Below, piece by piece: positions 1 through 64,000 of a DNA stretch of 64,000 nt. Each line of letters starts with the position of its first letter. The first letter of the stretch is position 1. The stretch is taken from NCBI GenBank assembly GCA_013178125.1, contig JABLXJ010000002.1, positions 62,001 through 126,000 of the forward strand. The letters run 5' to 3'. Source of the DNA: Bacillota bacterium. GTDB lineage: Bacteria; Bacillota; SHA-98; Ch115; JABLXJ01. A program made the translations under genes and the position numbers. The notes beneath the pieces were generated by a model. That model was not told the DNA's origin. It did no database searches and saw only the letters and a program-made list of their open reading frames with translations.

Positions 1-375
1 TCCACCATACTTGGGGGGACTGCGTTCGCTGCCGCAGGGCTTACTGAAACAACGGCGAAGAATATGGGATATAATGTCGTGGTCGGAGAGGCTGAGTCCG
101 TCAATCGCCATCCAGGGGGTATGCCGGGAGCTGAAAATCTAAAGGTCAAATTAGTATTCGAGAGAGGGACTGGTGTGCTTCTTGGAGGTCAGGTTTCAGG
201 TGCCGAAAGTGGCGGGGAGCTTATTAACGCCATCAGTGCCTGCATTCATCAAAAGATGACTGCTGATGATATGGCCACTTTTCAGACGGGGACTCACCCC
301 GCGCTTACGGCCTCACCGATTGCATATCAATTAGTCAACGCGGCGGAAATGGCTATCATGGCAATAAAATCTTAA
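1..375 (+). CDS. FAD-dependent pyridine nucleotide-disulfide oxidoreductase, C-terminal part (partial)
   Basis: The frame is open from the first base and ends at TAA 373-375, so the gene starts before the window. The 124 visible residues match the dimerisation domain of NADH oxidase/CoA-disulfide reductase-type flavoproteins: an AFAAAGLTE-like motif near the beginning, then a beta-rich stretch with GTGVLLGGQVSG, and the helical end with MTADDMATFQTGTHPALTASP. In this family the C-terminal domain completes the active site of the partner subunit, with the His/Pro region near THP close to the flavin. The catalytic FAD and NAD domains are not visible, so the substrate (oxygen, CoA disulfide or other) cannot be told. 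The end looks intact. Confidence 0.85.
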   Translation, partial: STILGGTAFAAAGLTETTAKNMGYNVVVGEAESVNRHPGGMPGAENLKVKLVFERGTGVLLGGQVSGAESGGELINAISACIHQKMTADDMATFQTGTHPALTASPIAYQLVNAAEMAIMAIKS

Positions 376-391
376 ATATGGCCTTTTAAAT

Positions 392-627
392 ATGGCCTCA
401 CGAAGGCAGGCAGTAGGAGGCAGGCACTACCGGTTAGCTGCACGCCGGTTCCAATGTAGGGCCTGTGGCCATGAATTCGAAGTGCCCTTTGGCACCAGGA
501 GCGGGGGATTGAAATGAGGTATCCCCAATGTGGCGCCCACCAGGTACACCGCATTGACCAGAGCGGGCAATGGTTTTGGAAATATGCCCTGGGGTCGTCA
601 TGGCCGGGGATGGAATCGAGGGAGTGA
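392..627 (+). pseudogene. Broken zinc-ribbon protein remnant
   Basis: Frame 2 from ATG 392 gives a short peptide containing CRACGHEFEVPFGT and stops at TGA 515-517. The next frame carries on from about 517 with PQCGAHQVHRID and stops at TGA 625-627. Together they read like one zinc ribbon of the kind CxxCG...P.CPKCGS..HRID, cut by a one-base frameshift just before the second knuckle. In that knuckle the first Cys is replaced by Tyr (YPQCG), so even a repaired protein would lack one metal ligand. It overlaps no other coding frame strongly; the radical SAM start at 633 lies just after it. Read as a decayed gene; function unknown. Confidence 0.5.
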
Positions 628-632
628 TTCTA

Positions 633-1580
633 GTGCGATATATCTTTGGTCCCGTGCCTTCGAGGAGGCTCGGCCTTTCTCTTGGGGTGGATATCGTACC
701 CTTCAAAACCTGCTCGTTCGACTGTATATATTGCCAACTTGGGAGGACCACCTGCAAGACGATAATACGTGATAGTTTCGTGAGTTTTGAGACAATAGTT
801 AATGAATTGAAGGGAGTATTGCCGAAAGTAACGGCCAACTACATTACCTTCTCAGGATCAGGTGAGCCTACACTCAACCTTGATCTTGGTAGGCTCATCA
901 GGGAGGCCAAGGAGCTTACCTCGATTCCGGTCGCAGTTCTAACGAATAGTTCGTTATTTGGCTATCCAGAGGTCAGAAGGGAACTACTGGACGCAGATCT
1001 GGTCGTTCCTTCTCTTGATGCGGCAAGTCAGGAGGTCTTTGGGGGGATCAATCGGCCGTACCCTGGGCTGAAGGTAAATGATATTATTCACGGCATTAAG
1101 GCATTTTCATCGGATTTCGGCGGTAAGCTTTGGATAGAGGTTATGCTGGTTAAGGGTGTAAACGATGATGAAAGAGAACTAGCTAGAATATCCTCCGCTC
1201 TCAAGGGTATAAATGCGGAAAAGATACAGTTGAATACAGTGGAAAGGCCTCCTGCTGAATCCTTTGCCAAGCCGTTGACCGAAGATGAGATGGAGAGGAT
1301 TAAGAGTTACTTCGATGAACGCGTGGAGGTGATTACTGCGCCAAACAACCGGCAAACCTCTATTGGGCAACCCACAGCCGAGGAAGAGGAAAAGGATATG
1401 AAAGCTGAGTATGATCGGATACTTAACCTTCTGAAACGGAGACCTTGCACACTTGCAGATGTGGCAAGCGGTTTGGGACTTAATATGAATGAAGCCTCTA
1501 AGTACCTTGGGATACTTCTAAGGCTCGGCCTTATCAATGTCGATAATTCCGCAAGTGGGAAGACGTATTTCCATGGTTGA
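633..1580 (+). CDS. Radical SAM protein (COG0731-like) with C-terminal winged helix
   Basis: A 315-residue protein starting MRYIFGPVPSRRLGLSLG, the usual opening of the wyosine-synthase-like radical SAM family (COG0731). The 4Fe-4S motif is CSFDCIYC (CX3CX2C), followed by the family's FSGSGEPTLN segment that binds SAM. The last ~65 residues form a separate winged helix (LLKRRPCTLADVASGLGL...LGLINV), seen in a subset of these proteins. The GTG at 633 was chosen because it gives the canonical N-terminus and follows GAGGGAG at 618-624; the in-frame ATG at 570 would add an unconserved extension through the zinc-ribbon remnant. Members of unknown substrate are common in anaerobes; true tRNA-wyosine activity should not be assumed in a bacterium. 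Confidence 0.85.
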   Translation: MRYIFGPVPSRRLGLSLGVDIVPFKTCSFDCIYCQLGRTTCKTIIRDSFVSFETIVNELKGVLPKVTANYITFSGSGEPTLNLDLGRLIREAKELTSIPVAVLTNSSLFGYPEVRRELLDADLVVPSLDAASQEVFGGINRPYPGLKVNDIIHGIKAFSSDFGGKLWIEVMLVKGVNDDERELARISSALKGINAEKIQLNTVERPPAESFAKPLTEDEMERIKSYFDERVEVITAPNNRQTSIGQPTAEEEEKDMKAEYDRILNLLKRRPCTLADVASGLGLNMNEASKYLGILLRLGLINVDNSASGKTYFHG

Positions 1581-1633
1581 CATGGCCGATAGATTCTGGG
1601 TTAGTAGACCTGGAATATATTTTTTTGACATAG

Positions 1634-1894
1634 TTATTGACATATGGAATAGCGGGTATAGTAGGTTACATTGAAGGTCAAGAGTTCATAGCCGTGGAGC
1701 AAGCACGTTGCCGCGATTCCTGCATCTGCAAAATCCACTGTTATCCCTTTCCACCGGTTTTCCCTTATTATCTTTCCAGCTAGATTGGCTTCAGCCTCCC
1801 CAAGGGCAATGACATTCAATGTATCAAGTAGTTGGTTTGTCTTTTCTTCCTCGCCCTTGTGGACCCCCAGCAGTAAACTGAGAATCCCAACCCG
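1634..1894 (-). pseudogene. PIN-domain (VapC-like) toxin remnant
   Basis: On the minus strand the frame reads VGILSLLLGVHKGEEEK, then a helix with LNVIALGEAEANLAGKI, then DFADAGIAATCLLHGYELLT and N. This follows the PIN-domain pattern ELxxG...E..A...A.I...D..IAA.A...G..L.T.N. The first acidic position, normally E in 'ELxxG', is Leu here and the N-terminal strand with the first Asp is missing, so metal binding and RNase activity should be lost. No start codon fits the conserved part. The neighbours are also fragments, and a DUF2281-like antitoxin gene lies about 1.1 kb away. It is most simply a dead toxin gene. Confidence 0.55.
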
Positions 1895-2050
1895 CCTTTG
1901 AGTGGATGACCCCCTTAATCCCGTTTTGGGTGAGCTTGGGAGAGACCATCTTTCTAGCGGAAGGACCGTCTCTGGCTAGTTATTCCCAGATTAGGTTCAT
2001 CTTAACAGACCGACATCTTTAACCAGGTCTAAGGGGCGGGGCAGATACCT

Positions 2051-2506
2051 GTGCCTATGTTCTATGCATTGAACCCTCTGGAGGCGATCAACAAAGCCGG
2101 TGAGAGTTCGCGAACAACTCACCAAGCTCCCGCGGCAATTGACGCCTGTCGATACTTTGGAGGCCTGCTTGTGGGTGCACTCAATGGGGAATCCAAGGAT
2201 AGGCTGCTTTCAGAACATTATTCTCCTATCCCTGGGCTTTGGGAGAATAAGCCGCTTGCGCCTGAGGTCGACAAGGTTGCTTCAGGTTCTTTTAAGCGTC
2301 GAAGTCCTCCTCAGATACACGGTACAGGTTACGCTGTAGAATCGCTTGAAGCGGTTCTTTGGGCTTTCTGCAGCAGCGATTCTTTTGAAGAAGGGTGCCT
2401 TCTAGCGGTTAACCTCGGTAACGACGCAGACACCACAGGTGCGGTCTATGGGCAACTCGTCGGGGCGTTTTATGGAGAACAAAACATTCTAAGTATAAGG
2501 CCATAA
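2051..2506 (+). pseudogene. ADP-ribosylglycohydrolase C-terminal fragment
   Basis: The 151 readable residues match the C-terminal half of ADP-ribosylglycohydrolase/DraG-type proteins: PVPMFYALNP, ESSRTTHQA, ACRYFGGLLVGAL, a helix with AVESLEAVLWAF, and the magnesium-binding LGNDADTTGAVYGQL. A full protein is about 300 residues and carries the N-terminal DxxG metal motif, which is absent here; an in-frame TAA lies at about 2031, upstream of PVPMF, and the GSLMR segment expected there is gone. GTG 2051 could start a short protein but no good ribosome site precedes it. Most likely a truncated pseudogene; the surviving sequence is well kept, so decay may be recent. Confidence 0.65.
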
Positions 2507-2531
2507 ATTTACACCGGTTTACCAACACGTC

Positions 2532-2653
2532 CCAGGGGTTACCGGTGTTGCGTTCCGGGGACGGCGCGCTTGCGGCGCGCCTCCGTTGAAATTTGGCGCG
2601 AGGGCATTGCCAAATTTCAAAGGCCCCGTCACGCAAGCACCGGTAACCCCTGG
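2532..2653. repeat. Multi-stem palindromic element
   Basis: Outer arms at 2532-2553 and 2631-2653 are inverted copies (about 22 bp, one bulged base, core AGGGGTTACCGGTG). Two more hairpins sit inside: GGCGCGC 2563-2569 with GCGCGCC 2575-2581, and a perfect 12-bp stem, TTGAAATTTGGC 2586-2597 with its complement at 2609-2620. The result can fold as a three-way or cross-shaped structure. No coding frame explains it. The architecture resembles a REP/MITE-like element, but no second copy occurs in this window and no target-site duplication was identified. Confidence 0.6.
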
Positions 2654-2790
2654 AAAAGTAGCGATGATTTTTGGACTTATACTTAGAAGCATGGCGCATG
2701 AAAATCGCCCACCGGGATTTAATTGTTACCGAGGACAGGCTCAAGTTACAAACCTTCTGGCAGCGGTTATATGAGGGAGGGTGATGCAGA

Positions 2791-3021
2791 GTGGCAGAAG
2801 CAACTGAATGGGTGACCATACAGGAGGCGGCGGATCGGCTGAAAGTAAGCAAGGTGACTATTTATCGCTGGGCGCAGGAAGGCCTGCTGGCTATCTATAA
2901 ATTCGGTCCAAAGGTGTCCCGGGTACGATGGCAAGATGTAGAGGCTATGGCACAAGCAAGGTACGCGCCTATGGGTGTGGTATTCACTGAGAATGGGGGT
3001 CAGGACAATGAGCGTTCATGA
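2791..3021 (+). CDS. Excisionase-family helix-turn-helix protein (76 aa)
   Basis: A small protein with the MerR/excisionase-type HTH: VTIQEAADRLKVSKVTIYRWAQ, then a short wing with LLAIYKFGPKVSRVRW. The N-terminal 60 residues are nearly the whole domain; the remainder is a short tail. The GTG start at 2791 is preceded by GGAGGG at 2775-2780. Its last 14 bases overlap the next small gene, so the two are probably co-translated. Such HTH proteins pair with short antitoxin-like genes or toxin genes in bacterial defence and stability loci; here no intact toxin follows. DNA binding is likely; the regulated site is unknown. Confidence 0.75.
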   Translation: MAEATEWVTIQEAADRLKVSKVTIYRWAQEGLLAIYKFGPKVSRVRWQDVEAMAQARYAPMGVVFTENGGQDNERS

Positions 3022-3358
3022 AGAATTGCTGAAGTTGATAGAGGCCCTACCGGAAAGCGAAATTCCTGTAGTCAAGAGTTTCGTGGAGTTTGTGTTAAGT
3101 AGGACCGCGGGCAAGGATTCAAAGGCCTTTTTAGACCCTGTTCTTCATGCCCTGGAGACTGCTCCAGAAGATGATGAGCTCGCCAAAGCCGGACTCGAAG
3201 CCAGCGTGAAGCTGAATCCGTTTTCGGTCAGGGTTGGATATCACGTACCGGCTGGCAGGCTCCCCGGGGAGAATAATGTTGGAGCATACCCGCTTTACTT
3301 ACCCCCTGTCTCATCCCGTACCTTATGCGCGCTACGAAATATTTTGACGTATCTGTAG
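3008..3358 (+). CDS. DUF2281-like antitoxin-type small protein
   Basis: The first ~60 residues (MSVHEELLKLIEALPESEIP, then VVKSFVEFVL) resemble DUF2281-type antitoxin proteins, which open with a helix of pattern 'LL..I..LPE.....V..F.EFL'. The following acidic stretch (ETAPEDDELAKAGLEA) is also antitoxin-like. After about residue 75 the sequence turns into an unrecognisable tail (NPFSVRVGYHVPAG...), which suggests that the original 3' end was lost to a frameshift or deletion. ATG 3008 is used because it gives the conserved N-terminus and lies 14 bases inside the HTH gene. A toxin partner would be expected downstream but is not there. Confidence 0.55.
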   Translation: MSVHEELLKLIEALPESEIPVVKSFVEFVLSRTAGKDSKAFLDPVLHALETAPEDDELAKAGLEASVKLNPFSVRVGYHVPAGRLPGENNVGAYPLYLPPVSSRTLCALRNILTYL

Positions 3359-3404
3359 CATTAAAGCAGGATATCTGAAGTTCATGTAGTATATCTATAT
3401 ATGC

Positions 3405-3532
3405 TATAACGTTATATCAATGAGCATATAAAATCTCTCACGTTTCTTCCTCAAAAAATATAGGTGTCGCACATTAAATATTGAAGCGTTGCTGCTTGGA
3501 ATTTATCTTAATGTTGCTTGAACGTTATATCA
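3405..3532. promoter_or_regulatory. Two LacI-type operator candidates before sugar locus 1
   Basis: The 12-bp palindrome TATAACGTTATA lies at 3405-3416, centred on CG as in LacI-family operators. The 12-mer AACGTTATATCA occurs at 3408-3419 and exactly again at 3521-3532, 113 bp apart, immediately before the signal-peptide start at 3565. Two operators so spaced would suit looping repression by the LacI regulator at 6949. The surrounding 3359-3564 is AT-rich; I could not settle on a single -35/-10 pair. Confidence 0.4.
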
Positions 3533-3564
3533 TTTCTTTTCTCACGGGGGGAAAGATAAAGATA

Positions 3565-5820
3565 ATGAGGGCGGTAGTTATAATGATAGTGGTTTGTATA
3601 TTATCCGCGTTGGTCATCATGGTGGCCGTAGTTTCCTCTATTGCTATCGCCTCTGATGAATTCTCCGGAACGTCACTAGATAACTCATGGAAGTGGGTTA
3701 ATCCCAAGGGTGACGGCAGTTACAGTCTGAACGCAGGACGTTTCAACTTGAACGTGGCACTGGGAGATGATCAGTGGCTTGAGGTGAATGGGGCGCCGCG
3801 GATTCTAAAGATGCCCCTGCCCGGGGACTGGGTAATTGATACAAACATCGTGGCCAACACCGCACCAGTCGGCGGGACTAACTTCACAGGTCTGGTGGTA
3901 TTCAAAGATGCCGCAAACTGGATTCTCTGGGGTCAACTTGGGAACAACAATATGGAGGCTAGTGGATTAATCAACAATGCCTTCACGGGCCTGTTGGTTT
4001 CGATAGCCGGCGAGAAATATGATTTTCTGCGTATTCGGAAGCGTTCCACTGATTCCGGCCATACTCGATATTATTTTGACTATAGCGCCGACCGACTTAA
4101 GTGGACAAATGCGGGTTGCTTTGAAGACACAGGCGGCAAGCTTACGGGCGCGCACTATGGGATTATAGGTAAGGAATGGGGTTCGTCCCCGTATACGGTA
4201 TCTTATGACTATTTCGCAGAGTGTGTTCCCGCAGGCAATACGGATAACTTCGACACGAATTCACTGGACCGTGTATGGAACTGGGAGAATCCGAGCTTGA
4301 ACGCTTCTTATAATCTGAGCAGGGGCAGCTTCAGTTTGAATATTGCCCTCGATGATGACCAGTGGATAGAAATTAATAAAGCCCCTCGTATTCTCCGTTC
4401 TGCAATGGTCAGTGACTGGATCATCGACACACTAATCCTTGACAATAATGCCCCGGTTAGTGGACACAACCTTGCCGGCCTTGTGATCTTCAAGGATGCC
4501 GCAAACTGGTTTCTCTGGGGACAACTTGGCAACGACAGCATGGAGGCCAGTGGGATCATTGATAATGTCTTTACCGGCGTGGTCGCTTCCCACGCGACCA
4601 AATTTAGTTGGCTGCGTATCAAGAAAAATTCTACGGACTTTGCCTGCCCGCGATATTACTTCGAGGGAAGTAATGATGGAGTGAATTGGACCGGCGTTGG
4701 CTACTATGATGACAAATCAGGTGCCCTAAATGAAGCGCGTTATGGAGTTATGGGCAAGGAATGGGGCACCGCACCCTACACCGTAAGTTTTAGTCATTTC
4801 CGCGAAAGGAGACGCCCAACGGGTACGGCACTCAAGGATGTAAGCGGACTCACCGAGGTGGCCAAGCTTACAGGGCCGGACGGCATTAATGCAACTGACA
4901 GGGTAGATGTAATAGGCACCGACCTCGGGAGCATGGTCGAAGTTAATGGGACGACCTATATGATGTTTGGCGACACCTTCAGCTACAACCATTCGAATTG
5001 GCGTTCAAATACCATGGCCTATACGACCGACCCAGACCCCGCCGATGGACTAAGCTTCTCTGGGTGGATTACGGACGAAGCTGGCAAGGCTAAGGAGCTC
5101 ATTCCCTCTATCAAGCAGGATTACAACGAGATGACATGTATTCCAACAAATCTGACTAACTACGACAACCGTCTCTATGCACATTTCATGTCCGTCTATC
5201 ACTGGGGCGCCCCCGGCCACTGGGATGCCAATTTTGCCGGATGGGCTTATTCCGATGATGGCGGTAAGAAGTGGGCAAAGAGTGCAAATGCGCAGTGGAC
5301 GGGTGGGAGTAATTTCATCCAGGTGGCCGCCTACAAGGTGGATAGCGTGAATTACCCTGGTACCAAGGATATCCTCCTGTCTGGGATCCCGACTGGCCGT
5401 TTTGGCGGCGTGAAGCTCGCCAGGGTAAACGAGCAGTTTGTCCTGGCTGCGGACAAATATGAATACTTCGCAGGGACCGATGGGGCATCGCCCGTCTGGT
5501 CCGGCGATCAGAGAGCGGCTGTTGACGTGGTTCCGGCTCCTGTGGGTGAACTCTCGGTCCTTTACAATAACTACCTTGGACGCTGGATCATAACCTACCT
5601 GAATGAATATACAGGGGATATTGAAGTTCGCGAGGCCGCGAACCCATGGGGACCCTGGAGCGATCCGGAGATACTGGTGGACCATATTCTTTACGGTGGA
5701 ATTTACGCACCGTTCATGGTGCCGGCTTACGTCGGTGATGACGGCCGGATTGTATACTTCACTATGTCAATGTGGGGTCCATACAACGTATTCTGGATGA
5801 AAGCGACGATGGTAAAGTAG
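3565..5820 (+). CDS. Secreted DUF4185 (GH183-like) protein with two lectin-like domains
   Basis: A 751-residue exported protein. A hydrophobic signal segment (residues ~1-30, ending near AIAS) is followed by two repeats of ~190 residues (about 31-222 and 227-415) that share motifs DQWLE/DQWIE, FKDAANW.LWGQLG and GKEWG; they look like concanavalin-type beta-sandwich (DUF1349-like) modules. Residues ~420-751 are a DUF4185 domain with DVIGTDLGS, YMMFGDTFS and YNNYLGRWIITYLNEYTGDI, fitting a five-bladed propeller. DUF4185 members have been described as endo-D-arabinanases (GH183), which fits the GH172-type gene next door. The ATG at 3565 is preferred: it starts a clean signal peptide and follows GGGGGGAAAG at 3546-3555. 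The lectin-like modules may bind the polymer or the cell surface. Exact substrate is inference. Confidence 0.8.
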   Translation: MRAVVIMIVVCILSALVIMVAVVSSIAIASDEFSGTSLDNSWKWVNPKGDGSYSLNAGRFNLNVALGDDQWLEVNGAPRILKMPLPGDWVIDTNIVANTAPVGGTNFTGLVVFKDAANWILWGQLGNNNMEASGLINNAFTGLLVSIAGEKYDFLRIRKRSTDSGHTRYYFDYSADRLKWTNAGCFEDTGGKLTGAHYGIIGKEWGSSPYTVSYDYFAECVPAGNTDNFDTNSLDRVWNWENPSLNASYNLSRGSFSLNIALDDDQWIEINKAPRILRSAMVSDWIIDTLILDNNAPVSGHNLAGLVIFKDAANWFLWGQLGNDSMEASGIIDNVFTGVVASHATKFSWLRIKKNSTDFACPRYYFEGSNDGVNWTGVGYYDDKSGALNEARYGVMGKEWGTAPYTVSFSHFRERRRPTGTALKDVSGLTEVAKLTGPDGINATDRVDVIGTDLGSMVEVNGTTYMMFGDTFSYNHSNWRSNTMAYTTDPDPADGLSFSGWITDEAGKAKELIPSIKQDYNEMTCIPTNLTNYDNRLYAHFMSVYHWGAPGHWDANFAGWAYSDDGGKKWAKSANAQWTGGSNFIQVAAYKVDSVNYPGTKDILLSGIPTGRFGGVKLARVNEQFVLAADKYEYFAGTDGASPVWSGDQRAAVDVVPAPVGELSVLYNNYLGRWIITYLNEYTGDIEVREAANPWGPWSDPEILVDHILYGGIYAPFMVPAYVGDDGRIVYFTMSMWGPYNVFWMKATMVK

Positions 5821-5883
5821 ATTTTAACATGTGCCCTTGAGAGTACTTTATGGGGAAATTTCAACTAGGAAAGGCGGAATTCT

Positions 5884-6936
5884 ATGATGATAGGCAGTTC
5901 ACTAAGGGACTTGGCCAGGCTACGCGATGGAAGGCGCAAGCGAGTTTCTAGTTATGACCGTTCGGGCGGCAATGTAGACAGCATTAAGATCATGCCAGGC
6001 GAGACAGCGGTCTTGACAGATATATGTGGCGCCGGATGTATTACGCACATATGGGCCACACTCGCCTGCGATGAGATTCATTTCTTGCGGAAGGTAGTTT
6101 TGGAGATGTTTTGGGACGATGAGGATTCGCCGAGTGTTGAGGTGCCGATCGGAGATTTCTTCGGCATGGGCCACGGAATTTGTAGGAATTTCACCTCGCT
6201 TCCGTTGACCATGAGCCCCCAGGATGGCCGGGCCTTTAACTGTTACTTCCCGATGCCTTTTGCAAAAAGGGCTTATATTAGAGTCAAAAGCGAGTGCAGC
6301 GATTCACCTTTAACGCTTTATTACTACATAGATTACGAGGAATATGGCAAGCCTGGCCTTGCCAGCGACTACGCCCGATTCCATGCCACCTGGAACAGAC
6401 AGAATCCGTGCGATGGGATCCCCGATGAAGGTATGACCAATGAAGAATATGAATTTGGCGGCGTAAATCTTACTGGTGAGGGCAACTACGTCATCCTGGA
6501 GGCCGAGGGCCGCGGGCACTACGTCGGTTGTAACCTGAACATCCATAACCTCCGGGCGACCGATAGGTGGAACTGGTATGGCGAAGGCGACGACATGATA
6601 TTTATCGACGGCGAGCCTTTCCCGCCGTCCCTGCACGGAACGGGGACAGAAGATTACTTTAACACCGCTTGGTGCCCTAATCAGGAAATTTGCACGCCAT
6701 ACCACGGAATAATCATGGGCGGCGGACCCAACTGGTCGGGCAAGGTCACACTTTACAGATTCCATATTGAGGATCCCATAATGTTCAACAAATCTATAAA
6801 AGTTACAATTGAACATGGTCACGCGAATCACAGATCAGATGATTACTCGAGCACGGCATACTGGTATCAAATTGAGCCTCACAAGCGTTATTCTAACATC
6901 TTGCCCGTCGAGAAGCGGTTGCCGAGGCCGTGGTGA
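5884..6936 (+). CDS. DUF2961 / GH172-family glycosidase
   Basis: A 350-residue protein without a signal peptide, so cytoplasmic. It carries the DUF2961 hallmarks: SSYDRSGGNVDS near the N-terminus, the GDFFGMGHG segment, YYYIDYEEY, then WYGEGDDMIFIDGE and HGTGTEDYFNTAW. In characterised GH172 enzymes two Glu residues about 21 apart act as nucleophile and acid/base; the Glu of GEGDD and of GTGTED (22 apart) are my candidates. Known activities of GH172 are on alpha-D-fructofuranosides and alpha-D-arabinofuranosides. It sits 63 bases after the exported DUF4185 gene and 12 bases before a LacI gene, suggesting that imported oligosaccharides are cleaved inside. Ribosome site AAAGGCGG precedes ATG 5884; ATG 5887 is an equally possible start. 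Confidence 0.85.
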   Translation: MMIGSSLRDLARLRDGRRKRVSSYDRSGGNVDSIKIMPGETAVLTDICGAGCITHIWATLACDEIHFLRKVVLEMFWDDEDSPSVEVPIGDFFGMGHGICRNFTSLPLTMSPQDGRAFNCYFPMPFAKRAYIRVKSECSDSPLTLYYYIDYEEYGKPGLASDYARFHATWNRQNPCDGIPDEGMTNEEYEFGGVNLTGEGNYVILEAEGRGHYVGCNLNIHNLRATDRWNWYGEGDDMIFIDGEPFPPSLHGTGTEDYFNTAWCPNQEICTPYHGIIMGGGPNWSGKVTLYRFHIEDPIMFNKSIKVTIEHGHANHRSDDYSSTAYWYQIEPHKRYSNILPVEKRLPRPW

Positions 6937-6948
6937 GGAGGCATTGAG

Positions 6949-7986
6949 ATGCCGGTTACGATAAAGGATGTAGCTAAACACGCGAATGTTTCACAATCCG
7001 CAGCAGCCATGGCCATAGGTAACTATGGCCGGATTAGCGAGAAGACGAGGCAGAGAGTGTTGGAGGTTGCGAAGGAACTCGGATACCAACCAAATGCCAT
7101 CGCTCGGAGCATGATAAAGAAGAGGACAAACGTAATCGGCATTGTCATTCCCGACATATGTAACTCTGTTTTTACGGAAATAGTTCGGGGAGTCGCCGAT
7201 GTAGCCAAGCAAAGCGGATACGTCACGACGGTATGCAATACTGATGAGGATATAAAAGTCGAAGAATATTACCTGCAAGATATGATAGAGCGACGCGTGG
7301 ATGGTATAATCCTGGCAAGCTCAGCGTCTACTGCACGCGAGGTGAAATATCGTGACCATACGCCGCCGATAGTGCTCGTGGACAGACACCTGACGGGATT
7401 CAAGCATGATGTTGTGGCGGTCGATAATGTGTCAGGGGCTCTCGAGGCGGTGAACTATCTGGTATCTCTTGGTCATAAACGTATAGGAATCGTTATCGCT
7501 CCGCTCTCCGTGGTCACCAGCATGGAAAGATTTGAAGGTTACAAGAGGGCGCTGACGAACCACGGGATCGATATCGACAAGGATTTGATATGCGTGAGCG
7601 ATCTAAAGCAGCGCGGGCAGAATGTTATCGACATGTTCGGCAGACTTGCATCTCCTCCCACTGCATTATTTACCGCGAACAACGTTGTGACGGTGGGGAC
7701 CTTGCTCGAGCTCAAAGCCCACGGGATACGCGTCCCACAGGACGTCTCTGTTATAGCTTTTGACGATCTTCAGGTGGGGCCTCTTTTGAATCCACCACTC
7801 ACGGTTGTGAGCCACCCAGCCTATATGGTGGGGAGCACGGCAGCTCAACTGCTATTGCAGCGTATAAATGGAACCAGGAGGAATGGTGTCGATGCTCAAA
7901 CGATAACCCTAAAACCTCAGCTTATAGTGAGGGAGTCATGCTCTGTGCCTAGTGAAGGAGCTTTGTGGTTGAATCATACTACCTAG
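6949..7986 (+). CDS. LacI-family transcriptional regulator (locus 1)
   Basis: A 345-residue LacI/GalR regulator. The N-terminal HTH reads MPVTIKDVAKHANVSQSAAA, followed by the hinge helix region (NAIARSMIKKRTNVIGIVIP) and a periplasmic-binding-protein-type sugar-sensing domain with FDDLQVGPLLNPPLTVV near the end. The usual 'VSxxTVS' recognition helix is altered to VSQSAAAMA, an unusual alanine-rich version. The start follows GAGGAGG at 6935-6941. It is in line with the two glycosidase genes and the ABC importer that follows 224 bases on, and probably represses them through the palindromes near 3405 and 3521. Effector sugar unknown. Confidence 0.9.
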   Translation: MPVTIKDVAKHANVSQSAAAMAIGNYGRISEKTRQRVLEVAKELGYQPNAIARSMIKKRTNVIGIVIPDICNSVFTEIVRGVADVAKQSGYVTTVCNTDEDIKVEEYYLQDMIERRVDGIILASSASTAREVKYRDHTPPIVLVDRHLTGFKHDVVAVDNVSGALEAVNYLVSLGHKRIGIVIAPLSVVTSMERFEGYKRALTNHGIDIDKDLICVSDLKQRGQNVIDMFGRLASPPTALFTANNVVTVGTLLELKAHGIRVPQDVSVIAFDDLQVGPLLNPPLTVVSHPAYMVGSTAAQLLLQRINGTRRNGVDAQTITLKPQLIVRESCSVPSEGALWLNHTT

Positions 7987-8210
7987 CCTCACCTGGGGCG
8001 CTAGTAATGGCGGGACCTTGGGATTTCCGAGAGGGTTCTATCATGCGAAAGGAGGGAGCAGCGGATATATATCGTGATAAGACAGCATCAATTGTCGATC
8101 GCTAAATCAATGATGATGATTAATGATGAATCAAGAAGGTATTGGCTTAAAATGATAATCAGTAGGTCAAAGGGTCCAAAATAACAAAATCTGGGGGAGA
8201 TGAACTGTCA

Positions 8211-9473
8211 ATGCTTAAGAAGCAAATGTTCCCTGTTGTTAGCATCTTTCTCTCGGCAGTGGTTCTTGCGTTACTTTTGGTTGGTCAGATTTGTGCGGCG
8301 TCTCCTAAATTAACCTTAAAGTTTTGGAAGTTTGCTGCATCCAATGATGATGGCGATCTGGCGAAAATGGTGGATCAGTGGAATAAGGAAAACCCCGATA
8401 TCAAGGTGGTCTTCGAGACGTTCCCGTGGGATCAGTACGTAAATGAGAAACTCACTGTGGGATTCGCATCGCGTCAGGGTCCGGATGTATTTTGGATAAG
8501 CCCGGGGGAGTTTATGAAATATGTTGAAAACGGCATAGCGCTTCCTCTAAATCAATATTTCCCCGAGGATCTTAAACAAGATCTCGTGCCAGCCGCGCTC
8601 GATGCCGTAACGGTAAAGGGGAAAATTTATGCTGTGCCGCATGAGATGGAGCCAGTTGCTCTATATTATAACAAGAATCTGTTTAAACAGTCAGGCGTGG
8701 AACCGCCAACCACATGGGATGAATTGATTTCAACAGCCAAAAAGTTGAAGACATCCAACAGGTGGGGGGTTATGATTCCAACTGCTGGCGACTACTATCA
8801 GAATTTCGTCTTCTATCCTTTCCTGTGGATGGCGGGAGGAGATGTACTTGATAAAGAGTGGACCCAGTGTACGTTTAATAGCCCTGCGACTGCAAAGGCA
8901 CTGGACTTTTGGGGAGATCTCATTAACAAATACAAGGTGGCTCCACCGACGGGTGGCAATCCTGGCGACGAGTCGCTAGCTAATGGCCTGACCTCCATGT
9001 TTGTTGTGGGCTACTGGTACGCAGGTATTCTAAAAAATAATTATCCGAAGTTCGAGTATGGCGTGGTGCCCATACCGAAACCAACCAACGGTAAGTTTGT
9101 TACTGTATATGGCGGTTGGACCACTATGGTTAGCTCGCAGTCGAAGCACCCCAAGGAGGCGGCGGAGTTTGCAGTCTGGCTGTTTGGTAAGGATCCGGGC
9201 CGTCCGCTCATATGGATCGAGGCTCCAAGGACAAAGCTATCGCCACGCTTGTCCGTCATGGAAAAGGCAAAGGATTACTTTGATAAATTCCCTCACAATG
9301 TCTTCAGAGATCAGATATTGAAAATAGCTCGAGCTGAGCCTGCATATCCACCCGAGATTGCGAAGGCCGTAACTGATGCAATCCAGGAAGTCCTGTTCAA
9401 AGGCAAGTCTGGAGCTCAGGCCGCTGAGAAAGCCAGCAAGACCATCGAGGCATATCTGAAGCGCATTAAGTAG
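8211..9473 (+). CDS. Carbohydrate ABC transporter substrate-binding protein (locus 1)
   Basis: A 420-residue extracytoplasmic binding protein of the family-1 (UgpB/MalE-like) type. Residues 1-28 form a signal peptide (FLSAVVLALLLVGQICAASP). The mature part begins LTLKFWKFA and has the typical EFMKYVENGIALPLNQYF, YAVPHEMEPVALYYNKNLF, and PTTWDELISTAKKL segments that shape the sugar cleft, and VYGGWTTMVS-KHPKEAAEFAVWL. A Cys occurs in QIC but the context is not a convincing lipobox. A GGGGGAG ribosome site lies at 8192-8198. Two permeases follow; there is no ATPase gene. Ligand is probably an oligosaccharide made by the exported enzyme at 3565. Confidence 0.9.
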   Translation: MLKKQMFPVVSIFLSAVVLALLLVGQICAASPKLTLKFWKFAASNDDGDLAKMVDQWNKENPDIKVVFETFPWDQYVNEKLTVGFASRQGPDVFWISPGEFMKYVENGIALPLNQYFPEDLKQDLVPAALDAVTVKGKIYAVPHEMEPVALYYNKNLFKQSGVEPPTTWDELISTAKKLKTSNRWGVMIPTAGDYYQNFVFYPFLWMAGGDVLDKEWTQCTFNSPATAKALDFWGDLINKYKVAPPTGGNPGDESLANGLTSMFVVGYWYAGILKNNYPKFEYGVVPIPKPTNGKFVTVYGGWTTMVSSQSKHPKEAAEFAVWLFGKDPGRPLIWIEAPRTKLSPRLSVMEKAKDYFDKFPHNVFRDQILKIARAEPAYPPEIAKAVTDAIQEVLFKGKSGAQAAEKASKTIEAYLKRIK

Positions 9474-9502
9474 CCAGCGTCCATTACAGAAGCGTCCAAT
9501 AT

Positions 9503-9576
9503 GGGCCCGGCCGCGGCTCCGTTCGTCTCGGTTCTATCCATTCCGATAGGGTCAATGCTCAGCCGCGGCCGGCCCC
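9503..9576 (+). terminator. GC-rich hairpin between binding protein and permease (locus 1)
   Basis: Arms 9503-9518 (GGGCCCGGCCGCGGCT) and 9561-9576 pair over 16 positions with one mismatch around a 42-base loop. There is no T-run, so it is more likely to protect the upstream binding-protein mRNA from 3' decay or partly attenuate than to act as a full terminator. Confidence 0.6.
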
Positions 9577-9652
9577 CGTCCGGCGTTCATTCTATTCGCC
9601 GGGGACAACTTATTGCAAAATGGGTCAAGTTATTGCGAGGAGAGGGTGTGCG

Positions 9653-10543
9653 ATGAGCTCCATTCTTCAGTGGTATCGCAGGCACGAGAGGGCTGTTGTC
9701 GGTTACCTTTTTCTAGCACCTGACGTAATAGGATTATTGATATTCGTCATCGGACCGATGATTTATGCTTTTTATCTCAGCCTTCATGAATGGAGCGGGT
9801 TTGGCCCGACAAATTATGTGGGTTGGGGTAATTATAGAGATCTGCTAGTCGATTCACGGTTTTGGGGATCTCTTCGGACTACTTTGTATTATGTTGTACT
9901 TTATGTCCCATCGCTTTTTATCTCCTCCTTAGCGCTGGCTGTCTTAGTAAATCGGCGTTTACCCGCACTGGGTTTTTTTAAGACTACATATTTCATTCCA
10001 GTAGTAACGTCTATGGTGGTCGTATCCATTGTTTGGGGGTACATGTTTGAATCGTCATACGGCTTTTTGAACTACCTTTTGAGGTGTGCGGGCCTCGAAT
10101 CGCGGCGATGGATTGGAAGCGCGAAGGAAGCAATGCCTTCGGTGGTTTTAGTAAGCACGTGGAAGGCGATAGGGTATTATATGGTCATTTTCTTGGCGGG
10201 GCTCCAGGATATCCCACAGGAGTATTATGACGCGGCAAAGGTAGATGGCGCATCCGCTTGGCAGAGCTTTGCGAATGTCACCTGGCCTCTTCTCAAGCCG
10301 ACCAGCTTCTTCGTTATTGTTATTATAGTGATATCTTCCTTCCAGGTATTTGACCAGATATATGTCATGACGCGGGGAGGCCCAGCCTACGCTACCTATG
10401 TCATTCTAATGTATATTTATGAATCGGGTTTCAGGTTCATGAAGCTCGGATACGCTTCAGCGCTGGCCTTCGTCCTTTTCGGTATAATCTTCGCGTTGAC
10501 GCTTATACAGGCAAAGTATCTCAGATCGGGGCGTATAGATTGA
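9653..10543 (+). CDS. Carbohydrate ABC transporter permease, MalF-like (locus 1)
   Basis: A 296-residue inner-membrane protein with six predicted hydrophobic segments, starting with the typical GYLFLAPDVIGLLIFVIGPM. The coupling (EAA) loop reads EYYDAAKVDGASAWQSFANV followed by TWPLL, the contact site for the ATPase. The start at ATG 9653 follows AGGAGAGGG at 9639-9647; the in-frame ATG 33 bases upstream lacks a site. It lies after the binding-protein gene, separated by a large hairpin, and before the second permease, whose reading frame begins 32 bases after the stop. Together they make the membrane channel of the importer. Confidence 0.9.
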   Translation: MSSILQWYRRHERAVVGYLFLAPDVIGLLIFVIGPMIYAFYLSLHEWSGFGPTNYVGWGNYRDLLVDSRFWGSLRTTLYYVVLYVPSLFISSLALAVLVNRRLPALGFFKTTYFIPVVTSMVVVSIVWGYMFESSYGFLNYLLRCAGLESRRWIGSAKEAMPSVVLVSTWKAIGYYMVIFLAGLQDIPQEYYDAAKVDGASAWQSFANVTWPLLKPTSFFVIVIIVISSFQVFDQIYVMTRGGPAYATYVILMYIYESGFRFMKLGYASALAFVLFGIIFALTLIQAKYLRSGRID

Positions 10544-10575
10544 ACTCCGAGAAAGGAACGCTTGGAGGGGTGTTT

Positions 10576-11400
10576 ATGCCACGCAAGCTGTTGCGTGATG
10601 TAGCGCTATATTTGGTATATACAATACTTACGTTGGTCATGGTCTTTCCTTTTGTGTGGATGGCATCAAGTGCTATAAAGACCCCTGACTTGATTTTTAG
10701 ATATCCCCCCATCATAATACCACCTAACCCTACATTCGAAAACATTAGGCAGGTCTTTGTCCTAGCACCCTTTGCAAGGTATATGTTTAACTCGTTTTTC
10801 GTGTCGGCGACAGTTACGATCGTCGCTCTGCTATTCCATTCCATGGCAGGCTATTCTTTAGCAAGGCTCTCGTACCCAGGGCGAGAATATATATTTACGG
10901 GCATCTTGAGCACCCTTATGATCCCTTTTTATGCAATAATGATTCCTCTATTTATCTTGATAAGAAACCTCGGCTGGTTGGATACCTACTATGCCTTGAT
11001 TATTCCAGCAATCCCGCACGCTTTTGGAATATTCATGTTGAGACAATTCTTCCTTGGGTTACCCAGAGAGCTCGAGGAGGCTGCAGTAATGGACGGGTGT
11101 TCGCTGGTCGGGGTATATGCGAAGGTCGCCGTGCCGCTTGCGAAGCCGGTTATGTCAGCGTTGGCTATTTTTTTCTTCATCGCCAACTGGGACTCGTTTT
11201 TATGGCCCTTGATAGTGACCAACTCTCCGCAAATGCGGGTTGTGCAGATAGGTATCGTTCAATTTATCGGCGAGCATGGTCGATCATGGAACCTTGTAAT
11301 GGCCGCAGCTACGGTCGCTGTGATACCCAGCATAATTCTATTTTTCACCTTGCAAAGGCACCTCGTCCAGGGGATTAAGCTTACAGGGCTAAAATCATAG
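10576..11400 (+). CDS. Carbohydrate ABC transporter permease, MalG-like (locus 1)
   Basis: A 274-residue membrane protein of the MalG type. It begins with a membrane segment ending in FPFVWMASSAIKTP, has the EAA loop LEEAAVMDGCSLVGVYAKV with VPLAKP, and ends with the family-typical HLVQGIKLTGLKS. ATG 10576 is chosen because GGAGGGG lies at 10564-10570; the upstream TTG at 10540 has no ribosome site. It is the last gene of the locus; no ATPase follows and no clear terminator was seen before the tRNA-like scrap at 11552. Confidence 0.9.
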   Translation: MPRKLLRDVALYLVYTILTLVMVFPFVWMASSAIKTPDLIFRYPPIIIPPNPTFENIRQVFVLAPFARYMFNSFFVSATVTIVALLFHSMAGYSLARLSYPGREYIFTGILSTLMIPFYAIMIPLFILIRNLGWLDTYYALIIPAIPHAFGIFMLRQFFLGLPRELEEAAVMDGCSLVGVYAKVAVPLAKPVMSALAIFFFIANWDSFLWPLIVTNSPQMRVVQIGIVQFIGEHGRSWNLVMAAATVAVIPSIILFFTLQRHLVQGIKLTGLKS

Positions 11401-11551
11401 GTAAGGTAGGTAAGGAGCCTGAGGAAGTAGCCAGGCAGCGAGGCTTGAGCATGCGGGAAGTACGCCAGTTTGAATGGGTAGCCAAACGTTTTGAGGAGTT
11501 AGCCCAGACGTTCAGTGGTAAGGTGAACCGCTGGGTGGTTAACATCCGTGC

Positions 11552-11579
11552 GGGGGTTCGAATCTCACCCTCTCCGCCA
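11552..11579 (+). other. 3' end of a tRNA-Ser-like sequence (scrap or attachment scar)
   Basis: The bases form a T-arm (GGGGG, loop TTCGAAT, CTCAC; four of five pairs) and then CCTCTCC, G and CCA, exactly the 3' end expected for a bacterial tRNA-Ser with acceptor GGAGAGG. The matching 5' acceptor strand and anticodon arm are not found in the 150 bases upstream. Such 3' tRNA copies are often left by integrating elements. The rest of 11401-11591 shows an open frame without recognisable similarity and no other signal. Confidence 0.45.
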
Positions 11580-11591
11580 TTTTGTTTCAAG

Positions 11592-11936
11592 TTACAATGC
11601 TTCTGCGCCAACTTTGCCCGTTCGGATGCGGATCACCTCATCGACCGTTGATACAAAGATTTTACCATCCCCTGGGCGTCCAGAGTTGCTGGCCTGGATG
11701 ATTGCTTCGATCGCCCTCGGATAGTCTTCATCCTTCACCACGAGTATCACTAAGATTTTGGGCAAAAATTCGATGCGGAATGCGCCCTTGCGGCCCGGAA
11801 GGGCAAGCCCCTTTTGGTCGCCCCGTCCTTTGGCCTCGACAACGCTCATGCCAGTAAATCCAGCCTGCTCTAATGCGGACCGCACATTGTCCAATCTTTC
11901 CTCACGAATATACGCCTCGATCTTTCTTAATCTCAT
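11592..11936 (-). CDS. glnK: P-II nitrogen regulatory protein, GlnK type
   Basis: A 114-residue P-II signal protein. It keeps the beta-alpha-beta folds of the family: MRLRKIEAYIREERLDNVRS, the GMSVVEAKGRGDQKG entry to the T-loop, EFLPKILVILVV, and RPGDGKIFVSTVDEVIRIRTG that binds ATP/2-oxoglutarate. P-II trimers sense energy and 2-oxoglutarate and plug the AmtB channel. The T-loop reads LALPGRKGAFRIEF and has no Tyr at the usual uridylylation site, so control by GlnD-type modification is unlikely. It follows amt by 34 bases on the same strand, the standard amtB-glnK operon. The start follows GGGGGG on the minus strand, about 10 bases upstream. Confidence 0.93.
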   Translation of the reverse strand: MRLRKIEAYIREERLDNVRSALEQAGFTGMSVVEAKGRGDQKGLALPGRKGAFRIEFLPKILVILVVKDEDYPRAIEAIIQASNSGRPGDGKIFVSTVDEVIRIRTGKVGAEAL

Positions 11937-11970
11937 CGTATAATACCCCCCTGGCTCACATATAAGCTAC

Positions 11971-13185
11971 CTACATATGTGTCGCTTCCCCGTGTTGGGC
12001 GATATCCAGCCCCACGTACTCTTCCACTTCGCTCACTGCCAGGCCATGGAAACGGTCGATCACCTTAGCCAGCGCCCAAGTCACCCCAAAGGAGTAGGCC
12101 CAAACGACGAGCACAGCCAGAAGTTGCACGCCGGCCAGGGACCAATTCCCATAGAATAGGCCATTGGCACCAGCCCCGTTAATCGCCTTGCTGGCAAACA
12201 GGCCAGTGGCAATAGCTCCCCACGTACCAGCCATCCCATGACAGGCCCAGACGTCGAGTGATTCATCTATCCCCAATCGTTGGCGGGGGATGGTCAACGT
12301 GTGGGAAATGACTGCCGCTATAGCCCCAATTAGGATCGCCGCGAATGGCGTCACATACCCTGCTGCCGGAGTGATGGCCACTAGGCCGACTATCCCACCA
12401 ATTGCCGCCCCGAGTACGCTTGGACGGTGTAGGGCCCACCTGATGGTCAACCAGGCCAGGGAAGCAGCAGCGGCGGCGGTATTGGTCACCAGGAAGGCGT
12501 GTGCCGCTAATGCATTGGCGCCAAGAGCGCTACCGGCATTGAAGCCAAACCAACCCATCCATAGGAAGACGGCCCCAAGAATCGTTAAAGGGATGTTGCC
12601 TGGCTCCATCCTGATCTCACCAAATCCCTGGCGCCTCCGGATGACGAGTGCGACGGCCAGGGCGGAGATACCGGAAGCGATGTGAACGACGGTTCCGCCG
12701 GCAAAATCGAGCACGCCAAGGCTATGCAGCCATCCACCCGCGCCCCAGACCCAGTGGGCGATGGGGTCGTAAACGATCGTGGCCCAAAGGATTGTGAAAA
12801 GGAGAAATGAGGAAAACTTTATCCGTTCTACAAATGCTCCGGTGATGAGGGCTGGGGTGATGACGGCGAACATCATCTGAAAGATAAGGAAGGCAACATG
12901 AGGGATGTTACTGGCATAAATAGGGTTGGGGGTGTCACCAATACCCCTCAATCCCAGCCAACTCAGGTCGCCGATCAGGCCGAAATGATCGGGCCCAAAA
13001 GCCAGGCTGTAGCCAAAGAGCACCCATTGTAAGCTGATGACGGCCAAGATCGTTAAGGAAAACATTATAGTGGAAAGGAGGTTTTTGCGGCGCACCATGC
13101 CACCGTAGAATAGCCCCACCGCCGGTGTCATCAACATGACCAGTGCCGATGAGATAAGAACCCAAGCAGTATCTCCGGTATTCAT
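11971..13185 (-). CDS. amt: Ammonium transporter
   Basis: A 404-residue Amt/MEP/Rh channel with about 11 membrane helices. Family signatures include the N-terminal MTPAVGLFYGGMVRRKN, FAVITPALITGAF, the pore region DFAGGTVVHIASG with the first conserved His, and LDVWACHGMAGTWGAIATGLFA with the second His. These two His residues line the conduction path. It conducts ammonium into the cell, and its C-terminal tail (YVGLDIAQHGEA) is typical of those regulated by GlnK, whose gene lies next. ATG start with GGAG about 10 bases before it. No cleavable signal is needed because it starts short, as in many bacterial Amt proteins. Confidence 0.96.
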   Translation of the reverse strand: MNTGDTAWVLISSALVMLMTPAVGLFYGGMVRRKNLLSTIMFSLTILAVISLQWVLFGYSLAFGPDHFGLIGDLSWLGLRGIGDTPNPIYASNIPHVAFLIFQMMFAVITPALITGAFVERIKFSSFLLFTILWATIVYDPIAHWVWGAGGWLHSLGVLDFAGGTVVHIASGISALAVALVIRRRQGFGEIRMEPGNIPLTILGAVFLWMGWFGFNAGSALGANALAAHAFLVTNTAAAAASLAWLTIRWALHRPSVLGAAIGGIVGLVAITPAAGYVTPFAAILIGAIAAVISHTLTIPRQRLGIDESLDVWACHGMAGTWGAIATGLFASKAINGAGANGLFYGNWSLAGVQLLAVLVVWAYSFGVTWALAKVIDRFHGLAVSEVEEYVGLDIAQHGEATHM

Positions 13186-13259
13186 GGGTATTCACTCCAT
13201 CCGCCATTTGACGTGAGTATGCAGCTCTCACCGTCGTTGCTACAATTTCATTGGACTAC

Positions 13260-13288
13260 ATCATAACAATGTGTCATGGGTACGTCAA
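13260..13288 (-). promoter_or_regulatory. Sigma-A-type promoter for amt-glnK
   Basis: On the minus strand TTGACG (13288-13283) and TATGAT (13265-13260) are separated by exactly 17 bases, a near-consensus housekeeping promoter about 75 bases before the amt start. No exact GlnR/TnrA box (TGTNA-N7-TNACA) was found overlapping it. Confidence 0.65.
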
Positions 13289-13360
13289 GTATCTTGTCAG
13301 GTTTTTGTTAGATATGGCCTGCATATTACCAGCACGGCGGGCGGACGATATGACACGGGC

Positions 13361-13389
13361 TTGACACGCGTCTTAAACTGGCTTAATCT
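13361..13389 (+). promoter_or_regulatory. Sigma-A-type promoter for the MerR-family gene
   Basis: TTGACA at 13361-13366 and TAATCT at 13384-13389 have a 17-base spacer. The promoter is divergent to the amt promoter. A TGACACG direct repeat (13351 and 13362) overlaps the -35 box and could be a regulator site. Confidence 0.6.
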
Positions 13390-13476
13390 AAAATTGTGTT
13401 GGAATCGCGTCGCGTTTTCGGCACAACTAAGATGGAGATTTGGACTGTTCCAGGTGCGGGAGGTTTGGACAAGCGC

Positions 13477-13860
13477 ATGGTGAGAGAGTATGGAAAGGAT
13501 GTCCCTGTATATCCAATCGGGTATGTGGAGCGAGCTACGGGGCTCTCAGCTCGCAGGGTTAGGTACTATGAAAACCTTGGCCTCGTGGCCCCCCATCGTA
13601 CAAAGGGAAATCAGCGTCTTTACTCGAGAGAGCAGATTGAGTTGTTGAAATTGATCAAGTCTCTATTTGGCCGGGGGTTGAATGCGCAAGGCATCAGGGC
13701 TGCCCTGGCCAACACGACCAGGGGTGCAGTGGCAGTGCCTGATGGCCAGGACGACACGGATCGTGTTGGAGATATGAATCGCATCATGAGCAAAAAACCA
13801 TTATCGTCAGTGTATCCAGTAAATGACCAGGCCGGTCTGGAGAGGCTGCTGGTAAGATAA
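13477..13860 (+). CDS. MerR-family regulator, GlnR-like
   Basis: A 127-residue regulator with a MerR-type winged helix near the N-terminus: YPIGYVERATGLSARRVRYY then ENLGLVAPHRTKGNQRLYSR. The helix pattern, and the short acidic C-terminal region instead of a metal- or drug-binding domain, are like GlnR/TnrA regulators of nitrogen genes. Its position, divergent from amt-glnK, supports a role in nitrogen control. The tail VYPVNDQAGLERLLVR is not recognisably the GlnR glutamine-synthetase-sensing end, so the match is by fold and context. ATG 13477 is the first full start; GGAGG lies 13 bases before it, rather far, and TTG 13465 is an alternative. Confidence 0.75.
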   Translation: MVREYGKDVPVYPIGYVERATGLSARRVRYYENLGLVAPHRTKGNQRLYSREQIELLKLIKSLFGRGLNAQGIRAALANTTRGAVAVPDGQDDTDRVGDMNRIMSKKPLSSVYPVNDQAGLERLLVR

Positions 13861-13934
13861 TTGCGTCTTCCCGAGCTCGGCTTGAGCGAAGTTGGTGACA
13901 TTCAACATCTTCCAGCGTGATGCCGGAAAAGAGA

Positions 13935-13972
13935 GAGGCCCCGGGCGAGTGCCGGGACCTCTTTATGTTTTG
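13935..13972 (+). terminator. Intrinsic terminator after the MerR-family gene
   Basis: GAGGCCCCGG (13935-13944) pairs with CCGGGACCTC (13952-13961), nine pairs plus one G-U, with a 7-base loop and a T-rich tail TTTATGTTTT. It also faces the tRNA gene and may work for both strands. Confidence 0.7.
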
Positions 13973-14037
13973 CTGTCATTTTGCTGTCAAACTGCTTTTT
14001 TGAACTACTCCCGAAACCCTAAACCCCTTGAAAATAC

Positions 14038-14113
14038 TGGTGGGCCTGAGAGGAGTCGAACCTCCGGCACGCGGTTTAGGAAACCGCTGCTCTATCCACT
14101 GAGCTACAGGCCC
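14038..14113 (-). tRNA. tRNA-Arg (anticodon CCU)
   Basis: A 76-base tRNA on the minus strand with encoded CCA (14040-14038). The acceptor GGGCCTG pairs with CAGGCCC; the D-arm reads GCTCAGTGGATAGAGC; the anticodon arm is GCGGT-TTCCTAA-ACCGC, giving anticodon CCT; the T-arm is GGAGG-TTCGACT-CCTCT (allowing one weak pair). It decodes AGG. Confidence 0.95.
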
Positions 14114-14248
14114 GCACACTAATTGTAACATCAATATCGTCTTTAGCATTATTAAGTATAACAGGGACACCGCGAAAATACAAGATGCATTTTTCGGCAT
14201 TTTCGGCTTTTCGGCAGGCTAGTCCGGGGCGCATAACTCCTTTATGAC

Positions 14249-14504
14249 CTAATACCAGCCGGATAATTCTAGCCATTGCCACTATCCCCGCCAGATAGTT
14301 TAAACCGATAGCACTATCCTAGCTGGAGAGTTTAAACCATTAGCACTATTCCCGCTGAATAGTTTAAACCACCGACACTATCGCACCAAGATAGTGCTAA
14401 TCATTGACACTGTTCGGGTTGGATAGTTTAAACTACCAACACTATCCCAACCAGACAGTATCAACCAGTGATACTGTCCCTGTCGAATAGTGCTAACGGT
14501 GGGC
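14249..14504. repeat. Phased palindrome array 1 (7-8 units, 32-bp period)
   Basis: Seven palindromes of 19 bp, pattern ACTATY-N7-RATAGT, start at 14281, 14313, 14345, 14377, 14409, 14441 and 14473, always exactly 32 bp apart; an eroded eighth starts near 14249. Spacers of 13 bp often read TTAAACC. Arms change together, for example ACTATC/GATAGT and ACTATT/AATAGT, so the symmetry is kept although the sequence drifts. A period of 32 cannot be protein-coding. The array fills most of the 14114-14586 gap between tRNA-Arg and the epimerase gene; the rest of the gap shows nothing clear. Confidence 0.85.
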
Positions 14505-14586
14505 ACCTCGGGAGCGGGATAGGAAGACCATATCTCTCCTGCCCCCCAGTTCTTCACTTAAACTTTATGCGCCCCTTCGGTAGCAG

Positions 14587-15600
14587 TTAGCAATAAGGGG
14601 TCAATACCATCCTTCCCTTAAACGGCTCACTTGGCATCAAGGCTCGCGCGCCCGTAAGCTCTGCGGGCAGGTTTACATTGGGGGCATTGGGGATCCAGGT
14701 ATAGGGCTCGAGACATATAAAGTTAGTATCGGTCGTTCTCCCTGTATATACTACCCAGTGTGGGAATTCCACCCCCGCCTCAAAGATAATGCCGGCACCG
14801 GCCATTTCATCCCTGTATTCACATTTCACCATATTGCCATGGAGGTGGGGGCCTGGCTCAGCTTCAACTTCGGTGAATACATCATCCAGGACAAGACCCT
14901 CGAGCCCGCGTCCCGCCCGCAGGTCATACTTTCCTTCCACGGGGAGGATCTTCCCTGTCGGGAGGAGGTCCACTAGCTCCCACCTCTTTGACGCCGGCAG
15001 TTTTATAAAACAGGAGGCTTTGGAGCTATCATCGGCGAGGGGAACCTTGAAATAGGGGTGAAATCCGAGCCCGAAAGGCATAGGATCAGGTCCCCTGTTA
15101 GTGGCTGCGACATCGATAGTGAGTGCGCCATCCTTCAATTGAAAGCTGAGCTCCAATTCAAACGAGTGCGGCAGGGACCGCAGGATCTCCGGATGGTCAT
15201 CCGAGGATATTCTGGTCTGAACGAACACCCCATCATCGCCAGCGCAGGCCCTGGTGATCCTCCAGGGGCGGTTACATACCAGCCCGTGGATGTGGTTCTT
15301 CCCCCCTTCATTTCTTTCGAAGGTATAGCGCCGGCCCATGAATTCGAAAGTCCCGTTTGCAATCCTGCTCGGCGGCATGAGGACTGGAAACCCTGATCCG
15401 ACCGGCCGCTCGCGGAGTTGAGCCATGGTCCCAGGGCCCTTGATGAAATCAATCCCCTTCCTCGTATTCCTCAGCGAGATGAGGTTGCTCCCAAAACCCG
15501 GTATGAGCGTTGCCTCGAGCCCGGCCGCGCCGTCCACGAGTTCATAGGCTTTTTCTGAGCCGAAGAATGTCTCGCGAATGAGATAACGATAACCTTTCAT
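14587..15600 (-). CDS. Aldose 1-epimerase family protein
   Basis: A 337-residue protein of the galactose mutarotase family, which interconverts alpha and beta forms of free sugars. Seen motifs: GGKNHIHGLVCNRPW (His contacting the sugar), GLGFHPYFKVP with the catalytic His, and FICLEPYTWIPNAPN with the catalytic Glu near the end. The length is normal. There is no signal peptide, so it acts in the cytoplasm. ATG 15600 opens MKGYRYLIRETFFGSEKAYE. It lies 68 bases after the PIG-L deacetylase gene on the same strand, but whether they form an operon is uncertain. The substrate could be any aldose from the surrounding sugar loci. Confidence 0.9.
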   Translation of the reverse strand: MKGYRYLIRETFFGSEKAYELVDGAAGLEATLIPGFGSNLISLRNTRKGIDFIKGPGTMAQLRERPVGSGFPVLMPPSRIANGTFEFMGRRYTFERNEGGKNHIHGLVCNRPWRITRACAGDDGVFVQTRISSDDHPEILRSLPHSFELELSFQLKDGALTIDVAATNRGPDPMPFGLGFHPYFKVPLADDSSKASCFIKLPASKRWELVDLLPTGKILPVEGKYDLRAGRGLEGLVLDDVFTEVEAEPGPHLHGNMVKCEYRDEMAGAGIIFEAGVEFPHWVVYTGRTTDTNFICLEPYTWIPNAPNVNLPAELTGARALMPSEPFKGRMVLTPYC

Positions 15601-15668
15601 TGGCTTGTCATTCCTCCATAATGTGAGATCAATACGGGATCAATGTGAGATCAATTATGAAGTCGCTG

Positions 15669-17522
15669 TCAGAGCTTGAGGACCCACCATGTTGTTCGAT
15701 CGATCATAATGCCCTGGAACCTGCTCTCCACCCCAAGGAATAATCTCTGAGGGTTGCCCAGGAGCCTGAGCGGTATGGCCATTTCGATGGTTTTGTCCCA
15801 GCTTGCAGCCTTGATCTCCTCAAACCTGGCGTCCTTATGGGTTGGAGCGACGATGGAAACCGCCCCTCTTTTATCAGGTCTAAAGGTGAAGTCTATATCT
15901 CCCTCCGGCCCTTCATGGCCGTAGATGCCCACAGAATGAAGGTGCAGGCGGTACAGGATCTCGCGTGATGCCCGGGTCCTTAGATTCAACGCAAGGTAGA
16001 GATTTGTCCCATCTTTTCCCACAAGCATACCTGCGAAATCGCCACCGCCCTCGACCTTTCTAACCATGCTATCCTTGACAGGCTCCTCCATCGGCCTTAT
16101 ATCGGCAGGCCAGTCGTCAAGCCTCCCATCGACAAGGGGGCCCGGCCAGGGGATATTGGGGACAGGAACCACAGTGGCCTCGGCAAATAATTCATTGGCG
16201 CGCGCGAAACTCAAGAGGTAACGCGCCATGATGGACACCTGGCTCCTGTACATGCGGATTGCCTCGCCTTTCGATACGACCGCTCTGCTCGAGAGTGGAT
16301 ATAGGAACCAGTTAAACCCGGCGGGATAGAGTCCTTTTGGAGGCAAGAGCCAGGCACCCGGGCGGAACCCTTTGGGATAAGGCCATTCCCCCCTGTGAAC
16401 CAGGTACCACAGTACCCGCGGCCTCGGAGCCGGCAACAGTCCCTTCTGGTCGAGGTATTCGACCGTGTAAAGGGTGAAATTGTATGTTGCCCAGTGGTCA
16501 GGGTGCATATCGACCGGTGACGCAGTCAGGATGATAGTGGGTCGGACCTTTAATATGATGTCTTTAAGGTCCCTGACCACGTCCTCGCCGGAGTAGAAGG
16601 TATCGGGCCGGTAACTGTTGAAGTAGGGGCTCTTGAAGGTTCTCGTAAATCTGGATAAATAGGGACTGGATGCCGACCAGTGCTCGTGCCACATGAGCGC
16701 AAGGCCCTTATCAGGATAGCCGAGGAAAAAGACATTCTTTTCCGGCACGCCGAGCGTCCTGAGCGCCTCGAGGGATTCCCCCTGCCGCTTGTATCCAAGC
16801 TCGATGAATCGCATTGAAGTAGCCCGGAGGGTGTGGAACTCCCTGTCAGCCGCAAGGGGAAACCCATCTCCGTTTGTCATCAGGACCACGTAAGCAGTAG
16901 CACCGCATCGCACAGCATCGTAGAGGAACCCGCCGGCGCCCAGGGTCTCGTCGTCGCTGTGAGGTGCGATCACGAGTATCCGGTCTCCGGAGGATGGGGA
17001 TATGCTCTTAAACCCGTTAAACCCGCTGAATCCATTGAATCCCCCGCTAAATCCATTGGATCCATTGAGCCCGCCAGACCCACCAGACCCGCTGGGCACG
17101 CTGGACCTGCCGGGTCCGCTCGGTCCATTGAGTCCGCTGGAACCGCTGGAACCGATTGACCCACTTGACCCCTGGGCAACCGCCTGGGCGCTGGCAGGCT
17201 CGGAGATAACCCGGGCATGGCTGACCGGACTTCCGAATATATGCACGTATAGTAACAGGAGAAGCGCCACTCCTACTATAGTAATCCGGATGGCGCGCGG
17301 CGCGCCCTTGCTTGGCGGGCCTTTCCTCAGTACGCCTTTGCTTGGTATGCCCCTACCTTGCGCGCTCTCAGCAGACGTCTCACCAGGCGCACTTTCCCTA
17401 TACATGCGCCTGCTGCCGATGGTGCACTTATACAGCTCAACGGGCTTAGCGGGCTTCCTTGCACGTTGAAAGGATTTCATAGAGGCTGGCTCCAACTCCC
17501 CATAGCAATGCCTCATACTCAT
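15669..17522 (-). CDS. Membrane-anchored PIG-L/LmbE deacetylase with low-complexity linker
   Basis: A 617-residue protein in four parts. Residues ~1-80 are a basic, poorly conserved head; ~80-110 hold one membrane segment (ITIVGVALLLLLYVHIF); ~115-175 are a Gly/Ser/Asn/Phe linker made of short repeats (GSNGFSGGFNGFSGFNGF). The PIG-L domain follows with the zinc motif APHSDDETLGAGG and the second metal His motif DMHPDHWATYN, so it should be an active N-deacetylase for an amino sugar. The last ~150 residues look like a carbohydrate-binding or DOMON-type beta domain (VDGRLDDWPAD..., YLALNLRTRA). The start is uncertain; the linker is encoded by near-repeating 9-base units, as in several other genes of this window. 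Substrate unknown. Confidence 0.8.
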   Translation of the reverse strand: MSMRHCYGELEPASMKSFQRARKPAKPVELYKCTIGSRRMYRESAPGETSAESAQGRGIPSKGVLRKGPPSKGAPRAIRITIVGVALLLLLYVHIFGSPVSHARVISEPASAQAVAQGSSGSIGSSGSSGLNGPSGPGRSSVPSGSGGSGGLNGSNGFSGGFNGFSGFNGFKSISPSSGDRILVIAPHSDDETLGAGGFLYDAVRCGATAYVVLMTNGDGFPLAADREFHTLRATSMRFIELGYKRQGESLEALRTLGVPEKNVFFLGYPDKGLALMWHEHWSASSPYLSRFTRTFKSPYFNSYRPDTFYSGEDVVRDLKDIILKVRPTIILTASPVDMHPDHWATYNFTLYTVEYLDQKGLLPAPRPRVLWYLVHRGEWPYPKGFRPGAWLLPPKGLYPAGFNWFLYPLSSRAVVSKGEAIRMYRSQVSIMARYLLSFARANELFAEATVVPVPNIPWPGPLVDGRLDDWPADIRPMEEPVKDSMVRKVEGGGDFAGMLVGKDGTNLYLALNLRTRASREILYRLHLHSVGIYGHEGPEGDIDFTFRPDKRGAVSIVAPTHKDARFEEIKAASWDKTIEMAIPLRLLGNPQRLFLGVESRFQGIMIDRTTWWVLKL

Positions 17523-17664
17523 AACAGTGATAGATGCCCCTAAATCTTATTTAACGTAGATGCCTTCTTCCAAGTTCCATTCCAGGTTCATTTTCTTGCT
17601 CGTTCACCTCGTCCACCTGCTCGTCACCCATAGCCGGGTCCTTAGCAATAGCCTCATGCCAGCC

Positions 17665-18312
17665 TCATGCCAGTATCTTGACCATTCTGTGAAAACCTTC
17701 GCAGCCGGTGCACTGGCTCAGCCTCCTCACCCTGACGGTTTTCGCGACTCGATAGCCGAGGCGCTCATAGAGACCGCGAGCCCGGGTATTCCCTATCTCG
17801 ACATTCAGGGAACACTTATTGAGCCCTCCCGCTCTGGCCATATCCTCTGCATATGACAGTAGGCGTGTGCCGACACCTCGCCCCTGGAACTCGGGCAGGA
17901 CGGCAACAATATGGATGAAATATTCATCCCTCTTCGCCTCCTCTATACCGGCGAGCGGGAGGGCGTGCTGCAGGAAGCGAAACATCCTTGGCAATCCATA
18001 TATAGACAGCAGGTGCCCCGCCATGGGGAATGCCAGGCGCATCAGGATTTCCCCTGGATAGGAGAGCAACAGCCCGACCACGTGGCCGCCGGCGACCTGA
18101 TCGCTTATTTCAGCCACGCAGGCAAACTGGTAGCTGAATCTGTTGTTTTTTCGCATAAAGAGGCCCTCCAGCACCTCCCTGGCCCTTGTTGGCTCCTTTA
18201 GATCCAGTCCAAGCAGGAAATCCGCCAACCGCCCCATTGAGATATGCGCAAGGTGTGCCCCGACCCGGGCATCCGCAAAGCCAGCCGGGCGAATATCCAC
18301 CTCGAGAGTCAT
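17665..18312 (-). CDS. GNAT-family N-acetyltransferase
   Basis: A 215-residue acetyltransferase. The acetyl-CoA loop is VLPEFQGRGVGTRLLSYAED (Q/RxxGxG/A type), followed by SLNVEIGNTRARGLYERLGY, the usual C-terminal half of the fold. The N-terminal half (DIRPAGFADARVGAHLAHIS) begins with the common IRPA pattern. ATG 18312 is chosen since it gives that pattern and follows GGGAGAGGTG; the longer version from 18375 adds unconserved residues. It is oriented with the PIG-L gene behind it, separated by 142 bases without clear features. The acceptor (small molecule or protein) cannot be predicted. Confidence 0.85.
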   Translation of the reverse strand: MTLEVDIRPAGFADARVGAHLAHISMGRLADFLLGLDLKEPTRAREVLEGLFMRKNNRFSYQFACVAEISDQVAGGHVVGLLLSYPGEILMRLAFPMAGHLLSIYGLPRMFRFLQHALPLAGIEEAKRDEYFIHIVAVLPEFQGRGVGTRLLSYAEDMARAGGLNKCSLNVEIGNTRARGLYERLGYRVAKTVRVRRLSQCTGCEGFHRMVKILA

Positions 18313-18571
18313 CCCGTTCACCTCTCCCGGCCCCCTGGCCGCAGTATCTTGCCGTGTTTGTCTGGCGATGCACATGCATGACTGAGGGTCACGACAACAT
18401 TATATACTAAATTGTTCTGAATACGAAGTATGAACCATGAACTTATGAAAAAGGGCCCGCAAGGCCTGGCGAGGCTCGGGGGGATGGGGCGGAGGGTGGT
18501 GCGCGAAATTTTTATTGTCATGGGCTCCCCTTAAGAAGGAATTACGGAGACCACGACGAATAATAAAATTA

Positions 18572-18598
18572 TAGTTTGTTGTCAATACGAACAAAGTA
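18572..18598. promoter_or_regulatory. ROK/XylR-type operator candidate
   Basis: TAGTTTGTT (18572-18580) and AACAAAGTA (18590-18598) form an inverted repeat (8 of 9) around 9 bases. The arms match the TTAGTTTGTT...AACAAACTAA pattern known for Bacillus XylR, a ROK regulator. It lies 60 bases before the ROK gene, so autoregulation is likely. The remainder of the 18313-18657 gap shows nothing else clear. Confidence 0.55.
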
Positions 18599-18657
18599 GC
18601 GAGTAGAAACAAAGCGGTTGTCGTAATTCAGGGACTTTCTAAGGAGCCTTCAAAGAT

Positions 18658-19884
18658 ATGCCCGGGATAAGAAGGAAAGGAAGCCACGATCTCCTGAAAG
18701 AGATCAATACCCGGCTCATTTTCAACTTGATCAAGCAACGTTCCCCGATTTCGCGTATCGAGATAAGCAAGGAAACCGGGCTCAGCAAGTCGACAGTCTC
18801 GGAAATCGTTGACTCCCTGATCCAGAAGGACATTGTCAGGGAGGGTGGCAGCGGCGATTCGATTGGCGGGCGGCGTCCTATATTGCTCTACCCCAATTCG
18901 AGAGGGCGCCTCAGCATCGGGATCCAGGTTGATGACTATGGCGAGCTGCGTGGGGTTCTGTGTGACCTGGAAAGCAATATTATCGCTGAGAAACGGGATT
19001 TCTGCCTCGAGCAGGAGGGACTGGTGGACCGGATCTGCGGGCTGATCGACATCCTCGCGGGCGGGACCGGATCAAACGTCATGGGGGTAGGTCTCGCGGT
19101 TCCCGGCGTCATAGACTATGAGGCCGGTTCCATAGTCTCGGCCGTGAACCCCGGTTGGGTGGATGTCCCGCTGGCGGCGCAGCTCAGGACCAGGTACGAC
19201 ATTCCCATATACATTGAAAATGCCACCGGGGCCGCCGCCCTCGGGGAAAACTGGTTCGGGGCGGGCGCTGATTCCGATGACATGGTCTATGTATGGCTGG
19301 GGTCCGTTGTCGGCGCTGCCATTATCATCGATGGGGCTTTATACCACGGGAGCAGGGGTAGCGCGGGTGAACTCGGCCATACTGTAATCACTGGCGAGAA
19401 GATCAAATGCAGGTGCGGGCGCTATGGATGCGTGGAGAGTCTGATATCCAAGCCCGCAGTATATCGAGGGTTAACCCAGGAAAAGGCACTATCCGGGGCT
19501 ATATCCCGGGTCAGCCCCTCTGATGTATTCAAGTGGCTGGTGGATTCGGAGAGGAATGGCGATACCGCGGAAAGGGGATTCAGCAAGAATCTTCTCCGCG
19601 AGATAGCGACTCACCTGGCGACTGCTGTGGCCAACCTTGTAAACCTCCTGGGCCCTCAGGCCATTGTTATCAGGAGTGATTTAACGGAATCGCATTACTT
19701 CATGGCAACCCTGATAGACAGAGTCCAGTCCGAGATTCTCCCCAGGCCCGGGGGGAAGGTGGAGGTCCGGAAATCCATACTTGGCGAGAACGCTGTCATC
19801 ATCGGCGCAGCGGCGCTTGTGCTTCAATCTGCATTCAGCGTTTCAGAGGCAAATAGCGGGAGATTGTCGGTTCAGAGCATCTAA
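18658..19884 (+). CDS. ROK-family transcriptional regulator (locus 2)
   Basis: A 408-residue NagC/XylR-type repressor. The N-terminal winged helix reads NLIKQRSPISRIEISKETGL then SKSTVSEIVDSL. The ROK domain has the sugar/ATP fold with GVGLAVPGVID, ALYHGSRGSAGELGHT, and the zinc-binding CRCGRYGCVE motif. The kinase-like DxGxT phosphate loop is not kept, as usual for repressors. AAGGAG lies at 18640-18645 before ATG 18658. It heads a locus with an oxidoreductase and an ABC importer and has a XylR-like operator just upstream. The inducer is probably a pentose or hexose, not identifiable further. Confidence 0.92.
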   Translation: MPGIRRKGSHDLLKEINTRLIFNLIKQRSPISRIEISKETGLSKSTVSEIVDSLIQKDIVREGGSGDSIGGRRPILLYPNSRGRLSIGIQVDDYGELRGVLCDLESNIIAEKRDFCLEQEGLVDRICGLIDILAGGTGSNVMGVGLAVPGVIDYEAGSIVSAVNPGWVDVPLAAQLRTRYDIPIYIENATGAAALGENWFGAGADSDDMVYVWLGSVVGAAIIIDGALYHGSRGSAGELGHTVITGEKIKCRCGRYGCVESLISKPAVYRGLTQEKALSGAISRVSPSDVFKWLVDSERNGDTAERGFSKNLLREIATHLATAVANLVNLLGPQAIVIRSDLTESHYFMATLIDRVQSEILPRPGGKVEVRKSILGENAVIIGAAALVLQSAFSVSEANSGRLSVQSI

Positions 19885-20203
19885 CGCCCAAAAGGGATGG
19901 GTAAGAGTAGGTAAAAGGGTGGGAATCCAGGTTATACGGGCTCGGGTTACATATGGCCACGGGTTATATAGGTATAGTCAGTCTTATCTATAACCTCAGA
20001 TATAGTCTAGTATAGTCTAGATATGGCCAGTATATAGCCAGTCGAGGGGGAATGTTTTGCTAATATGTAAGTTGCGTGCTAGCTTAATTAACCTGTATAT
20101 TGCGCTTTTATTGACTCCTTACATTACATTTACATTACATTTCAGGGGCTAATATTAGGCCAGGTTTCCTGGACCGTCTCGGGGAAGGTGGAGGAAATAT
20201 TCC
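19885..20203. other. Intergenic stretch with short tandem repeat
   Basis: The 319-base gap contains the 10-mer TATAGTCTAG twice in tandem (20001-20020) in an AT-rich context, and TTGACT at about 20110 followed by repeated ACATTACATTT units. A promoter for the oxidoreductase gene is plausible here but no -10 box stands out. Confidence 0.4.
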
Positions 20204-21226
20204 ATGGAGAAAATCGGATTTGCATTGATCGGGGCCGGGTTATGGGGGCAGGCACATGCGAATGTCTACGCTACCCATCCTTACGCCAGGCTGGTGGCAG
20301 TCTGCGATGTGGTTGAGGAGAAGGCGAAGGGGCTTGCCCAGCAATATGGGGTTCCCTGGTATGTTGACTACAGGGAAATGCTCAAGGATCCTGAGATCAA
20401 GGCCGTCGGGATCGCTACACCTGATTTTGCCCATTGTGACCCCCTTGTGGAATGTGTGAAGGCAGGGAAGGCTGTCCTCGTTGAGAAGCCGCTCGCGACG
20501 ACCAGGGAAGATGTGGACAGGATAATGGAGGCTATAACGAGGTATTCGGGCAGGGTCATGGTCGACTTCCACGCCCGCTGGAGCCCGCCCTTTGCAGTGG
20601 CCAAGGACTGTATCGACCGGGGTGAGCTGGGGCAGATAATATCAGCATATTACCGGTTAAATGATACGATCTCAGTCCCAATGAGCATGCTTTCATGGGC
20701 GGCGGCCTCATCTATCCTCTGGTTTTTGGGGAGCCACTCAGTAGATACCCTGAGGTTCCTGCTGAATGATGAGGTCAAAAGGGTTTATTCGGTGTCACGG
20801 TCGGAGGTTCTCGTGAAGAAGGGCATAGATGCCCCGGACATCTTCCAGACAACGCTTGAATTCAAGAGCGGGGTCATCGCGCAGATAGAGAATAACTGGA
20901 TCGTCCCCAATACCAATCCCAATGTCAATGATACTAAGCTAAACATCCTGGGGAGCAAGGGCATGATCAATATGGACCTCACGCATAACCAGGCGGTTGA
21001 GCGCTACCTCGAGGATAAGTCGGATCATCCGGATATCCTGGTCAAGCCCCTGATACACGGGAAATATATGGGGTTTGCCTACGAATCCATCCGGGATTTT
21101 GTGGAGCGCGTTGCAACAGGCCGGGATTTTCTCGTTACGGCTGAAGATGGCGCGAAAGTCACCTCTGTCATTCTCTCGATCATGGAATCGGCCAAAAAGA
21201 GAGAACCTGTTGAAGTGGCCTACTAG
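20204..21226 (+). CDS. Gfo/Idh/MocA-family oxidoreductase
   Basis: A 340-residue NAD(P)-dependent dehydrogenase. The Rossmann motif is ALIGAGLWGQAHANVY; the conserved substrate-side EKPLATT and the C-terminal beta-sheet with HSVDTLRFLL (His typical for the active site) are present. Family members oxidise inositols, sugar alcohols or sugar acids, or reduce keto sugars. It lies after the ROK gene and 186 bases before the binding-protein gene, so it presumably handles the imported sugar. GGAGG at 20190-20194 precedes ATG 20204. Length is normal and nothing is missing. Product specificity cannot be told. Confidence 0.9.
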   Translation: MEKIGFALIGAGLWGQAHANVYATHPYARLVAVCDVVEEKAKGLAQQYGVPWYVDYREMLKDPEIKAVGIATPDFAHCDPLVECVKAGKAVLVEKPLATTREDVDRIMEAITRYSGRVMVDFHARWSPPFAVAKDCIDRGELGQIISAYYRLNDTISVPMSMLSWAAASSILWFLGSHSVDTLRFLLNDEVKRVYSVSRSEVLVKKGIDAPDIFQTTLEFKSGVIAQIENNWIVPNTNPNVNDTKLNILGSKGMINMDLTHNQAVERYLEDKSDHPDILVKPLIHGKYMGFAYESIRDFVERVATGRDFLVTAEDGAKVTSVILSIMESAKKREPVEVAY

Positions 21227-21412
21227 CGAGGCCAGTTCCAGCTGGTTCGGCGGAGGATGATAGAAGGCGATGGTGAAGGAAGAGCCAGGGGGGGTGGTTG
21301 ATTACTGTCGACCGCACAACACTCGTGACTTTAGTCGTGGAGAGGTTCGACTCAGTTTACCTGGAGAGCGCATTTTGTCCGGAGCCATACTTTCATGTGG
21401 GGAGATGATATT

Positions 21413-22753
21413 GTGAAAAAGCCTGTGTTCCTGGTCCTTACTCTTGCCCTCCTCGTGAGCCTGGTTTCCTTGACGGCCTTCGCATATAGCGAAAGCGTCA
21501 CCCAGTGGGCTTCGCTGGTGAAATCCAAATATGGTGGAATGACGATAACCGCTGCTTTCGCCACCCATCCCGTCACGGACGCTATGCAAGAGATGACCGC
21601 CGAGTTTACAAAGCTGACGGGCATCAAGGTTAGATGGGATGTGATGGAAGAGGGTTATTTGCGTAATAAGCTGCTGATCGAGCACCAAGGCAAGACCGGG
21701 GTCTATGATGTACTGCTGATAGATGCCTTCTCCCTATCAGAGTATGCCCCTGCAGGGGTTGCCATCGACCTGCAGCCCTTCCTCCAGAATAAGGAACTTA
21801 CGCCATCATGGTATGATTATGCCGATATCATGCCAGCCTACCGTGATGGCATTGGCAGGTACAAGGGAGTGATCTACGGCATCCCCGTGGCCGGCGAGAC
21901 GAGGTATGTAGGCTACAGGAAGGATCTCTTCAAGAAATACGGTAAGGAACCCCCTAAGACCATGGAGGAGTTCCTGGAGTTGGCTAAATTCTTCAACGGT
22001 AGAGAGCCAAAACTCTACGGGATTGCGATGAGGGCCCAAAAGGGGATTCATTTCTCCTCCGGTTTCATGACGACCATGTATAATAACGGCGGCCAGATAC
22101 TGGACCAGAAGACGTGGAAGGTCCTGATCGACAGCCCGAAGACGGTCAAGGCTTTCAAATACCATATAGAACTCCTTAAACAGGGCCCGCCCGACATCAG
22201 CGTATACACACACGAGGAGGCAGTATCTGCCTTTACATCGGGACGAACCGCCATGTGGTTCGATTCGACGGCGCTGACACCGTGGATTCTTGATCCATCT
22301 AAATCGGCAGTGGCCGATAAGGTCGGATTTGTCCCGCCTCCAAAAGGGGAGGGCGGTGCATATGGCGCCCTTGCTGGCTGGGATGTTGGCATCTCCTCGG
22401 ATATCAGCCAGAAGCGACGCGAGGCTGCATGGGCATTTATAGTGTGGATGACCAGCAAGCTCAAGGCAGAGGAGTTTGTCAACCTTGGCGGCACTCCTGT
22501 CCGCAAGTCTATATTCACCAACAAGGCCATGATAGCCAAAGACTGGACTCTCCCGATCCAGCTCGAGTCCTTGGAGCGCGCTGGCAACATGGTTGCGGAC
22601 GGCATAATGTGGTTGCCTCCGCACCCCAAATTCCTCAAGGTGATTGAGAGCCTTGGCTCCTATGGTTCGCAAGTTTTGGGTGGACAGCTCGAGGCTGAGG
22701 AAGCGCTCAAGCTGGCCCAGAAGGAATGCGAGCGTATAATGGCCGAGAAGTAA
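21413..22753 (+). CDS. Carbohydrate ABC transporter substrate-binding protein (locus 2)
   Basis: A 446-residue family-1 binding protein. GTG 21413 starts a clean signal peptide (MKKPVFLVLTLALLVSLVSL then TAFAYSES) with a signal-peptidase-I type site and no lipobox cysteine; GGGGAG at 21399-21404 supports it. The mature protein has MTAEFTKLTGIKVRWDVMEE, a YDVLLIDAFSLSEYA segment lining the cleft, YGIPVAGETRYVGYRKDLF, and the hinge with GGWD-like LAGWDVGISS. It delivers a sugar to the two permeases that follow; ligand unknown. Confidence 0.9.
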   Translation: MKKPVFLVLTLALLVSLVSLTAFAYSESVTQWASLVKSKYGGMTITAAFATHPVTDAMQEMTAEFTKLTGIKVRWDVMEEGYLRNKLLIEHQGKTGVYDVLLIDAFSLSEYAPAGVAIDLQPFLQNKELTPSWYDYADIMPAYRDGIGRYKGVIYGIPVAGETRYVGYRKDLFKKYGKEPPKTMEEFLELAKFFNGREPKLYGIAMRAQKGIHFSSGFMTTMYNNGGQILDQKTWKVLIDSPKTVKAFKYHIELLKQGPPDISVYTHEEAVSAFTSGRTAMWFDSTALTPWILDPSKSAVADKVGFVPPPKGEGGAYGALAGWDVGISSDISQKRREAAWAFIVWMTSKLKAEEFVNLGGTPVRKSIFTNKAMIAKDWTLPIQLESLERAGNMVADGIMWLPPHPKFLKVIESLGSYGSQVLGGQLEAEEALKLAQKECERIMAEK

Positions 22754-23179
22754 GTTAAGTAAGGTAATAAGTAGGCCTCTATAGACCCCTATGCCGCGGT
22801 GCGGCGCCACTAGGGAGGCACCACCGATGCAACGCTATCCGGAGAGGCGCTACCAGAACCAGAATCGGATCAGATTTTGGGATTTTGGGATGTGGCATAT
22901 GTTCCGGGAGGGACTGGCTCTCAGCTCTCCCGGAACATATGCGGGGGTCGGGAATTAACCAGTTGCGGCTGACAGGCGCCAAAAGGCTTGCCGGGCAGAC
23001 CGGCATGCCGCATAAGCGGCGCCATCAGAGAATGAAAATGGGTTTAGCTGGGATAACATCTATCTTCGGGATAGACGAGCCGGAATTAGGCAGAATCAGA
23101 CAAAATCAGGTCGAATCAGGCAAACTAGGCGAACCGGGCAAACCGGGCGTTAACTGTGGTGTTGCTCATAGGAAAGGTG
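22754..23179. other. Intergenic gap of locus 2: hairpin and degenerate repeats
   Basis: This 426-base gap holds the strong hairpin at 22895-22942 (separate entry) and, at about 23090-23152, a run of degenerate ~10-base units of the kind AATCAGGCAAAC / GAACCGGGCAAA. I see no coding region; an apparent open frame crossing it has no recognisable content. Confidence 0.5.
22895..22942 (+). terminator. Perfect 16-bp hairpin between binding protein and permease (locus 2)
   Basis: GCATATGTTCCGGGAG (22895-22910) and its exact complement (22927-22942) enclose 16 bases. It lacks a T-run, so it is probably an mRNA-stabilising or attenuating hairpin after the binding-protein gene. Confidence 0.7.
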
Positions 23180-24088
23180 ATGGGCTTGAAGTCTGCAGAC
23201 TACTGGAGCTCGAGGAGATATCTATACTTGTTTGTCGGGCCGGCTATCCTCTCCCTTGTTTTAATCGTCATCCTGCCTACAATTTTCCTCTGGTATGTGA
23301 GCTTCACCTCATACGATCTGGGCATGGGGTGGGAGAAAAGGGCTTTCGTCGGTCTGAGGAATTTCTACTTTCTCATCTCAGGGCAGGACCGGGAGTTTTG
23401 GCCCTCGGTCGTTGTCAGCCTTAAATACATGGTGATCAGCACCATCATAGAGTTCATCCTGGGTTTCGCTATCGCGATCCTTTTCAATAGAAAGATGATA
23501 GGTAAGAGGTTATGGATGTCATGCCTTCTGGTCCCGCTTACGGTGACCCCTGCTGTAGTCGCTTTGATGTGGAAACTCATGTATAATACGGAGTACGGCG
23601 TAATCAATTATATCCTGGGTTTCCTGGGGATAAGTGTAAACTGGTTGAGTTCAAGCATGGCACTAATATCTGTTATTATTGTTGACGTCTGGCAGTGGAC
23701 CCCGTTCGTGGCGCTTATCCTTTATGCCGGCCTCCAGGCGCTTCCCCAGGAGCCGTATGAGGCAAGCATGGTGGACGGAGCGAGCAGTTTGCAGGTTTTC
23801 CGCTACATCACTCTGCCGATGATGCGGCCCATGATCACCATCGCTATTCTCTTGCGTTCCATAGATGCCCTTAAGGTATTTGATACAGTATACGGGCTCA
23901 CCCAGGGGGGGCCGGGGAACGCAACTGAATTATTGAGCCTCCATATCTACCGGCTTGGATTTCAACATACAGGGTGGATCGGTCGTTCCTCGGCAGCAGC
24001 GATTGTCCTGCTGTTACTTACAACTGCTTTGAGCACCTATTTATTGAAGGCGCTCAGGCGGGATTATAAAGCGGGGGAGGGGATCTGA
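23180..24088 (+). CDS. Carbohydrate ABC transporter permease, MalF-like (locus 2)
   Basis: A 302-residue membrane protein with six hydrophobic segments, beginning LYLFVGPAILSLVLIVILPT. The EAA loop reads EPYEASMVDGASSLQVFRYI then TLPMMRP. ATG 23180 is used because AGGAAAGG lies at 23170-23177 and the resulting N-terminus is of normal length; GTG 23156 is an alternative. Membrane subunit of the locus 2 importer, next to the second permease (one base between genes). Confidence 0.9.
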   Translation: MGLKSADYWSSRRYLYLFVGPAILSLVLIVILPTIFLWYVSFTSYDLGMGWEKRAFVGLRNFYFLISGQDREFWPSVVVSLKYMVISTIIEFILGFAIAILFNRKMIGKRLWMSCLLVPLTVTPAVVALMWKLMYNTEYGVINYILGFLGISVNWLSSSMALISVIIVDVWQWTPFVALILYAGLQALPQEPYEASMVDGASSLQVFRYITLPMMRPMITIAILLRSIDALKVFDTVYGLTQGGPGNATELLSLHIYRLGFQHTGWIGRSSAAAIVLLLLTTALSTYLLKALRRDYKAGEGI

Positions 24089-24089
24089 C

Positions 24090-25046
24090 TTGAGATCGAG
24101 CGAGAAGGGTGGCGAGAAGGCCTGGTCGGGGCCCCTGCCGAGGGCGCAGTCGGGGGGGCAGTCGGGAGCGAAATTGGGGGCACGATCAGGGATGATGCAG
24201 CCAAATATCCGCGCCGGCGCCAGGAGGCGCAGCGAGCTCGGGATGCGGATGTTAATAGCATTCCTGGTTGCCCTTACAGTCATCTTTTGCCTCTTCCCTT
24301 TTATTTGGATGGTGATGACATCATTCAAGACGCGAATCCTCGCCATTGATCCGAGTGTGTGGATATTTAAGCCTACCTTCGAGAATTACCTGGCTGTCTT
24401 CACGCGGCGGAACCTGGCTATGTATATAAAAAACAGTGTAGTTGTGGTTGTATTCACCACGTTGCTGTCGATGCTCCTTGCGGTTTTCGCCGCCTACGGG
24501 TTCGCGCGATTCCGGTTTAAACGAAAGGAAGACCTGGCGTTTTGGGTCCTGAGCCTGAGGATGTTGCCGGCCATGTCTGTGGTAATTCCTTTCTTCCTGC
24601 TGGGAAGGTTCCTTCATTTGTTGGATACCCATATTTTGTTGATAATAGTCTACATGAGTTTCAATATACCCTTTGCCATCTGGATGATGAGGGGCTTCAT
24701 CGAGGAAATCCCGCGAGAGTTGGAAGAGGCGGCGTGGGTCGATGGCTGCACCCTGTTTCAAGGGGTAGTAAAGGTGGTTTTCCCGCTTGTAATGCCGGGT
24801 TTAGCGGCCACTGCCATCTTTATAGTGATACAATCGTGGAATGAGTTTGCGTTGGCGCTCTTTTTAACGAGCTTTGCAGCACGCACGGTTCCTACCACCA
24901 TAACATTCTTCTTGTCGGTAATGGGCGTGATCTGGGGCGAAATGGCCTCTGTGGGGGTGATCACGACGTTGCCGGTCCTGCTGTTCGCCCTGTTCGTACA
25001 GAAATACCTGATACGGGGCCTGACATTTGGCGCGATAAAGTCTTGA
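24090..25046 (+). CDS. Carbohydrate ABC transporter permease, MalG-like (locus 2)
   Basis: A 318-residue membrane protein. The conserved part begins near residue 50 with LIAFLVALTVIFCLFPFIWM and has the EAA loop ELEEAAWVDGCTLFQGVVKV then VFPLVMPG, ending YLIRGLTFGAIKS. The first ~45 residues are an extra polar, Gly/Ser/Arg-rich head (LPRAQSGGQSGAKLGARSG) encoded by short repeats, unusual for this family. TTG 24090 follows GGGGGAGGGG and is one base after the previous stop; ATG 24192 would remove most of the odd head. Works with the MalF-like partner. Confidence 0.85.
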   Translation: MRSSEKGGEKAWSGPLPRAQSGGQSGAKLGARSGMMQPNIRAGARRRSELGMRMLIAFLVALTVIFCLFPFIWMVMTSFKTRILAIDPSVWIFKPTFENYLAVFTRRNLAMYIKNSVVVVVFTTLLSMLLAVFAAYGFARFRFKRKEDLAFWVLSLRMLPAMSVVIPFFLLGRFLHLLDTHILLIIVYMSFNIPFAIWMMRGFIEEIPRELEEAAWVDGCTLFQGVVKVVFPLVMPGLAATAIFIVIQSWNEFALALFLTSFAARTVPTTITFFLSVMGVIWGEMASVGVITTLPVLLFALFVQKYLIRGLTFGAIKS

Positions 25047-25254
25047 GCAGCGTCTCGAGCGAGCCGAAGTTAAGTAGTGACGAGTCAACCAGCGCGATAG
25101 AATTAGAACCTTGAGTTAACCACCAGAGGTTGATGCGCTCGAGTCAACTTTGTTGGGCTGGCCTTGGCCCTCTCGAGCGCGTCTCGCGCCCGGTGAGGGT
25201 GGATGGAAGAATATTTGTTTTTTAAGGAGGAATAGTTGTCGCGATGTCTAATAT
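25047..25254. other. Intergenic stretch with repeated CTCGAG sites
   Basis: No gene is evident. CTCGAG hexamers occur at about 25053, 25137 and 25174 in the contexts GTCTCGAGCGAG, GCGCTCGAGTCA and CCTCTCGAGCGC. They could be regulator half-sites but the flanks are not consistent. AAGGAGG at 25224-25230 precedes the small frame described next. Confidence 0.3.
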
Positions 25255-25392
25255 ATTAAGTGTAAATGTGCTAAAACGATAGACAACCAATTAGGTATAG
25301 ATAGTGATATTCCATATTATATCTGCACTTCTTGTGGATCTTGTAATGATAAAACCTTTTGGCAAATCGGCATAAATAGCTGGGTGATTTAG
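25244..25392 (+). pseudogene. Possible frameshifted small zinc-ribbon protein
   Basis: A good ribosome site (AAGGAGG 25224-25230) precedes ATG 25244, but that frame stops after 12 codons (MSNILSVNVLKR). A minus-one shift near 25255 enters a frame reading YIKCKCAKTIDNQLG... then YYICTSCGSCNDKTFW and WVI, stopping at TAG 25390. The two pairs of cysteines (CKC, CTSCGSC) look like a small zinc ribbon of about 50 residues. Either a broken gene or a coincidence; no known slippery heptamer is present. The leader-like 12-codon peptide is an alternative reading. Confidence 0.25.
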
Positions 25393-25475
25393 CAAAATAG
25401 CGAGGCGGTTCAATAAACGGTCCTGCGTGGCCAAATGCTATCAGACTACTATTTAGAATGATTCGGGGGATGAAG

Positions 25476-26495
25476 GTGCCGGTAACTCTCACTGATGTAG
25501 CTAGGTTAGCTAAGGTCTCTGTCTCAACAGCATCTTTAGCTCTCAACAATAAATCCCGGGTAGGTAAGGATACCCGTGAACGCGTGCTCGAGGCCGCTCG
25601 CAAGCTTAATTACTACCCGAATGCAATGGCCAGAGGGCTTATCACCCAGAAGAGCGGCACGATAGGCCTTGTAGTAACTGATGTCGCCAACCCATACTTT
25701 GGGAGCATGACTCATTTTATTGAGCAGGCTGTCCGAGAGCGGGGTTATAATCTCATACTCGGTGTTTCAAATGACGATATGGAACTCGAGAAGAGGATTG
25801 TCCGCCAGTTCATAGGCCAGCGGGTAGATGGGATACTGCTGGTGCCTGTGCATAAAGAGAACGTTGATATAGGGCACGTCTTCGAGCTTCAACGCCTTGG
25901 TGTACCTTTCGTGTTTACCTCATGTTATTACCCCGGCGTGAACGCTAGCTGGGTTATGTGCGACCTCGAGAAGGGTTCCTATATGCTGACGCGATACCTC
26001 CTTGATACAGGGCATAGGAGAATCATGTTCCTATCAGGGGCCCTGGGTGCTGTTAGTTTTGATCTCCGGAGAAGGGGGTTTCGCACAGCCTTACGAGAGG
26101 CAGGACTATCCCTCGATGAACGGCTAATAGGAATATGTAGGTCTCCTTCATTTGACGGGGGCTACGAGAGGACGAAACAGCAGCTCAATGACGGTCTCCA
26201 CCCCGATGCCATAACAGCAATCAACGACGTTATGGCGCTGGGGAGTCTTAAGGCCGTCCTGGAAAAAGGCTTCAAGGTCCCTTCTGATATCTCCATAGCT
26301 GGATATGATGATGTGATCTTCTCATCCATTTCAGAGGTACCGCTCACGACGGTGCGGCAACCAATCAGGGAGATCGGAGAAAAGTCCGTTGAAATACTCA
26401 CAGACATGATTGCTGGCAGGCAGGGTGAGGTAATGCATGTGTCACTTGAGCCCGAGTTAGTTATCCGGCAGTCGACCCGGTGCGTGCAGCGCTAG
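25476..26495 (+). CDS. LacI-family transcriptional regulator (locus 3)
   Basis: A 339-residue LacI/GalR regulator with the canonical HTH VTLTDVARLAKVSVSTASLA, hinge YYPNAMARGLITQKSGTIGL and sugar-sensing core ending ISEVPLTTVRQPIREIGEKS. GTG 25476 is proposed as start because it gives the standard MPVTLTDVA opening with GGGGGATG just upstream; ATG 25458 and 25470 are alternatives with poorer sites. It heads the mannose/lyxose-like locus 3, with the FGGY kinase 62 bases after it, and probably controls the whole set. Confidence 0.92.
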   Translation: MPVTLTDVARLAKVSVSTASLALNNKSRVGKDTRERVLEAARKLNYYPNAMARGLITQKSGTIGLVVTDVANPYFGSMTHFIEQAVRERGYNLILGVSNDDMELEKRIVRQFIGQRVDGILLVPVHKENVDIGHVFELQRLGVPFVFTSCYYPGVNASWVMCDLEKGSYMLTRYLLDTGHRRIMFLSGALGAVSFDLRRRGFRTALREAGLSLDERLIGICRSPSFDGGYERTKQQLNDGLHPDAITAINDVMALGSLKAVLEKGFKVPSDISIAGYDDVIFSSISEVPLTTVRQPIREIGEKSVEILTDMIAGRQGEVMHVSLEPELVIRQSTRCVQR

Positions 26496-26557
26496 GGTGC
26501 GCCCGGCCAGGGTGGCTATACCCGCATTTTGCACTGAAAACGAGGTGTGAGGCCAGG

Positions 26558-28087
26558 ATGAGTCTGATGGGTATTGACATCGGCACCTCAGGGTGCAAGG
26601 TAGCGATCTTTTCCGAATTGGGTGATTTATTGGCTCAGACCTATAGGGAGTATGACATTATAGTCAGGCGTCCCGGGTGGAATGAGCTTGACAGCGTTGA
26701 TGTCTGGAACAAGGTAAAGTCGGCAATTAGGGAAGCGGCGTTTAACCTGAGAGATAAATACCCTAAAGATCCCGTCAAGGCTTTCTCTGTCTCTTCATTT
26801 GGCGAGGCTATGACTCCCGTCTCGGAGGACAGGAGTATACTCGATAACTGCATCCTGGGCCTTGATTGCCGGGGCCAGGAGTATGTGGAGCCGTTCGCGG
26901 AGAAGGTCGGCATCCAGCATTTCTTCGAGATCAACGGGAATATCCTGGGGCATATGTATTCCATGCCCAAGCTACAGTGGATCAGGGATAACAAGCCAGA
27001 TCTCTTTGATAGAGCGTATAAGTTTCTACTCTGGCAGGATTTGATATACTTCCTCATGGGGTGCGACCCGGTTACCGATTGTTCGCTTGCTGGCAGGACA
27101 CTGCTATATGACATCAAGGGTAAGGGTTGGTCTGATGAGCTTGCAAAGGCTGCCTCCATCCCTGTGGGAAAGCTACCTCGTATCGCTCCTGCTGGCACCG
27201 ATCTCGGACCCATCAGCGAGGCGGTAGCAGACGAACTGGGGTTGCCTAGGGGCACAAGGGCTGTGGTCGGGGGACATGACCAGTGCTGTAATGCGCTGGG
27301 CGCCGGGGTCGTAAGACCCCGAGTGGCGGTTTATGGAATTGGAACTTTCGCCTGTATTACGCCAGCATTCTCTATTCTACCGGATAGCACGCTGATGATG
27401 AGAAACAAGATGGGGATCGAAGCCCACGTGGTGCCCGGTCTTTATGTAAGCTTTCTTTACAATGGGACCGGCGGTTCGATCTTGAAATGGTTCAGGGATA
27501 GGCTAGCCGGGGTTGAGAAGGCGCAGGCTGAGGCGGCAGGCGTTGATGTCTATGATAAGCTTATGGCAGAGCTTCCTGAGAGCCCAAGCCGCATAATGGT
27601 CCTCCCGCATTTTACCGTCACCGGCCCGCCGCTGCTGGAGAGCCGGACGTCAGGGGTTATTGCTGGGCTCACCCTGGAGACGACCCGCGGCGAGCTTGTG
27701 AAGGGGCTCCTTGAGGGCGTGACCTATTATCTTAGAGAGGAAGTAGTGCTATTGGAGGGCGCTGGTATCAATATTGACGAATACAGGCCAACCGGTGGAG
27801 GGGCTAAGTCTCAGGCCTGGCTCCAGATAGCGGCTGATATCATGGGGAAGCCCTTTGCGAAGCCGAGGGTGGTTGAGGCGGGAGCCTTTGGCGCGGCTAT
27901 TTTGGCTGGCATGGGTGTCGGCATATTCGATTCTGCGATCGGGGCTGCAGATGAGCTAGTAAAGATAGAGCGGGTCTATGAGCCTGATGCCGCGAGATGC
28001 GAGATCTACCGTAGGAGGATGGACCTCTATAGGAGGATGTACCCGGCGTTGCGGGAGTTCCTGCGAGATCTATCGGTCCTTGATTGA
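26558..28087 (+). CDS. FGGY-family sugar kinase (xylulokinase-like)
   Basis: A 509-residue kinase. It starts GIDIGTSGCKVAIFS (phosphate loop), has LDCRGQEY with the catalytic Asp, the GGHDQCCNALGAG segment and the FGGY signature-like TGGGAKSQAWLQIAADIMG, then GAFGAAILAG. It phosphorylates a ketose or sugar alcohol with ATP in the cytoplasm. D-xylulose would fit because the D-lyxose isomerase at 36753 produces it from D-lyxose, and the nearest well-known relatives are xylulokinases. ATG 26558 was chosen over an upstream frame start because GAGG-rich sequence precedes it and the conserved domain begins at once. Confidence 0.88.
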   Translation: MSLMGIDIGTSGCKVAIFSELGDLLAQTYREYDIIVRRPGWNELDSVDVWNKVKSAIREAAFNLRDKYPKDPVKAFSVSSFGEAMTPVSEDRSILDNCILGLDCRGQEYVEPFAEKVGIQHFFEINGNILGHMYSMPKLQWIRDNKPDLFDRAYKFLLWQDLIYFLMGCDPVTDCSLAGRTLLYDIKGKGWSDELAKAASIPVGKLPRIAPAGTDLGPISEAVADELGLPRGTRAVVGGHDQCCNALGAGVVRPRVAVYGIGTFACITPAFSILPDSTLMMRNKMGIEAHVVPGLYVSFLYNGTGGSILKWFRDRLAGVEKAQAEAAGVDVYDKLMAELPESPSRIMVLPHFTVTGPPLLESRTSGVIAGLTLETTRGELVKGLLEGVTYYLREEVVLLEGAGINIDEYRPTGGGAKSQAWLQIAADIMGKPFAKPRVVEAGAFGAAILAGMGVGIFDSAIGAADELVKIERVYEPDAARCEIYRRRMDLYRRMYPALREFLRDLSVLD

Positions 28088-28531
28088 ACCTTGATTGAAT
28101 AAAGAGGGTCTTGCGTAGGGCGCCAACAGTTTTATTCGGAGAATTGAATAGAAAACATGTTTAGAATATCTATTCCGTATAGGAGGAATAGAGAGTGAAG
28201 CATCGAATATATAATTACAGCATATTCGAAACGATGGACTAAAATATAATGATTTATTAGCAAAAATCCAGCTAAACCCCAATAAATTTATACGATTATA
28301 TAATGTAAAACCTTTCGACCAATGATAAAGGATTACCTCGTGTTTAGAGACTATATTGGCAACCATCACTCACGGCACGAGTAGCGTCCGTATAATGGTG
28401 TAAAAAGGAGGTGATAGAGAAACTGCAACGTGCAAGGAGAAGTCTTTCTTGGTTAGGACGGGCGAGTAGACAGGTCATCACTTTGAAGAGGGTCATTGAC
28501 CCGGGAAGATTACGGAAAGGAGAGGCTTGGT
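28088..28531. other. AT-rich intergenic region before the locus 3 importer
   Basis: This 444-base gap is far more AT-rich than the genes around it. It holds the palindrome AAACATGTTT (28153-28162) inside a larger inverted GAATA...TATTC (about 28145-28175), and AGGAGGAATAGAGAGTG near 28181 that could start a 15-codon peptide. These may be an operator/promoter and leader for the importer, but I see no consensus promoter I would defend. Confidence 0.35.
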
Positions 28532-29842
28532 ATGAAAAGGCATGCGATACTGTGGGGTTCACTTCTATGCGTTATCCTGCTGGCAGGTTTAATATGGCCC
28601 GTCGCTGCTGCACCTAAAAAGGTGACTCTGACCCTCTGGTGTCTCTCTTTTGAGCTCCATAAGAACGGTTTCGAGAGGGTCGCGAAGGCTTTTATCGAGA
28701 AGCACCCAAACATTACCATTAAAGTGCAGCCCCAGGCCGACCTCCCTACACAAATAAAGGCGGCCCTGGCGGCCAAGAACGCGCCGGATATGTTCACACC
28801 ACGGGCTGAGGATATGATGGAAATGGTGCTTGCCAGGGCGATAGAGCCTTTCCCGGCGGATGTGCTCTCGGTCGAAGAGCTCAAGGCCAAGCACTGGCCG
28901 GAATACTACCTGCAGGCTCCGTTCGATAAGGTATACGCTGTCGGGATTCCGGATCCAATAGGAGATGCTGGTTTGGTGGTTAATGTGGACTTCCTGAAGG
29001 AAGCTGGATTGGCTATCCCGGAAGAATTCGAGAGCCTGGACCAGATGCTGGACTATGCTAAGAAGCTTACAAAGATCGATGCTTCTGGCAAGTTAATTCG
29101 AGCTGGCTTGAGCTGCAGGGAATATAACAACAGCGTCTTCGCCTGGGACTTCATCGCCGAACAGGGCGGGAAGTTTTACGACAACGCAACCGGCAAGTTC
29201 GATTTTACAATCCCGGAGTCCAAGAAGGCGATCGAGTTCTTCTATGATCTCCACCATAAATATAAAGTCGACAGTTTGGATCTACCCGACAGTTTTGATG
29301 CTCTGTCGCAGAAGGTTGCGGCTATGGCTTTCATGTGGGCCGAATACGTTCGATTCGCGAAGACTATTTATCCTGATTTAAACTTCACATTAGTTGTTAA
29401 GCCCTCTTTCGTTAAAGGACGTCAACCGATTTTCACCCATATTGACACCTGGAACCTGGCCGTTTGGGCGGGAAGCAAGCATAAAGCAGAGGCCCTGGAG
29501 TTTATCAAGTTCCTGAAGACGAAAGAGGCCCAGATGCTTTTCTTGGAGGAGAATCCCGGTATATCGCCATTACGAGAGCTTGCAAAGCCTGAGTATTATA
29601 AGAATCCTGAGCGTAGCTTTTTGATGCCTCTCCTGAAGCACTTACCGAACATGCGCTTCTGGGGTCCCTTTGGCAATGACAGCATGATCAAGGATAGCTT
29701 CTACCGGACGATGGATGCAATTGAGCACAAAAGCCTAGGCCTCGATGAGGGACTCGCGAAGATGACGAAGGATGCTAACGAGGCTGTTGCTCGCTTCCGC
29801 GACCGTTACCCCAATGCCCCGAAGCCGAAACTTCAATGGTAG
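28532..29842 (+). CDS. Carbohydrate ABC transporter substrate-binding protein (locus 3)
   Basis: A 436-residue family-1 binding protein. ATG 28532 starts MKRHAILWGSLLCVILLAGL then IWPVAAAP, a signal peptide with an A-X-A cleavage site and no lipobox; GGAGAGG lies at 28518-28524. The mature part has VTLTLWCLSFELHKNGFERV, a PDMFTPRAEDMMEMVLARA cleft segment, and AVGIPDPIGDAGLVVNVDFL. It is expected to catch a mannose- or lyxose-containing sugar, since an alpha-mannosidase and a lyxose isomerase lie downstream. Confidence 0.9.
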   Translation: MKRHAILWGSLLCVILLAGLIWPVAAAPKKVTLTLWCLSFELHKNGFERVAKAFIEKHPNITIKVQPQADLPTQIKAALAAKNAPDMFTPRAEDMMEMVLARAIEPFPADVLSVEELKAKHWPEYYLQAPFDKVYAVGIPDPIGDAGLVVNVDFLKEAGLAIPEEFESLDQMLDYAKKLTKIDASGKLIRAGLSCREYNNSVFAWDFIAEQGGKFYDNATGKFDFTIPESKKAIEFFYDLHHKYKVDSLDLPDSFDALSQKVAAMAFMWAEYVRFAKTIYPDLNFTLVVKPSFVKGRQPIFTHIDTWNLAVWAGSKHKAEALEFIKFLKTKEAQMLFLEENPGISPLRELAKPEYYKNPERSFLMPLLKHLPNMRFWGPFGNDSMIKDSFYRTMDAIEHKSLGLDEGLAKMTKDANEAVARFRDRYPNAPKPKLQW

Positions 29843-29869
29843 TGTTCTCATCCGTCGTATGGGAGGCCA

Positions 29870-29898
29870 GGGGGTAACTGCCATCGGCGGTTACCCCC
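29870..29898 (+). terminator. Hairpin between binding protein and permease (locus 3)
   Basis: GGGGGTAAC (29870-29878) and GTTACCCCC (29890-29898) form a perfect 9-bp stem with an 11-base loop. No T-run follows; as in the other loci it probably sets unequal mRNA levels. Confidence 0.65.
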
Positions 29899-29925
29899 GA
29901 TACCCAAATCACGGGAGGTTTAGAA

Positions 29926-30795
29926 ATGCGTAGCCGATCATTTCCTTTTCTTATATTAGTGCCAATTGCCTGCTGGTACGTTGTCTTTCTGGTTTGGCCG
30001 GTAATCAACTCATTCAGGACCAGCTTCTATGAGTGGAATGTAATCGACCCGTCTTTTAGCCCATTCATAGGTTTACGCAATTATATAAAGCTTCTAAATG
30101 ACTATGTCTTTATCAAATCCTTCTGGAATACCATTATCTATGTTTTTTTTAAAACCGCGATCGGGGTCCCCCTCAGTCTTGCCGTGGCGGTCTTACTTAT
30201 GAGATTGAAGAGGGGGCGCGACCTGCATCTGTTTTTCATCTTCCTTCCTGCAGTATGCGCTGTAGCTGCCATGAGCGTGCTGTTTAGGTGGCTTTACCAG
30301 CCGACCTTTGGGCTTTTTAATACCATTTTGAAGATGCTAGGGTTACCTCCCCAGGGATTCTTGAGCGATCCGGCACAGGCCATTTATGCAATAGTAGCTA
30401 CTGATATTTGGCAGGGGTTGGGTTATGGAACAGTTATTTTCCTGGCGGGACTTATGGATATTCCTGTGGATTTCGAAGAAGCGGCTAAGATCGACGGGGC
30501 GACTGGCTGGCAGAGTTTTTTCAAAGTTACACTGCCCCTTTTGGGCAATGTGACGTTATTTGTGGTTGTTACCACACTAATCGGAGCATTCCAGGTATTT
30601 GATAGAATTGCTGTAATGACAAACCAGGGCGGGCCGGGTACGAGCTCTTACGTGATCGCTTATTTCATTTATAGGTACGGTATTTTTCACATGCGAGTCG
30701 GTTACGCCACTGCGGCGGCCGTTATCATGTTTTTCATGATTATCGGCCTCACCCTTTTACAGATGCGTGCACTAAAGCCGCAGTGGCGCTACTGA
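29926..30795 (+). CDS. Carbohydrate ABC transporter permease, MalF-like (locus 3)
   Basis: A 289-residue membrane protein. It begins directly with SFPFLILVPIACWYVVFLVW, and has the EAA loop DFEEAAKIDGATGWQSFFKV then TLPLLG, and the usual QVFDRIAVMTNQGGPGTSS near the end. GGGAGG precedes ATG 29926 at 29912-29917. Forms the importer channel with the next gene, 20 bases on. Confidence 0.92.
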   Translation: MRSRSFPFLILVPIACWYVVFLVWPVINSFRTSFYEWNVIDPSFSPFIGLRNYIKLLNDYVFIKSFWNTIIYVFFKTAIGVPLSLAVAVLLMRLKRGRDLHLFFIFLPAVCAVAAMSVLFRWLYQPTFGLFNTILKMLGLPPQGFLSDPAQAIYAIVATDIWQGLGYGTVIFLAGLMDIPVDFEEAAKIDGATGWQSFFKVTLPLLGNVTLFVVVTTLIGAFQVFDRIAVMTNQGGPGTSSYVIAYFIYRYGIFHMRVGYATAAAVIMFFMIIGLTLLQMRALKPQWRY

Positions 30796-30815
30796 TTTGA
30801 CGTGGGGGTGATGAA

Positions 30816-31673
30816 ATGAGAGGCCTTTCATTTAACAAGAACGGATATAATAGCAAGTTCCGTTTCTGGGATGCAGTCTGGCAGCTTGTGGCTATACTTG
30901 TTAGCCTACTTATGTTAATCCCCTTCCTATGGCTTTTTCTATCATCTTTTAAATCGGCGACTGAGATTATTCAGATTCCATTGACCTTTTTCCCCCGTAG
31001 GTTTACTCTGGCTACCTATCAGGAACTACTTGATAAACTCGATTTTGGGAGATATTTCTTAAACAGTGTGATAGTATCAACCGCAACTACCCTGCTCATC
31101 CTGTTTACGAGTTCTCTGGCAGGTTTTGTGTTCGCCAAATACCGGTTCCGGTGGAAGGAGGTCTATTTCCTTTTGATATTGAGCTCCATGATGATTCCTT
31201 TCGCCGTGATCGTAATCCCCCTTTATATGCTAATGTCGGATTTGGGTTGGATTGATACATATGCCGGGCTAATAGTTCCCATGTGCGTGAGTGCCTTTGG
31301 CATATTTCTGATGCGCCAGTTTATGGAGGGAATTCCTGATGCCTTGTTGGAAGCCGCAAGGATAGATGGCGCAAGCGACTGGTGGATCTACTATCGTGTA
31401 ATCCTCCCTCTTTCCAAGTCGGCCGCGTCCGCGCTAGGGATTTTCAGCTTTATGTGGTCATGGAATAACTTATTTTGGCCGCTAATGGTTACCATGAGTC
31501 CCGAGATGCGCACATTGACCCTGGGCGTTGCCACGTTACAGTGGGAGTATGGGATTCGTTATGATGCGGTGATAACTGGCGCTGCCATTGCCACAATACC
31601 CGTGATAATCGTATATGCCTTTGCCCGAAGGAATTTCATTCAGGGCTTGACGCTGACCGGATTGAAATACTAG
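30816..31673 (+). CDS. Carbohydrate ABC transporter permease, MalG-like (locus 3)
   Basis: A 285-residue membrane protein with the first membrane segment at about residues 20-45 (LVSLLMLIPFLWLFLSSFKS), the EAA loop LLEAARIDGASDWWIYYRVI with LPLSKS, and the C-terminal FIQGLTLTGLKY. GGGGGTG lies just before ATG 30816. The next gene starts 42 bases after its stop, so it is likely co-transcribed with the UroD-like genes. Confidence 0.92.
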   Translation: MRGLSFNKNGYNSKFRFWDAVWQLVAILVSLLMLIPFLWLFLSSFKSATEIIQIPLTFFPRRFTLATYQELLDKLDFGRYFLNSVIVSTATTLLILFTSSLAGFVFAKYRFRWKEVYFLLILSSMMIPFAVIVIPLYMLMSDLGWIDTYAGLIVPMCVSAFGIFLMRQFMEGIPDALLEAARIDGASDWWIYYRVILPLSKSAASALGIFSFMWSWNNLFWPLMVTMSPEMRTLTLGVATLQWEYGIRYDAVITGAAIATIPVIIVYAFARRNFIQGLTLTGLKY

Positions 31674-31715
31674 GAACGATGCGACCAAAAGACCGGATTG
31701 GGGGCTGGGACGCTC

Positions 31716-32702
31716 ATGACAGGACGCGAACGGATTATAGCAGCTTTGACTGGAAAGGCATGCGATTGTGTCCCTTATTATGAGTCTCAAATCGACGAGC
31801 AGATCGTAGCGACACTATTTGGTTCGTGTTCATCTGAGGTGGAAGTCTCGCTACAATGCGGCCGGGATCACGTTCCGCTTTTTATGTTCGCCCCGATTCC
31901 GGTCAAGCGCGAGGCAACTGCCGCCGGGCAGGCTTTTTTGGGCCACCGTATAGCTTCATTTAACGAGATTCAGGAATTTAAGCTTCCTGATGTTGAGGAG
32001 GTGAATTTTCTGCAGCCTTTGCAGGAGTTGGTTGCCTCAGCTCATGCGAATGGCCTGGCGGTTAACATTCTACTGGGTTTCGGGGTTGATGCTGTAATCA
32101 ATAGCGTCGGTCTTGATAAGTTTGCTTTTGCTTTATATGATTGTCCCCAAGTCGTTTGTGCTACAATCGAGAAATACGCGACCTGGGCTAAGAGCGTCAT
32201 TCAGAAGGCTATTGACCTTGGAGTCGATTTCATCTGGGTGGGCGACGATATAGCGTGGAAAGGCGGGCCCTTCTTTTCACCGGACCTATTTCGCCGTTGG
32301 ATACTGCCGGTCATCCGACCGGTAGCGGCGGCCATCACGGTTCCATGGATTTTCCATAGCGATGGCAATATATTGCCTTTGGTTGAAGACCTTCTTTCTC
32401 TAGGGATGAACGCCATCCATCCGTTAGAGCCGGAGTCGGTTGACATCGTTGAGTTTAAAAAGAGGTATGGCCATCGTATCACCGTAGTGGGCAACGTAGC
32501 AGTGGACAAACTGGCACGCGGAACCCCATCCGAGGTGGCAGATGAAGTCAAGCTTCGTTTGTCTCAATTGGCCCCGGGTGGGCGTTATATCATTTCCAGT
32601 AGTAATAGCATCCCTAATTATGTTAAGCCTGAAAACTACCGGGCCATGATTGATACGATCGCTAAATATCGTAAATGTGTAGGATTTGGCGTTATAGATT
32701 AG
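31716..32702 (+). CDS. Uroporphyrinogen decarboxylase-fold protein without Cys zinc ligands
   Basis: A 328-residue TIM-barrel protein of the UroD/methyltransferase superfamily. It starts MTGRERIIAALTGKACDCVP, the common opening, and has VDFIWVGDDIAWKGGPFFSP and WIFHSDGNILPLVEDLLSLG. In corrinoid methyltransferases such as MtaA the matching place is H-X-C with a distant Cys; here it is H-S-D and SSSNSIP, so no Cys ligand remains. True heme-pathway UroD is unlikely because the arginine-rich N-terminal motif is absent. Its place between the importer permeases and the alpha-mannosidase suggests action on a sugar or its derivative. ATG 31716 is preferred to TTG 31698. Confidence 0.8.
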   Translation: MTGRERIIAALTGKACDCVPYYESQIDEQIVATLFGSCSSEVEVSLQCGRDHVPLFMFAPIPVKREATAAGQAFLGHRIASFNEIQEFKLPDVEEVNFLQPLQELVASAHANGLAVNILLGFGVDAVINSVGLDKFAFALYDCPQVVCATIEKYATWAKSVIQKAIDLGVDFIWVGDDIAWKGGPFFSPDLFRRWILPVIRPVAAAITVPWIFHSDGNILPLVEDLLSLGMNAIHPLEPESVDIVEFKKRYGHRITVVGNVAVDKLARGTPSEVADEVKLRLSQLAPGGRYIISSSNSIPNYVKPENYRAMIDTIAKYRKCVGFGVID

Positions 32703-32717
32703 GAGGCAGAGAGAATA

Positions 32718-33851
32718 ATGGGCGGAAACGAGATGACGCCTAAGGAACGTGTTATGTCCGTCTACCGGGGGGAAAAACCGGATCGCATCCCGGTTATGCC
32801 TTGCTTCTGGTACCTGATCCCGGCCCGGATGAGTGGCCGTCCATTTTATGATATAGAGGAGCCATTCTGGTACTGGCAGTGGCAGGTAGGTAGGTACTAT
32901 GGCATCGATCAACGCGTTGCGCCCAAGCTTACATGGAAGAATGAGAATGTCAGGAAGGTGGAAGAACGCCATCTAAATGGAGAGGGGTGGCTTAGCATAT
33001 GCACCACTTATTATACCGAATATGGGACCTTGACCAGCCGGTGCTTACATCCGCCGGATGGGGCGGCGTGGGATATTGAGCGGCCTGTGAAGGATATCGA
33101 ACGCGATTGGCGCGCCTACGAAGAAGTGTTTTTTTGCGATCCCTCAGGGTTGGACACCTCGGATTTTGACCAATGTCTGGAAACGGTCGGGGAGGATGCG
33201 GTGGTTCCAGCGGTGATTGGTGGGTTATTCACGGATATGTTAGCTGACGCGCGAGAGGGCGGCATGGAACAGGCCATCTACGATCTTTATGATTACCCGG
33301 ATTTCTTCGCTCAGGTTAGAGAGCGCTATGCTCGCCATCGAGCCGAATTAACCGAAGCCATCCTGAAGAAGACAGCTCCTGACTTTATCTTCATAGCTAC
33401 CGGTGCCACAACCGCAAATGTAGTTGGGCCAGATATGTGGCGAACCTGGAACCTTCCTGCAGTAAAGGCCATTACCGATGTTGCGCACTCTCACGGCAAA
33501 CCGGTCCACATTCATCTACATGGCCATTGCCGGGCGCTGCTCCCAGATATAGCGAACCTAGGGATCGAAATGGTCTGTCCTTTGGAGCGTCCTCCAGGGG
33601 GAGACATCGAAGACCTCCGCCAGGTGCGCGAGGAGATTAAGCCCTCTCTTGGTTTCATGGGCAATATATCGACTACTGCTACTTTGCTCACAGGTACGCC
33701 CGAAGATGTAGAGCGGGAAGTACGTGAATGTATCGAGGCTGCTAGCAATTACCCATTTATTCTCAGCACGGGGGATCAGGTTTCACCGCTTACCCCAGAG
33801 GAGAATATTAAGACTCTGGTCGCTGCCGGCAAGAAATATGGGATTAAATAG
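32718..33851 (+). CDS. Uroporphyrinogen decarboxylase-fold protein (second of pair, locus 3)
   Basis: A 377-residue UroD-superfamily protein opening MTPKERVMSVYRGEKPDRIP after a five-residue head. It has FIFIATGATTANVVGPDMW, then PVHIHLHGHCRALLPDIANL and GFMGNISTTATLLTGTPEDV and FILSTGDQVSPLTPEEN. The His-rich HIHLHGHC stretch might bind a metal, but the distal Cys of MtaA-type enzymes is replaced (STGDQ). It is longer than its neighbour and rich in Trp around residues 40-65. GGAGG lies at 32701-32705. It begins 15 bases after the preceding UroD-like gene, so the pair is co-expressed with GH38 downstream. Reaction unknown. Confidence 0.8.
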   Translation: MGGNEMTPKERVMSVYRGEKPDRIPVMPCFWYLIPARMSGRPFYDIEEPFWYWQWQVGRYYGIDQRVAPKLTWKNENVRKVEERHLNGEGWLSICTTYYTEYGTLTSRCLHPPDGAAWDIERPVKDIERDWRAYEEVFFCDPSGLDTSDFDQCLETVGEDAVVPAVIGGLFTDMLADAREGGMEQAIYDLYDYPDFFAQVRERYARHRAELTEAILKKTAPDFIFIATGATTANVVGPDMWRTWNLPAVKAITDVAHSHGKPVHIHLHGHCRALLPDIANLGIEMVCPLERPPGGDIEDLRQVREEIKPSLGFMGNISTTATLLTGTPEDVEREVRECIEAASNYPFILSTGDQVSPLTPEENIKTLVAAGKKYGIK

Positions 33852-33906
33852 CGGAGCCCGGTGATTGATGAGCAATTTACAAAAACTAGGTAGGAGGTGC
33901 GCCATT

Positions 33907-36552
33907 ATGTCTAAAATCGATCACATCATGGTTATCTCTCAGACCCACTGGGATCCTGAATGGTACTCTACCTTTGAGGAGTATCGCATGCGCCTCGTGG
34001 ATCTCATGGACAAACTGCTGGACATCCTCGAGAACGTGTCAGGATATCATTCGTTCATGTTTGACGGCCAAGTAAGTCCCCTGGAATCATATCTCGAGCT
34101 TTTCCCGGAGAATCGGGAGAGGATAAAGCGGTTGGTAAAGGCAGGTAAGCTTCTTGTTGGGCCCTGGTTTATCATGCCCGATGAATATATGGTTGGACCG
34201 GAGGCCCACATCCGCAACTTGCTGTTAGGTACCAGGATAGCCCAGGAATATGGAGGAGTTATGAGAGTCGGATACCTGCCGGATATGGCTGGGCATATCT
34301 CCCAAATGCCCCAGATTCTTAGAGGGTTTGGGATCGATAGTGCCGTTGTATGGCGCGGGGTGGCCGGATATCCGGAGACAGCTAAGACCGAGTTTTTATG
34401 GGAGAGCCCGGACGGCTCTCAGGTATTAGCTTTACACTTACCATGGGCCTATGGGACTCATCTTTTCCTGTTTGACGATGCCGAGTACACATTCCGAAAG
34501 ATCCAGGAACTCAAAGCAAGACAGGAAAGCAGGAATGCTACGAGGTTTATGTTATTGATGAATGGCGGCGACCATGAGGAGCCACATCGACAGCTCCCGG
34601 CTATTATAGAGGAGATCAAGAATAGGCAGCCCGGCTTTGAGCTAGAGCACTCTAACATCTTAGAGTATATAAAGGCTGTTAGGGGAGAGCTAAGCAATCC
34701 GGATGTGCATGTGGGAGAGATGAGGCGTACTGAGACGTCTCTACTCATGCCAGGCATTCAATCGACGCGTGTACCTATCAAACAGGAAAATGTCAAAACC
34801 GAGGTGTTACTCGAAAAATATGCGGAGCCCCTTTGCACTAGCGCGTGGCTTATTGGCGATAAATATCCTCAGCGTTTACTCCAGGCCGCGTGGAGATACG
34901 ACCTGCAAAATAACTTTCACGATGATATCTATGGTGCCCACGTTGATGAAGTGACAGTTGATGTACTAAATCGTTATAAACACGCCCAGGAAATCGGCGA
35001 GCGGCTGGTGGCAATCGCCTCGCATAGCTTGGCCAGTCACATTGATGCCCCTGAATGGAGAAGGGCCTTTATCGTTTTCAACCCCTGTAGCTGGAACCGG
35101 ACTGGCGTGGTGGATGCCACCATAGATTTCGCCGAGGCTGATAACATAATGGCCTTCCATATAACGCGCGACGGTAAGGATGTCCCCTTCCAGATCACGG
35201 GATCCGTAGATTTCGTCAAGTATCAAAGCGAGCGTGGCATTATGGATGGGCAGCAACCAACCGGTCCTGTCCGCCGTTATCATCTAGATATGCTGGCAGA
35301 AGATATCCCGGCTTTTGGGTACAGGGCATATAAGGTAGAGCCCGTCCCTATAGACCAAAAGCCGACCTTTACCAGTCTCGTTACGGTCAGGGGCCGGACT
35401 CTCGAGAATGAGTTTTTGAGGGTAGATATTCATGATGGTGGCCATTTCACCCTCACAGATAAGATAACCGGTCAGGTATACGGGAACTGTAATATCCTAG
35501 AGGATGGTGGGGATGTTGGCGATAACTATACTTACCAAGCCCCTGCGGCCGATCGCCTGGTTACTAATCTAGGTAGCGCGGGCCGTTATACCATAGTGGA
35601 GAGCGGCCCTGTCAGGGCTACGGTCCGCGTTGATGTGGACTTCATGTTGCCTGCATTTGCGTCACCTGATGACCGCTCTCGTGCATCTGAGGATGTGCTC
35701 TGTCCTCTATCGATCTACATTTCCTTGAATGCCGGGGCTCATTATGTTACGGTGAGAACTGAATTCGATAACAGGGCTAAGGACCATCGTTTACGAGCAA
35801 TCTTCCGGCCAGAAATTGCCGCCAGGCAGGTTTATGTGGATGGTCACTTCGATATTCTCGCGCGGGATGTGGAGGTGCCGGTCAGACCGGGTTGGCTTGA
35901 GAAGCCAAGTCCAACTCATCCTCAGCGCAACTTCGTAGCTCTACGCGGGCAGGGTCGCGGTCTCGCCATTTTGAATAAAGGCCTCATACAATATGAAGCA
36001 ACAGATGAACCCGAGCCTGCTCTCTGTGTAACTCTCCTGCGCTGCATTGGTTATTTATCTAAGGAGGGCCTGGATGAGAGGAATGGGTGTCCCTGCGGCC
36101 CCGGGTTGCCTACCCCTACTGCTCAATGCCTGGGCAAGCATGCTTTCGAATATGCTGTTTATCCCCACGATCCAATGGCTGTCTCTCTTCCCGAAATCCA
36201 TAGAGCAGGCCAGGAGTTTAGCGCTCCCATGCGTGCTGTGGATGCGACGACCAATAAAGGAGGCGCTCTACCCACGGAGTTATCTTTTTGCCGTGTCAAA
36301 GGGGCACTGGCGAGCGCCTATAAGAAGGCGGAAGATGGCGATTATGTAATCCTGAGAGTATATAATATCTCTGATGAGGCGAGTCCTGTTGAGATAGAAT
36401 GTTTCTGGCCAGTCTATGATGTTGAGGAGGTTAGTCTAGCCGAGATCCCGGTTGAGCAGACCATTGCTCTATCGAAAATTGACAACAAGGCATATCTGAC
36501 CGTCCCGGCCAAGAAGATAATCACCTTACGGTTTCAGCTTGGCCAAGTATGA
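33907..36552 (+). CDS. GH38 alpha-mannosidase
   Basis: An 881-residue cytoplasmic glycosidase of family GH38. The N-terminal catalytic part has ISQTHWDPEWYSTFEEYRMR (His and Asp zinc ligands), MFDGQ, GPWFIMPDEYMVGPEA with the presumed nucleophile Asp in MPDE, and GYLPDMAGHISQMPQILRGF. The later NNFHDDIYGAHVDE carries the third zinc His. The rest is the long beta-sandwich C-terminal region. It cleaves alpha-mannosides imported as oligosaccharides; mannose would then go to the isomerase at 36753. ATG 33907 follows TAGGAGGTG and starts 56 bases after the UroD-like gene; the ATG at 33868 has no site. Confidence 0.92.
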   Translation: MSKIDHIMVISQTHWDPEWYSTFEEYRMRLVDLMDKLLDILENVSGYHSFMFDGQVSPLESYLELFPENRERIKRLVKAGKLLVGPWFIMPDEYMVGPEAHIRNLLLGTRIAQEYGGVMRVGYLPDMAGHISQMPQILRGFGIDSAVVWRGVAGYPETAKTEFLWESPDGSQVLALHLPWAYGTHLFLFDDAEYTFRKIQELKARQESRNATRFMLLMNGGDHEEPHRQLPAIIEEIKNRQPGFELEHSNILEYIKAVRGELSNPDVHVGEMRRTETSLLMPGIQSTRVPIKQENVKTEVLLEKYAEPLCTSAWLIGDKYPQRLLQAAWRYDLQNNFHDDIYGAHVDEVTVDVLNRYKHAQEIGERLVAIASHSLASHIDAPEWRRAFIVFNPCSWNRTGVVDATIDFAEADNIMAFHITRDGKDVPFQITGSVDFVKYQSERGIMDGQQPTGPVRRYHLDMLAEDIPAFGYRAYKVEPVPIDQKPTFTSLVTVRGRTLENEFLRVDIHDGGHFTLTDKITGQVYGNCNILEDGGDVGDNYTYQAPAADRLVTNLGSAGRYTIVESGPVRATVRVDVDFMLPAFASPDDRSRASEDVLCPLSIYISLNAGAHYVTVRTEFDNRAKDHRLRAIFRPEIAARQVYVDGHFDILARDVEVPVRPGWLEKPSPTHPQRNFVALRGQGRGLAILNKGLIQYEATDEPEPALCVTLLRCIGYLSKEGLDERNGCPCGPGLPTPTAQCLGKHAFEYAVYPHDPMAVSLPEIHRAGQEFSAPMRAVDATTNKGGALPTELSFCRVKGALASAYKKAEDGDYVILRVYNISDEASPVEIECFWPVYDVEEVSLAEIPVEQTIALSKIDNKAYLTVPAKKIITLRFQLGQV

Positions 36553-36752
36553 CTTAACTTCAGCCAAGGCTTAGACTCACCTATTCATCCGGTTTTCCGA
36601 GCCTTCAAGGAATGGGTCTGTAGGTGCGGCCTTGAAGCTAGAAAGGGATAGAGATAGCGTTGTAAACCAATCTATTTTATATGGCGCTACTACTCTATGA
36701 GGCACTACTACCGATACCGAAAAATAGGGTAAGGTAAGAGGGGGAATTGCTG

Positions 36753-37433
36753 GTGAAGCGTTCAGAGCTAAATAAGATCATGCGAGAAGGGGTAGCATTT
36801 ATCAAAAAGATGAACTTCGCCCTGCCGCCGTTTGCCTACTGGACCCCGGAGGACTGGAAGGATAAGGGCCACGAGTATGACGAGATCAGGGACAATATGC
36901 TGGGATGGGATATAACCGACTTCGGGAGCGGGGATTACCATAGGGTGGGCCTCTTGATGTTTACACTCCGTAACGGGAATTTCAACATGGAGAAGTATAT
37001 TAAGCCATATGCTGAAAAACTCTTGATAGTAGAAGAAGAGCAGGTGACCCCTTTCCATTTCCATTGGAGAAAGATGGAGGATATCATAAACCGTGGAGGC
37101 GGGAACCTGCTGGTGCAGCTGTATAATTCAACTGAGAATGATGAGCTCGCCGATACACCAGTCTTGATCTCGCAGGATGGGAGGAACTATACCGACCCGG
37201 CCGGCACGATCGTCCGGCTCACCCCTGGTGAAAGCATTACGTTCGCTCCCCGTGTATACCACAAGTTCTGGGGCGAGAAAGGTACGGGCATGGTCCTGCT
37301 CGGCGAGGTGTCAAAGATGAATGATGACAGGGTTGATAACCGCTTTCTCGAGAGGGTCGGGAGATTTCCAAGCATCGAGGAGGATGAGCCACCGTTATAT
37401 CTTCTCTCGAATGAGTACCCGGAGGCTGAGTAA
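36753..37433 (+). CDS. D-lyxose isomerase family protein (mannose/lyxose isomerase)
   Basis: A 226-residue cupin-type sugar isomerase. It begins MKRSELNKIMREGVAFIKKM and keeps the strong family motifs NMLGWDITDFGSGDY, PYAEKLLIVEEEQVTPFHFH, then WRKMEDIINRGGGNLLV and RVYHKFWGEKGTGMVLLGEV. The two His of FHFHW, the Glu of KMED and the His of YHKFW are the expected manganese ligands. Such enzymes convert D-lyxose to D-xylulose and D-mannose to D-fructose. Here it likely handles mannose freed by GH38, or lyxose for the FGGY kinase. GTG 36753 is chosen: MKRSE is canonical and GAGGGGG lies upstream. Confidence 0.93.
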   Translation: MKRSELNKIMREGVAFIKKMNFALPPFAYWTPEDWKDKGHEYDEIRDNMLGWDITDFGSGDYHRVGLLMFTLRNGNFNMEKYIKPYAEKLLIVEEEQVTPFHFHWRKMEDIINRGGGNLLVQLYNSTENDELADTPVLISQDGRNYTDPAGTIVRLTPGESITFAPRVYHKFWGEKGTGMVLLGEVSKMNDDRVDNRFLERVGRFPSIEEDEPPLYLLSNEYPEAE

Positions 37434-37550
37434 GCCCGCAAAATAAAGGTTTAGAAGTAAATTCGTATGCCAGCATGCCGGGCGACTTTTAAGCGTTTCG
37501 AGCAAAAGTAGTAGCGGCAAGACTAGCGGGGTTAGGCCGGGCATGGTTAG

Positions 37551-37589
37551 GCCGCCTGCGTCCCGATTTTGACCATGGGGGCAGGCGGC
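37551..37589 (+). terminator. Hairpin after locus 3
   Basis: GCCGCCTGC (37551-37559) pairs perfectly with GCAGGCGGC (37581-37589); ATCTCTCATTTT follows. It probably ends the long locus 3 transcript. The T-tract is weak, so efficiency is doubtful. Confidence 0.5.
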
Positions 37590-37653
37590 ATCTCTCATTT
37601 TGCGGAACATGGCGAATTCTTACTCTTATGTGTGGTGTATGTGGCGCGGTTGG

Positions 37654-37928
37654 TTAGAGCACCCTCGCTGCTATATCTGCAAGCTCCGAGCGTTCACCCT
37701 TGACCAGGGTCACATGCCCGTCTATGGGCTGGTCCTTGAACCCTTCCACCACATGGACCAGCCCGTTGCTGGAGGAATCAAGATAGGGGCTATTAATCTG
37801 GTAAGGGTCTCCAGTCAGGACCAGCTTCGATCCCTCTTCGATCTCCTGCGAGAGGCTTCCTCTTGGACGCCGGTTATCAAGTAGCCGGGAAATCTTTCGC
37901 GCGTTCCGGGCCCACCTCGTCTTCCCGT
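37654..37928 (-). pseudogene. PhoH-family ATPase C-terminal fragment
   Basis: Reading the minus strand gives EEGSKLVLTGDPYQINSPYL, then DSSSNGLVHVVEGFKDQPID and GHVTLVKGERSELADIAARV and L before a TAA stop (37656-37654). This is the end of a PhoH-like ATPase (KVVLTGDPYQID.PYLD...GERSELA). Upstream is DNRRPRGSLSQ and KTRWARNARKISRLL, then a stop near 37930, so the Walker A half and most of the protein are missing. No start codon context exists. Clearly a leftover of a larger gene. Confidence 0.7.
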
Positions 37929-38276
37929 CGTTTCAGGCCATCGATCTATAGAACAGGAATTGGAGAACAGTAATTGGGGACCAGGCTTGCTTGCCCTTTG
38001 AAGCAGGTCTAAGGGGGTTTAACGGAGAGCCTGAGTGACACAGCTTCCCGTTGCATCATGGAAAAATGCATATCGCGCATAAGACAGGGGATATATAGAT
38101 GGACCTGGAGCAACGATGACGACCGAGGTTTCAATCCAGCCATTCCCAAGGCGTGGTATCGTGGATTGAGGTGGCATCTCCATCCCTGGGCTTATGCACG
38201 TTATGAAAAAATGTGCTTAGATGGTCTGAAAGGCTTGAAGGACCTGGAAGGAACTTGAAGGGGCTCGAAAGACTCA
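37929..38276. other. Intergenic stretch without clear genes
   Basis: Between the PhoH fragment and the met promoter I see no gene. Near 38230-38270 there are degenerate repeats of the kind CTTGAAGGACCTGGAAGG/AACTTGAAGGGGCTCGAAAG. A short open frame at 38058-38258 has no recognisable content. Confidence 0.4.
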
Positions 38277-38305
38277 TTGATAGGTGAAGACCCGTCGTGT
38301 AATAT
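38277..38305 (+). promoter_or_regulatory. Promoter of the methionine transport operon
   Basis: TTGATA (38277-38282) and TAATAT (38300-38305) are 17 bases apart, a good housekeeping-type promoter 50 bases before the SAM riboswitch. Confidence 0.75.
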
Positions 38306-38354
38306 TTATATCAACCCAATAAAATGCCTTACTAAAACCTTGCTAAACCGGTCT

Positions 38355-38482
38355 TCTTATCTAGAGAAGGGGAGGGACGGGCCCGATGAGCCTTCGGCAA
38401 CAACCGGCGTCCGGCACCGTGCCGCGCCCGGCGCTGGGAATGTGCCAATTCCTGCAGGATGGGTGCATCCTGGGAGATAAGA
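38355..38482 (+). promoter_or_regulatory. SAM-I riboswitch (S-box)
   Basis: The leader has the SAM-I hallmarks: P1 strands TCTTATC (38355-38361) and GATAAGA (38476-38482), the GGGAGGGACGGGCCCGATGA segment, CTTCGGCAACAACCGGC of P2/kink-turn, and GTGCCAATTCCTGCAGGAT in the P3/P4 region. SAM binding would stabilise P1 and free the following terminator. The 3' P1 strand with AAGAGGAGG can pair with CCTCTTCTT of the terminator, giving an antiterminator. Confidence 0.93.
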
Positions 38483-38496
38483 GGAGGGACCGTACT

Positions 38497-38523
38497 AACC
38501 TCTTCTTGTCGAAGAGGTTTTTT
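38497..38523 (+). terminator. Riboswitch-controlled intrinsic terminator
   Basis: AACCTCTTC (38497-38505), loop TTGTC, GAAGAGGTT (38511-38519) and a run of T. It is the expression platform of the SAM riboswitch: high SAM stops transcription before metN. Confidence 0.92.
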
Positions 38524-38623
38524 GCTGCTAGGAGGGGTTTTTTACTGCGCGGCGAGGGGAAGATGCTGCACGACGGTAGAACATGACGATAGGGAAAGGC
38601 AAAGAGAGGCGGCAGGATCCTGG

Positions 38624-39706
38624 ATGGCAGATACAAGAGATATGATGATTCGGTTGGATAACGTCACCAAGATTTACGGGCACGGTGACGGGCAGGTTGT
38701 CGCCCTGCGTGACGTCAGCCTGGAGGTTAAGAAGGGTGAGATTTTTGGGATTATCGGGTTGAGCGGGGCGGGCAAGAGCACCCTCATCCGGTGCATCAAT
38801 AGACTGGAGGTGCCACAGCGCGGGACCATAGAGATCGGAGGCCGTGACATTACGAAGCTAAATGGCCGGGAACTGCGGGAAGCCAGGCGGGGAATCGGCA
38901 TGATCTTTCAGCATTTTAACCTTCTTTCATCACGCACAGTCTTTGGTAATGTGGCCTTTCCCCTGGAGGTGGCAGGAGTGGACCGGGCCGAGCTGCGGAA
39001 ACGGGTCAAGGAGCTGGTCGACCTGGTTGGTCTCTCCGATAAGCTTTACGCTTATCCTTCACAGCTAAGTGGTGGGCAAAAGCAGCGGGTGGGGATTGCC
39101 AGGGCGCTGGCTAATCGCCCCGGGGTCCTCCTTTGCGACGAGGCGACCTCGGCCCTCGACCCTGAGACGACCAAATCCATCCTGAATCTGCTGCGGGACG
39201 TCAACCGGCGTTTGGAGTTAACCATCGTGCTGATCACCCACGAGATGAATGTAATCAAAGAGATCTGTGACACGGTGGCGGTAATCGAAAACGGGCAGAT
39301 CGTCGAGAATGGCCCCGTGGTCGAGGTGTTCGCTAACCCGCGCACTAGCACGGCCCGGCGGTTCATCAAGGGCGTCTTGCACACCGAGGTCCCGGAAGAG
39401 ATCAGGCAGCGGAAGCTGATCGTGCATCGCGAGGGATGTGTCGGTAAGACGGTCCGGATCTCGTTTATCGGCCAGTCGGCCGGCGAGCCGGTCATTTCTT
39501 CGCTGATCCGCCGGTTTGATGTTGATGTCAATATCATTTATGCTAACCTCGACCTCATCAAGGAGACGCCTTTTGGTTCGCTGATCATAGAGATAGTTGG
39601 ACCAGATGATAATGTTGAGGGGTCATTGCAGTATCTTGCCGACCAGGGGTTAAAGATCGAGGTGTTGAATGGTGTGGGACCCACGGGTTTGGAGTCTGCT
39701 GGTTGA
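38624..39706 (+). CDS. metN: Methionine ABC transporter ATP-binding protein
   Basis: A 360-residue ATPase of the methionine importer. Walker A is GLSGAGKSTLIRC, the Q-loop FQHFNLLSSRTVFGN, the signature LSGGQKQRVGIARAL, Walker B GVLLCDEATSALDPET and the H-loop VLITHEMNV. The C-terminal ~90 residues form the ACT-like NIL domain (VRISFIGQSAGEPVISSLIR) that senses methionine and slows transport. It lies just downstream of a SAM riboswitch and terminator, so is expressed when SAM is low. ATG 38624 and ATG 38642/38645 are all possible; 38624 has an AGG-rich upstream site. The end overlaps metI by 38 bases. Confidence 0.95.
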   Translation: MADTRDMMIRLDNVTKIYGHGDGQVVALRDVSLEVKKGEIFGIIGLSGAGKSTLIRCINRLEVPQRGTIEIGGRDITKLNGRELREARRGIGMIFQHFNLLSSRTVFGNVAFPLEVAGVDRAELRKRVKELVDLVGLSDKLYAYPSQLSGGQKQRVGIARALANRPGVLLCDEATSALDPETTKSILNLLRDVNRRLELTIVLITHEMNVIKEICDTVAVIENGQIVENGPVVEVFANPRTSTARRFIKGVLHTEVPEEIRQRKLIVHREGCVGKTVRISFIGQSAGEPVISSLIRRFDVDVNIIYANLDLIKETPFGSLIIEIVGPDDNVEGSLQYLADQGLKIEVLNGVGPTGLESAG

Positions 39707-40328
39707 AGCACTGTGGGAAACACTTTATATGGTGGGGGTTTCTCTGGCGCTTTCTGCCCTTTTCGGGATGCCTCTTGGTGTCCTGCTTGTAATTACGGGC
39801 CCGCGACATATTCGCCCGAACGCGGCCTTACATAATATCCTATCGGTGACCATCAATGCCGGGCGTTCGATCCCATTCATCATCCTGCTGGTAGCCATCG
39901 TCCCATTTACGCGCCTGCTGGTAGGGACGTCTATTGGAACCACCGGTGCCATGGTGCCTCTGACGGTGGGCGCAATCCCCTTTGTTGCGCGGGTGGTGGA
40001 ATCGGCGATCCTGGAGGTGGAGTGGGGTGTGATCGAGGCCGCCCAGGCTATGGGGGCTACCACATGGCAGATTATCGCTAAGGTCCTGGTCCCGGAGGCC
40101 ATGTCCGGACTGGTCCTGGGTCTGACTATTACCGCGGTTAGCCTGGTCAGCTACTCTGCCATGGCAGGGGCGGTCGGGGGAGGTGGGCTGGGCGATTTGG
40201 CCGTTCGCTACGGGTACCAGCGGTTCCGTGGCGACATCATGTTGGCCACGGTTCTCGTTTTGGTGATATTAGTCCAGGGCATTCAATCCCTGGGAGACTG
40301 GCTTGCAAGACGTCTGAGTCGTCGATAA
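39669..40328 (+). CDS. metI: Methionine ABC transporter permease
   Basis: A 219-residue membrane protein with five hydrophobic segments. It shows the family pattern LLVEALWETLYMVGVSLALS, NAGRSIPFIILLVAIVPFTR, the coupling loop VIEAAQAMGATTWQIIAKVL and SAMAGAVGGGGLGDLAVRYG. ATG 39669 lies inside the end of metN; GAGGTG just before is the ribosome site, suggesting coupled translation. Pairs with MetN and MetQ to import D/L-methionine. Confidence 0.95.
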   Translation: MVWDPRVWSLLVEALWETLYMVGVSLALSALFGMPLGVLLVITGPRHIRPNAALHNILSVTINAGRSIPFIILLVAIVPFTRLLVGTSIGTTGAMVPLTVGAIPFVARVVESAILEVEWGVIEAAQAMGATTWQIIAKVLVPEAMSGLVLGLTITAVSLVSYSAMAGAVGGGGLGDLAVRYGYQRFRGDIMLATVLVLVILVQGIQSLGDWLARRLSRR

Positions 40329-40486
40329 CCTGACAGACAAGATAGGCAAGGTGGGTAAATCTACCGGAGTCTATAACTTACCGCACCGGGGTCTACCAGA
40401 ATCTATTTACTGGGCGATCTACTTATTGGATGACCTACTTACGGGATAAGCTTGACGATTCAAGAAACAGAGGAGGCAGATCTTCG

Positions 40487-41299
40487 ATGAAAAAGACGTT
40501 GTTCTTCACACTATTATTGGCGCTGGTGGTAGGGTTACTGGCAGGGGTAGGTGGTCAGGCCCCGGCCCCGGTGATGGCTTCAACCGTGTTGAAGGTTGGG
40601 GCTTCGCCGACGCCGCATGCTCAGATCCTGGAGTTGATTAAACCCATATTAGCAAAGGAAGGCATTACCCTGCAAATCATCGAGTTTCAGGATTACGTCC
40701 AGCCCAATCTTGCCCTGGCAGAAGGGGAGCTGGATGCAAACTACTTCCAACACATCCCTTACCTCGAGCAGTTCAGCAAGGACCATAACTTGGACCTTAC
40801 CTATATCGCCAAGGTGCATATTGAACCAATGGGTATTTATTCCCGTAAAACTAAATCCCTGAAGGACTTGAGAAACAGGGCTATAGTGGCCATCCCCAAC
40901 GATCCCACCAACGGTGGCAGGGCTCTCCTTCTCCTGCAGCGCGCCGGGCTGATCGAGCTTCGCAAGGGTGCGGGGCTCTCTGCGACCGAGCTAGACATCG
41001 CCAAGAACCCCAAGGGCTTGCAGATCAGACCCCTGGAGGCGGCCCAGCTGCCGAGGGCGCTCGCGGATGTGGATATCGCAGTGATCAATACCAATTACGC
41101 CCTGCCGGCGAAGCTGGTCCCGACTAAGGACGCCCTGTTTATGGAGGATAGCGAATCCCCATACGTAAATATCCTGGCAGTGCGTGCGAAGGATAAGAAC
41201 AACCCGGCTCTGCAGAAGCTCGCCAGGGCCCTGACAAGTACTACGGTCAGGGAGTATATCCTCAAGAACTATAAAGGGGATATTGTCCCGGCCTTTTAG
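40487..41299 (+). CDS. metQ: Methionine-binding protein
   Basis: A 270-residue NlpA/MetQ-type binding protein. It has a signal segment (MKKTLFFTLLLALVVGLLAG), then VLKVGASPTPHAQILELIKP, the LDANYFQHIPYLEQFSKDHN binding segment, GIYSRKTKSLKDL, AIPNDPTNGGRALLLLQRAG and DIAVINTNYALPA. Most MetQ proteins are lipoproteins with LxxC; here no Cys follows the signal (AGVGGQAPAPVMAS), so it is probably soluble in a periplasm. AGAGGAGG precedes ATG 40487; the preceding 158 bases after metI show no gene. Confidence 0.93.
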   Translation: MKKTLFFTLLLALVVGLLAGVGGQAPAPVMASTVLKVGASPTPHAQILELIKPILAKEGITLQIIEFQDYVQPNLALAEGELDANYFQHIPYLEQFSKDHNLDLTYIAKVHIEPMGIYSRKTKSLKDLRNRAIVAIPNDPTNGGRALLLLQRAGLIELRKGAGLSATELDIAKNPKGLQIRPLEAAQLPRALADVDIAVINTNYALPAKLVPTKDALFMEDSESPYVNILAVRAKDKNNPALQKLARALTSTTVREYILKNYKGDIVPAF

Positions 41300-41599
41300 C
41301 TGGTATCCTGAGCGGCGTCCCGTGCGGTGTCCCGAGCAATCTCGAGCGGCCCCGGGCGGCCCCGAGGGGTTCCGGCCCGGTCCCGGCCGTACTCGTGCTC
41401 TTTAACCCTCAACCCTATCAGGGTGGAGGGGCCTGACGGTGGCCTCCCGGTTCCCGGTGCTAGCGTAGAATGGAGGTATCCTGCTACCCTGCTACGCTGG
41501 AGGAAATCATGCCGGATGACCCTGTTGTACTTTTCAATATTTACGGTGCGGGCGTAACACCCGGGCTGGTCATCATTTCTGATGCCCCAACCACCCGTC
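41300..41599. other. Convergent intergenic region with GC-rich degenerate repeats
   Basis: Between metQ and the oppositely oriented locus 4, the sequence at about 41310-41395 repeats GAGCGGC/CCCGGGCGGCCCCGAGG-like units; no perfect terminator hairpin stands out. No gene is supported. Confidence 0.4.
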
Positions 41600-42469
41600 T
41601 TATTTGATAGCCCCCCTTGTAAGGCCGCTAACGATATACTTGCGGGCGAAAATGCCGAAGACTAGCCCGGGTAGGAGCATGACGGTAGCGGCTGCGGAGA
41701 GCTCGCCCCAGGCTATGCCCCTGGCGCTTATGAATCCCGTCACCGCTACGGGCATGGTTTGCGCTTCCGGCGAGAAGGTGAGGTTCAATGCGAAGAGAAA
41801 TTCATTCCATGACAACAAAAACGTAAACATGGCTGTGGCAATGATGCCCGGGGTTGACAGCGGGGCGATAACCTTGCGGATGGCGAGCAACCTGCTGGCC
41901 CCGTCGATCATGGCAGCTTCTTCAAGCTCCCTGGGTATGCTTGCAAGATAGCTTCTCAATATCCACACGACGAAGGGCAGGTTGAACGCTGTGTGGGCGA
42001 TGATGAGGGCCGTCCTGGTGTTGGTCAGCTTGAACCTCTGCATAAGCAGATAAAGCGGGATAACCAGGACGACGCCGGGTAGCATACGTGACGCGAGGAT
42101 GGTAAAAGCCAAAAAGGAATTTCCGGCGAACCGGAACCTGGCCAGGCTATATGCCCCCAATCCTCCGATGATCAACGAGACTGCGACGGTTAGCGTTGCT
42201 ACTATCAAACTGTTGAGGAAGTACTTTTCAAGGAAGCCCATTTTTATGATATACCTGTAGGCCTGGAACGTCGGCTGGAAAACCAGAACCGGCGGCCTTG
42301 CAAAGATGTCTATTTCATTCTTGAGCGATGTCATAAAGAGCCAGATAAGGGGGAAAAGCGCAATGAACGTCAGGATTATAAGTATAGAATAGCGGAGCGC
42401 CCCGATGAATGAGGAGCGGGATGGCGGCTTTAACATCTTTCCGGGGTTTCCGGAGCTTTTCATGATCAC
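41600..42469 (-). CDS. Carbohydrate ABC transporter permease, MalG-like (locus 4)
   Basis: A 289-residue membrane protein: first membrane helix with YSILIILTFIALFPLIWLFM, EAA loop ELEEAAMIDGASRLLAIRKV, C-terminal KYIVSGLTRGAIK. GTG 42469 has GGAGG 11 bases upstream on the minus strand; ATG 42463 is the other option. Last gene of the minus-strand locus, 75 bases after the first permease. Confidence 0.9.
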   Translation of the reverse strand: MIMKSSGNPGKMLKPPSRSSFIGALRYSILIILTFIALFPLIWLFMTSLKNEIDIFARPPVLVFQPTFQAYRYIIKMGFLEKYFLNSLIVATLTVAVSLIIGGLGAYSLARFRFAGNSFLAFTILASRMLPGVVLVIPLYLLMQRFKLTNTRTALIIAHTAFNLPFVVWILRSYLASIPRELEEAAMIDGASRLLAIRKVIAPLSTPGIIATAMFTFLLSWNEFLFALNLTFSPEAQTMPVAVTGFISARGIAWGELSAAATVMLLPGLVFGIFARKYIVSGLTRGAIK

Positions 42470-42544
42470 TTTGCTCTACGCCTCCTATCAACGCAGCTGT
42501 TGGCAGTGGATTATTGTCCTGCGTTTCATCATAGTTCCAAGGCT

Positions 42545-43447
42545 TCATAGCTCCGAGGCTTCAATCTTGAATCCCTTAATCATCAGGTAGCTCATGACAG
42601 CGATTATAATAAAGACTACATAGGCCAGGGCGGACGCGTAACCGGTGTTGAAATACTGGAATGCCGTCCGGACTGTGAATGTACTCACGGATTCTGTTGC
42701 AGATCCCGGGCCCCCGCCTGTCAGGATATAAATTGTATCGAAAACGCGAAATGCGTCCATGACGCGGATAAGCAAGACTACGACAATAACGGGTTTGAGC
42801 AGGGGTAAGGTAACGTAGAAGAAACGCTGCGAGCTGGTCGCACCGTCGATCAGCGCCGCCTCATACGGCTCAGATGGGAGGGATGATAAACCTGCCAGGA
42901 TTAACGTGAAGGCAAAGGGGGTTGTCTGCCATATATCGACAAATATGACCGCCACCATAGCGAGAACAGGGGAGCTAAGGAACGTAACCCTCTCAAACCC
43001 GGCCAACTGGAATAGGTAAGGTATGAGTCCGACATCTGTAAGGAACAATATCCGCCATATGATGCCTACAGCGACAGGGGTGGTGACGACAGGTAAGAAC
43101 AGGGCGGTTTGAAAGAATGTCTTCCCCTTGAAATTCCCCTGGAGGAGCAGGGCGACCGCAATCCCTAAAATGAGCTCCACCGCTACCGCGAAGAAGGTAA
43201 ATACAAAGGTATTGCGAATGGCCACCAAAAAGGCCGGATCCGTCAGCGCTTTCGAATAGTTTTGGAAGAACACAAACGTTTTCCCCAAAAACGGCCTGGC
43301 CACGCTCCACCGGTAGAAGCTGATCGTCAGCGAATAAAGAAGGGGAAAGAACAGGACCAAGCCCAGGGTTATGATGGTTGGCATTATGAATAATATGACG
43401 ATCCTCTTTTCCGCGAAGCCTGATGATCTCTTTACCGCATCTCTCAT
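42545..43447 (-). CDS. Carbohydrate ABC transporter permease, MalF-like (locus 4)
   Basis: A 300-residue membrane protein. It has IVILFIMPTIITLGLVLFFP as first helix, the EAA loop EPYEAALIDGATSSQRFFYV then TLPLLKP, and FDTIYILTGGGPGSATES. It follows the binding-protein gene by 170 bases that contain a strong hairpin. Membrane half of the locus 4 importer; sugar unknown. Confidence 0.92.
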   Translation of the reverse strand: MRDAVKRSSGFAEKRIVILFIMPTIITLGLVLFFPLLYSLTISFYRWSVARPFLGKTFVFFQNYSKALTDPAFLVAIRNTFVFTFFAVAVELILGIAVALLLQGNFKGKTFFQTALFLPVVTTPVAVGIIWRILFLTDVGLIPYLFQLAGFERVTFLSSPVLAMVAVIFVDIWQTTPFAFTLILAGLSSLPSEPYEAALIDGATSSQRFFYVTLPLLKPVIVVVLLIRVMDAFRVFDTIYILTGGGPGSATESVSTFTVRTAFQYFNTGYASALAYVVFIIIAVMSYLMIKGFKIEASEL

Positions 43448-43498
43448 CGTCGCGGTTCCCTCCTCTGCCGGGTCGACCGAAGGAAACGATTAGCGGCC

Positions 43499-43558
43499 CA
43501 GGCCCGTTCCGGCGTTCCGGCCTCTCATGATACGGTCACGCAGACGAGAACGGGCCTG
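43499..43558 (-). terminator. Hairpin between binding protein and permease (locus 4)
   Basis: CAGGCCCGTTC (43499-43509) and GAACGGGCCTG (43548-43558) form a perfect 11-bp stem with a 38-base loop in the gap of the minus-strand operon. No T-run; same position as the hairpins of the other importers. Confidence 0.6.
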
Positions 43559-43617
43559 CTGCTGTATTTACCTCTCCCTCGCCAATGATTTATCCCTCAT
43601 CGATGGTATATCCGCCT

Positions 43618-44958
43618 TTACTTGACATAACCCGCCTGCTGGAGAGCCTCTCTCAGTTTCTTATCAGCCTGCACCAGAGCCTCCTGAGGCGATAACCTCC
43701 CGAAAATCCCATCGGTCAGGGCAAAGTTGACGATATCCGTTAATTCAGGCCATACTGCGACATCGGGTGCGGCAGCGAAGATGTTAATTCCACCTTCGAG
43801 ACCCTCGAGCAGAGCCTGCGCAAAGGGATAGGCCTTCTTAAATGCAGGATCCAGGATAACCGATTTTCTTACGGGGCCGTTGCCGAATTCGAGGGCGAGC
43901 TTCAAGTTATTCTCCTTATTGGTCAGGAACTTGATGAACTCGAAAGCCTCCTTGGGGTGTTTAGTAGTTCCAACTATTGAGACGGTCCATCCCCCTGATA
44001 TAGCCTTTCCGCCCGGCATAGCCGCATACCCGATTTTGCCGCTCACTCTCGACTCTGAGGGATCTTCGAGCGACTTTACACAGGAGAGCATCCACTGGGT
44101 CATATGAGCAGCTCTGCCTTGTGCTATAGCGGTATTCTTTTCGGCATAGCGATACTCCTCAACTCCTGGCGGGGTTGCTTTGTGTTTGTTGACCAAGTCA
44201 TAGAGTATCTTGAGAGCCTCCAGGTTTCCAGGTGTGTTCATTCTGGGGCTATATTCGTCGTTTATAGGGAGGGCGCCGCCGAGGTTTAAAGCTATGTTGT
44301 AGAAGTCAAAGATAGCATGACTGTTATCGGTCCGGGCCCCGGAAAAGACGAAACCGTAGACGCCCTTTTCGGAGCCATTTATCTTTAATATGTTGTTGAC
44401 CGCCTGTTTCCAGTCTTTCGGCACGCCGAGCCCATATTTTTTGTACAGGTCTGCACGGTAAATGAACATCATAACATCTGAGTTGTAGGGTAGCCCGTAG
44501 ATAGAACCTTTGGGATTGATTTTCGAGGCCTTTCCGGCCAGCGTGGTCTGGTCAGCCATTGATTTAACAAAATCGCCGAAGTCCATATTGCTTTCCTTAA
44601 TGAATTTGTCCAGGGGCAGCAGCAGATCACCCGCGACAAAGGGCACATTCATGAGGAAATGCGATTCGATGATGTCATAAGCTCCGGATTTAGCCGTTAA
44701 CTCGGTCATGACCTTTTGTTGCATGGTCGTGTAGGGTAGCGGGACGACATTCACTCTTATGTCCGGGTAGAGCTTCTCGAACTCGGGAACAACCGACTTG
44801 GCAGCATCAGCCATGCGCCCAGCCTCCATAGCCACATTGAGGGTGACCCTGGCTGCTGCAAACGCGGTTATAGTCAGGCCTAGGGTTAGAATCGTCACCA
44901 TAATAATAACAAGGGAAGCTATAGGCTTTACGATCCTGTTCTTAGCGGTTTTATTCAT
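43618..44958 (-). CDS. Carbohydrate ABC transporter substrate-binding protein (locus 4)
   Basis: A 446-residue family-1 binding protein. ATG 44958 gives a basic start, a long hydrophobic segment (IASLVIIMVTILTLGLTITA) and FAAARVTLNV, a type-I cleavage site without Cys; GGAGGTG precedes it on the minus strand. Mature features: PEFEKLYPDIRVNVVPLPYT, YDIIESHFLMNVPFVAGDLL and GGWTVSIVGTTKHPKEAFEF. It is downstream of the GH2 gene and supplies its permeases, so its ligand is probably a beta-linked oligosaccharide. Confidence 0.9.
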   Translation of the reverse strand: MNKTAKNRIVKPIASLVIIMVTILTLGLTITAFAAARVTLNVAMEAGRMADAAKSVVPEFEKLYPDIRVNVVPLPYTTMQQKVMTELTAKSGAYDIIESHFLMNVPFVAGDLLLPLDKFIKESNMDFGDFVKSMADQTTLAGKASKINPKGSIYGLPYNSDVMMFIYRADLYKKYGLGVPKDWKQAVNNILKINGSEKGVYGFVFSGARTDNSHAIFDFYNIALNLGGALPINDEYSPRMNTPGNLEALKILYDLVNKHKATPPGVEEYRYAEKNTAIAQGRAAHMTQWMLSCVKSLEDPSESRVSGKIGYAAMPGGKAISGGWTVSIVGTTKHPKEAFEFIKFLTNKENNLKLALEFGNGPVRKSVILDPAFKKAYPFAQALLEGLEGGINIFAAAPDVAVWPELTDIVNFALTDGIFGRLSPQEALVQADKKLREALQQAGYVK

Positions 44959-45129
44959 TTTTCTACACCTCCGCAGTTTCACCTTTTATCCTGCCTTTCC
45001 CTGTCTGGGCATCAGGGAATCATCTTTAACATGCATGTCGGCGTCTGACATTTGATCACATCATGCAGGCCGGCTATTGTCTTTATTTTGTCCCATCTAC
45101 CACCTCCATACCTGTTGATGACCCGAGCA

Positions 45130-47397
45130 TCACCTCCGATCCCTCTTTTCGACCCCGGGATCCACCTTGAATTCATACGCGTTTGTTGATAGGGTTCCAT
45201 TTTCATCCTTCAAGGTTAGTTCGAGCTTATAGAAACCCACCTCATTGAGCTTTTCCATATGGAATTTTTGACCCAGAATTATGGAGTTTTCTGCAACATC
45301 CAGGAGGAAACTCCGGGATGCCACCAGAATACCCTCACCTTGTTCCTTATCCGATCCCCTGTAAAGAAGGCGACATTCGACTATGAGCCCCGGAAAAGGC
45401 CGCAAATAATCATTCACTATATAGATACCGAGATCCAGCGGCTCTCCGGGAGCAAGATCGGACGGCCAGTCGGCCATGACGTGAATGGGGGAAAACGCCT
45501 GCTTCAGCGCATAGTAGCCGGGCTTCGGCTTGCGATAGTAATCTACAACGGACCATGTAATCGCCGGCCAGCAGTCATTGAAACAGAACTGAAGCGCCCC
45601 ATTGCAGGGCTGGAACTTCATTTTCCGGTAAAACTCCGTATGATACTTCAGAAAGAACGCCTGGTAGCGCTGGCTGTCTTCGATGAATTGGTCCAGGCTC
45701 TCCGGCTTTTGTATCCACCTCAGCTGAAGATCCTCCTGGAAACAATGATGCTTATAGGTGCGCCACTTGGGAGGCCATAGAACCTCTTCCGGTATAAAAC
45801 GCTCCAGTGATTCTTTGCAGGGGAGAGCCTGGGCCCCGTATTCTGTAACAACCTCAAACCAGGCTTTATCGAAGCTGTGGAGCTCCTCCACGGGGCCCCA
45901 GTACCAGCCGCTGTAATAATGGAAGTCAATATCCCATTTGTACTTATCCTTGAGGGCGAGTATATCCCAGTGGTTCGGGTATTCATTCGCCTGCTGAACG
46001 AGCCGCGTTTGATCATAGCGGCGGCACTCGGTGGCAAGCGCCATGCCCAGCTTCTCGAAGTTCTCCCTGCCGGGCTCGCTCCCGAAGCACCAGATGGCGA
46101 CAGATGGGTGGTTATAGAGCAGATCCACCATGTCACGCATCTGGGGGATGGCCCGCCTGACGAGGTCGCTGCCCCTGGCCATGCGCCACTGCATGGGAAA
46201 GTCCTGGTATACGAGGATCCCGAGCTCATCGCAGAGGTCGTAGAACTCCGGCTTTTCAACCACGCAGAAGGTCCTGAGCATGTTCATGTTAGCCTCTCGC
46301 GCCAGCCTGACATCTCGTTCGTAGCGTGCACGGTCCATATTTGAGAGGAGCTGATCCGAAAGGTAGTTCGAGCCGCGCCAGAATATCCTCTTCCCATTTA
46401 GAAATGTCGCCCAGCCCTCACCCTTTGAGAGCTTCCGTATTCCGAAGCGAGTTTTAAATCTATCGAGAACAGTATCAGCCCGGCTGATTGTAACTTCAAT
46501 GTCATAGAGATTGGGCGTGCCGAGATCCCAGGTCCACCATAGCTTCGGGTTTGGAAGCTCTATTGTGATAGTGTGTCTGGATTTGGCTGCTGGCACACTC
46601 AGCGTTGTCTTATGGACTGTGGGCTCGCCCTGGAAGTTCGCAGGTTGGATCTTGATCTCGCAGCATACGGTCCCTGACCTTCCTTCGGCGCTAAACACAT
46701 CGATTGTGGCGAGGATCGTTGCCACATCTGGATCAGATACCCCTGGATCAGGCTCCGCCATCTCAAATCCCGTATCGACCCGCGCCTTCTCAAGGTAGAT
46801 ATCATTGCTGACGATCAGCTCCACGTCATTCCAAATGCCGCCCGGGTTGACCTCCAGGTTATTGACATCCCAATCCTGAAGGGCGCCCTTTATGAGGGTT
46901 TTTTGCTCATGGTCCATCGAATGCTTTACTCGTATGTCGTTGGGCGAATCCACCCTGACCACGAGCAGGTTGTCTTGCGGTTTAATGAACTCGGTCACAT
47001 CGAATTCGAATGGCGCGAAGTAACCTTCGTGCGAGCCCAGGTAAAACCCGTTAATCCACACATCCGCGAAATAATCGACCCCTGAAAAGCGTAGTCTGAA
47101 GCGTTTACCAGCTACTCCCTTTTTAGAGGCTGAGTCCCTTGATTCGATTGAAACCGGGAGGTCGAACCTTTTGCGGTACCAGGCCGCCCCGTTATATTGA
47201 AACCCCTGGGCCTGCCAGCAGGCGGGCACGGATATATCAATCCAGTCGCTATCGTCGTAGTTCTCATCCATGTAACGGCAATCGAGGTTGAAAAACCTCA
47301 CTAACTCCTCGGGGTAGCACTCGCCAAGATTTTCGGGATCGGTCTTGAATTTCCACGTACCGTTTAGAGGGATGCTTAAAGATATTGTTTCAGGCAC
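45130..47397 (-). CDS. GH2 glycosidase (beta-mannosidase / exo-glucosaminidase type)
   Basis: A ~755-residue GH2 enzyme without signal peptide. The N-terminal sugar-binding jelly roll has LNGTWKFKTDPENLG and FADVWINGFYLGSHEGYFAP; an Ig-like domain follows, then the TIM barrel with FWRGSNYLSDQL, LREANMN-like LAREANMNMLRTFCVVEKPE, and PMQWRMARGSD. The nucleophile Glu is in EVVTEYGAQALP. At the acid/base site the usual Asn-Glu is Ser-Glu (WCFGSEPGREN). Closest in layout to beta-mannosidases; Ser before the acid is known from exo-beta-glucosaminidases. GTG 47397 has AGGTG six bases upstream; GTG 47406 (GTGA overlap with LacI) and ATG 47439 are alternatives. Confidence 0.88.
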   Translation of the reverse strand: MPETISLSIPLNGTWKFKTDPENLGECYPEELVRFFNLDCRYMDENYDDSDWIDISVPACWQAQGFQYNGAAWYRKRFDLPVSIESRDSASKKGVAGKRFRLRFSGVDYFADVWINGFYLGSHEGYFAPFEFDVTEFIKPQDNLLVVRVDSPNDIRVKHSMDHEQKTLIKGALQDWDVNNLEVNPGGIWNDVELIVSNDIYLEKARVDTGFEMAEPDPGVSDPDVATILATIDVFSAEGRSGTVCCEIKIQPANFQGEPTVHKTTLSVPAAKSRHTITIELPNPKLWWTWDLGTPNLYDIEVTISRADTVLDRFKTRFGIRKLSKGEGWATFLNGKRIFWRGSNYLSDQLLSNMDRARYERDVRLAREANMNMLRTFCVVEKPEFYDLCDELGILVYQDFPMQWRMARGSDLVRRAIPQMRDMVDLLYNHPSVAIWCFGSEPGRENFEKLGMALATECRRYDQTRLVQQANEYPNHWDILALKDKYKWDIDFHYYSGWYWGPVEELHSFDKAWFEVVTEYGAQALPCKESLERFIPEEVLWPPKWRTYKHHCFQEDLQLRWIQKPESLDQFIEDSQRYQAFFLKYHTEFYRKMKFQPCNGALQFCFNDCWPAITWSVVDYYRKPKPGYYALKQAFSPIHVMADWPSDLAPGEPLDLGIYIVNDYLRPFPGLIVECRLLYRGSDKEQGEGILVASRSFLLDVAENSIILGQKFHMEKLNEVGFYKLELTLKDENGTLSTNAYEFKVDPGVEKRDRR

Positions 47398-47402
47398 CTC
47401 TT

Positions 47403-48470
47403 TCACCTCGCAGGTATCTCGATTAGATGCATCCCGCATGATTCGCGGATAACTAGCTTAGTATAGAGGACAGTCCGGCTTGCGCAGGACAGGTCGCCGC
47501 GCACGAGGCTCAGAAGCTTCTGGACGGCGAGCTGCCCCATTTCCTTTTTGGCGACGCGGACGGTCGTGAGCGGCGGGTTTTGGATTTGAGCCTCCGCTAT
47601 GTCATCGAAGCTAACCAGGGCGATGTCCTGAGGCACTCGCAGGCCCCGGTCCTTGATGGCTTGAAGCGCGTTTATGGCCGTCTTGTCGCTCACAACGAAT
47701 ACGGCTGTAGGCGGCTCGGGGAGATCGAGAAGCGCGCACATCTCATCATAGCCCTTTCTTAAACCATGGGATAACCTGGGCGGGATCAATTCAGGCTGCA
47801 CCGGGATCCCGTTTTCATGAAGGGCGAGCAAGTAGCCCTGATAGCGCTCCATGAGGGGCTTATACTTTTTGGGCCCTCGTATCATTCCGATGCGCCGGTG
47901 ACCCAGCTCAATCAGGTGTTTGGTTGCTTGATATCCCCCGCTGATGTTATCACTGAGAACGCAGTTCAGCTCCTCGCCCTCCACGTAATTATCTACGAGA
48001 ATTAAAGGTAGGCCGCGGTCTTTAAGCTGCTTAATATACTCGTCATCGAGGTCTCCCCCGCCTATTACGATCAGACCGAGGATTTCATCAGGATTCAAGA
48101 TGGGAGGAAGCTCCAACCTATCATCCTCGCGCCTTATCACGGATAGCAGCAACCGAAAACCCATTTCATTTGCGGCCGTCTCAACGCCGTGGATTATCTC
48201 GCTGCAGAATCCATCGGCAAATACAGGAATGGGAAGCTCTTCGATCAGGAGCTCAATATAACGGCGGTGATCCGGAATTGCACTCCGACGCCGTTTAGGC
48301 TTATAATTCAGCTCCTCGGCGATTTTCAGGATGTGCCGTCGCGTATCGTCGGCTACCTTGCCCTTATTATTAAGGACAAGCGATACGGTAGCCGGCGAAA
48401 CTCCAGCCCTTTGCGCCAGGATGTCGATCGTAGGGGGTGTTTTAATTTGTTTCGTTCTAGATTGTTTCAT
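47403..48470 (-). CDS. LacI-family transcriptional regulator (locus 4)
   Basis: A 355-residue LacI/GalR regulator. HTH: PTIDILAQRAGVSPATVSLV, hinge LNYKPKRRRSAIPDHRRYIE, and sensing domain with GLIVIGGGDLDDEYIKQLKD, LGHRRIGMIRGPKK, and DDIAEAQIQNPPLTTVRVAK. It is the first gene of the minus-strand locus and ends in or against the GH2 start, so the two are translationally coupled and the regulator is autoregulated with its operon. The start has only a weak AAGG upstream. Confidence 0.92.
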   Translation of the reverse strand: MKQSRTKQIKTPPTIDILAQRAGVSPATVSLVLNNKGKVADDTRRHILKIAEELNYKPKRRRSAIPDHRRYIELLIEELPIPVFADGFCSEIIHGVETAANEMGFRLLLSVIRREDDRLELPPILNPDEILGLIVIGGGDLDDEYIKQLKDRGLPLILVDNYVEGEELNCVLSDNISGGYQATKHLIELGHRRIGMIRGPKKYKPLMERYQGYLLALHENGIPVQPELIPPRLSHGLRKGYDEMCALLDLPEPPTAVFVVSDKTAINALQAIKDRGLRVPQDIALVSFDDIAEAQIQNPPLTTVRVAKKEMGQLAVQKLLSLVRGDLSCASRTVLYTKLVIRESCGMHLIEIPAR

Positions 48471-48833
48471 ATTAAGATATCACATACCTTAAAATCTTGA
48501 TTTACCGCATCTGATACTTTATCTATTCGGTACCTTAACTAAAATTCCTTCAATGTTAACTAAAATTTTTACTAAAACACTGGACTACATTTATTAAATA
48601 CATGTGGTGTTACTCCATGCCGGCGAAGTTGATCATAGCATGTACAAGGCACGATGTACAAGGCACGTACATAAGGCTGGAGATGGGTAACCCGTATATC
48701 CTTGCCCGACCTAGCGCGCATATTTTGTTGTGCATGGTTTGTTCGATTTGGCCGCGCATATGTGATAAGATAACATTGATAATAATCTCCCGGTCAGCGG
48801 ATTTAAGAGGTGGGGGACTAGGGGGTCATTAAA
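48471..48833. promoter_or_regulatory. Divergent intergenic region with direct repeats
   Basis: This gap separates the locus 4 LacI gene from pgeF. It has TTAACTAAAATT twice, at 48535-48546 and 48556-48567, 21 bp (two turns) apart, candidate binding sites for the LacI protein, and a 14-bp tandem unit TGTACAAGGCACGA at 48641-48654 and 48655-48668. No gene is supported here. Confidence 0.4.
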
Positions 48834-49988
48834 TTGGAGTTGCGAGAAAGAAACGGTGTGGAATTTTACGTCTTCCCGCAACTGGAGGAGCTCGGGATCG
48901 TCGCTCACGCGTTTACAACGAGGCGCGGCGGCGTGAGCCGCGGACCTTATTCGACGCTGAATATGGCGTGCCATGTTGGTGACGCCCCTGCGGCGGTCGC
49001 TGAGAATCGAAGGCGGGCCCTTGCGGCCCTCGGTCTCGAAAGCCGGGATCAGGCCCGCATCAGTCAGGGACCGGGTCAAAGACCCGACTTAAGGCTCGGC
49101 TCGGAAAGGCGGCCATATGCGGGCCGCCCTGCGCGCCCCGTATGTCCCCGCCTCACGCACCCCACGTCCTGCCTGGTCGCGGGGGAGCAGGTGCATGGCG
49201 ATAGGATCGCGCTGGTTACCGATGCTGATCGCGGAAAGGAGTGGGCGCCTTGGGCCCCCGCAATCCCTCGCTCGGATGGGCTCATAACGAAGTCCCGCGG
49301 CGGACCCGGAGGGGTGGTGCTCATAGCCTATTTCGCAGATTGCGTGCCGGTCTACCTGGTTGACCCTGTAGAAAGGGCGATAGGATTGATGCACGCCGGA
49401 TGGAGAGGCACGGCTCTGGGGATAGCGCGAAAGGGCGTTCAGGCGATGAGGGATGCTTTCGGCACGGACCCGCGAAATGTGTATGCGGGCATAGGGCCCT
49501 CGATAGGCCCATGCTGTTACCGGGTGGGGCAGGATGTAGCGCGGGCAGTGGCTGATGCAGTGACCGGTGTAATGACCGGTGCGATGATGAGTGTAGGGAT
49601 AGCTGATGCGAGCTTCGTGATCCCCCGCGCAATCCGCTGTGCAGACCATGAAGACCATGGCGGCGACTGCAACCATAGCGGCGGCCATAGTAGAGAGTGT
49701 GGTGGAGGAGGCCCGGATCAAGAGGATGAGCGGGAAGACCGGGGAGATCAGGGGGATCGGGAAGATCAGGAAGACCGGGAGGATCAGGAAAACCGGGAAC
49801 AGTGGTACCTCAACCTCTGGGAGGCAAACAGGCTTCAGCTCCTGGCCGCCGGAGTGCCACATGAACACATTTTTGTATCGGGAATATGCACGTGCTGCCA
49901 CCGGGATGTCTTCTTCTCCTACCGCAGGGATGGGCCGGAGATGGGTAGGATGGCGGCGATCCTGACCTTAGCCCAGTATCGAGGATGA
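48834..49988 (+). CDS. pgeF: Peptidoglycan editing factor PgeF / YfiH with two insertions
   Basis: A 384-residue multicopper-oxidase-fold protein of the YfiH/DUF152 family, normally ~250-280 residues. The start contains FPQLEELGIVAHAFTTRRGG, and the metal-site motifs GEQVHGDRI, FADCVPVYLVD, GLMHAGWRGTALG and the end HIFVSGICTCCHRDVFFSYR are intact. These proteins remove wrong amino acids (L-Ser for L-Ala) from peptidoglycan precursors. Two stretches are foreign to the family: about residues 70-105 (basic, PDLRLGSERRPYAG) and about 268-325 (acidic EDREDQEDRE-like repeats). Both are in frame, so the protein may still work. TTG 48834 has GGGGG upstream. Confidence 0.88.
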   Translation: MELRERNGVEFYVFPQLEELGIVAHAFTTRRGGVSRGPYSTLNMACHVGDAPAAVAENRRRALAALGLESRDQARISQGPGQRPDLRLGSERRPYAGRPARPVCPRLTHPTSCLVAGEQVHGDRIALVTDADRGKEWAPWAPAIPRSDGLITKSRGGPGGVVLIAYFADCVPVYLVDPVERAIGLMHAGWRGTALGIARKGVQAMRDAFGTDPRNVYAGIGPSIGPCCYRVGQDVARAVADAVTGVMTGAMMSVGIADASFVIPRAIRCADHEDHGGDCNHSGGHSRECGGGGPDQEDEREDRGDQGDREDQEDREDQENREQWYLNLWEANRLQLLAAGVPHEHIFVSGICTCCHRDVFFSYRRDGPEMGRMAAILTLAQYRG

Positions 49989-50105
49989 TGGCTGAATCTA
50001 CAAATCTATAACTAAACCCAATTGCTTCACCACTGAATCTAACTGTAAACGGCAAATCTAGCTGCCAATGACAGTATAAACTTTTGGCATAAGTTGGAAT
50101 AGAGT

Positions 50106-50175
50106 GATCGGCGTAAAACGCCTGGCATAAAGCGACCGGTGCAAAACGACTGGTGTAAAGCGATTGATGTGAAGC
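50106..50175 (+). repeat. Five tandem 14-bp repeats
   Basis: Units at 50106, 50120, 50134, 50148 and 50162, each 14 bp, of form GACTGGTGTAAAGC with changes. They end 26 bases before the TTG start at 50202, so may belong to its leader or be a short expansion only. Confidence 0.6.
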
Positions 50176-50201
50176 AATAAACGGGATGGGAGGGCGTCAA
50201 A

Positions 50202-50645
50202 TTGAGGTCATTTGAGAAGGAAGTGCAGGAGGCCATAAGGGTATTTGATGCGGGATTCAGTTGCGCGGAGGCCGTGACACTGACGGGGATGAAGGCCCTG
50301 GGGATCGAGAGCGATCTGATACCGAAGATCGCTACGGGGTTTGGCGGAGGGGTATCCTATACAAAGTCCCTATGCGGCGCTGTGGCGGGAGGGATATTGA
50401 TCCTGGGCGCCAGGTTCGGGCGGCAGAATATCTCCGATGACAGGAGTGCGCTGCTCTCCTCCGTCCAGCAGCTCATCAAGGGGTTCCGCGAAACCTTTGG
50501 CTCAGAGAACTGCTATGATCTCATAGGCGTGGATTTTACCACGCCGGAGGGCAAGGCCGAATACAAGAACCGCCTTCATAAGGAGAAATGCTGCAATTAT
50601 GTGGAGTTTGTCCTGCGGACGGCCCTCGAGCTGGCTCGGCCCTAA
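50202..50645 (+). CDS. C_GCAxxG_C_C family protein
   Basis: A 147-residue protein of the C_GCAxxG_C_C family (often with redox or flavin partners). Conserved cysteines sit in AGFSCAEAVTLTGMKAL, SLCGAVAGGILILGARFG, ENCYDLIGVDF and KEKCCNYVEF, in the usual order. It has no signal peptide. The family is thought to hold a metal or disulfide centre; the function is not known. TTG 50202 is preceded by GGGAGGG with 8-base spacing. It stands alone between pgeF and array 3. Confidence 0.85.
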   Translation: MRSFEKEVQEAIRVFDAGFSCAEAVTLTGMKALGIESDLIPKIATGFGGGVSYTKSLCGAVAGGILILGARFGRQNISDDRSALLSSVQQLIKGFRETFGSENCYDLIGVDFTTPEGKAEYKNRLHKEKCCNYVEFVLRTALELARP

Positions 50646-51103
50646 TTCGAGGTATTATTCTAGGCTGTTGGTTTTTTCCGGCTTTTGGCGACGTCGATTT
50701 TCTCTAGCTTCTGGCAGCTCAGTTTAGTAAAGTCCTAGCAAATTGTCGTTGGGCGTGGGTAAATTGGTAGCCGGTTGGAGGAAGTCAACAGTCTCAGTAT
50801 TCGAGTGGATAAACAGGCATAGCTCTCGTCGCCTGTCTCCACCCTCAAGCCGGGGTCCGCAAACCCTGTGACGAGGTGCTTTCGCACGGTCTCATTTGCG
50901 GTATTTATGGGAATGTTTATGGTTATGTTAATTCAGGGGCCCTCAGATAGAATCCATCGGCTAGGTAAACCCCCGGCTAGGCAAGTCCTCGGCCAGGCGT
51001 GCGGGCTTTCCGTAGGCTTTCTATGGACTTCCATTGTTAAAGGACTTCCATTTGCGGCTGTGACGCTAGGCAATAGGTTGGGGCGGGGCAGACCGTCCCC
51101 ACC
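50646..51103. other. Gene-free stretch before array 3
   Basis: No gene is evident after the C_GCAxxG_C_C gene. Runs such as CCCCCGGCTAGGCAAGTCCTC (about 50970) show short repeats. Apparent open frames have no recognised content. Confidence 0.4.
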
Positions 51104-51516
51104 CTGCAAAGAAACTTGGCAGTCTAATTCCCATCCTACCTAGAAAATAGACATTACCCCAGCTAAGGCCATTTTCATTCCCTGCTGGTGCCGCCCAAGG
51201 CGGCATGGGCGTCTGCCAAGAAATTTGGCAGGCTGACCCCTGAGCGCGGCAAAACTGCAAAGAATCTTGGCACCTTTACGCGCGACCTGCCAAGAAAGTT
51301 GGCACTTTCACCTTTGACTAGGGCAAACTGCCAAGAATATTGGCAGGAAGGGCGAGCAGTTGCCCAGAATCTTGGCATCTTCACCTTCAACCTGCCAAGA
51401 AGGTTGCCACATTCACCTCTTTACCGGGACATCCTGCCAAGATTCTTGGCAGGATGGACGAATGACTGCCCATAAATTTGGCACCCCTGCACGTAGCCTG
51501 CCAAGAAAGTTGGCAT
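51104..51516. repeat. Phased palindrome array 3 (TGCCAA...TTGGCA, 10 units)
   Basis: About ten copies of an 18-bp near-palindrome CTGCCAAGAA-NN-TTGGCA start at 51104, 51213, 51255, 51287, 51328, 51360, 51392, 51434, 51466 and 51498. After the first gap the steps are 42, 32, 41, 32, 32, 42, 32, 32 bp. Spacers of 14 or 23-24 bp differ in sequence; only the palindrome and the step size are kept. Both steps are close to whole turns of B-DNA (3 and 4). Small open frames over it are made by the repeats. 51517-51804 shows no further unit and no gene. Confidence 0.9.
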
Positions 51517-51804
51517 TGCGCATGATTTACGCATGATTGACGCATGATTAGGCTTGGACGCATGCTTGGGGAGTAAAAACTATCAGAACTTACGAAACGC
51601 ACTACTGAGACCGTCGGTTATTACCCCTGACTGGCATGGTATATTGCGGGTATAACGAAACCGTGCAAGCTTAAAAGAATCGAGCCGCACCACTATGTGA
51701 ATGATTTGCACAGCAGCTGGAGAAAACCGACGGTCCCAGTACTAGTCAGTACTAGGTGGAGGCAGCGGCAAGTATGAAGACAGAAAGTATGGAGGAAAGG
51801 ATAG

Positions 51805-53154
51805 ATGCAGGAAAAGATAGATGCCCTGGTTGAGAAGGGGTCACGGTACCTAAAAGATGGGCAATTTGAAAGGGCTGAGCGGGCGTTCAAGAAGGCAGCT
51901 GCCCTGGGCGCGGGGGCGAGCGTAGTCAACAACTGGGCCGTCTCCCGTTTTTACCGCGGCGATTATGAGGAGACCTTAAGGATCCTCGAGCCCAACCTGG
52001 CATCCCCGATGCCAAATCCGTTCGCGCATGCAGTAGCGGCACAGTGCCTTGTGGAACTGGGTCGGAAGGATGAAGCACGGGTTCACCTTGACCGGGCCAT
52101 CCGGGATTTTGATAAGGGTCTACACGACCCATTTATCCAGACGATTTTCACCCGGAAGGCATGGGGCGAATACACCGTGATGATCGAGCGCGCCGCAGGC
52201 GCCCTGGGTGAGCACCGTCTGGTCCTGGATCTCTACCGGCGTTGGGAGCAATATCATGTCCTGCCTGAAGACCGTTTCCTAGCGGGCGTCGCTGCATTCA
52301 ATTTGAGGAGATATAGGCAGGCCATATCACATTGGCGGCACTTGCCCATGCCTGATTGGGAATTCATTGGGGATTATGTGCGTGTTGCCGGGCTATTGGA
52401 AGAGGGAATAATTCCCGCGTTTCCTCTCGAGTATCACCCCCCGGGGGCGCTTAGCCATGGTGAAAAAGCATCCATAAAGTCTGATGAGGACGCCGAGCAG
52501 CTTGCCCAGCTGGGCACGACACGCATCTTAGTGCTGGCACAGGTATTTGATGAAGAATCTGATGAAAGAGAATCGGCTTTTAAGTTGAGAGGACTCATTC
52601 TCCTCGGCGGGGAATGGGGTGTGCAACTGGGGCGCCAACTCCTATCGGTGGCAAGTATCTCGAGGGGACTCAAAGGTGCTATTATACACACCCTAGTTGA
52701 GCTAGGGGCTTATAAGGAGGGCGAGGCGATTCCCATACTCGAAGGCGGCGAGATGCATGAGGTGAAATACCGGCGCACTCAAGTAATAGATATACTTAGA
52801 TCTGAATGGGAGTGCCGGGTCAGGGAGGTCAGGAGGCAGCGTGAAGCAGGCCGGATCGATGAGGCCATCAAGGTTGTATCGGATCTTGTCAACTCTGAGG
52901 TGTTTTATCCACCTGCAGCGCTCGTGCTCGCCACCCTGCTGCGGATGAAGGGCGAACTCGATGCTGCCTACGATCTTCTTTCTACACTAGAGGAGATGAT
53001 GCCGGGCCACCCTGTTATCCTTTTTAATATAGCGGCGTTGTGGCTTCAACGCGGGGATAAAGAGCGGGCGCGGTCTTACGCCTCGCGCATCGACCCGTCG
53101 GGGCAAGGCCAGGAATTTCGGGAGAAGCTCCGTGAACTTCAGTCGTACCTCTAA
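51805..53154 (+). CDS. Tetratricopeptide repeat protein
   Basis: A 449-residue soluble protein built of helical repeats. The N-terminal part has RYLKDGQFERAERAFKKAAA then GAGASVVNNWAVSRFYRGDYE and a further unit with AAQCLVELGRKDEARVHLDR, all TPR-like (pattern W/Y...G.y..A...). A middle section (LAQVFDEESDERESAFKLRG, then LILLGGEWGVQLG) is less clear, and the last ~90 residues return to TPR form with MKGELDAAYDLLSTLEEMMP and WLQRGDKERARSYA. TPRs bind peptides or proteins; no partner domain is visible. GGAGG precedes ATG 51805. It is flanked on both sides by phased palindrome arrays. Confidence 0.85.
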   Translation: MQEKIDALVEKGSRYLKDGQFERAERAFKKAAALGAGASVVNNWAVSRFYRGDYEETLRILEPNLASPMPNPFAHAVAAQCLVELGRKDEARVHLDRAIRDFDKGLHDPFIQTIFTRKAWGEYTVMIERAAGALGEHRLVLDLYRRWEQYHVLPEDRFLAGVAAFNLRRYRQAISHWRHLPMPDWEFIGDYVRVAGLLEEGIIPAFPLEYHPPGALSHGEKASIKSDEDAEQLAQLGTTRILVLAQVFDEESDERESAFKLRGLILLGGEWGVQLGRQLLSVASISRGLKGAIIHTLVELGAYKEGEAIPILEGGEMHEVKYRRTQVIDILRSEWECRVREVRRQREAGRIDEAIKVVSDLVNSEVFYPPAALVLATLLRMKGELDAAYDLLSTLEEMMPGHPVILFNIAALWLQRGDKERARSYASRIDPSGQGQEFREKLRELQSYL

Positions 53155-53310
53155 GTCCTTTATTTGTGGGTATGGACCAACACTATAGCCCCGTTTACCT
53201 CCCTCTGCCTAATATTTCTCAACTTATGATATAAATTCTTATATTGCTGCTAGGATTTGAGTACACCTCATCTCCCATCCCTCAGCCCCTATCCCTCATC
53301 ATCCTCATCA
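53155..53310. other. Gap before array 2
   Basis: AT- and C-rich bases with no gene or terminator I can support between the TPR gene and array 2. Confidence 0.4.
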
Positions 53311-53585
53311 TGCTGCAGCTTGTAGCATACTTTTTGAAAACATGCTGCAAAGAGTAGCACATTTTTTAAGAACGTGCTGTAACCAGTAGCATCAGACCCA
53401 TCGATGCTACTGATTGCAGCATGTTTTTCCGGGACATGCTGCGGTCTGCAGTATGTTTTCTAAAGATATGCTGTAATGAGTAGCATCGATATCCCCGATG
53501 CTGCAGATTGCAGCACATTCCGCCAGAACATGCTGCGTAGTGTAGCATGTTTTTCATAGATATGCTGCGATCTGCAGCACGTCCA
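53311..53585. repeat. Phased palindrome array 2 (TGCTGC...GCAGCA, 9 units)
   Basis: Nine palindromes of 17 bp, pattern TGCTRY-N5-RYAGCA, start at 53311, 53343, 53375, 53405, 53437, 53469, 53499, 53531 and 53563. The steps are 32, 32, 30, 32, 32, 30, 32, 32 bp. Spacers are often T-rich (TGTTTTT...). Arms tolerate TGC/TAC changes but keep outer TGCT/AGCA. Not coding. The array lies between the TPR gene and the GntR gene, and its layout is like arrays 1 and 3 with a different core. Confidence 0.9.
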
Positions 53586-53689
53586 GCCTATAGCAACAAT
53601 ATGGAGGTTTATGTCATAAGCTAAGTAATGTTTTTTTCAATTACGTTTTTGTGTGGCAGGAATTTAGAGATCAATGTAGTATTTATTTA

Positions 53690-53715
53690 CTAGAAAACTA
53701 GTTATCTAGATAGGC
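53690..53715. promoter_or_regulatory. Possible GntR operator
   Basis: TTACTAG-AAAA-CTAGTTATCTAGATAG before the GntR start carries CTAG three times with near symmetry (53690-53701 and around 53706). HutC-type GntR regulators bind short TAGA/CTAG-containing palindromes. Weak evidence. Confidence 0.3.
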
Positions 53716-53815
53716 TCCTATAGATAAAGGGCTATAGGTTTCTAAGAGGGCACAGTGCGGGTCTAAAGGATCTAGCCGGGCGAAAGTGTTGGTTAGCGGA
53801 GGTCGGTTGGTTAAC

Positions 53816-54550
53816 ATGGCATTGAATCGCGATGGGGTAGTGCCGCTCTACTTTCAAATAAAGCAACAGATACTCGAGGCCATCAAATCCGGCGAATGGG
53901 GCGTTGGCGAACAGATTCCGTCGGGGCCGGCGCTGAGCGAGAAATTCAAGGTCAGTGTCATGACGGTGAGACAGGCCATCTCGGAGCTCATAGAGGAAGG
54001 AACGCTCATTTCGAAGCGCGGCAAGGGGACCTTTGTCGCCCCACCCAAGCTGGCCATCCGGTTGCCGTACTTCATGGGGTTCACGGAGGAAATGAAGCTC
54101 CGGGGCCTCGTGCCCGAAACCCGCATCCTTGAGAAAGGCTTCATAGATGCAGGTCCCGAGATCGCCAGGGCTTTGAATATACCGGCAGGTTCGCAAGTGA
54201 CCTACTATGAACGCTTGCGCCTGGCGGATAACGAGCCTATCTGTTTTGAAACCTCCTACTTCAGCTCTACGCGCTTTCCAGACTTCCCTTTCCCGTCAGG
54301 GAAATACCGGTCGTTCTATGAGATATTCCAGGAACGATACGGCGTCGAGGTGGTAAGGGCGGAACAGGTACTTCACGCTACCAAAGCCACGGCGAAGCAG
54401 GCGAGGATATTGAAAATACCCGTTGATTCCCCAGTATTCTTGCTCGTGAGCACGGAGTTCGACGGGAACGGCGAACCTGTGGAGCTTACGGAAGGAATAT
54501 ATAGAGGCGACCGCTACACCATTACTTTTGAACGGGTCAAAAAGAGATAA
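53816..54550 (+). CDS. GntR-family (HutC subfamily) regulator (locus 5)
   Basis: A 244-residue regulator. The winged helix reads VPLYFQIKQQILEAIKSGEW then PSGPALSEKFKVSVMTVRQA with KRGKGTFVAPP as wing. The HutC/UTRA domain follows (YYERLRLADNEPICFETSYF, YGVEVVRAEQVLHATKA). Such proteins, like NagR, sense amino-sugar phosphates such as GlcNAc-6-P or glucosamine-6-P, in accord with murQ, the kinase and nanE behind it. ATG 53816 has GGAGG somewhat far upstream; GTG 53786 is an alternative. Confidence 0.9.
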   Translation: MALNRDGVVPLYFQIKQQILEAIKSGEWGVGEQIPSGPALSEKFKVSVMTVRQAISELIEEGTLISKRGKGTFVAPPKLAIRLPYFMGFTEEMKLRGLVPETRILEKGFIDAGPEIARALNIPAGSQVTYYERLRLADNEPICFETSYFSSTRFPDFPFPSGKYRSFYEIFQERYGVEVVRAEQVLHATKATAKQARILKIPVDSPVFLLVSTEFDGNGEPVELTEGIYRGDRYTITFERVKKR

Positions 54551-54572
54551 GATGATAATATGAAGCAGGATA

Positions 54573-55673
54573 ATGAAGGTCATAGAAAGATCGGAGGAAA
54601 GCTCGGAGAAGGGTAGAAAGGGTGAGATAGCCTTGGCGGCCGGCATTCGTTGGCCTCACGGGCCCCATGAGCCGCATAAGCCTCATGAGCCCCACGATTT
54701 TAAATCACATGATGAATCCCATGAACGGATCACTGAAGGGGTCAACCCACGAAGCTCAAATCTTGATCTTCGAACTACAATTGAGATTCTATCCATTATG
54801 AATCAAGAAGACAATGAGGTGCCCAGGGCAGTGGCGCTCGAGCTCCCCGAGATTGCGGCGGCGGTAGATGCGATCGTGTCGAGGTTGAGGGCAGGTGGGA
54901 GACTGGTTTATGCCGGTGCCGGCACGAGTGGCCGTATGGCGGCGTTGGATGCCCTCGAGATCCCACCTACGTTTGGAGTTGACCCTGGCATCATCAGGGC
55001 GCTGGTGGCCGGAGGACCCGCAGCGTTCACACGCCCCGACGAGGCGGCGGAGGATGATTTCGAGGCAGGGAAGAGGGATGTCGAGGAACTTGTCCCCACA
55101 AGATCCGATGTCGTTATGGGGATTGCCGCAGGCGGGCGTACACCATATGTTCTTGGGGCTATGAAGGCGGGCCGTTCAGCTGGTTCGTTTGTAATCGGGC
55201 TCGCATGCAACAGGGGAACGCCTATGGAGGGGATCGCGGATTTAATGATACGTCCCATAGTAGGTCCAGAGATTATTACCGGTTCCACACGGCTAAAGGC
55301 TGGAACTGCCCAGAAGCTCGTGCTTAATATGATAAGCACGGCGGTGATGACGCGCCTCGGCCTCGTATATGATGGCTTCATGATCGGCATGCGGCCCGTG
55401 AATTCTAAACTCTGGGAGCGGGCACGCAGCATCGTCGCCTCCATAAGTGGGGTTGGTGAGGTGGAAGCCGGAGCCGCGCTCAACTCGGCCGGGGGCGATA
55501 TCAGGGTAGCGGTGCTCCAGTGCATGGGGAATATGGACGTTGAGGATGCGAGGCAGTTGCTCGCGAGTTCGGGCGGGAACCTCCGCGAGGCTTTGACGAG
55601 AATCAACGGGGAGGGTAACCAGAGAGAGGGACATCAGGGGAAGGGATATCAGGGGGTATGCGGTCTTGAATGA
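54573..55673 (+). CDS. murQ: N-acetylmuramic acid 6-phosphate etherase
   Basis: A 366-residue SIS-fold enzyme that cleaves the lactyl ether of MurNAc-6-P to give GlcNAc-6-P and D-lactate, the recycling of cell-wall sugar. Motifs: LVYAGAGTSGRMAALDALEI with PPTFG (substrate Glu in LEIPP), PDEAAEDDFEAGKRD, VVMGIAAGGRTPYVLGAM, and VGPEIITGSTRLKAGTAQKL. The N-terminal head (~40 residues) is unusual, with HGPHEPHKPHEPHDFKSH, a His/Pro/Glu repeat coded by near-9-base units. The C-terminal end GEGNQREGHQGKGYQG is also repetitive. The core is intact. It overlaps the next gene by eight bases. Confidence 0.9.
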   Translation: MKVIERSEESSEKGRKGEIALAAGIRWPHGPHEPHKPHEPHDFKSHDESHERITEGVNPRSSNLDLRTTIEILSIMNQEDNEVPRAVALELPEIAAAVDAIVSRLRAGGRLVYAGAGTSGRMAALDALEIPPTFGVDPGIIRALVAGGPAAFTRPDEAAEDDFEAGKRDVEELVPTRSDVVMGIAAGGRTPYVLGAMKAGRSAGSFVIGLACNRGTPMEGIADLMIRPIVGPEIITGSTRLKAGTAQKLVLNMISTAVMTRLGLVYDGFMIGMRPVNSKLWERARSIVASISGVGEVEAGAALNSAGGDIRVAVLQCMGNMDVEDARQLLASSGGNLREALTRINGEGNQREGHQGKGYQGVCGLE

Positions 55674-56934
55674 GGAATGCTTTCTCGGTTTTGATGGGGG
55701 GCAAAGCGCAAGCCGTTGCCTTATCGTCGATGCAGAAGGGCATGTGCTGCTCAAGGCCGTTGGCCCACCATTTGAACATATTGATGCCCCTGGCGGCAAA
55801 GAGAAGATAAGGCGCGCCTTTGGCGAGTGCCTCGCCGGGGTTACTGGGGCTACCGGGGTTACCGGCGGTAGACCGTATGCGGTTAAAAGCGCGTTCCTGG
55901 GCCTCACGGGGCTGTGGAGCCCCGAGTCGCCGGAGGCGGGTCCCATCCTTGAAATATTCCGTTCGGTGCTCCATGTCGGCCGCCTGAGCCTGGATAGCGA
56001 TTCCGTAAGCTGCTGGGCGGGGGCCTTCGCTTGCAGGCCCGGCATCGTGCTGGCCGCCGGCACTGGCGTTGTGGCCTACGGGGTCAGCCCGGGCGGGCGG
56101 AGCGTCAAGGTGGGCGGCTGGGGTTATGTCATGGGGGACCTCGGCAGCGCGTTCGATATTGGGCACAAGGCGCTGATTTTGATCGCGGCGGAGAGCGACA
56201 GAGGGGGACCGCGGAGCCTGTTAACCTCCCGAATACTGGATCACCTGGGTGCGGCTGATCCGAGGGAGCTGCAGAGAAGGCTATACAGGTTGGAAGAACA
56301 GCGGCAGGCGATAAGCTCCCTGGCCTCCGTTGTGGCGGAATGCGCCCGGGAGGGAGACCAGGGGGCGGCTCAGATACTGCGCGAATCGGGGTGTCATCTT
56401 GCGGAGCTTGCAATAACGGCGATACAGAGACTCGACTGGCTTGACAGAGACGAGAGAGACGACAGAGATGATAGGGACGATAGAGGTGATAGAGATGACG
56501 GGGATGAGGGGAATGGCGGGGGTGCGGCGCTAGCTCGAGAGCCGCGGGAGCGGGGGCCGGCGGTTGGATCGGGACCCGGCCCGGGACCGGTGCCGGAATC
56601 GATGTCTCCTCCGGTGTCAATGTCGCCCGTGGTCCCGGTCGCATGTGCCGGGGGGGTATTCAAGGCTGGTTCATTACTCAGAGATGCGTTTCGTGCCGCT
56701 GTATTGAGTAGATTTAATAATGTGTGTTTCGTTGAACCCAGCTTTGAACCGGTAGTAGGGGCGGTTCTCCTGGCCTGGCGACAGGCCGGGGTCGAGATCA
56801 CCCTCGAGCGCCTCAAGGCCCTGACCGAGGGCATCAGCGGGTGGAGTGATTTGGATTTAAGGACAGATTGGTCGGATCCAACGACGGAGAAGAGGGCAGG
56901 GGACCAGGTTGATGGAGCAAACGCAACAGCTTGA
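55666..56934 (+). CDS. BadF/BadG-type sugar kinase (N-acetylglucosamine/MurNAc kinase-like) with Asp/Arg insert
   Basis: A 422-residue ASKHA-fold kinase, family of BadF/BcrA and N-acetylglucosamine kinase. It begins CFLGFDGGQSASRCLIVD (phosphate loop), has GIVLAAGTGVVAYGVSPGGR then GGWGYVMGDLGSAFDIG and PVACAGGVFKAGSLLRDAF. It would phosphorylate an amino sugar brought in by the locus 5 importer, feeding murQ or nanE. Between the two lobes, about residues 255-325, is a foreign run of DERDDRDDRDDRGDRDD and a Gly/Pro-rich stretch (GPGPGPVPESMSPP). Starts TTG 55666 inside the end of murQ, with GGGGG upstream. Confidence 0.8.
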   Translation: MNEECFLGFDGGQSASRCLIVDAEGHVLLKAVGPPFEHIDAPGGKEKIRRAFGECLAGVTGATGVTGGRPYAVKSAFLGLTGLWSPESPEAGPILEIFRSVLHVGRLSLDSDSVSCWAGAFACRPGIVLAAGTGVVAYGVSPGGRSVKVGGWGYVMGDLGSAFDIGHKALILIAAESDRGGPRSLLTSRILDHLGAADPRELQRRLYRLEEQRQAISSLASVVAECAREGDQGAAQILRESGCHLAELAITAIQRLDWLDRDERDDRDDRDDRGDRDDGDEGNGGGAALAREPRERGPAVGSGPGPGPVPESMSPPVSMSPVVPVACAGGVFKAGSLLRDAFRAAVLSRFNNVCFVEPSFEPVVGAVLLAWRQAGVEITLERLKALTEGISGWSDLDLRTDWSDPTTEKRAGDQVDGANATA

Positions 56935-57697
56935 TAAGCTACTTGACAGGGCCAGGAAGGTTCTGGAACAACTAAGAGGTGGATTAATAGTTTCATGCCA
57001 GGCCACATACAGTGACAGCCCGGCCAATAGCCCCGACTTTCTGGCCAGGATGGCCCAGGCGGCCGTCCGCGGCGGGGCCCGGGGTATCCGCGCCAACAGG
57101 CCGGAGAATATCCGGGCGATCCGGAGGGCGGTAGAAGTCCCCATAATCGGGCTTTATAAAGAATCTATCCCTGGGTATGAAGTTTACATAACGCCCACAT
57201 TTGAGCATGCCAGACTTGTGGTGGAAGCCGGGGCGGATATAGTAGCGCTGGATGGCACTTTAAGAGACCGGCCGGGGCCCGAGGATTTAGGGGCGATCGT
57301 CAGGAGGATCCGCACAGAGCTTGGTGCGATGGTGATGCTGGACATATCAACCATTGAGGAGGGCTTGAAGGCAGCGGCGCTCTCGCCCGACCTGATCTCC
57401 ACGACTCTGTCGGGTTATACATCATATAGCCCCAGGCTGGATGGCCCCGACCTGCGTCTGGTCTGGAGCCTTGCGGCGCGGAGTGATATTCCAGTAGTTG
57501 CCGAGGGACGCATCGAGTCCCCCGAACAGGTGCGGGCCGCTTTCGAAGCGGGCGCTTTCGCGGCGGTCGTCGGGCGGGCTATAACGGATCCAGAGGGGAT
57601 AACGCGGCGGTATGCCGCAGCAGCTGAAAAAAATCGGGTGCAATTCCCGCAGGATTCTCAAGGTCAAGGCGAACGCAACAATGCTGAAGATGTGTGA
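56912..57697 (+). CDS. nanE: N-acetylmannosamine-6-phosphate 2-epimerase
   Basis: A 261-residue TIM-barrel enzyme converting ManNAc-6-P to GlcNAc-6-P, as in sialic-acid use. Motifs seen: RGGLIVSCQATYSDSPANSP, GARGIRANRPENIRAIRRAV then VPIIGLYKE, VYITPTFEHARLVVEAGADI, ALDGTLRDRP, MLDISTIEEG, VVAEGRIESPEQVRAAFEAG and VVGRAITDPEGITRRYA. The C-terminus has a short extra hydrophilic tail. ATG 56912 lies 22 bases inside the previous gene, with CAGGGG before it. It is in operon order GntR-murQ-kinase-nanE. Confidence 0.93.
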   Translation: MEQTQQLDKLLDRARKVLEQLRGGLIVSCQATYSDSPANSPDFLARMAQAAVRGGARGIRANRPENIRAIRRAVEVPIIGLYKESIPGYEVYITPTFEHARLVVEAGADIVALDGTLRDRPGPEDLGAIVRRIRTELGAMVMLDISTIEEGLKAAALSPDLISTTLSGYTSYSPRLDGPDLRLVWSLAARSDIPVVAEGRIESPEQVRAAFEAGAFAAVVGRAITDPEGITRRYAAAAEKNRVQFPQDSQGQGERNNAEDV

Positions 57698-58018
57698 GCT
57701 GAAGATGCTTGACCGGTGATTGATAGTCAGCGATAGATTGGGTTGGGTATCGCCGGATTAGATATTACCGGGTCAGGTATTGCCGGGTTTGCTTCGAGTT
57801 GGGCTCAGGCTAATTTGATGTTGGAGCTATACCTATACCGGGAAGCTTGTTCGAATAGGTGCTCTCGAATGGAGGTGATGCGGGAGAATTCGGGTAAAAG
57901 ATATTAGCAGGGGGCCGGAAAGAGCTGTCTTGGCGGTTGGGGTAGTTGGCGTTTAGGAAGAGAGAGATTCGCCAGGGGAAAGGGAATGGATGAATAAATA
58001 AAAGGGAGGTTTATTGGA
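57698..58018. other. Intergenic gap before the locus 5 importer
   Basis: The 321 bases contain three degenerate GGTATTGCCGGGT-like units at about 57747, 57760 and 57777. No coding region or clear promoter; AAAGGGAGG just before 58019 is the ribosome site of the binding protein. Confidence 0.4.
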
Positions 58019-59335
58019 ATGCGGTATAGTCGGAAGGTCGTCAACACGCTTCTTTTAGTCCTGTTAGGTATCTTTTTGGCCGGGTCGTTAGCGGTGGAGG
58101 CTGCTGGGGACAAACCTTTCAAGGGCCAGTCCCTGGTCCTGCTTTACTTTGAGGCTACTTATGCGAATGCTGCACGAAAGGTTGTCCCCGAGTTCGAGGA
58201 GCTTACGGGCGCAAAGGTTACGTTAGTTACGGCTCCGTATGCAAGCCTTTACGAGAAGGAGTTCACGGCCCTGGTGACCGGAGCCGGCGGATTTGACGTG
58301 ATGCAGGTTGCATCTCAATGGGACGGGCAATTTGCCCCATACTTTGAGCCCCTTGATAAGAGGCTCAAGGCCGATTCTAATGCAATAAAGATCGATGATT
58401 TTGTGGTGGGCGTTGCCAGAGCTACCGGCATCTGGAGGGGAGTCCGTTTTGGCATCCCGAACGCTTGCGATGCGTATGGGATCATCTATCGCACCGACAT
58501 CTTCAAGAACGCAGGGATAAAGGCAGACCCGGGGTGGTCATGGGACGATTACATGAGCATCGCCAAGAAGCTGACAAAGGGCGGCATGCAAGGTACAAGT
58601 ATAGCAGGAGCCAAGGAGCAGCTCGATGCGTTCTGGACGGCCCGTTACTGGTCTATGGGCGGTCACCTGATGAGCCGTGACTGGAAGACCCCGCTACCCC
58701 AGAGGGATATAGCCGTAAAGGCGATTGATATGATAATTGCGCTGAAGCCCTATATGCCCCAGGGGGTTCTTTCCTACAACATCCCTGATGAGAATGCGGC
58801 CTTCAACCACGGGCTCGTGGCCATGGCAGAGCTCTGGCCTAGCCTGATCAGAGGCGAAGCAAGTGATCCCACGAAGTCTAAAGTAGTTGGGAAATGGAGT
58901 ATAATACCTTACCCGAATGCGTCGCCCCAGCTTAGCTCCTGGAGCCTTGCGATCCCCAAGAGCGCTAAGGCCAAGGACCTTGCATGGGAATGGATTAAAT
59001 TCTACACAGCCGAAAAGAAGCAGCGGGCCTTCCTGGAGGAACTCGGCATCGGCCCGACCCGGAGGGCTATCTACCAGGATCCTAACGTGATCAAGAAGCA
59101 TCAGGATTTCCCCAATATGCTGATATCGCTCAATGGGGTGAGACCGAGATTCCGTATAGCTCAATCACAGGAGGCATTTGATTTCCTCGATGATCGCTTG
59201 AATGACGCCCTGACGGGGACGATGACGTCAAAGCAGGCAATCGAGTCCATAGCGCAACAGTGGAAGCAGATAATCTCCGATAATCCCCCGGAGGGTGAGT
59301 ATACTGACGATTATATACCCCCATTTGATAAGTAG
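58019..59335 (+). CDS. Carbohydrate ABC transporter substrate-binding protein (locus 5)
   Basis: A 438-residue family-1 binding protein. The signal peptide is TLLLVLLGIFLAGSLAVEAA with an A-X-A site and no lipobox. The mature protein has LVLLYFEATYANAARKVVPE, YEKEFTALVTGAGGFDVMQV then ASQWDGQF, GIPNACDAYGIIYRTDIFKN and the hinge PQLSSWSLAIPKSAKAKDLA. GGGAGG precedes ATG 58019. By context it may bind amino-sugar di- or oligosaccharides such as cell-wall fragments. Confidence 0.9.
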   Translation: MRYSRKVVNTLLLVLLGIFLAGSLAVEAAGDKPFKGQSLVLLYFEATYANAARKVVPEFEELTGAKVTLVTAPYASLYEKEFTALVTGAGGFDVMQVASQWDGQFAPYFEPLDKRLKADSNAIKIDDFVVGVARATGIWRGVRFGIPNACDAYGIIYRTDIFKNAGIKADPGWSWDDYMSIAKKLTKGGMQGTSIAGAKEQLDAFWTARYWSMGGHLMSRDWKTPLPQRDIAVKAIDMIIALKPYMPQGVLSYNIPDENAAFNHGLVAMAELWPSLIRGEASDPTKSKVVGKWSIIPYPNASPQLSSWSLAIPKSAKAKDLAWEWIKFYTAEKKQRAFLEELGIGPTRRAIYQDPNVIKKHQDFPNMLISLNGVRPRFRIAQSQEAFDFLDDRLNDALTGTMTSKQAIESIAQQWKQIISDNPPEGEYTDDYIPPFDK

Positions 59336-59364
59336 CGAATTGTTGCCGGTGACTGCCGACAACT

Positions 59365-59404
59365 GGCGGGGACTGGCGGCGTAAGGCAGGCGCCAGTCCT
59401 CGCC
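59365..59404 (+). terminator. Hairpin between binding protein and permease (locus 5)
   Basis: GGCGGGGACTGGCG (59365-59378) and CGCCAGTCCTCGCC (59391-59404) pair at 14 positions with one G-T wobble and a 12-base loop. No T-run. It repeats the arrangement of loci 1-4. Confidence 0.65.
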
Positions 59405-59497
59405 AGCTCGCCAGCATATATAGCCCGGGCTCGTGCACGTTATGCCTACGTTACCCGAGCTGAGGAGCTTTAGACGAGTTAGAGAGGTGTTCAAAAC

Positions 59498-60403
59498 ATG
59501 AATACCGGTGCCGCCCAAAGATACCTACCCGCTGGTTGGAGGCGGAAGGAGTGGTATGCAGGAGCAACCTTTCTTATCCCTACCGTGCTGTTTTTGGGGT
59601 TTACTTCCCTGTATCCACTCATCTATGCCTTGATACTGAGTTTTCACCGCCTTGACCTCAAGTTTGGGACAGAGGCTCGCTTCATAGGCCTGGGCAATTA
59701 CCTTCGGGCCCTGACGGACCCGTTTTTCGGCAAAAGCGTTATAACTACAGTTTTATTTGTGATTATTACGGTAGCTGGGGAAACGGTCCTGGGGATGGTG
59801 ATAGCCCTTTTAGTATCGCAACAGAGAGGCTATTACCGTTTGGCAAGATCTCTTCTGCTGATCCCCTTGGTGATGACCCCTGTGGTCATAGGCATCCTCT
59901 GGCGAATGCTGTTTAATCCGGATTTCGGCCTCATTAATTATATTGTGACATTGCTTGGCGGTCATAAATTATCATGGTTGGGCACCCCAAGCCTCGCGCT
60001 GGTTGGCGTTATGCTGGTTGATATTTGGGAGTGGACTCCATTCGTTGCCCTGTGTTTTGTATCAGGGATTACCGCCCTCCCTTATAATACCGTCGAAGCC
60101 GCCCTCGTTGACGGTGCTTCTTCATGGCAGCTTTTTTGGAGGGTCACGCTCCCGCTCCTGCGGCCCGTTATTCTGGTCACCGTATTACTGCGGCTCCTAG
60201 ACGCCTTTAAGGTGGTCGACACTATCTACGTCATGACCGCGGGAGGCCCGGGTAATACGACGAAGCTTCTCAGCCTCTTCATCTATGAGATGGGGTTAAA
60301 ATACTTCAATATTGGGTATGCATCCGCTCTTTCCTGGATCTTCATCGTATTAATGCTGGTTCTAACATTCTATTTCCTAAAGGAAAGAGGATCCGCGTTA
60401 TGA
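59498..60403 (+). CDS. Carbohydrate ABC transporter permease, MalF-like (locus 5)
   Basis: A 301-residue membrane protein with first helix GATFLIPTVLFLGFTSLYPL, EAA loop NTVEAALVDGASSWQLFWRV then TLPLLRP and FKVVDTIYVMTAGGPGNTTK. GAGAGG lies before ATG 59498. Its stop overlaps the possible start of the next permease (ATGA). Confidence 0.92.
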   Translation: MNTGAAQRYLPAGWRRKEWYAGATFLIPTVLFLGFTSLYPLIYALILSFHRLDLKFGTEARFIGLGNYLRALTDPFFGKSVITTVLFVIITVAGETVLGMVIALLVSQQRGYYRLARSLLLIPLVMTPVVIGILWRMLFNPDFGLINYIVTLLGGHKLSWLGTPSLALVGVMLVDIWEWTPFVALCFVSGITALPYNTVEAALVDGASSWQLFWRVTLPLLRPVILVTVLLRLLDAFKVVDTIYVMTAGGPGNTTKLLSLFIYEMGLKYFNIGYASALSWIFIVLMLVLTFYFLKERGSAL

Positions 60404-60417
60404 CTAGAGGAGAGAAC

Positions 60418-61371
60418 ATGAACGACCGTGTGACGATCACGACCGGTGGGTATAGTATAAACCCTGGACAGGTGTCAGTACGTGCCGGACTGAATAAACA
60501 GCAGGGGAGAAACGGGCAGCAGGAGAGAAATAGCGCCCGCAGGCGAAAGATAGCCTCAACGTTGAGCTCGGTAACCGCAACATATCTCTTGCTGGCGGTC
60601 ATCCTGGTGCCTTTCATCTGGCTGATATTTACTTCTTTCAAATTCCCTGTTGAATTTCTGAGCTGGCCTCCGACGTTCCTCCCGAGGAGCCTGACCATTG
60701 AGAACTATCGCAGAGTGCTCCACCAGCCTCTCCTCCTGAATTATTTCGCCAACACCTTCATAGTCGCCAGCGCTTCGACATTGCTGGCGCTGGCAGTGGG
60801 GTCGGCAGCTGCCTATAGCCTGACCAACGTGAAGTTCCCGGCGAGGTTAAACGCCATCTTTGCCGTATGGGTCCTGATTACGCGCATGTACCCTGCGATC
60901 GCTACGGCTGTCCCGTATTTTATGCTTATAAAGAATCTGGGTCTTTTGGACCACAGGCTGGCCCTGATCATCACCTACACCAGCTTCAACCTTCCATTGG
61001 TTATCTGGTTTATGCTGGGTTTCTTTCAGGGCTTGCCCGAAGAGATCAACAACGCCGCTATTGTTGATGGATGCAGCCTCTGGCAACGCTTTTTCAAAAT
61101 AGGCTTGCCCCTTGCAGCTCCGGGGCTCGTCACATCTGCGATCCTTTCCTTTATACTTGGGTGGAATGAATTCCTGTTCGCCGTGATCCTGACATCCATC
61201 AAGGCCAAGACTGTGCCTGTCGTGGTTGCGGGCTTCATCACCGATAAGGGTCTGGAGTGGGGCGAGATGTCCGCTCTCGGCAGCATGTTGGTGATCCCGG
61301 TCATCATCCTGGCGTGGCTGGCCCAGAAGTATTTGATCCAGGGGCTGACATTCGGGGCGCTAAAGGAGTAG
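60418..61371 (+). CDS. Carbohydrate ABC transporter permease, MalG-like (locus 5)
   Basis: A 317-residue membrane protein with a polar head (NKQQGRNGQQERNSARRRK) of about 45 residues before the first helix YLLLAVILVPFIWLIFTSFK. The EAA loop is EINNAAIVDGCSLWQRFFKI with LPLAAPG; the end is KYLIQGLTFGALKE. In place of the usual 'EEAA' the first residues are INNAA. AGAGGAGAG precedes ATG 60418; ATG 60400 (overlapping the previous stop) is another possible start. Confidence 0.9.
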   Translation: MNDRVTITTGGYSINPGQVSVRAGLNKQQGRNGQQERNSARRRKIASTLSSVTATYLLLAVILVPFIWLIFTSFKFPVEFLSWPPTFLPRSLTIENYRRVLHQPLLLNYFANTFIVASASTLLALAVGSAAAYSLTNVKFPARLNAIFAVWVLITRMYPAIATAVPYFMLIKNLGLLDHRLALIITYTSFNLPLVIWFMLGFFQGLPEEINNAAIVDGCSLWQRFFKIGLPLAAPGLVTSAILSFILGWNEFLFAVILTSIKAKTVPVVVAGFITDKGLEWGEMSALGSMLVIPVIILAWLAQKYLIQGLTFGALKE

Positions 61372-61648
61372 CCGTATATATAGATGCCAAGCCCAGAGTT
61401 CAATAAACGTGCTGTTTCGCCGGTGCCGGCGTTCCGCATATATTCTGCGCCTGGTTCAATTCTGAGCTTGGTTATCTACAGCTGCGTGGGTCAGCAGTTG
61501 GGTGGGCCGGATTATTTCGAGATCTAGGGCGGGGTTGTTGCTCTCAGCGGACTGAAGGCTTGGAAAAGCGTGCCACATTATTGCTATGATTACGACAGAT
61601 TAGGATATAGAATTTGACACGGGACGTAGATATGGGGGGGCGAGCCGA

Positions 61649-62722
61649 GTGACATCGAGGGAACGATCTATCAGGGCGATGAGACCAGCAGCCGGGATGG
61701 GCGGGAGGGCGGCGATGCCGGATAGGGTGCCGGTCGTGCCTCTTATCGATACCTCATATGCCGGCCGGGTTTATGGACTACTCGTATCCCAAGGTTTTCT
61801 CGACCCCGGGAAGCATGCCCGCTCGCTGATCTCATGTTTTGAACGGCATCCCGGCATTGACGGACTTTCGATAAACCTGTGCCTCTCTGAGAGCGTGATC
61901 CTGGATATAGCCCAGCGCGAGGGCGGATTCCGGGTGAAAACCGTGGGCGGGCTTACATGGGAACTCCCATATGATGACATAGGGACGCCTGTGGAGCGGG
62001 ACATAGTAAGCTTCGATGATGAACGCCTCTATTCGGATGATCCGTTCGCTGCAGGCATTGTCGAGACTCTAGAGTATTTCCCCAGGGATATCCTAGATAA
62101 TTATCTCATCAACGTCGGGCTTACGGGGGCGTACTCCCAGGTAGTTTTCCTCATGGGGCTGGAGCGAGTGATGGTTGGCATGATAGATGATCCTGACGGC
62201 GTGAGGCGCGCCATCGAGGCGCGGCTACCCTTCGCGTTGCGCTGGGCCGAGAAATTGGCGAGCCTCGGGGCCCCGTGCATATGGATAGGCGAAGGCACGG
62301 CATCTTCTACGTTAATCTCGCCGGCGATGTATAAGGAATTCGTCCTCCCGTATGAACAGGAGGTTATTTCATATATACATTCGCTGGGCATTCCATGTGT
62401 AATCCATATCTGTGGTAACACGAACCCCAGCCTCGATCTCATTGCCCAAAGCGGGGCCGAGTGCTTCGAGCTCGACTGGCAGGTTGACCTCGGGCATGCA
62501 AAGAACATGATAGGGGGCTCCATGTGTCTGAAGGGGAACCTCAATACGACGCTGCTTGCTGAGAGCGGGTCGGAAGAGATCTATCAGGAATCATGTAGAT
62601 GTATTCGGGAGGCGGCGGCTGGGGGCGGGTTTATTTTGAGCAGCGGGTGCGCCGTCGGTAGAGATACGCCGGGCGAAAACATCGATGCAATGGTTAGGGC
62701 CGCAATGGAATATGCGTATTAA
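61649..62722 (+). CDS. MtaA-like methyltransferase (UroD superfamily) with His-X-Cys...Cys site
   Basis: A 357-residue TIM-barrel protein opening MTSRERSIRAMRPAAG. It keeps the zinc site of methylcobamide:CoM methyltransferases (MtaA/MtbA type): IPCVIHICGNTNPSLDLIAQ gives H-X-C, and FILSSGCAVGRDTPGENIDA gives the distant Cys. The pattern CLKGNLNTTLLAESGSEEI lies between. It should move a methyl group from or to a corrinoid protein, or use a thiol acceptor; no corrinoid-binding domain is in the window. It comes 277 bases after the locus 5 permeases. GTG 61649 has GGGGGGCGAG upstream. Acting on an O-methyl amino sugar or a phenyl methyl ether is speculation. Confidence 0.82.
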   Translation: MTSRERSIRAMRPAAGMGGRAAMPDRVPVVPLIDTSYAGRVYGLLVSQGFLDPGKHARSLISCFERHPGIDGLSINLCLSESVILDIAQREGGFRVKTVGGLTWELPYDDIGTPVERDIVSFDDERLYSDDPFAAGIVETLEYFPRDILDNYLINVGLTGAYSQVVFLMGLERVMVGMIDDPDGVRRAIEARLPFALRWAEKLASLGAPCIWIGEGTASSTLISPAMYKEFVLPYEQEVISYIHSLGIPCVIHICGNTNPSLDLIAQSGAECFELDWQVDLGHAKNMIGGSMCLKGNLNTTLLAESGSEEIYQESCRCIREAAAGGGFILSSGCAVGRDTPGENIDAMVRAAMEYAY

Positions 62723-62758
62723 TGTTTTAGCCTGAAATTGCCTATGGGGGAGATCAAG

Positions 62759-63787
62759 TTGTCGAATCCGCTCGAGCGCTGCATGAAAGCTATAAAGCTT
62801 GAAGAGCCTGACCGGGTGCCGGTAATCCCATTAATTATTCGGCATGCCGCGAAAATTGAAAAGGTATCATTAAAGGATTATTCTCTCAACCCTGAACTCC
62901 TTGTGCAGTGTCAAGTAGCCGCTCTCGAGAGATATGGCTATGACGGCATCCATGTTACCTCGGATAATTGGATCCTACCGGAGGCGGTGGGCTGTGAGAT
63001 AACATGGCCGGGCGACGAGCCGCCTGTGCTGCTGCGAAGCCCACTCAGCGATAGACGTGATATTGACAGGTTGCGGCTCGCGAACCCTTATGTTGACGGC
63101 AGGATGCCCCTCAGGCTTCAGGCGACGGGAATAGCCATGAAGGCCGTGGGCGACAGGTGCTGCGTGAAGGTCAATTTCGACCAGGGGCCGTTCAGCCTCG
63201 CATCCGCGTTGCGAGGAATACAGCAGTTCTTTCTTGATTTGCACGATGATCCTGTATATACCCTCGAGTTGCTGGATTTTTGTGCGAGAGTGGTCGCGGA
63301 GTTCGGGGTTGCAGCAGCCAAGGCCGGAGCTCACGTGCTTACCTTTGGGGATTCGGTTGCGAGCCTTGTTAACCGCGAAGCATATGAGCGGTTTGCTTTT
63401 CCCTTTGAGAAGCGGGTTATCCAGGAAATTCACCAGCGCACTGGCGGGGTGCCTGTTTTCCTGCACATCTGCGGCGATACAACGCGCATTTTAGACCTTA
63501 TGGCTCAGACCGGGGCCGACGGCCTCGAAATAGACTACGCTGTCGACCTGGCCTTCGCCAAGCGGACAGCCGGGGAGGTCACATGCTTGGAGGGCAATAT
63601 AGCCCCCTCGGAGGTGCTGCTGCAGGCCGGGCCCGACAGGGTGCTCGAGGAGGCTCTGAAATGTATCCAGGCGGCGGGCCAGGGCGGTGGCTTTATCCTC
63701 AGCTCCGGCTGCGAGGTCCCGCCTGACGCCCCGGCAGAAAACATCCTGGCGATGGTGCGTGCGGCGGAGGTTTACGCGGAGGGCTGA
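62759..63787 (+). CDS. MtaA-like methyltransferase (UroD superfamily), second of pair
   Basis: A 342-residue protein of the same family as its neighbour. Opening MSNPLERCMKAIKLEEPDRV PV-like, a middle GVAAAKAGAHVLTFGDSVAS, then VPVFLHICGDTTRILDLMAQ (His-X-Cys) and FILSSGCEVPPDAPAENILA (Cys). This is a fully kept zinc site of corrinoid methyltransferases and not of heme UroD. The two genes are 36 bases apart, so they may act as a pair (for example two half reactions). TTG 62759 has GGGGGAG seven bases upstream; ATG 62744 is possible. Substrate unknown. Confidence 0.82.
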   Translation: MSNPLERCMKAIKLEEPDRVPVIPLIIRHAAKIEKVSLKDYSLNPELLVQCQVAALERYGYDGIHVTSDNWILPEAVGCEITWPGDEPPVLLRSPLSDRRDIDRLRLANPYVDGRMPLRLQATGIAMKAVGDRCCVKVNFDQGPFSLASALRGIQQFFLDLHDDPVYTLELLDFCARVVAEFGVAAAKAGAHVLTFGDSVASLVNREAYERFAFPFEKRVIQEIHQRTGGVPVFLHICGDTTRILDLMAQTGADGLEIDYAVDLAFAKRTAGEVTCLEGNIAPSEVLLQAGPDRVLEEALKCIQAAGQGGGFILSSGCEVPPDAPAENILAMVRAAEVYAEG

Positions 63788-63854
63788 TATATATGGCTTC
63801 GTAGTCATAAATCGCGCTAGTTTTCACAGATTTCGATATAAATTGCGTAGCTTA

Positions 63855-63880
63855 CTGAGCATTGAATTGCTCAGTTATTT
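63855..63880 (+). terminator. Weak hairpin after the methyltransferase pair
   Basis: CTGAGCA (63855-63861) and TGCTCAG (63868-63874) form a 7-bp stem with a 6-base loop, followed by TTATTT. Could end the locus 5 transcript. Confidence 0.4.
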
Positions 63881-63944
63881 GTGTAATAATTAAGCTGTAA
63901 AGATGTATAGTAAATGAAGAAGATGCGCATAGGTGGTGATTGGA

Positions 63945-64000
63945 ATGGCACCGGGTGGCAGGCTTATGTTTACTAGAGGTCAGTTAATTCCCTCATCAGT
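63945..64000 (+). CDS. Start of an unidentified gene (partial)
   Basis: ATG 63945 follows AGGTGG at 63931-63936 and opens a frame MAPGGRLMFTRGQLIPSSV that runs off the window. Too short to identify; it could belong to the methyltransferase locus or begin a new unit. Confidence 0.4.
   Translation, partial: MAPGGRLMFTRGQLIPSS

Follow-up and report, generated by a model that had tools for sequence, protein, structure and literature searches.

The closest described counterparts of the locus presented here belong to several systems. Paired enhancer sites of the NtrC type are 17-bp dyads with a 5-bp centre, spaced by about 32 bp (three helical turns) and placed upstream of one promoter. The parS site of the F plasmid (sopC, ParABS type Ia) consists of twelve tandem repeats of 43 bp, most of which carry a 16-bp dyad bound by dimers, at one plasmid locus that has a dedicated ParB. 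CRISPR arrays are likewise formed of palindromic repeats at regular spacing. MITEs and small mobile intergenic repeats, such as the enterobacterial RU elements, are short, non-coding, dispersed, intergenic sequences with shared end modules. REP sequences and their BIME composites, known from REP-associated tyrosine transposases, are dispersed intergenic palindromic repeats that form regularly spaced composites and bind proteins (PMC2817692). Literature searches on phased intergenic palindromes gave only general surveys of REPs and stem-loops.

The locus lies in a window of 64,000 nucleotides (the whole stretch of DNA analyzed) from a Bacillota bacterium. A motif search on its forward strand located ten dyads of 17 bp, TGCCAA-N5-TTGGCA, in a non-coding stretch of about 410 bp (51105-51515) that we call array 3, each with no or one mismatch to the consensus. 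They start at positions 51105, 51214, 51256, 51288, 51329, 51361, 51393, 51435, 51467, and 51499. The original prediction had described ten palindromes of 18 bp; the ten palindromes are real, and the length had to be corrected to 17 bp, the dyad reading TGCCAAGAA-NN-TTGGCA with an asymmetrically filled centre (GAAWN). With up to two mismatches, the window holds 12 matches to the motif compared to 2.97 expected, a number reached in none of 100 dinucleotide shuffles. Successive sites are separated by steps of 109, 42, 32, 41, 32, 32, 42, 32, and 32 bp, those after the first being exactly as predicted. The first site, TGCAAAGAAACTTGGCA (51105-51121, plus strand), is also the opening site in most complete copies of the array. 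The long first step holds an insertion, a copy of a second repeat of about 75 bp that is likewise dispersed (CTACCTAGAAAATAG...GGCATGGGCGTC, approximately 51136-51213, plus strand). The insertion takes the first site out of phase with the helix, and the identical junction occurs at a second locus (L057). The nine remaining sites form a core (51214-51515, plus strand) of higher-order units of 32+32+41/42 bp that exhibits about 77-88% identity with the other copies compared. It is followed by a 3' module (51516-51606, plus strand) made of GCGCATG repeats and then GGGGAGTAAAAACTATCAGAACTTACGAAACG, common to five other loci (L054, L058, L060, L063, and L064).

The host genome (3.48 Mb, 54 contigs) harbors 48 exact motifs that group into about 15 arrays, found on contigs C1, C2 (two), C3, C4, C5, C7, C8 (four), C10, C13, and C16, with a degenerate one on C18; these copies are intergenic and lie scattered on at least 11 contigs. 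When 400 kb of sampled host sequence was searched de novo for tandem dyads, no additional array with four or more sites emerged, and shuffled sequence gave none either. The spacer in a given slot is conserved from copy to copy (for example CCTTTACGCGCGACC, GGATGAGCGAGTNNC, and CTTTCACCTTTGACCGGGGCAAAC), and the arrays are thus copies of one element built of higher-order units of 32+32+41/42 = 105/106 bp. Many of them share modules at the 5' side (AGCTCTGCGCCGGACCTGTTACGTCG) and the 3' side (GCGCATG...GGGGAGCAAAGACTATCAGAACTTATGAAACGAAG), and the arrays of L058 and L062 are 96% identical. A coding repeat was rejected since the 105/106-bp unit mixes reading frames. The spacers had been described as non-conserved, which holds within one array and fails between the copies of the genome. 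As worded, the related claim that the spacers are unimportant is incorrect, because each array belongs to a set of dispersed copies among which the spacers are conserved. Such conservation goes beyond what a pure phase model requires, and recent copying explains it. In contrast to CRISPR arrays, the spacers are short, shared between arrays slot by slot and drifting with them, the dyads are not identical, and the flanking genes examined are housekeeping genes with no cas gene among them.

Copies differ by 4-28% substitutions and by almost no small indels. Pairwise comparison of nine arrays yielded about 1,460 summed substitutions against only nine 1-bp gaps, in pairs that are not independent and in a count that leaves aside one 5-bp junction shift (L064) and two larger gaps. 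Unlike the array bodies, the flanking 5' and 3' modules exhibited many indels in the same comparison.

The steps were tabulated over the 86 successive intervals of the TGCCAA arrays of the host, 82 of which measure 32 bp (n = 49), 33 bp (n = 3), 41/42 bp (n = 29), or 106 bp (n = 1); the exceptions, of 40 bp (L055), 36 bp (L064), and 109 bp (twice, in the window and in L057), are out of phase. Much of this common spacing is due to inheritance, because arrays within a genome derive from one another by copying, and the independent support for phase comes from the comparison between families, which covers few lineages, some of them possibly of shared ancestry. The TGGTAA arrays of a congener (G001) present steps of 31, 32, 33, 42, and 53 bp, and the TGGCAA/TGCCAA arrays of a genome from another family of the same class (G009) steps of 32, 41, 52, 73, and 84 bp. 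Fermentithermobacillaceae carry TGCCAAC arrays with steps of 41/42 bp, runs of 9-16 sites, and spacers of 40-67% identity. Spacer identity in Bu31 is down to about 40%, yet 14 of the 15 steps are exactly 42 bp, and an array of Methylococcaceae shows steps of 21, 42, and 63 bp. Further families that count toward this comparison are those of two other arrays of the window, 1 and 2, and of a weak TGGCGA array of a relative (G003), all described below. Over the different dyads and lineages, step lengths are therefore 21, 31/32, 41/42, 52/53, 63, 73, 84, or 94 bp, classes that agree with a periodicity of 10.4-10.5 bp (vector length of about 0.94). The five unique step classes alone give p ~0.0005 against uniform steps of 20-60 bp, a rough value given that the classes were hand-chosen and some lineages may share ancestry. 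The same test on the contig scan alone is weaker (p ~0.02) when a 36-bp match from Myxococcales is included; this match was set aside as it looks like coding sequence (36 bp being 12 codons). The original prediction expected steps elsewhere in the genome to favor multiples of ~10.5 bp, and this tendency was recovered in other arrays and lineages, with few of the lineages independent and with exceptions at 36, 40, and 109 bp. A phased protein-binding array, as had been proposed, is supported as the putative identity of array 3 by the phase of the steps elsewhere, by lengths that are kept as the sequence drifts, and by arms that mutate independently.

From these comparisons of sequence, we consider it slightly favored (probability of about 0.55) that the dispersed repeat is a platform on which a dimeric protein binds cooperatively at many sites. 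Each 17-bp dyad would be read as two half-sites on double-stranded DNA by a homodimeric protein with sequence specificity, steps of about three or four helical turns would bring successive dimers onto one face of the helix, and contacts between neighboring dimers would let them assemble cooperatively into a single nucleoprotein complex, which may organize or mark the DNA rather than control one gene. Duplication or transposition would have copied the platform to about 15 intergenic places, and the related platforms of the host and its relatives, with other dyads and the same geometry, would have arisen as if paralogous proteins had changed their specificity. No candidate binding protein was found.

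More tentatively, the class of the host, represented by 17 genomes, could carry a previously undescribed chromosomal element, namely dispersed phased arrays of 17-19-bp dyads (families TGCCAA, ATGCTGC, ACTATCC, TGGTAA, and TGGCGA) that share one geometry and would be bound by rapidly diversifying cooperative DNA-binding proteins, the system being either chromosome-organizing or selfish, with site and protein co-evolving. If true, the comparison of non-coding sequence alone would have revealed an assembly of protein and DNA in which the rules of spacing (three, four, or five turns) persist from family to family while the recognized word changes. Such an assembly would offer a natural experiment in how proteins come together cooperatively on DNA, and might be a new chromosome-organizing or selfish system in little-studied bacteria.

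Among the alternatives, the one that survives best, although we regard it as rather unlikely, is a mobile or selfish repeat of intergenic regions, non-autonomous and similar to MITEs or REPs. Its palindromes would be transposase or recombination signals, and its regular steps would go back to an ancestral unit that was duplicated in tandem. Its dispersion at unrelated loci is in line with such an origin: the neighbors of the arrays at the loci examined are housekeeping genes functionally unrelated to one another, including serine hydroxymethyltransferase and pyruvate:ferredoxin oxidoreductase, a peptide-chain release factor, a carboxylase, and transport genes, and arrays even stand inside the cobD-cobS gene pair and between a gene for an AIR-synthase/SelD-like protein and selA. 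The occurrence of arrays is patchy among relatives, and at the one orthologous site compared, on contig C117 of G001, the two genes that flank the L061 array are present with no array between them, the intergenic sequence being unrelated so that gain and loss are indistinguishable. The near identity of L058 and L062 and the shared 5' and 3' modules, which suggest defined ends, also agree with mobility. On the other hand, no inverted match was seen by eye between the aligned 5' and 3' modules, whose exact ends are not defined, and no transposase gene adjoins any array examined. As far as seen, the motif thus does not look like an insertion sequence end, an outcome that the original prediction had named as speaking against it. 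Moreover, spacers drift while step lengths stay, and different motifs use the same multiples of the helical turn. Compared to MITEs, the arrays lack visible terminal inverted repeats and their body is a phased dyad array. They also differ from REPs and BIMEs, for which regular spacing with alternating orientation has been reported, by dyads that share one orientation within an array, by steps that are multiples of the turn, and by arms without significant covariation in six families and with almost no G-U pair in array 3, which is not the conserved hairpin-forming palindrome typical of REPs. Searches of plasmids, phages, and viral contigs gave no array match, and an origin from any of these was rejected. 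A mobile repeat is compatible with a binding platform, and the element may be both.

The original prediction had also suggested ParR/centromere-like or partition sites, and sites at which a ParB/Noc-type protein would act in partition or nucleoid occlusion appear improbable. The layout of F-plasmid parS is close to that of the 41/42-bp arrays of Fermentithermobacillaceae, but the arrays differ from it by their many dispersed chromosomal copies, their 5-bp free centre, their mixed 32/42-bp steps in the host, and the lack of any link found with ParB. Canonical parS sites, TGTTTCACGTGAAACA, are located at positions 183821 and 183986 of contig C5 and adjoin parB at C5:184163; the arrays lie elsewhere and carry a different dyad. 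Furthermore, the two main ParB_N proteins are the same in array-bearing and array-free genomes, and this main set of ParB_N proteins does not follow the occurrence of the arrays. ParB partition is unlikely because of these canonical sites beside parB, on another contig than the window, and of the main ParB pair shared with array-free relatives. The scattering of arrays on at least 11 contigs and their patchy distribution argue in the same direction, and a canonical partition site is not supported.

RNA or single-strand DNA hairpins working in transcripts are still less probable. Arms of 6-7 bp do flank a 5-nt centre, and about 11 of the 15 arrays are oriented like the upstream gene, which is not significant. 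In six families of 16-29 sites each, however, Watson-Crick pairing between arms showed no significant excess over arms shuffled among sites (p 0.07 to 1.0). The mismatched pairs at the six arm positions of array 3 include a single G-U, the others being A-C or transversion mismatches, and a search of Rfam gave no match for the array. The absence of significant covariation between arms, the scarcity of wobble pairs, and the lack of any Rfam match disfavor hairpins, and the palindromes look like double-stranded protein sites; because the arms do not covary, a dimer would probably read two independent half-sites on double-stranded DNA. Operator clusters of one transcription factor for the adjacent genes, which the dyad length, centre, and spacing of NtrC-type sites and two-site pairs at 32 bp in a Parachlamydia contig and an alphaproteobacterium contig could suggest, are equally improbable, and a regulon operator was rejected, since the flanking genes have no common function, several arrays sit behind genes or between convergent genes, and 6-16 sites per dispersed array are excessive compared to a pair upstream of one promoter.

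Two sister arrays occur in the window, and the families as a whole are patchily distributed among relatives, that of array 3 being common to the host, G001, and G009. Array 1 (14281-14491, plus strand) consists of seven dyads ACTATCC-N5-GGATAGT at a constant step of 32 bp; it is single in the host genome, with several copies in a relative of the same order (G003), and lies near a tRNA gene on the minus strand. Array 2 (53310-53580, plus strand), with nine dyads ATGCTGC-N5-GCAGCAT and steps of 32, 32, and 30 bp (94 bp, or nine turns), is located upstream of a GntR/UTRA regulator and is dispersed in the host, with other copies on C1, C3, C6, C8, and C12 and one match in G003. An unselected stretch of G003 (L234, 6449-6812) presents a weak dyad array, TGGCGA-N5-TCGCCA, with steps of 32, 62, 32, and 32 bp. 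In G001 (contig C88, 1-1150, L170) a TGGTAA array stands behind the ortholog of the laccase-domain gene of the window, a position approximately that of array 3, but the intervening genes differ.

Other repeats were noticed in the window. The second dispersed repeat of about 75 bp contains nested inverted segments and is present at 23004-23074 as well as within array 3 at 51136-51213, with further copies at L053, L054, L058, L063, and L125 and in G001. A repeat of about 103 bp (50693-50795) has more than 12 copies in G001 at 76-82% identity, and short repeats at 2608-2700 and 61367-61477 have further copies elsewhere in the genome. Finally, a SAM riboswitch (Rfam RF00162) is located at 38354-38483.
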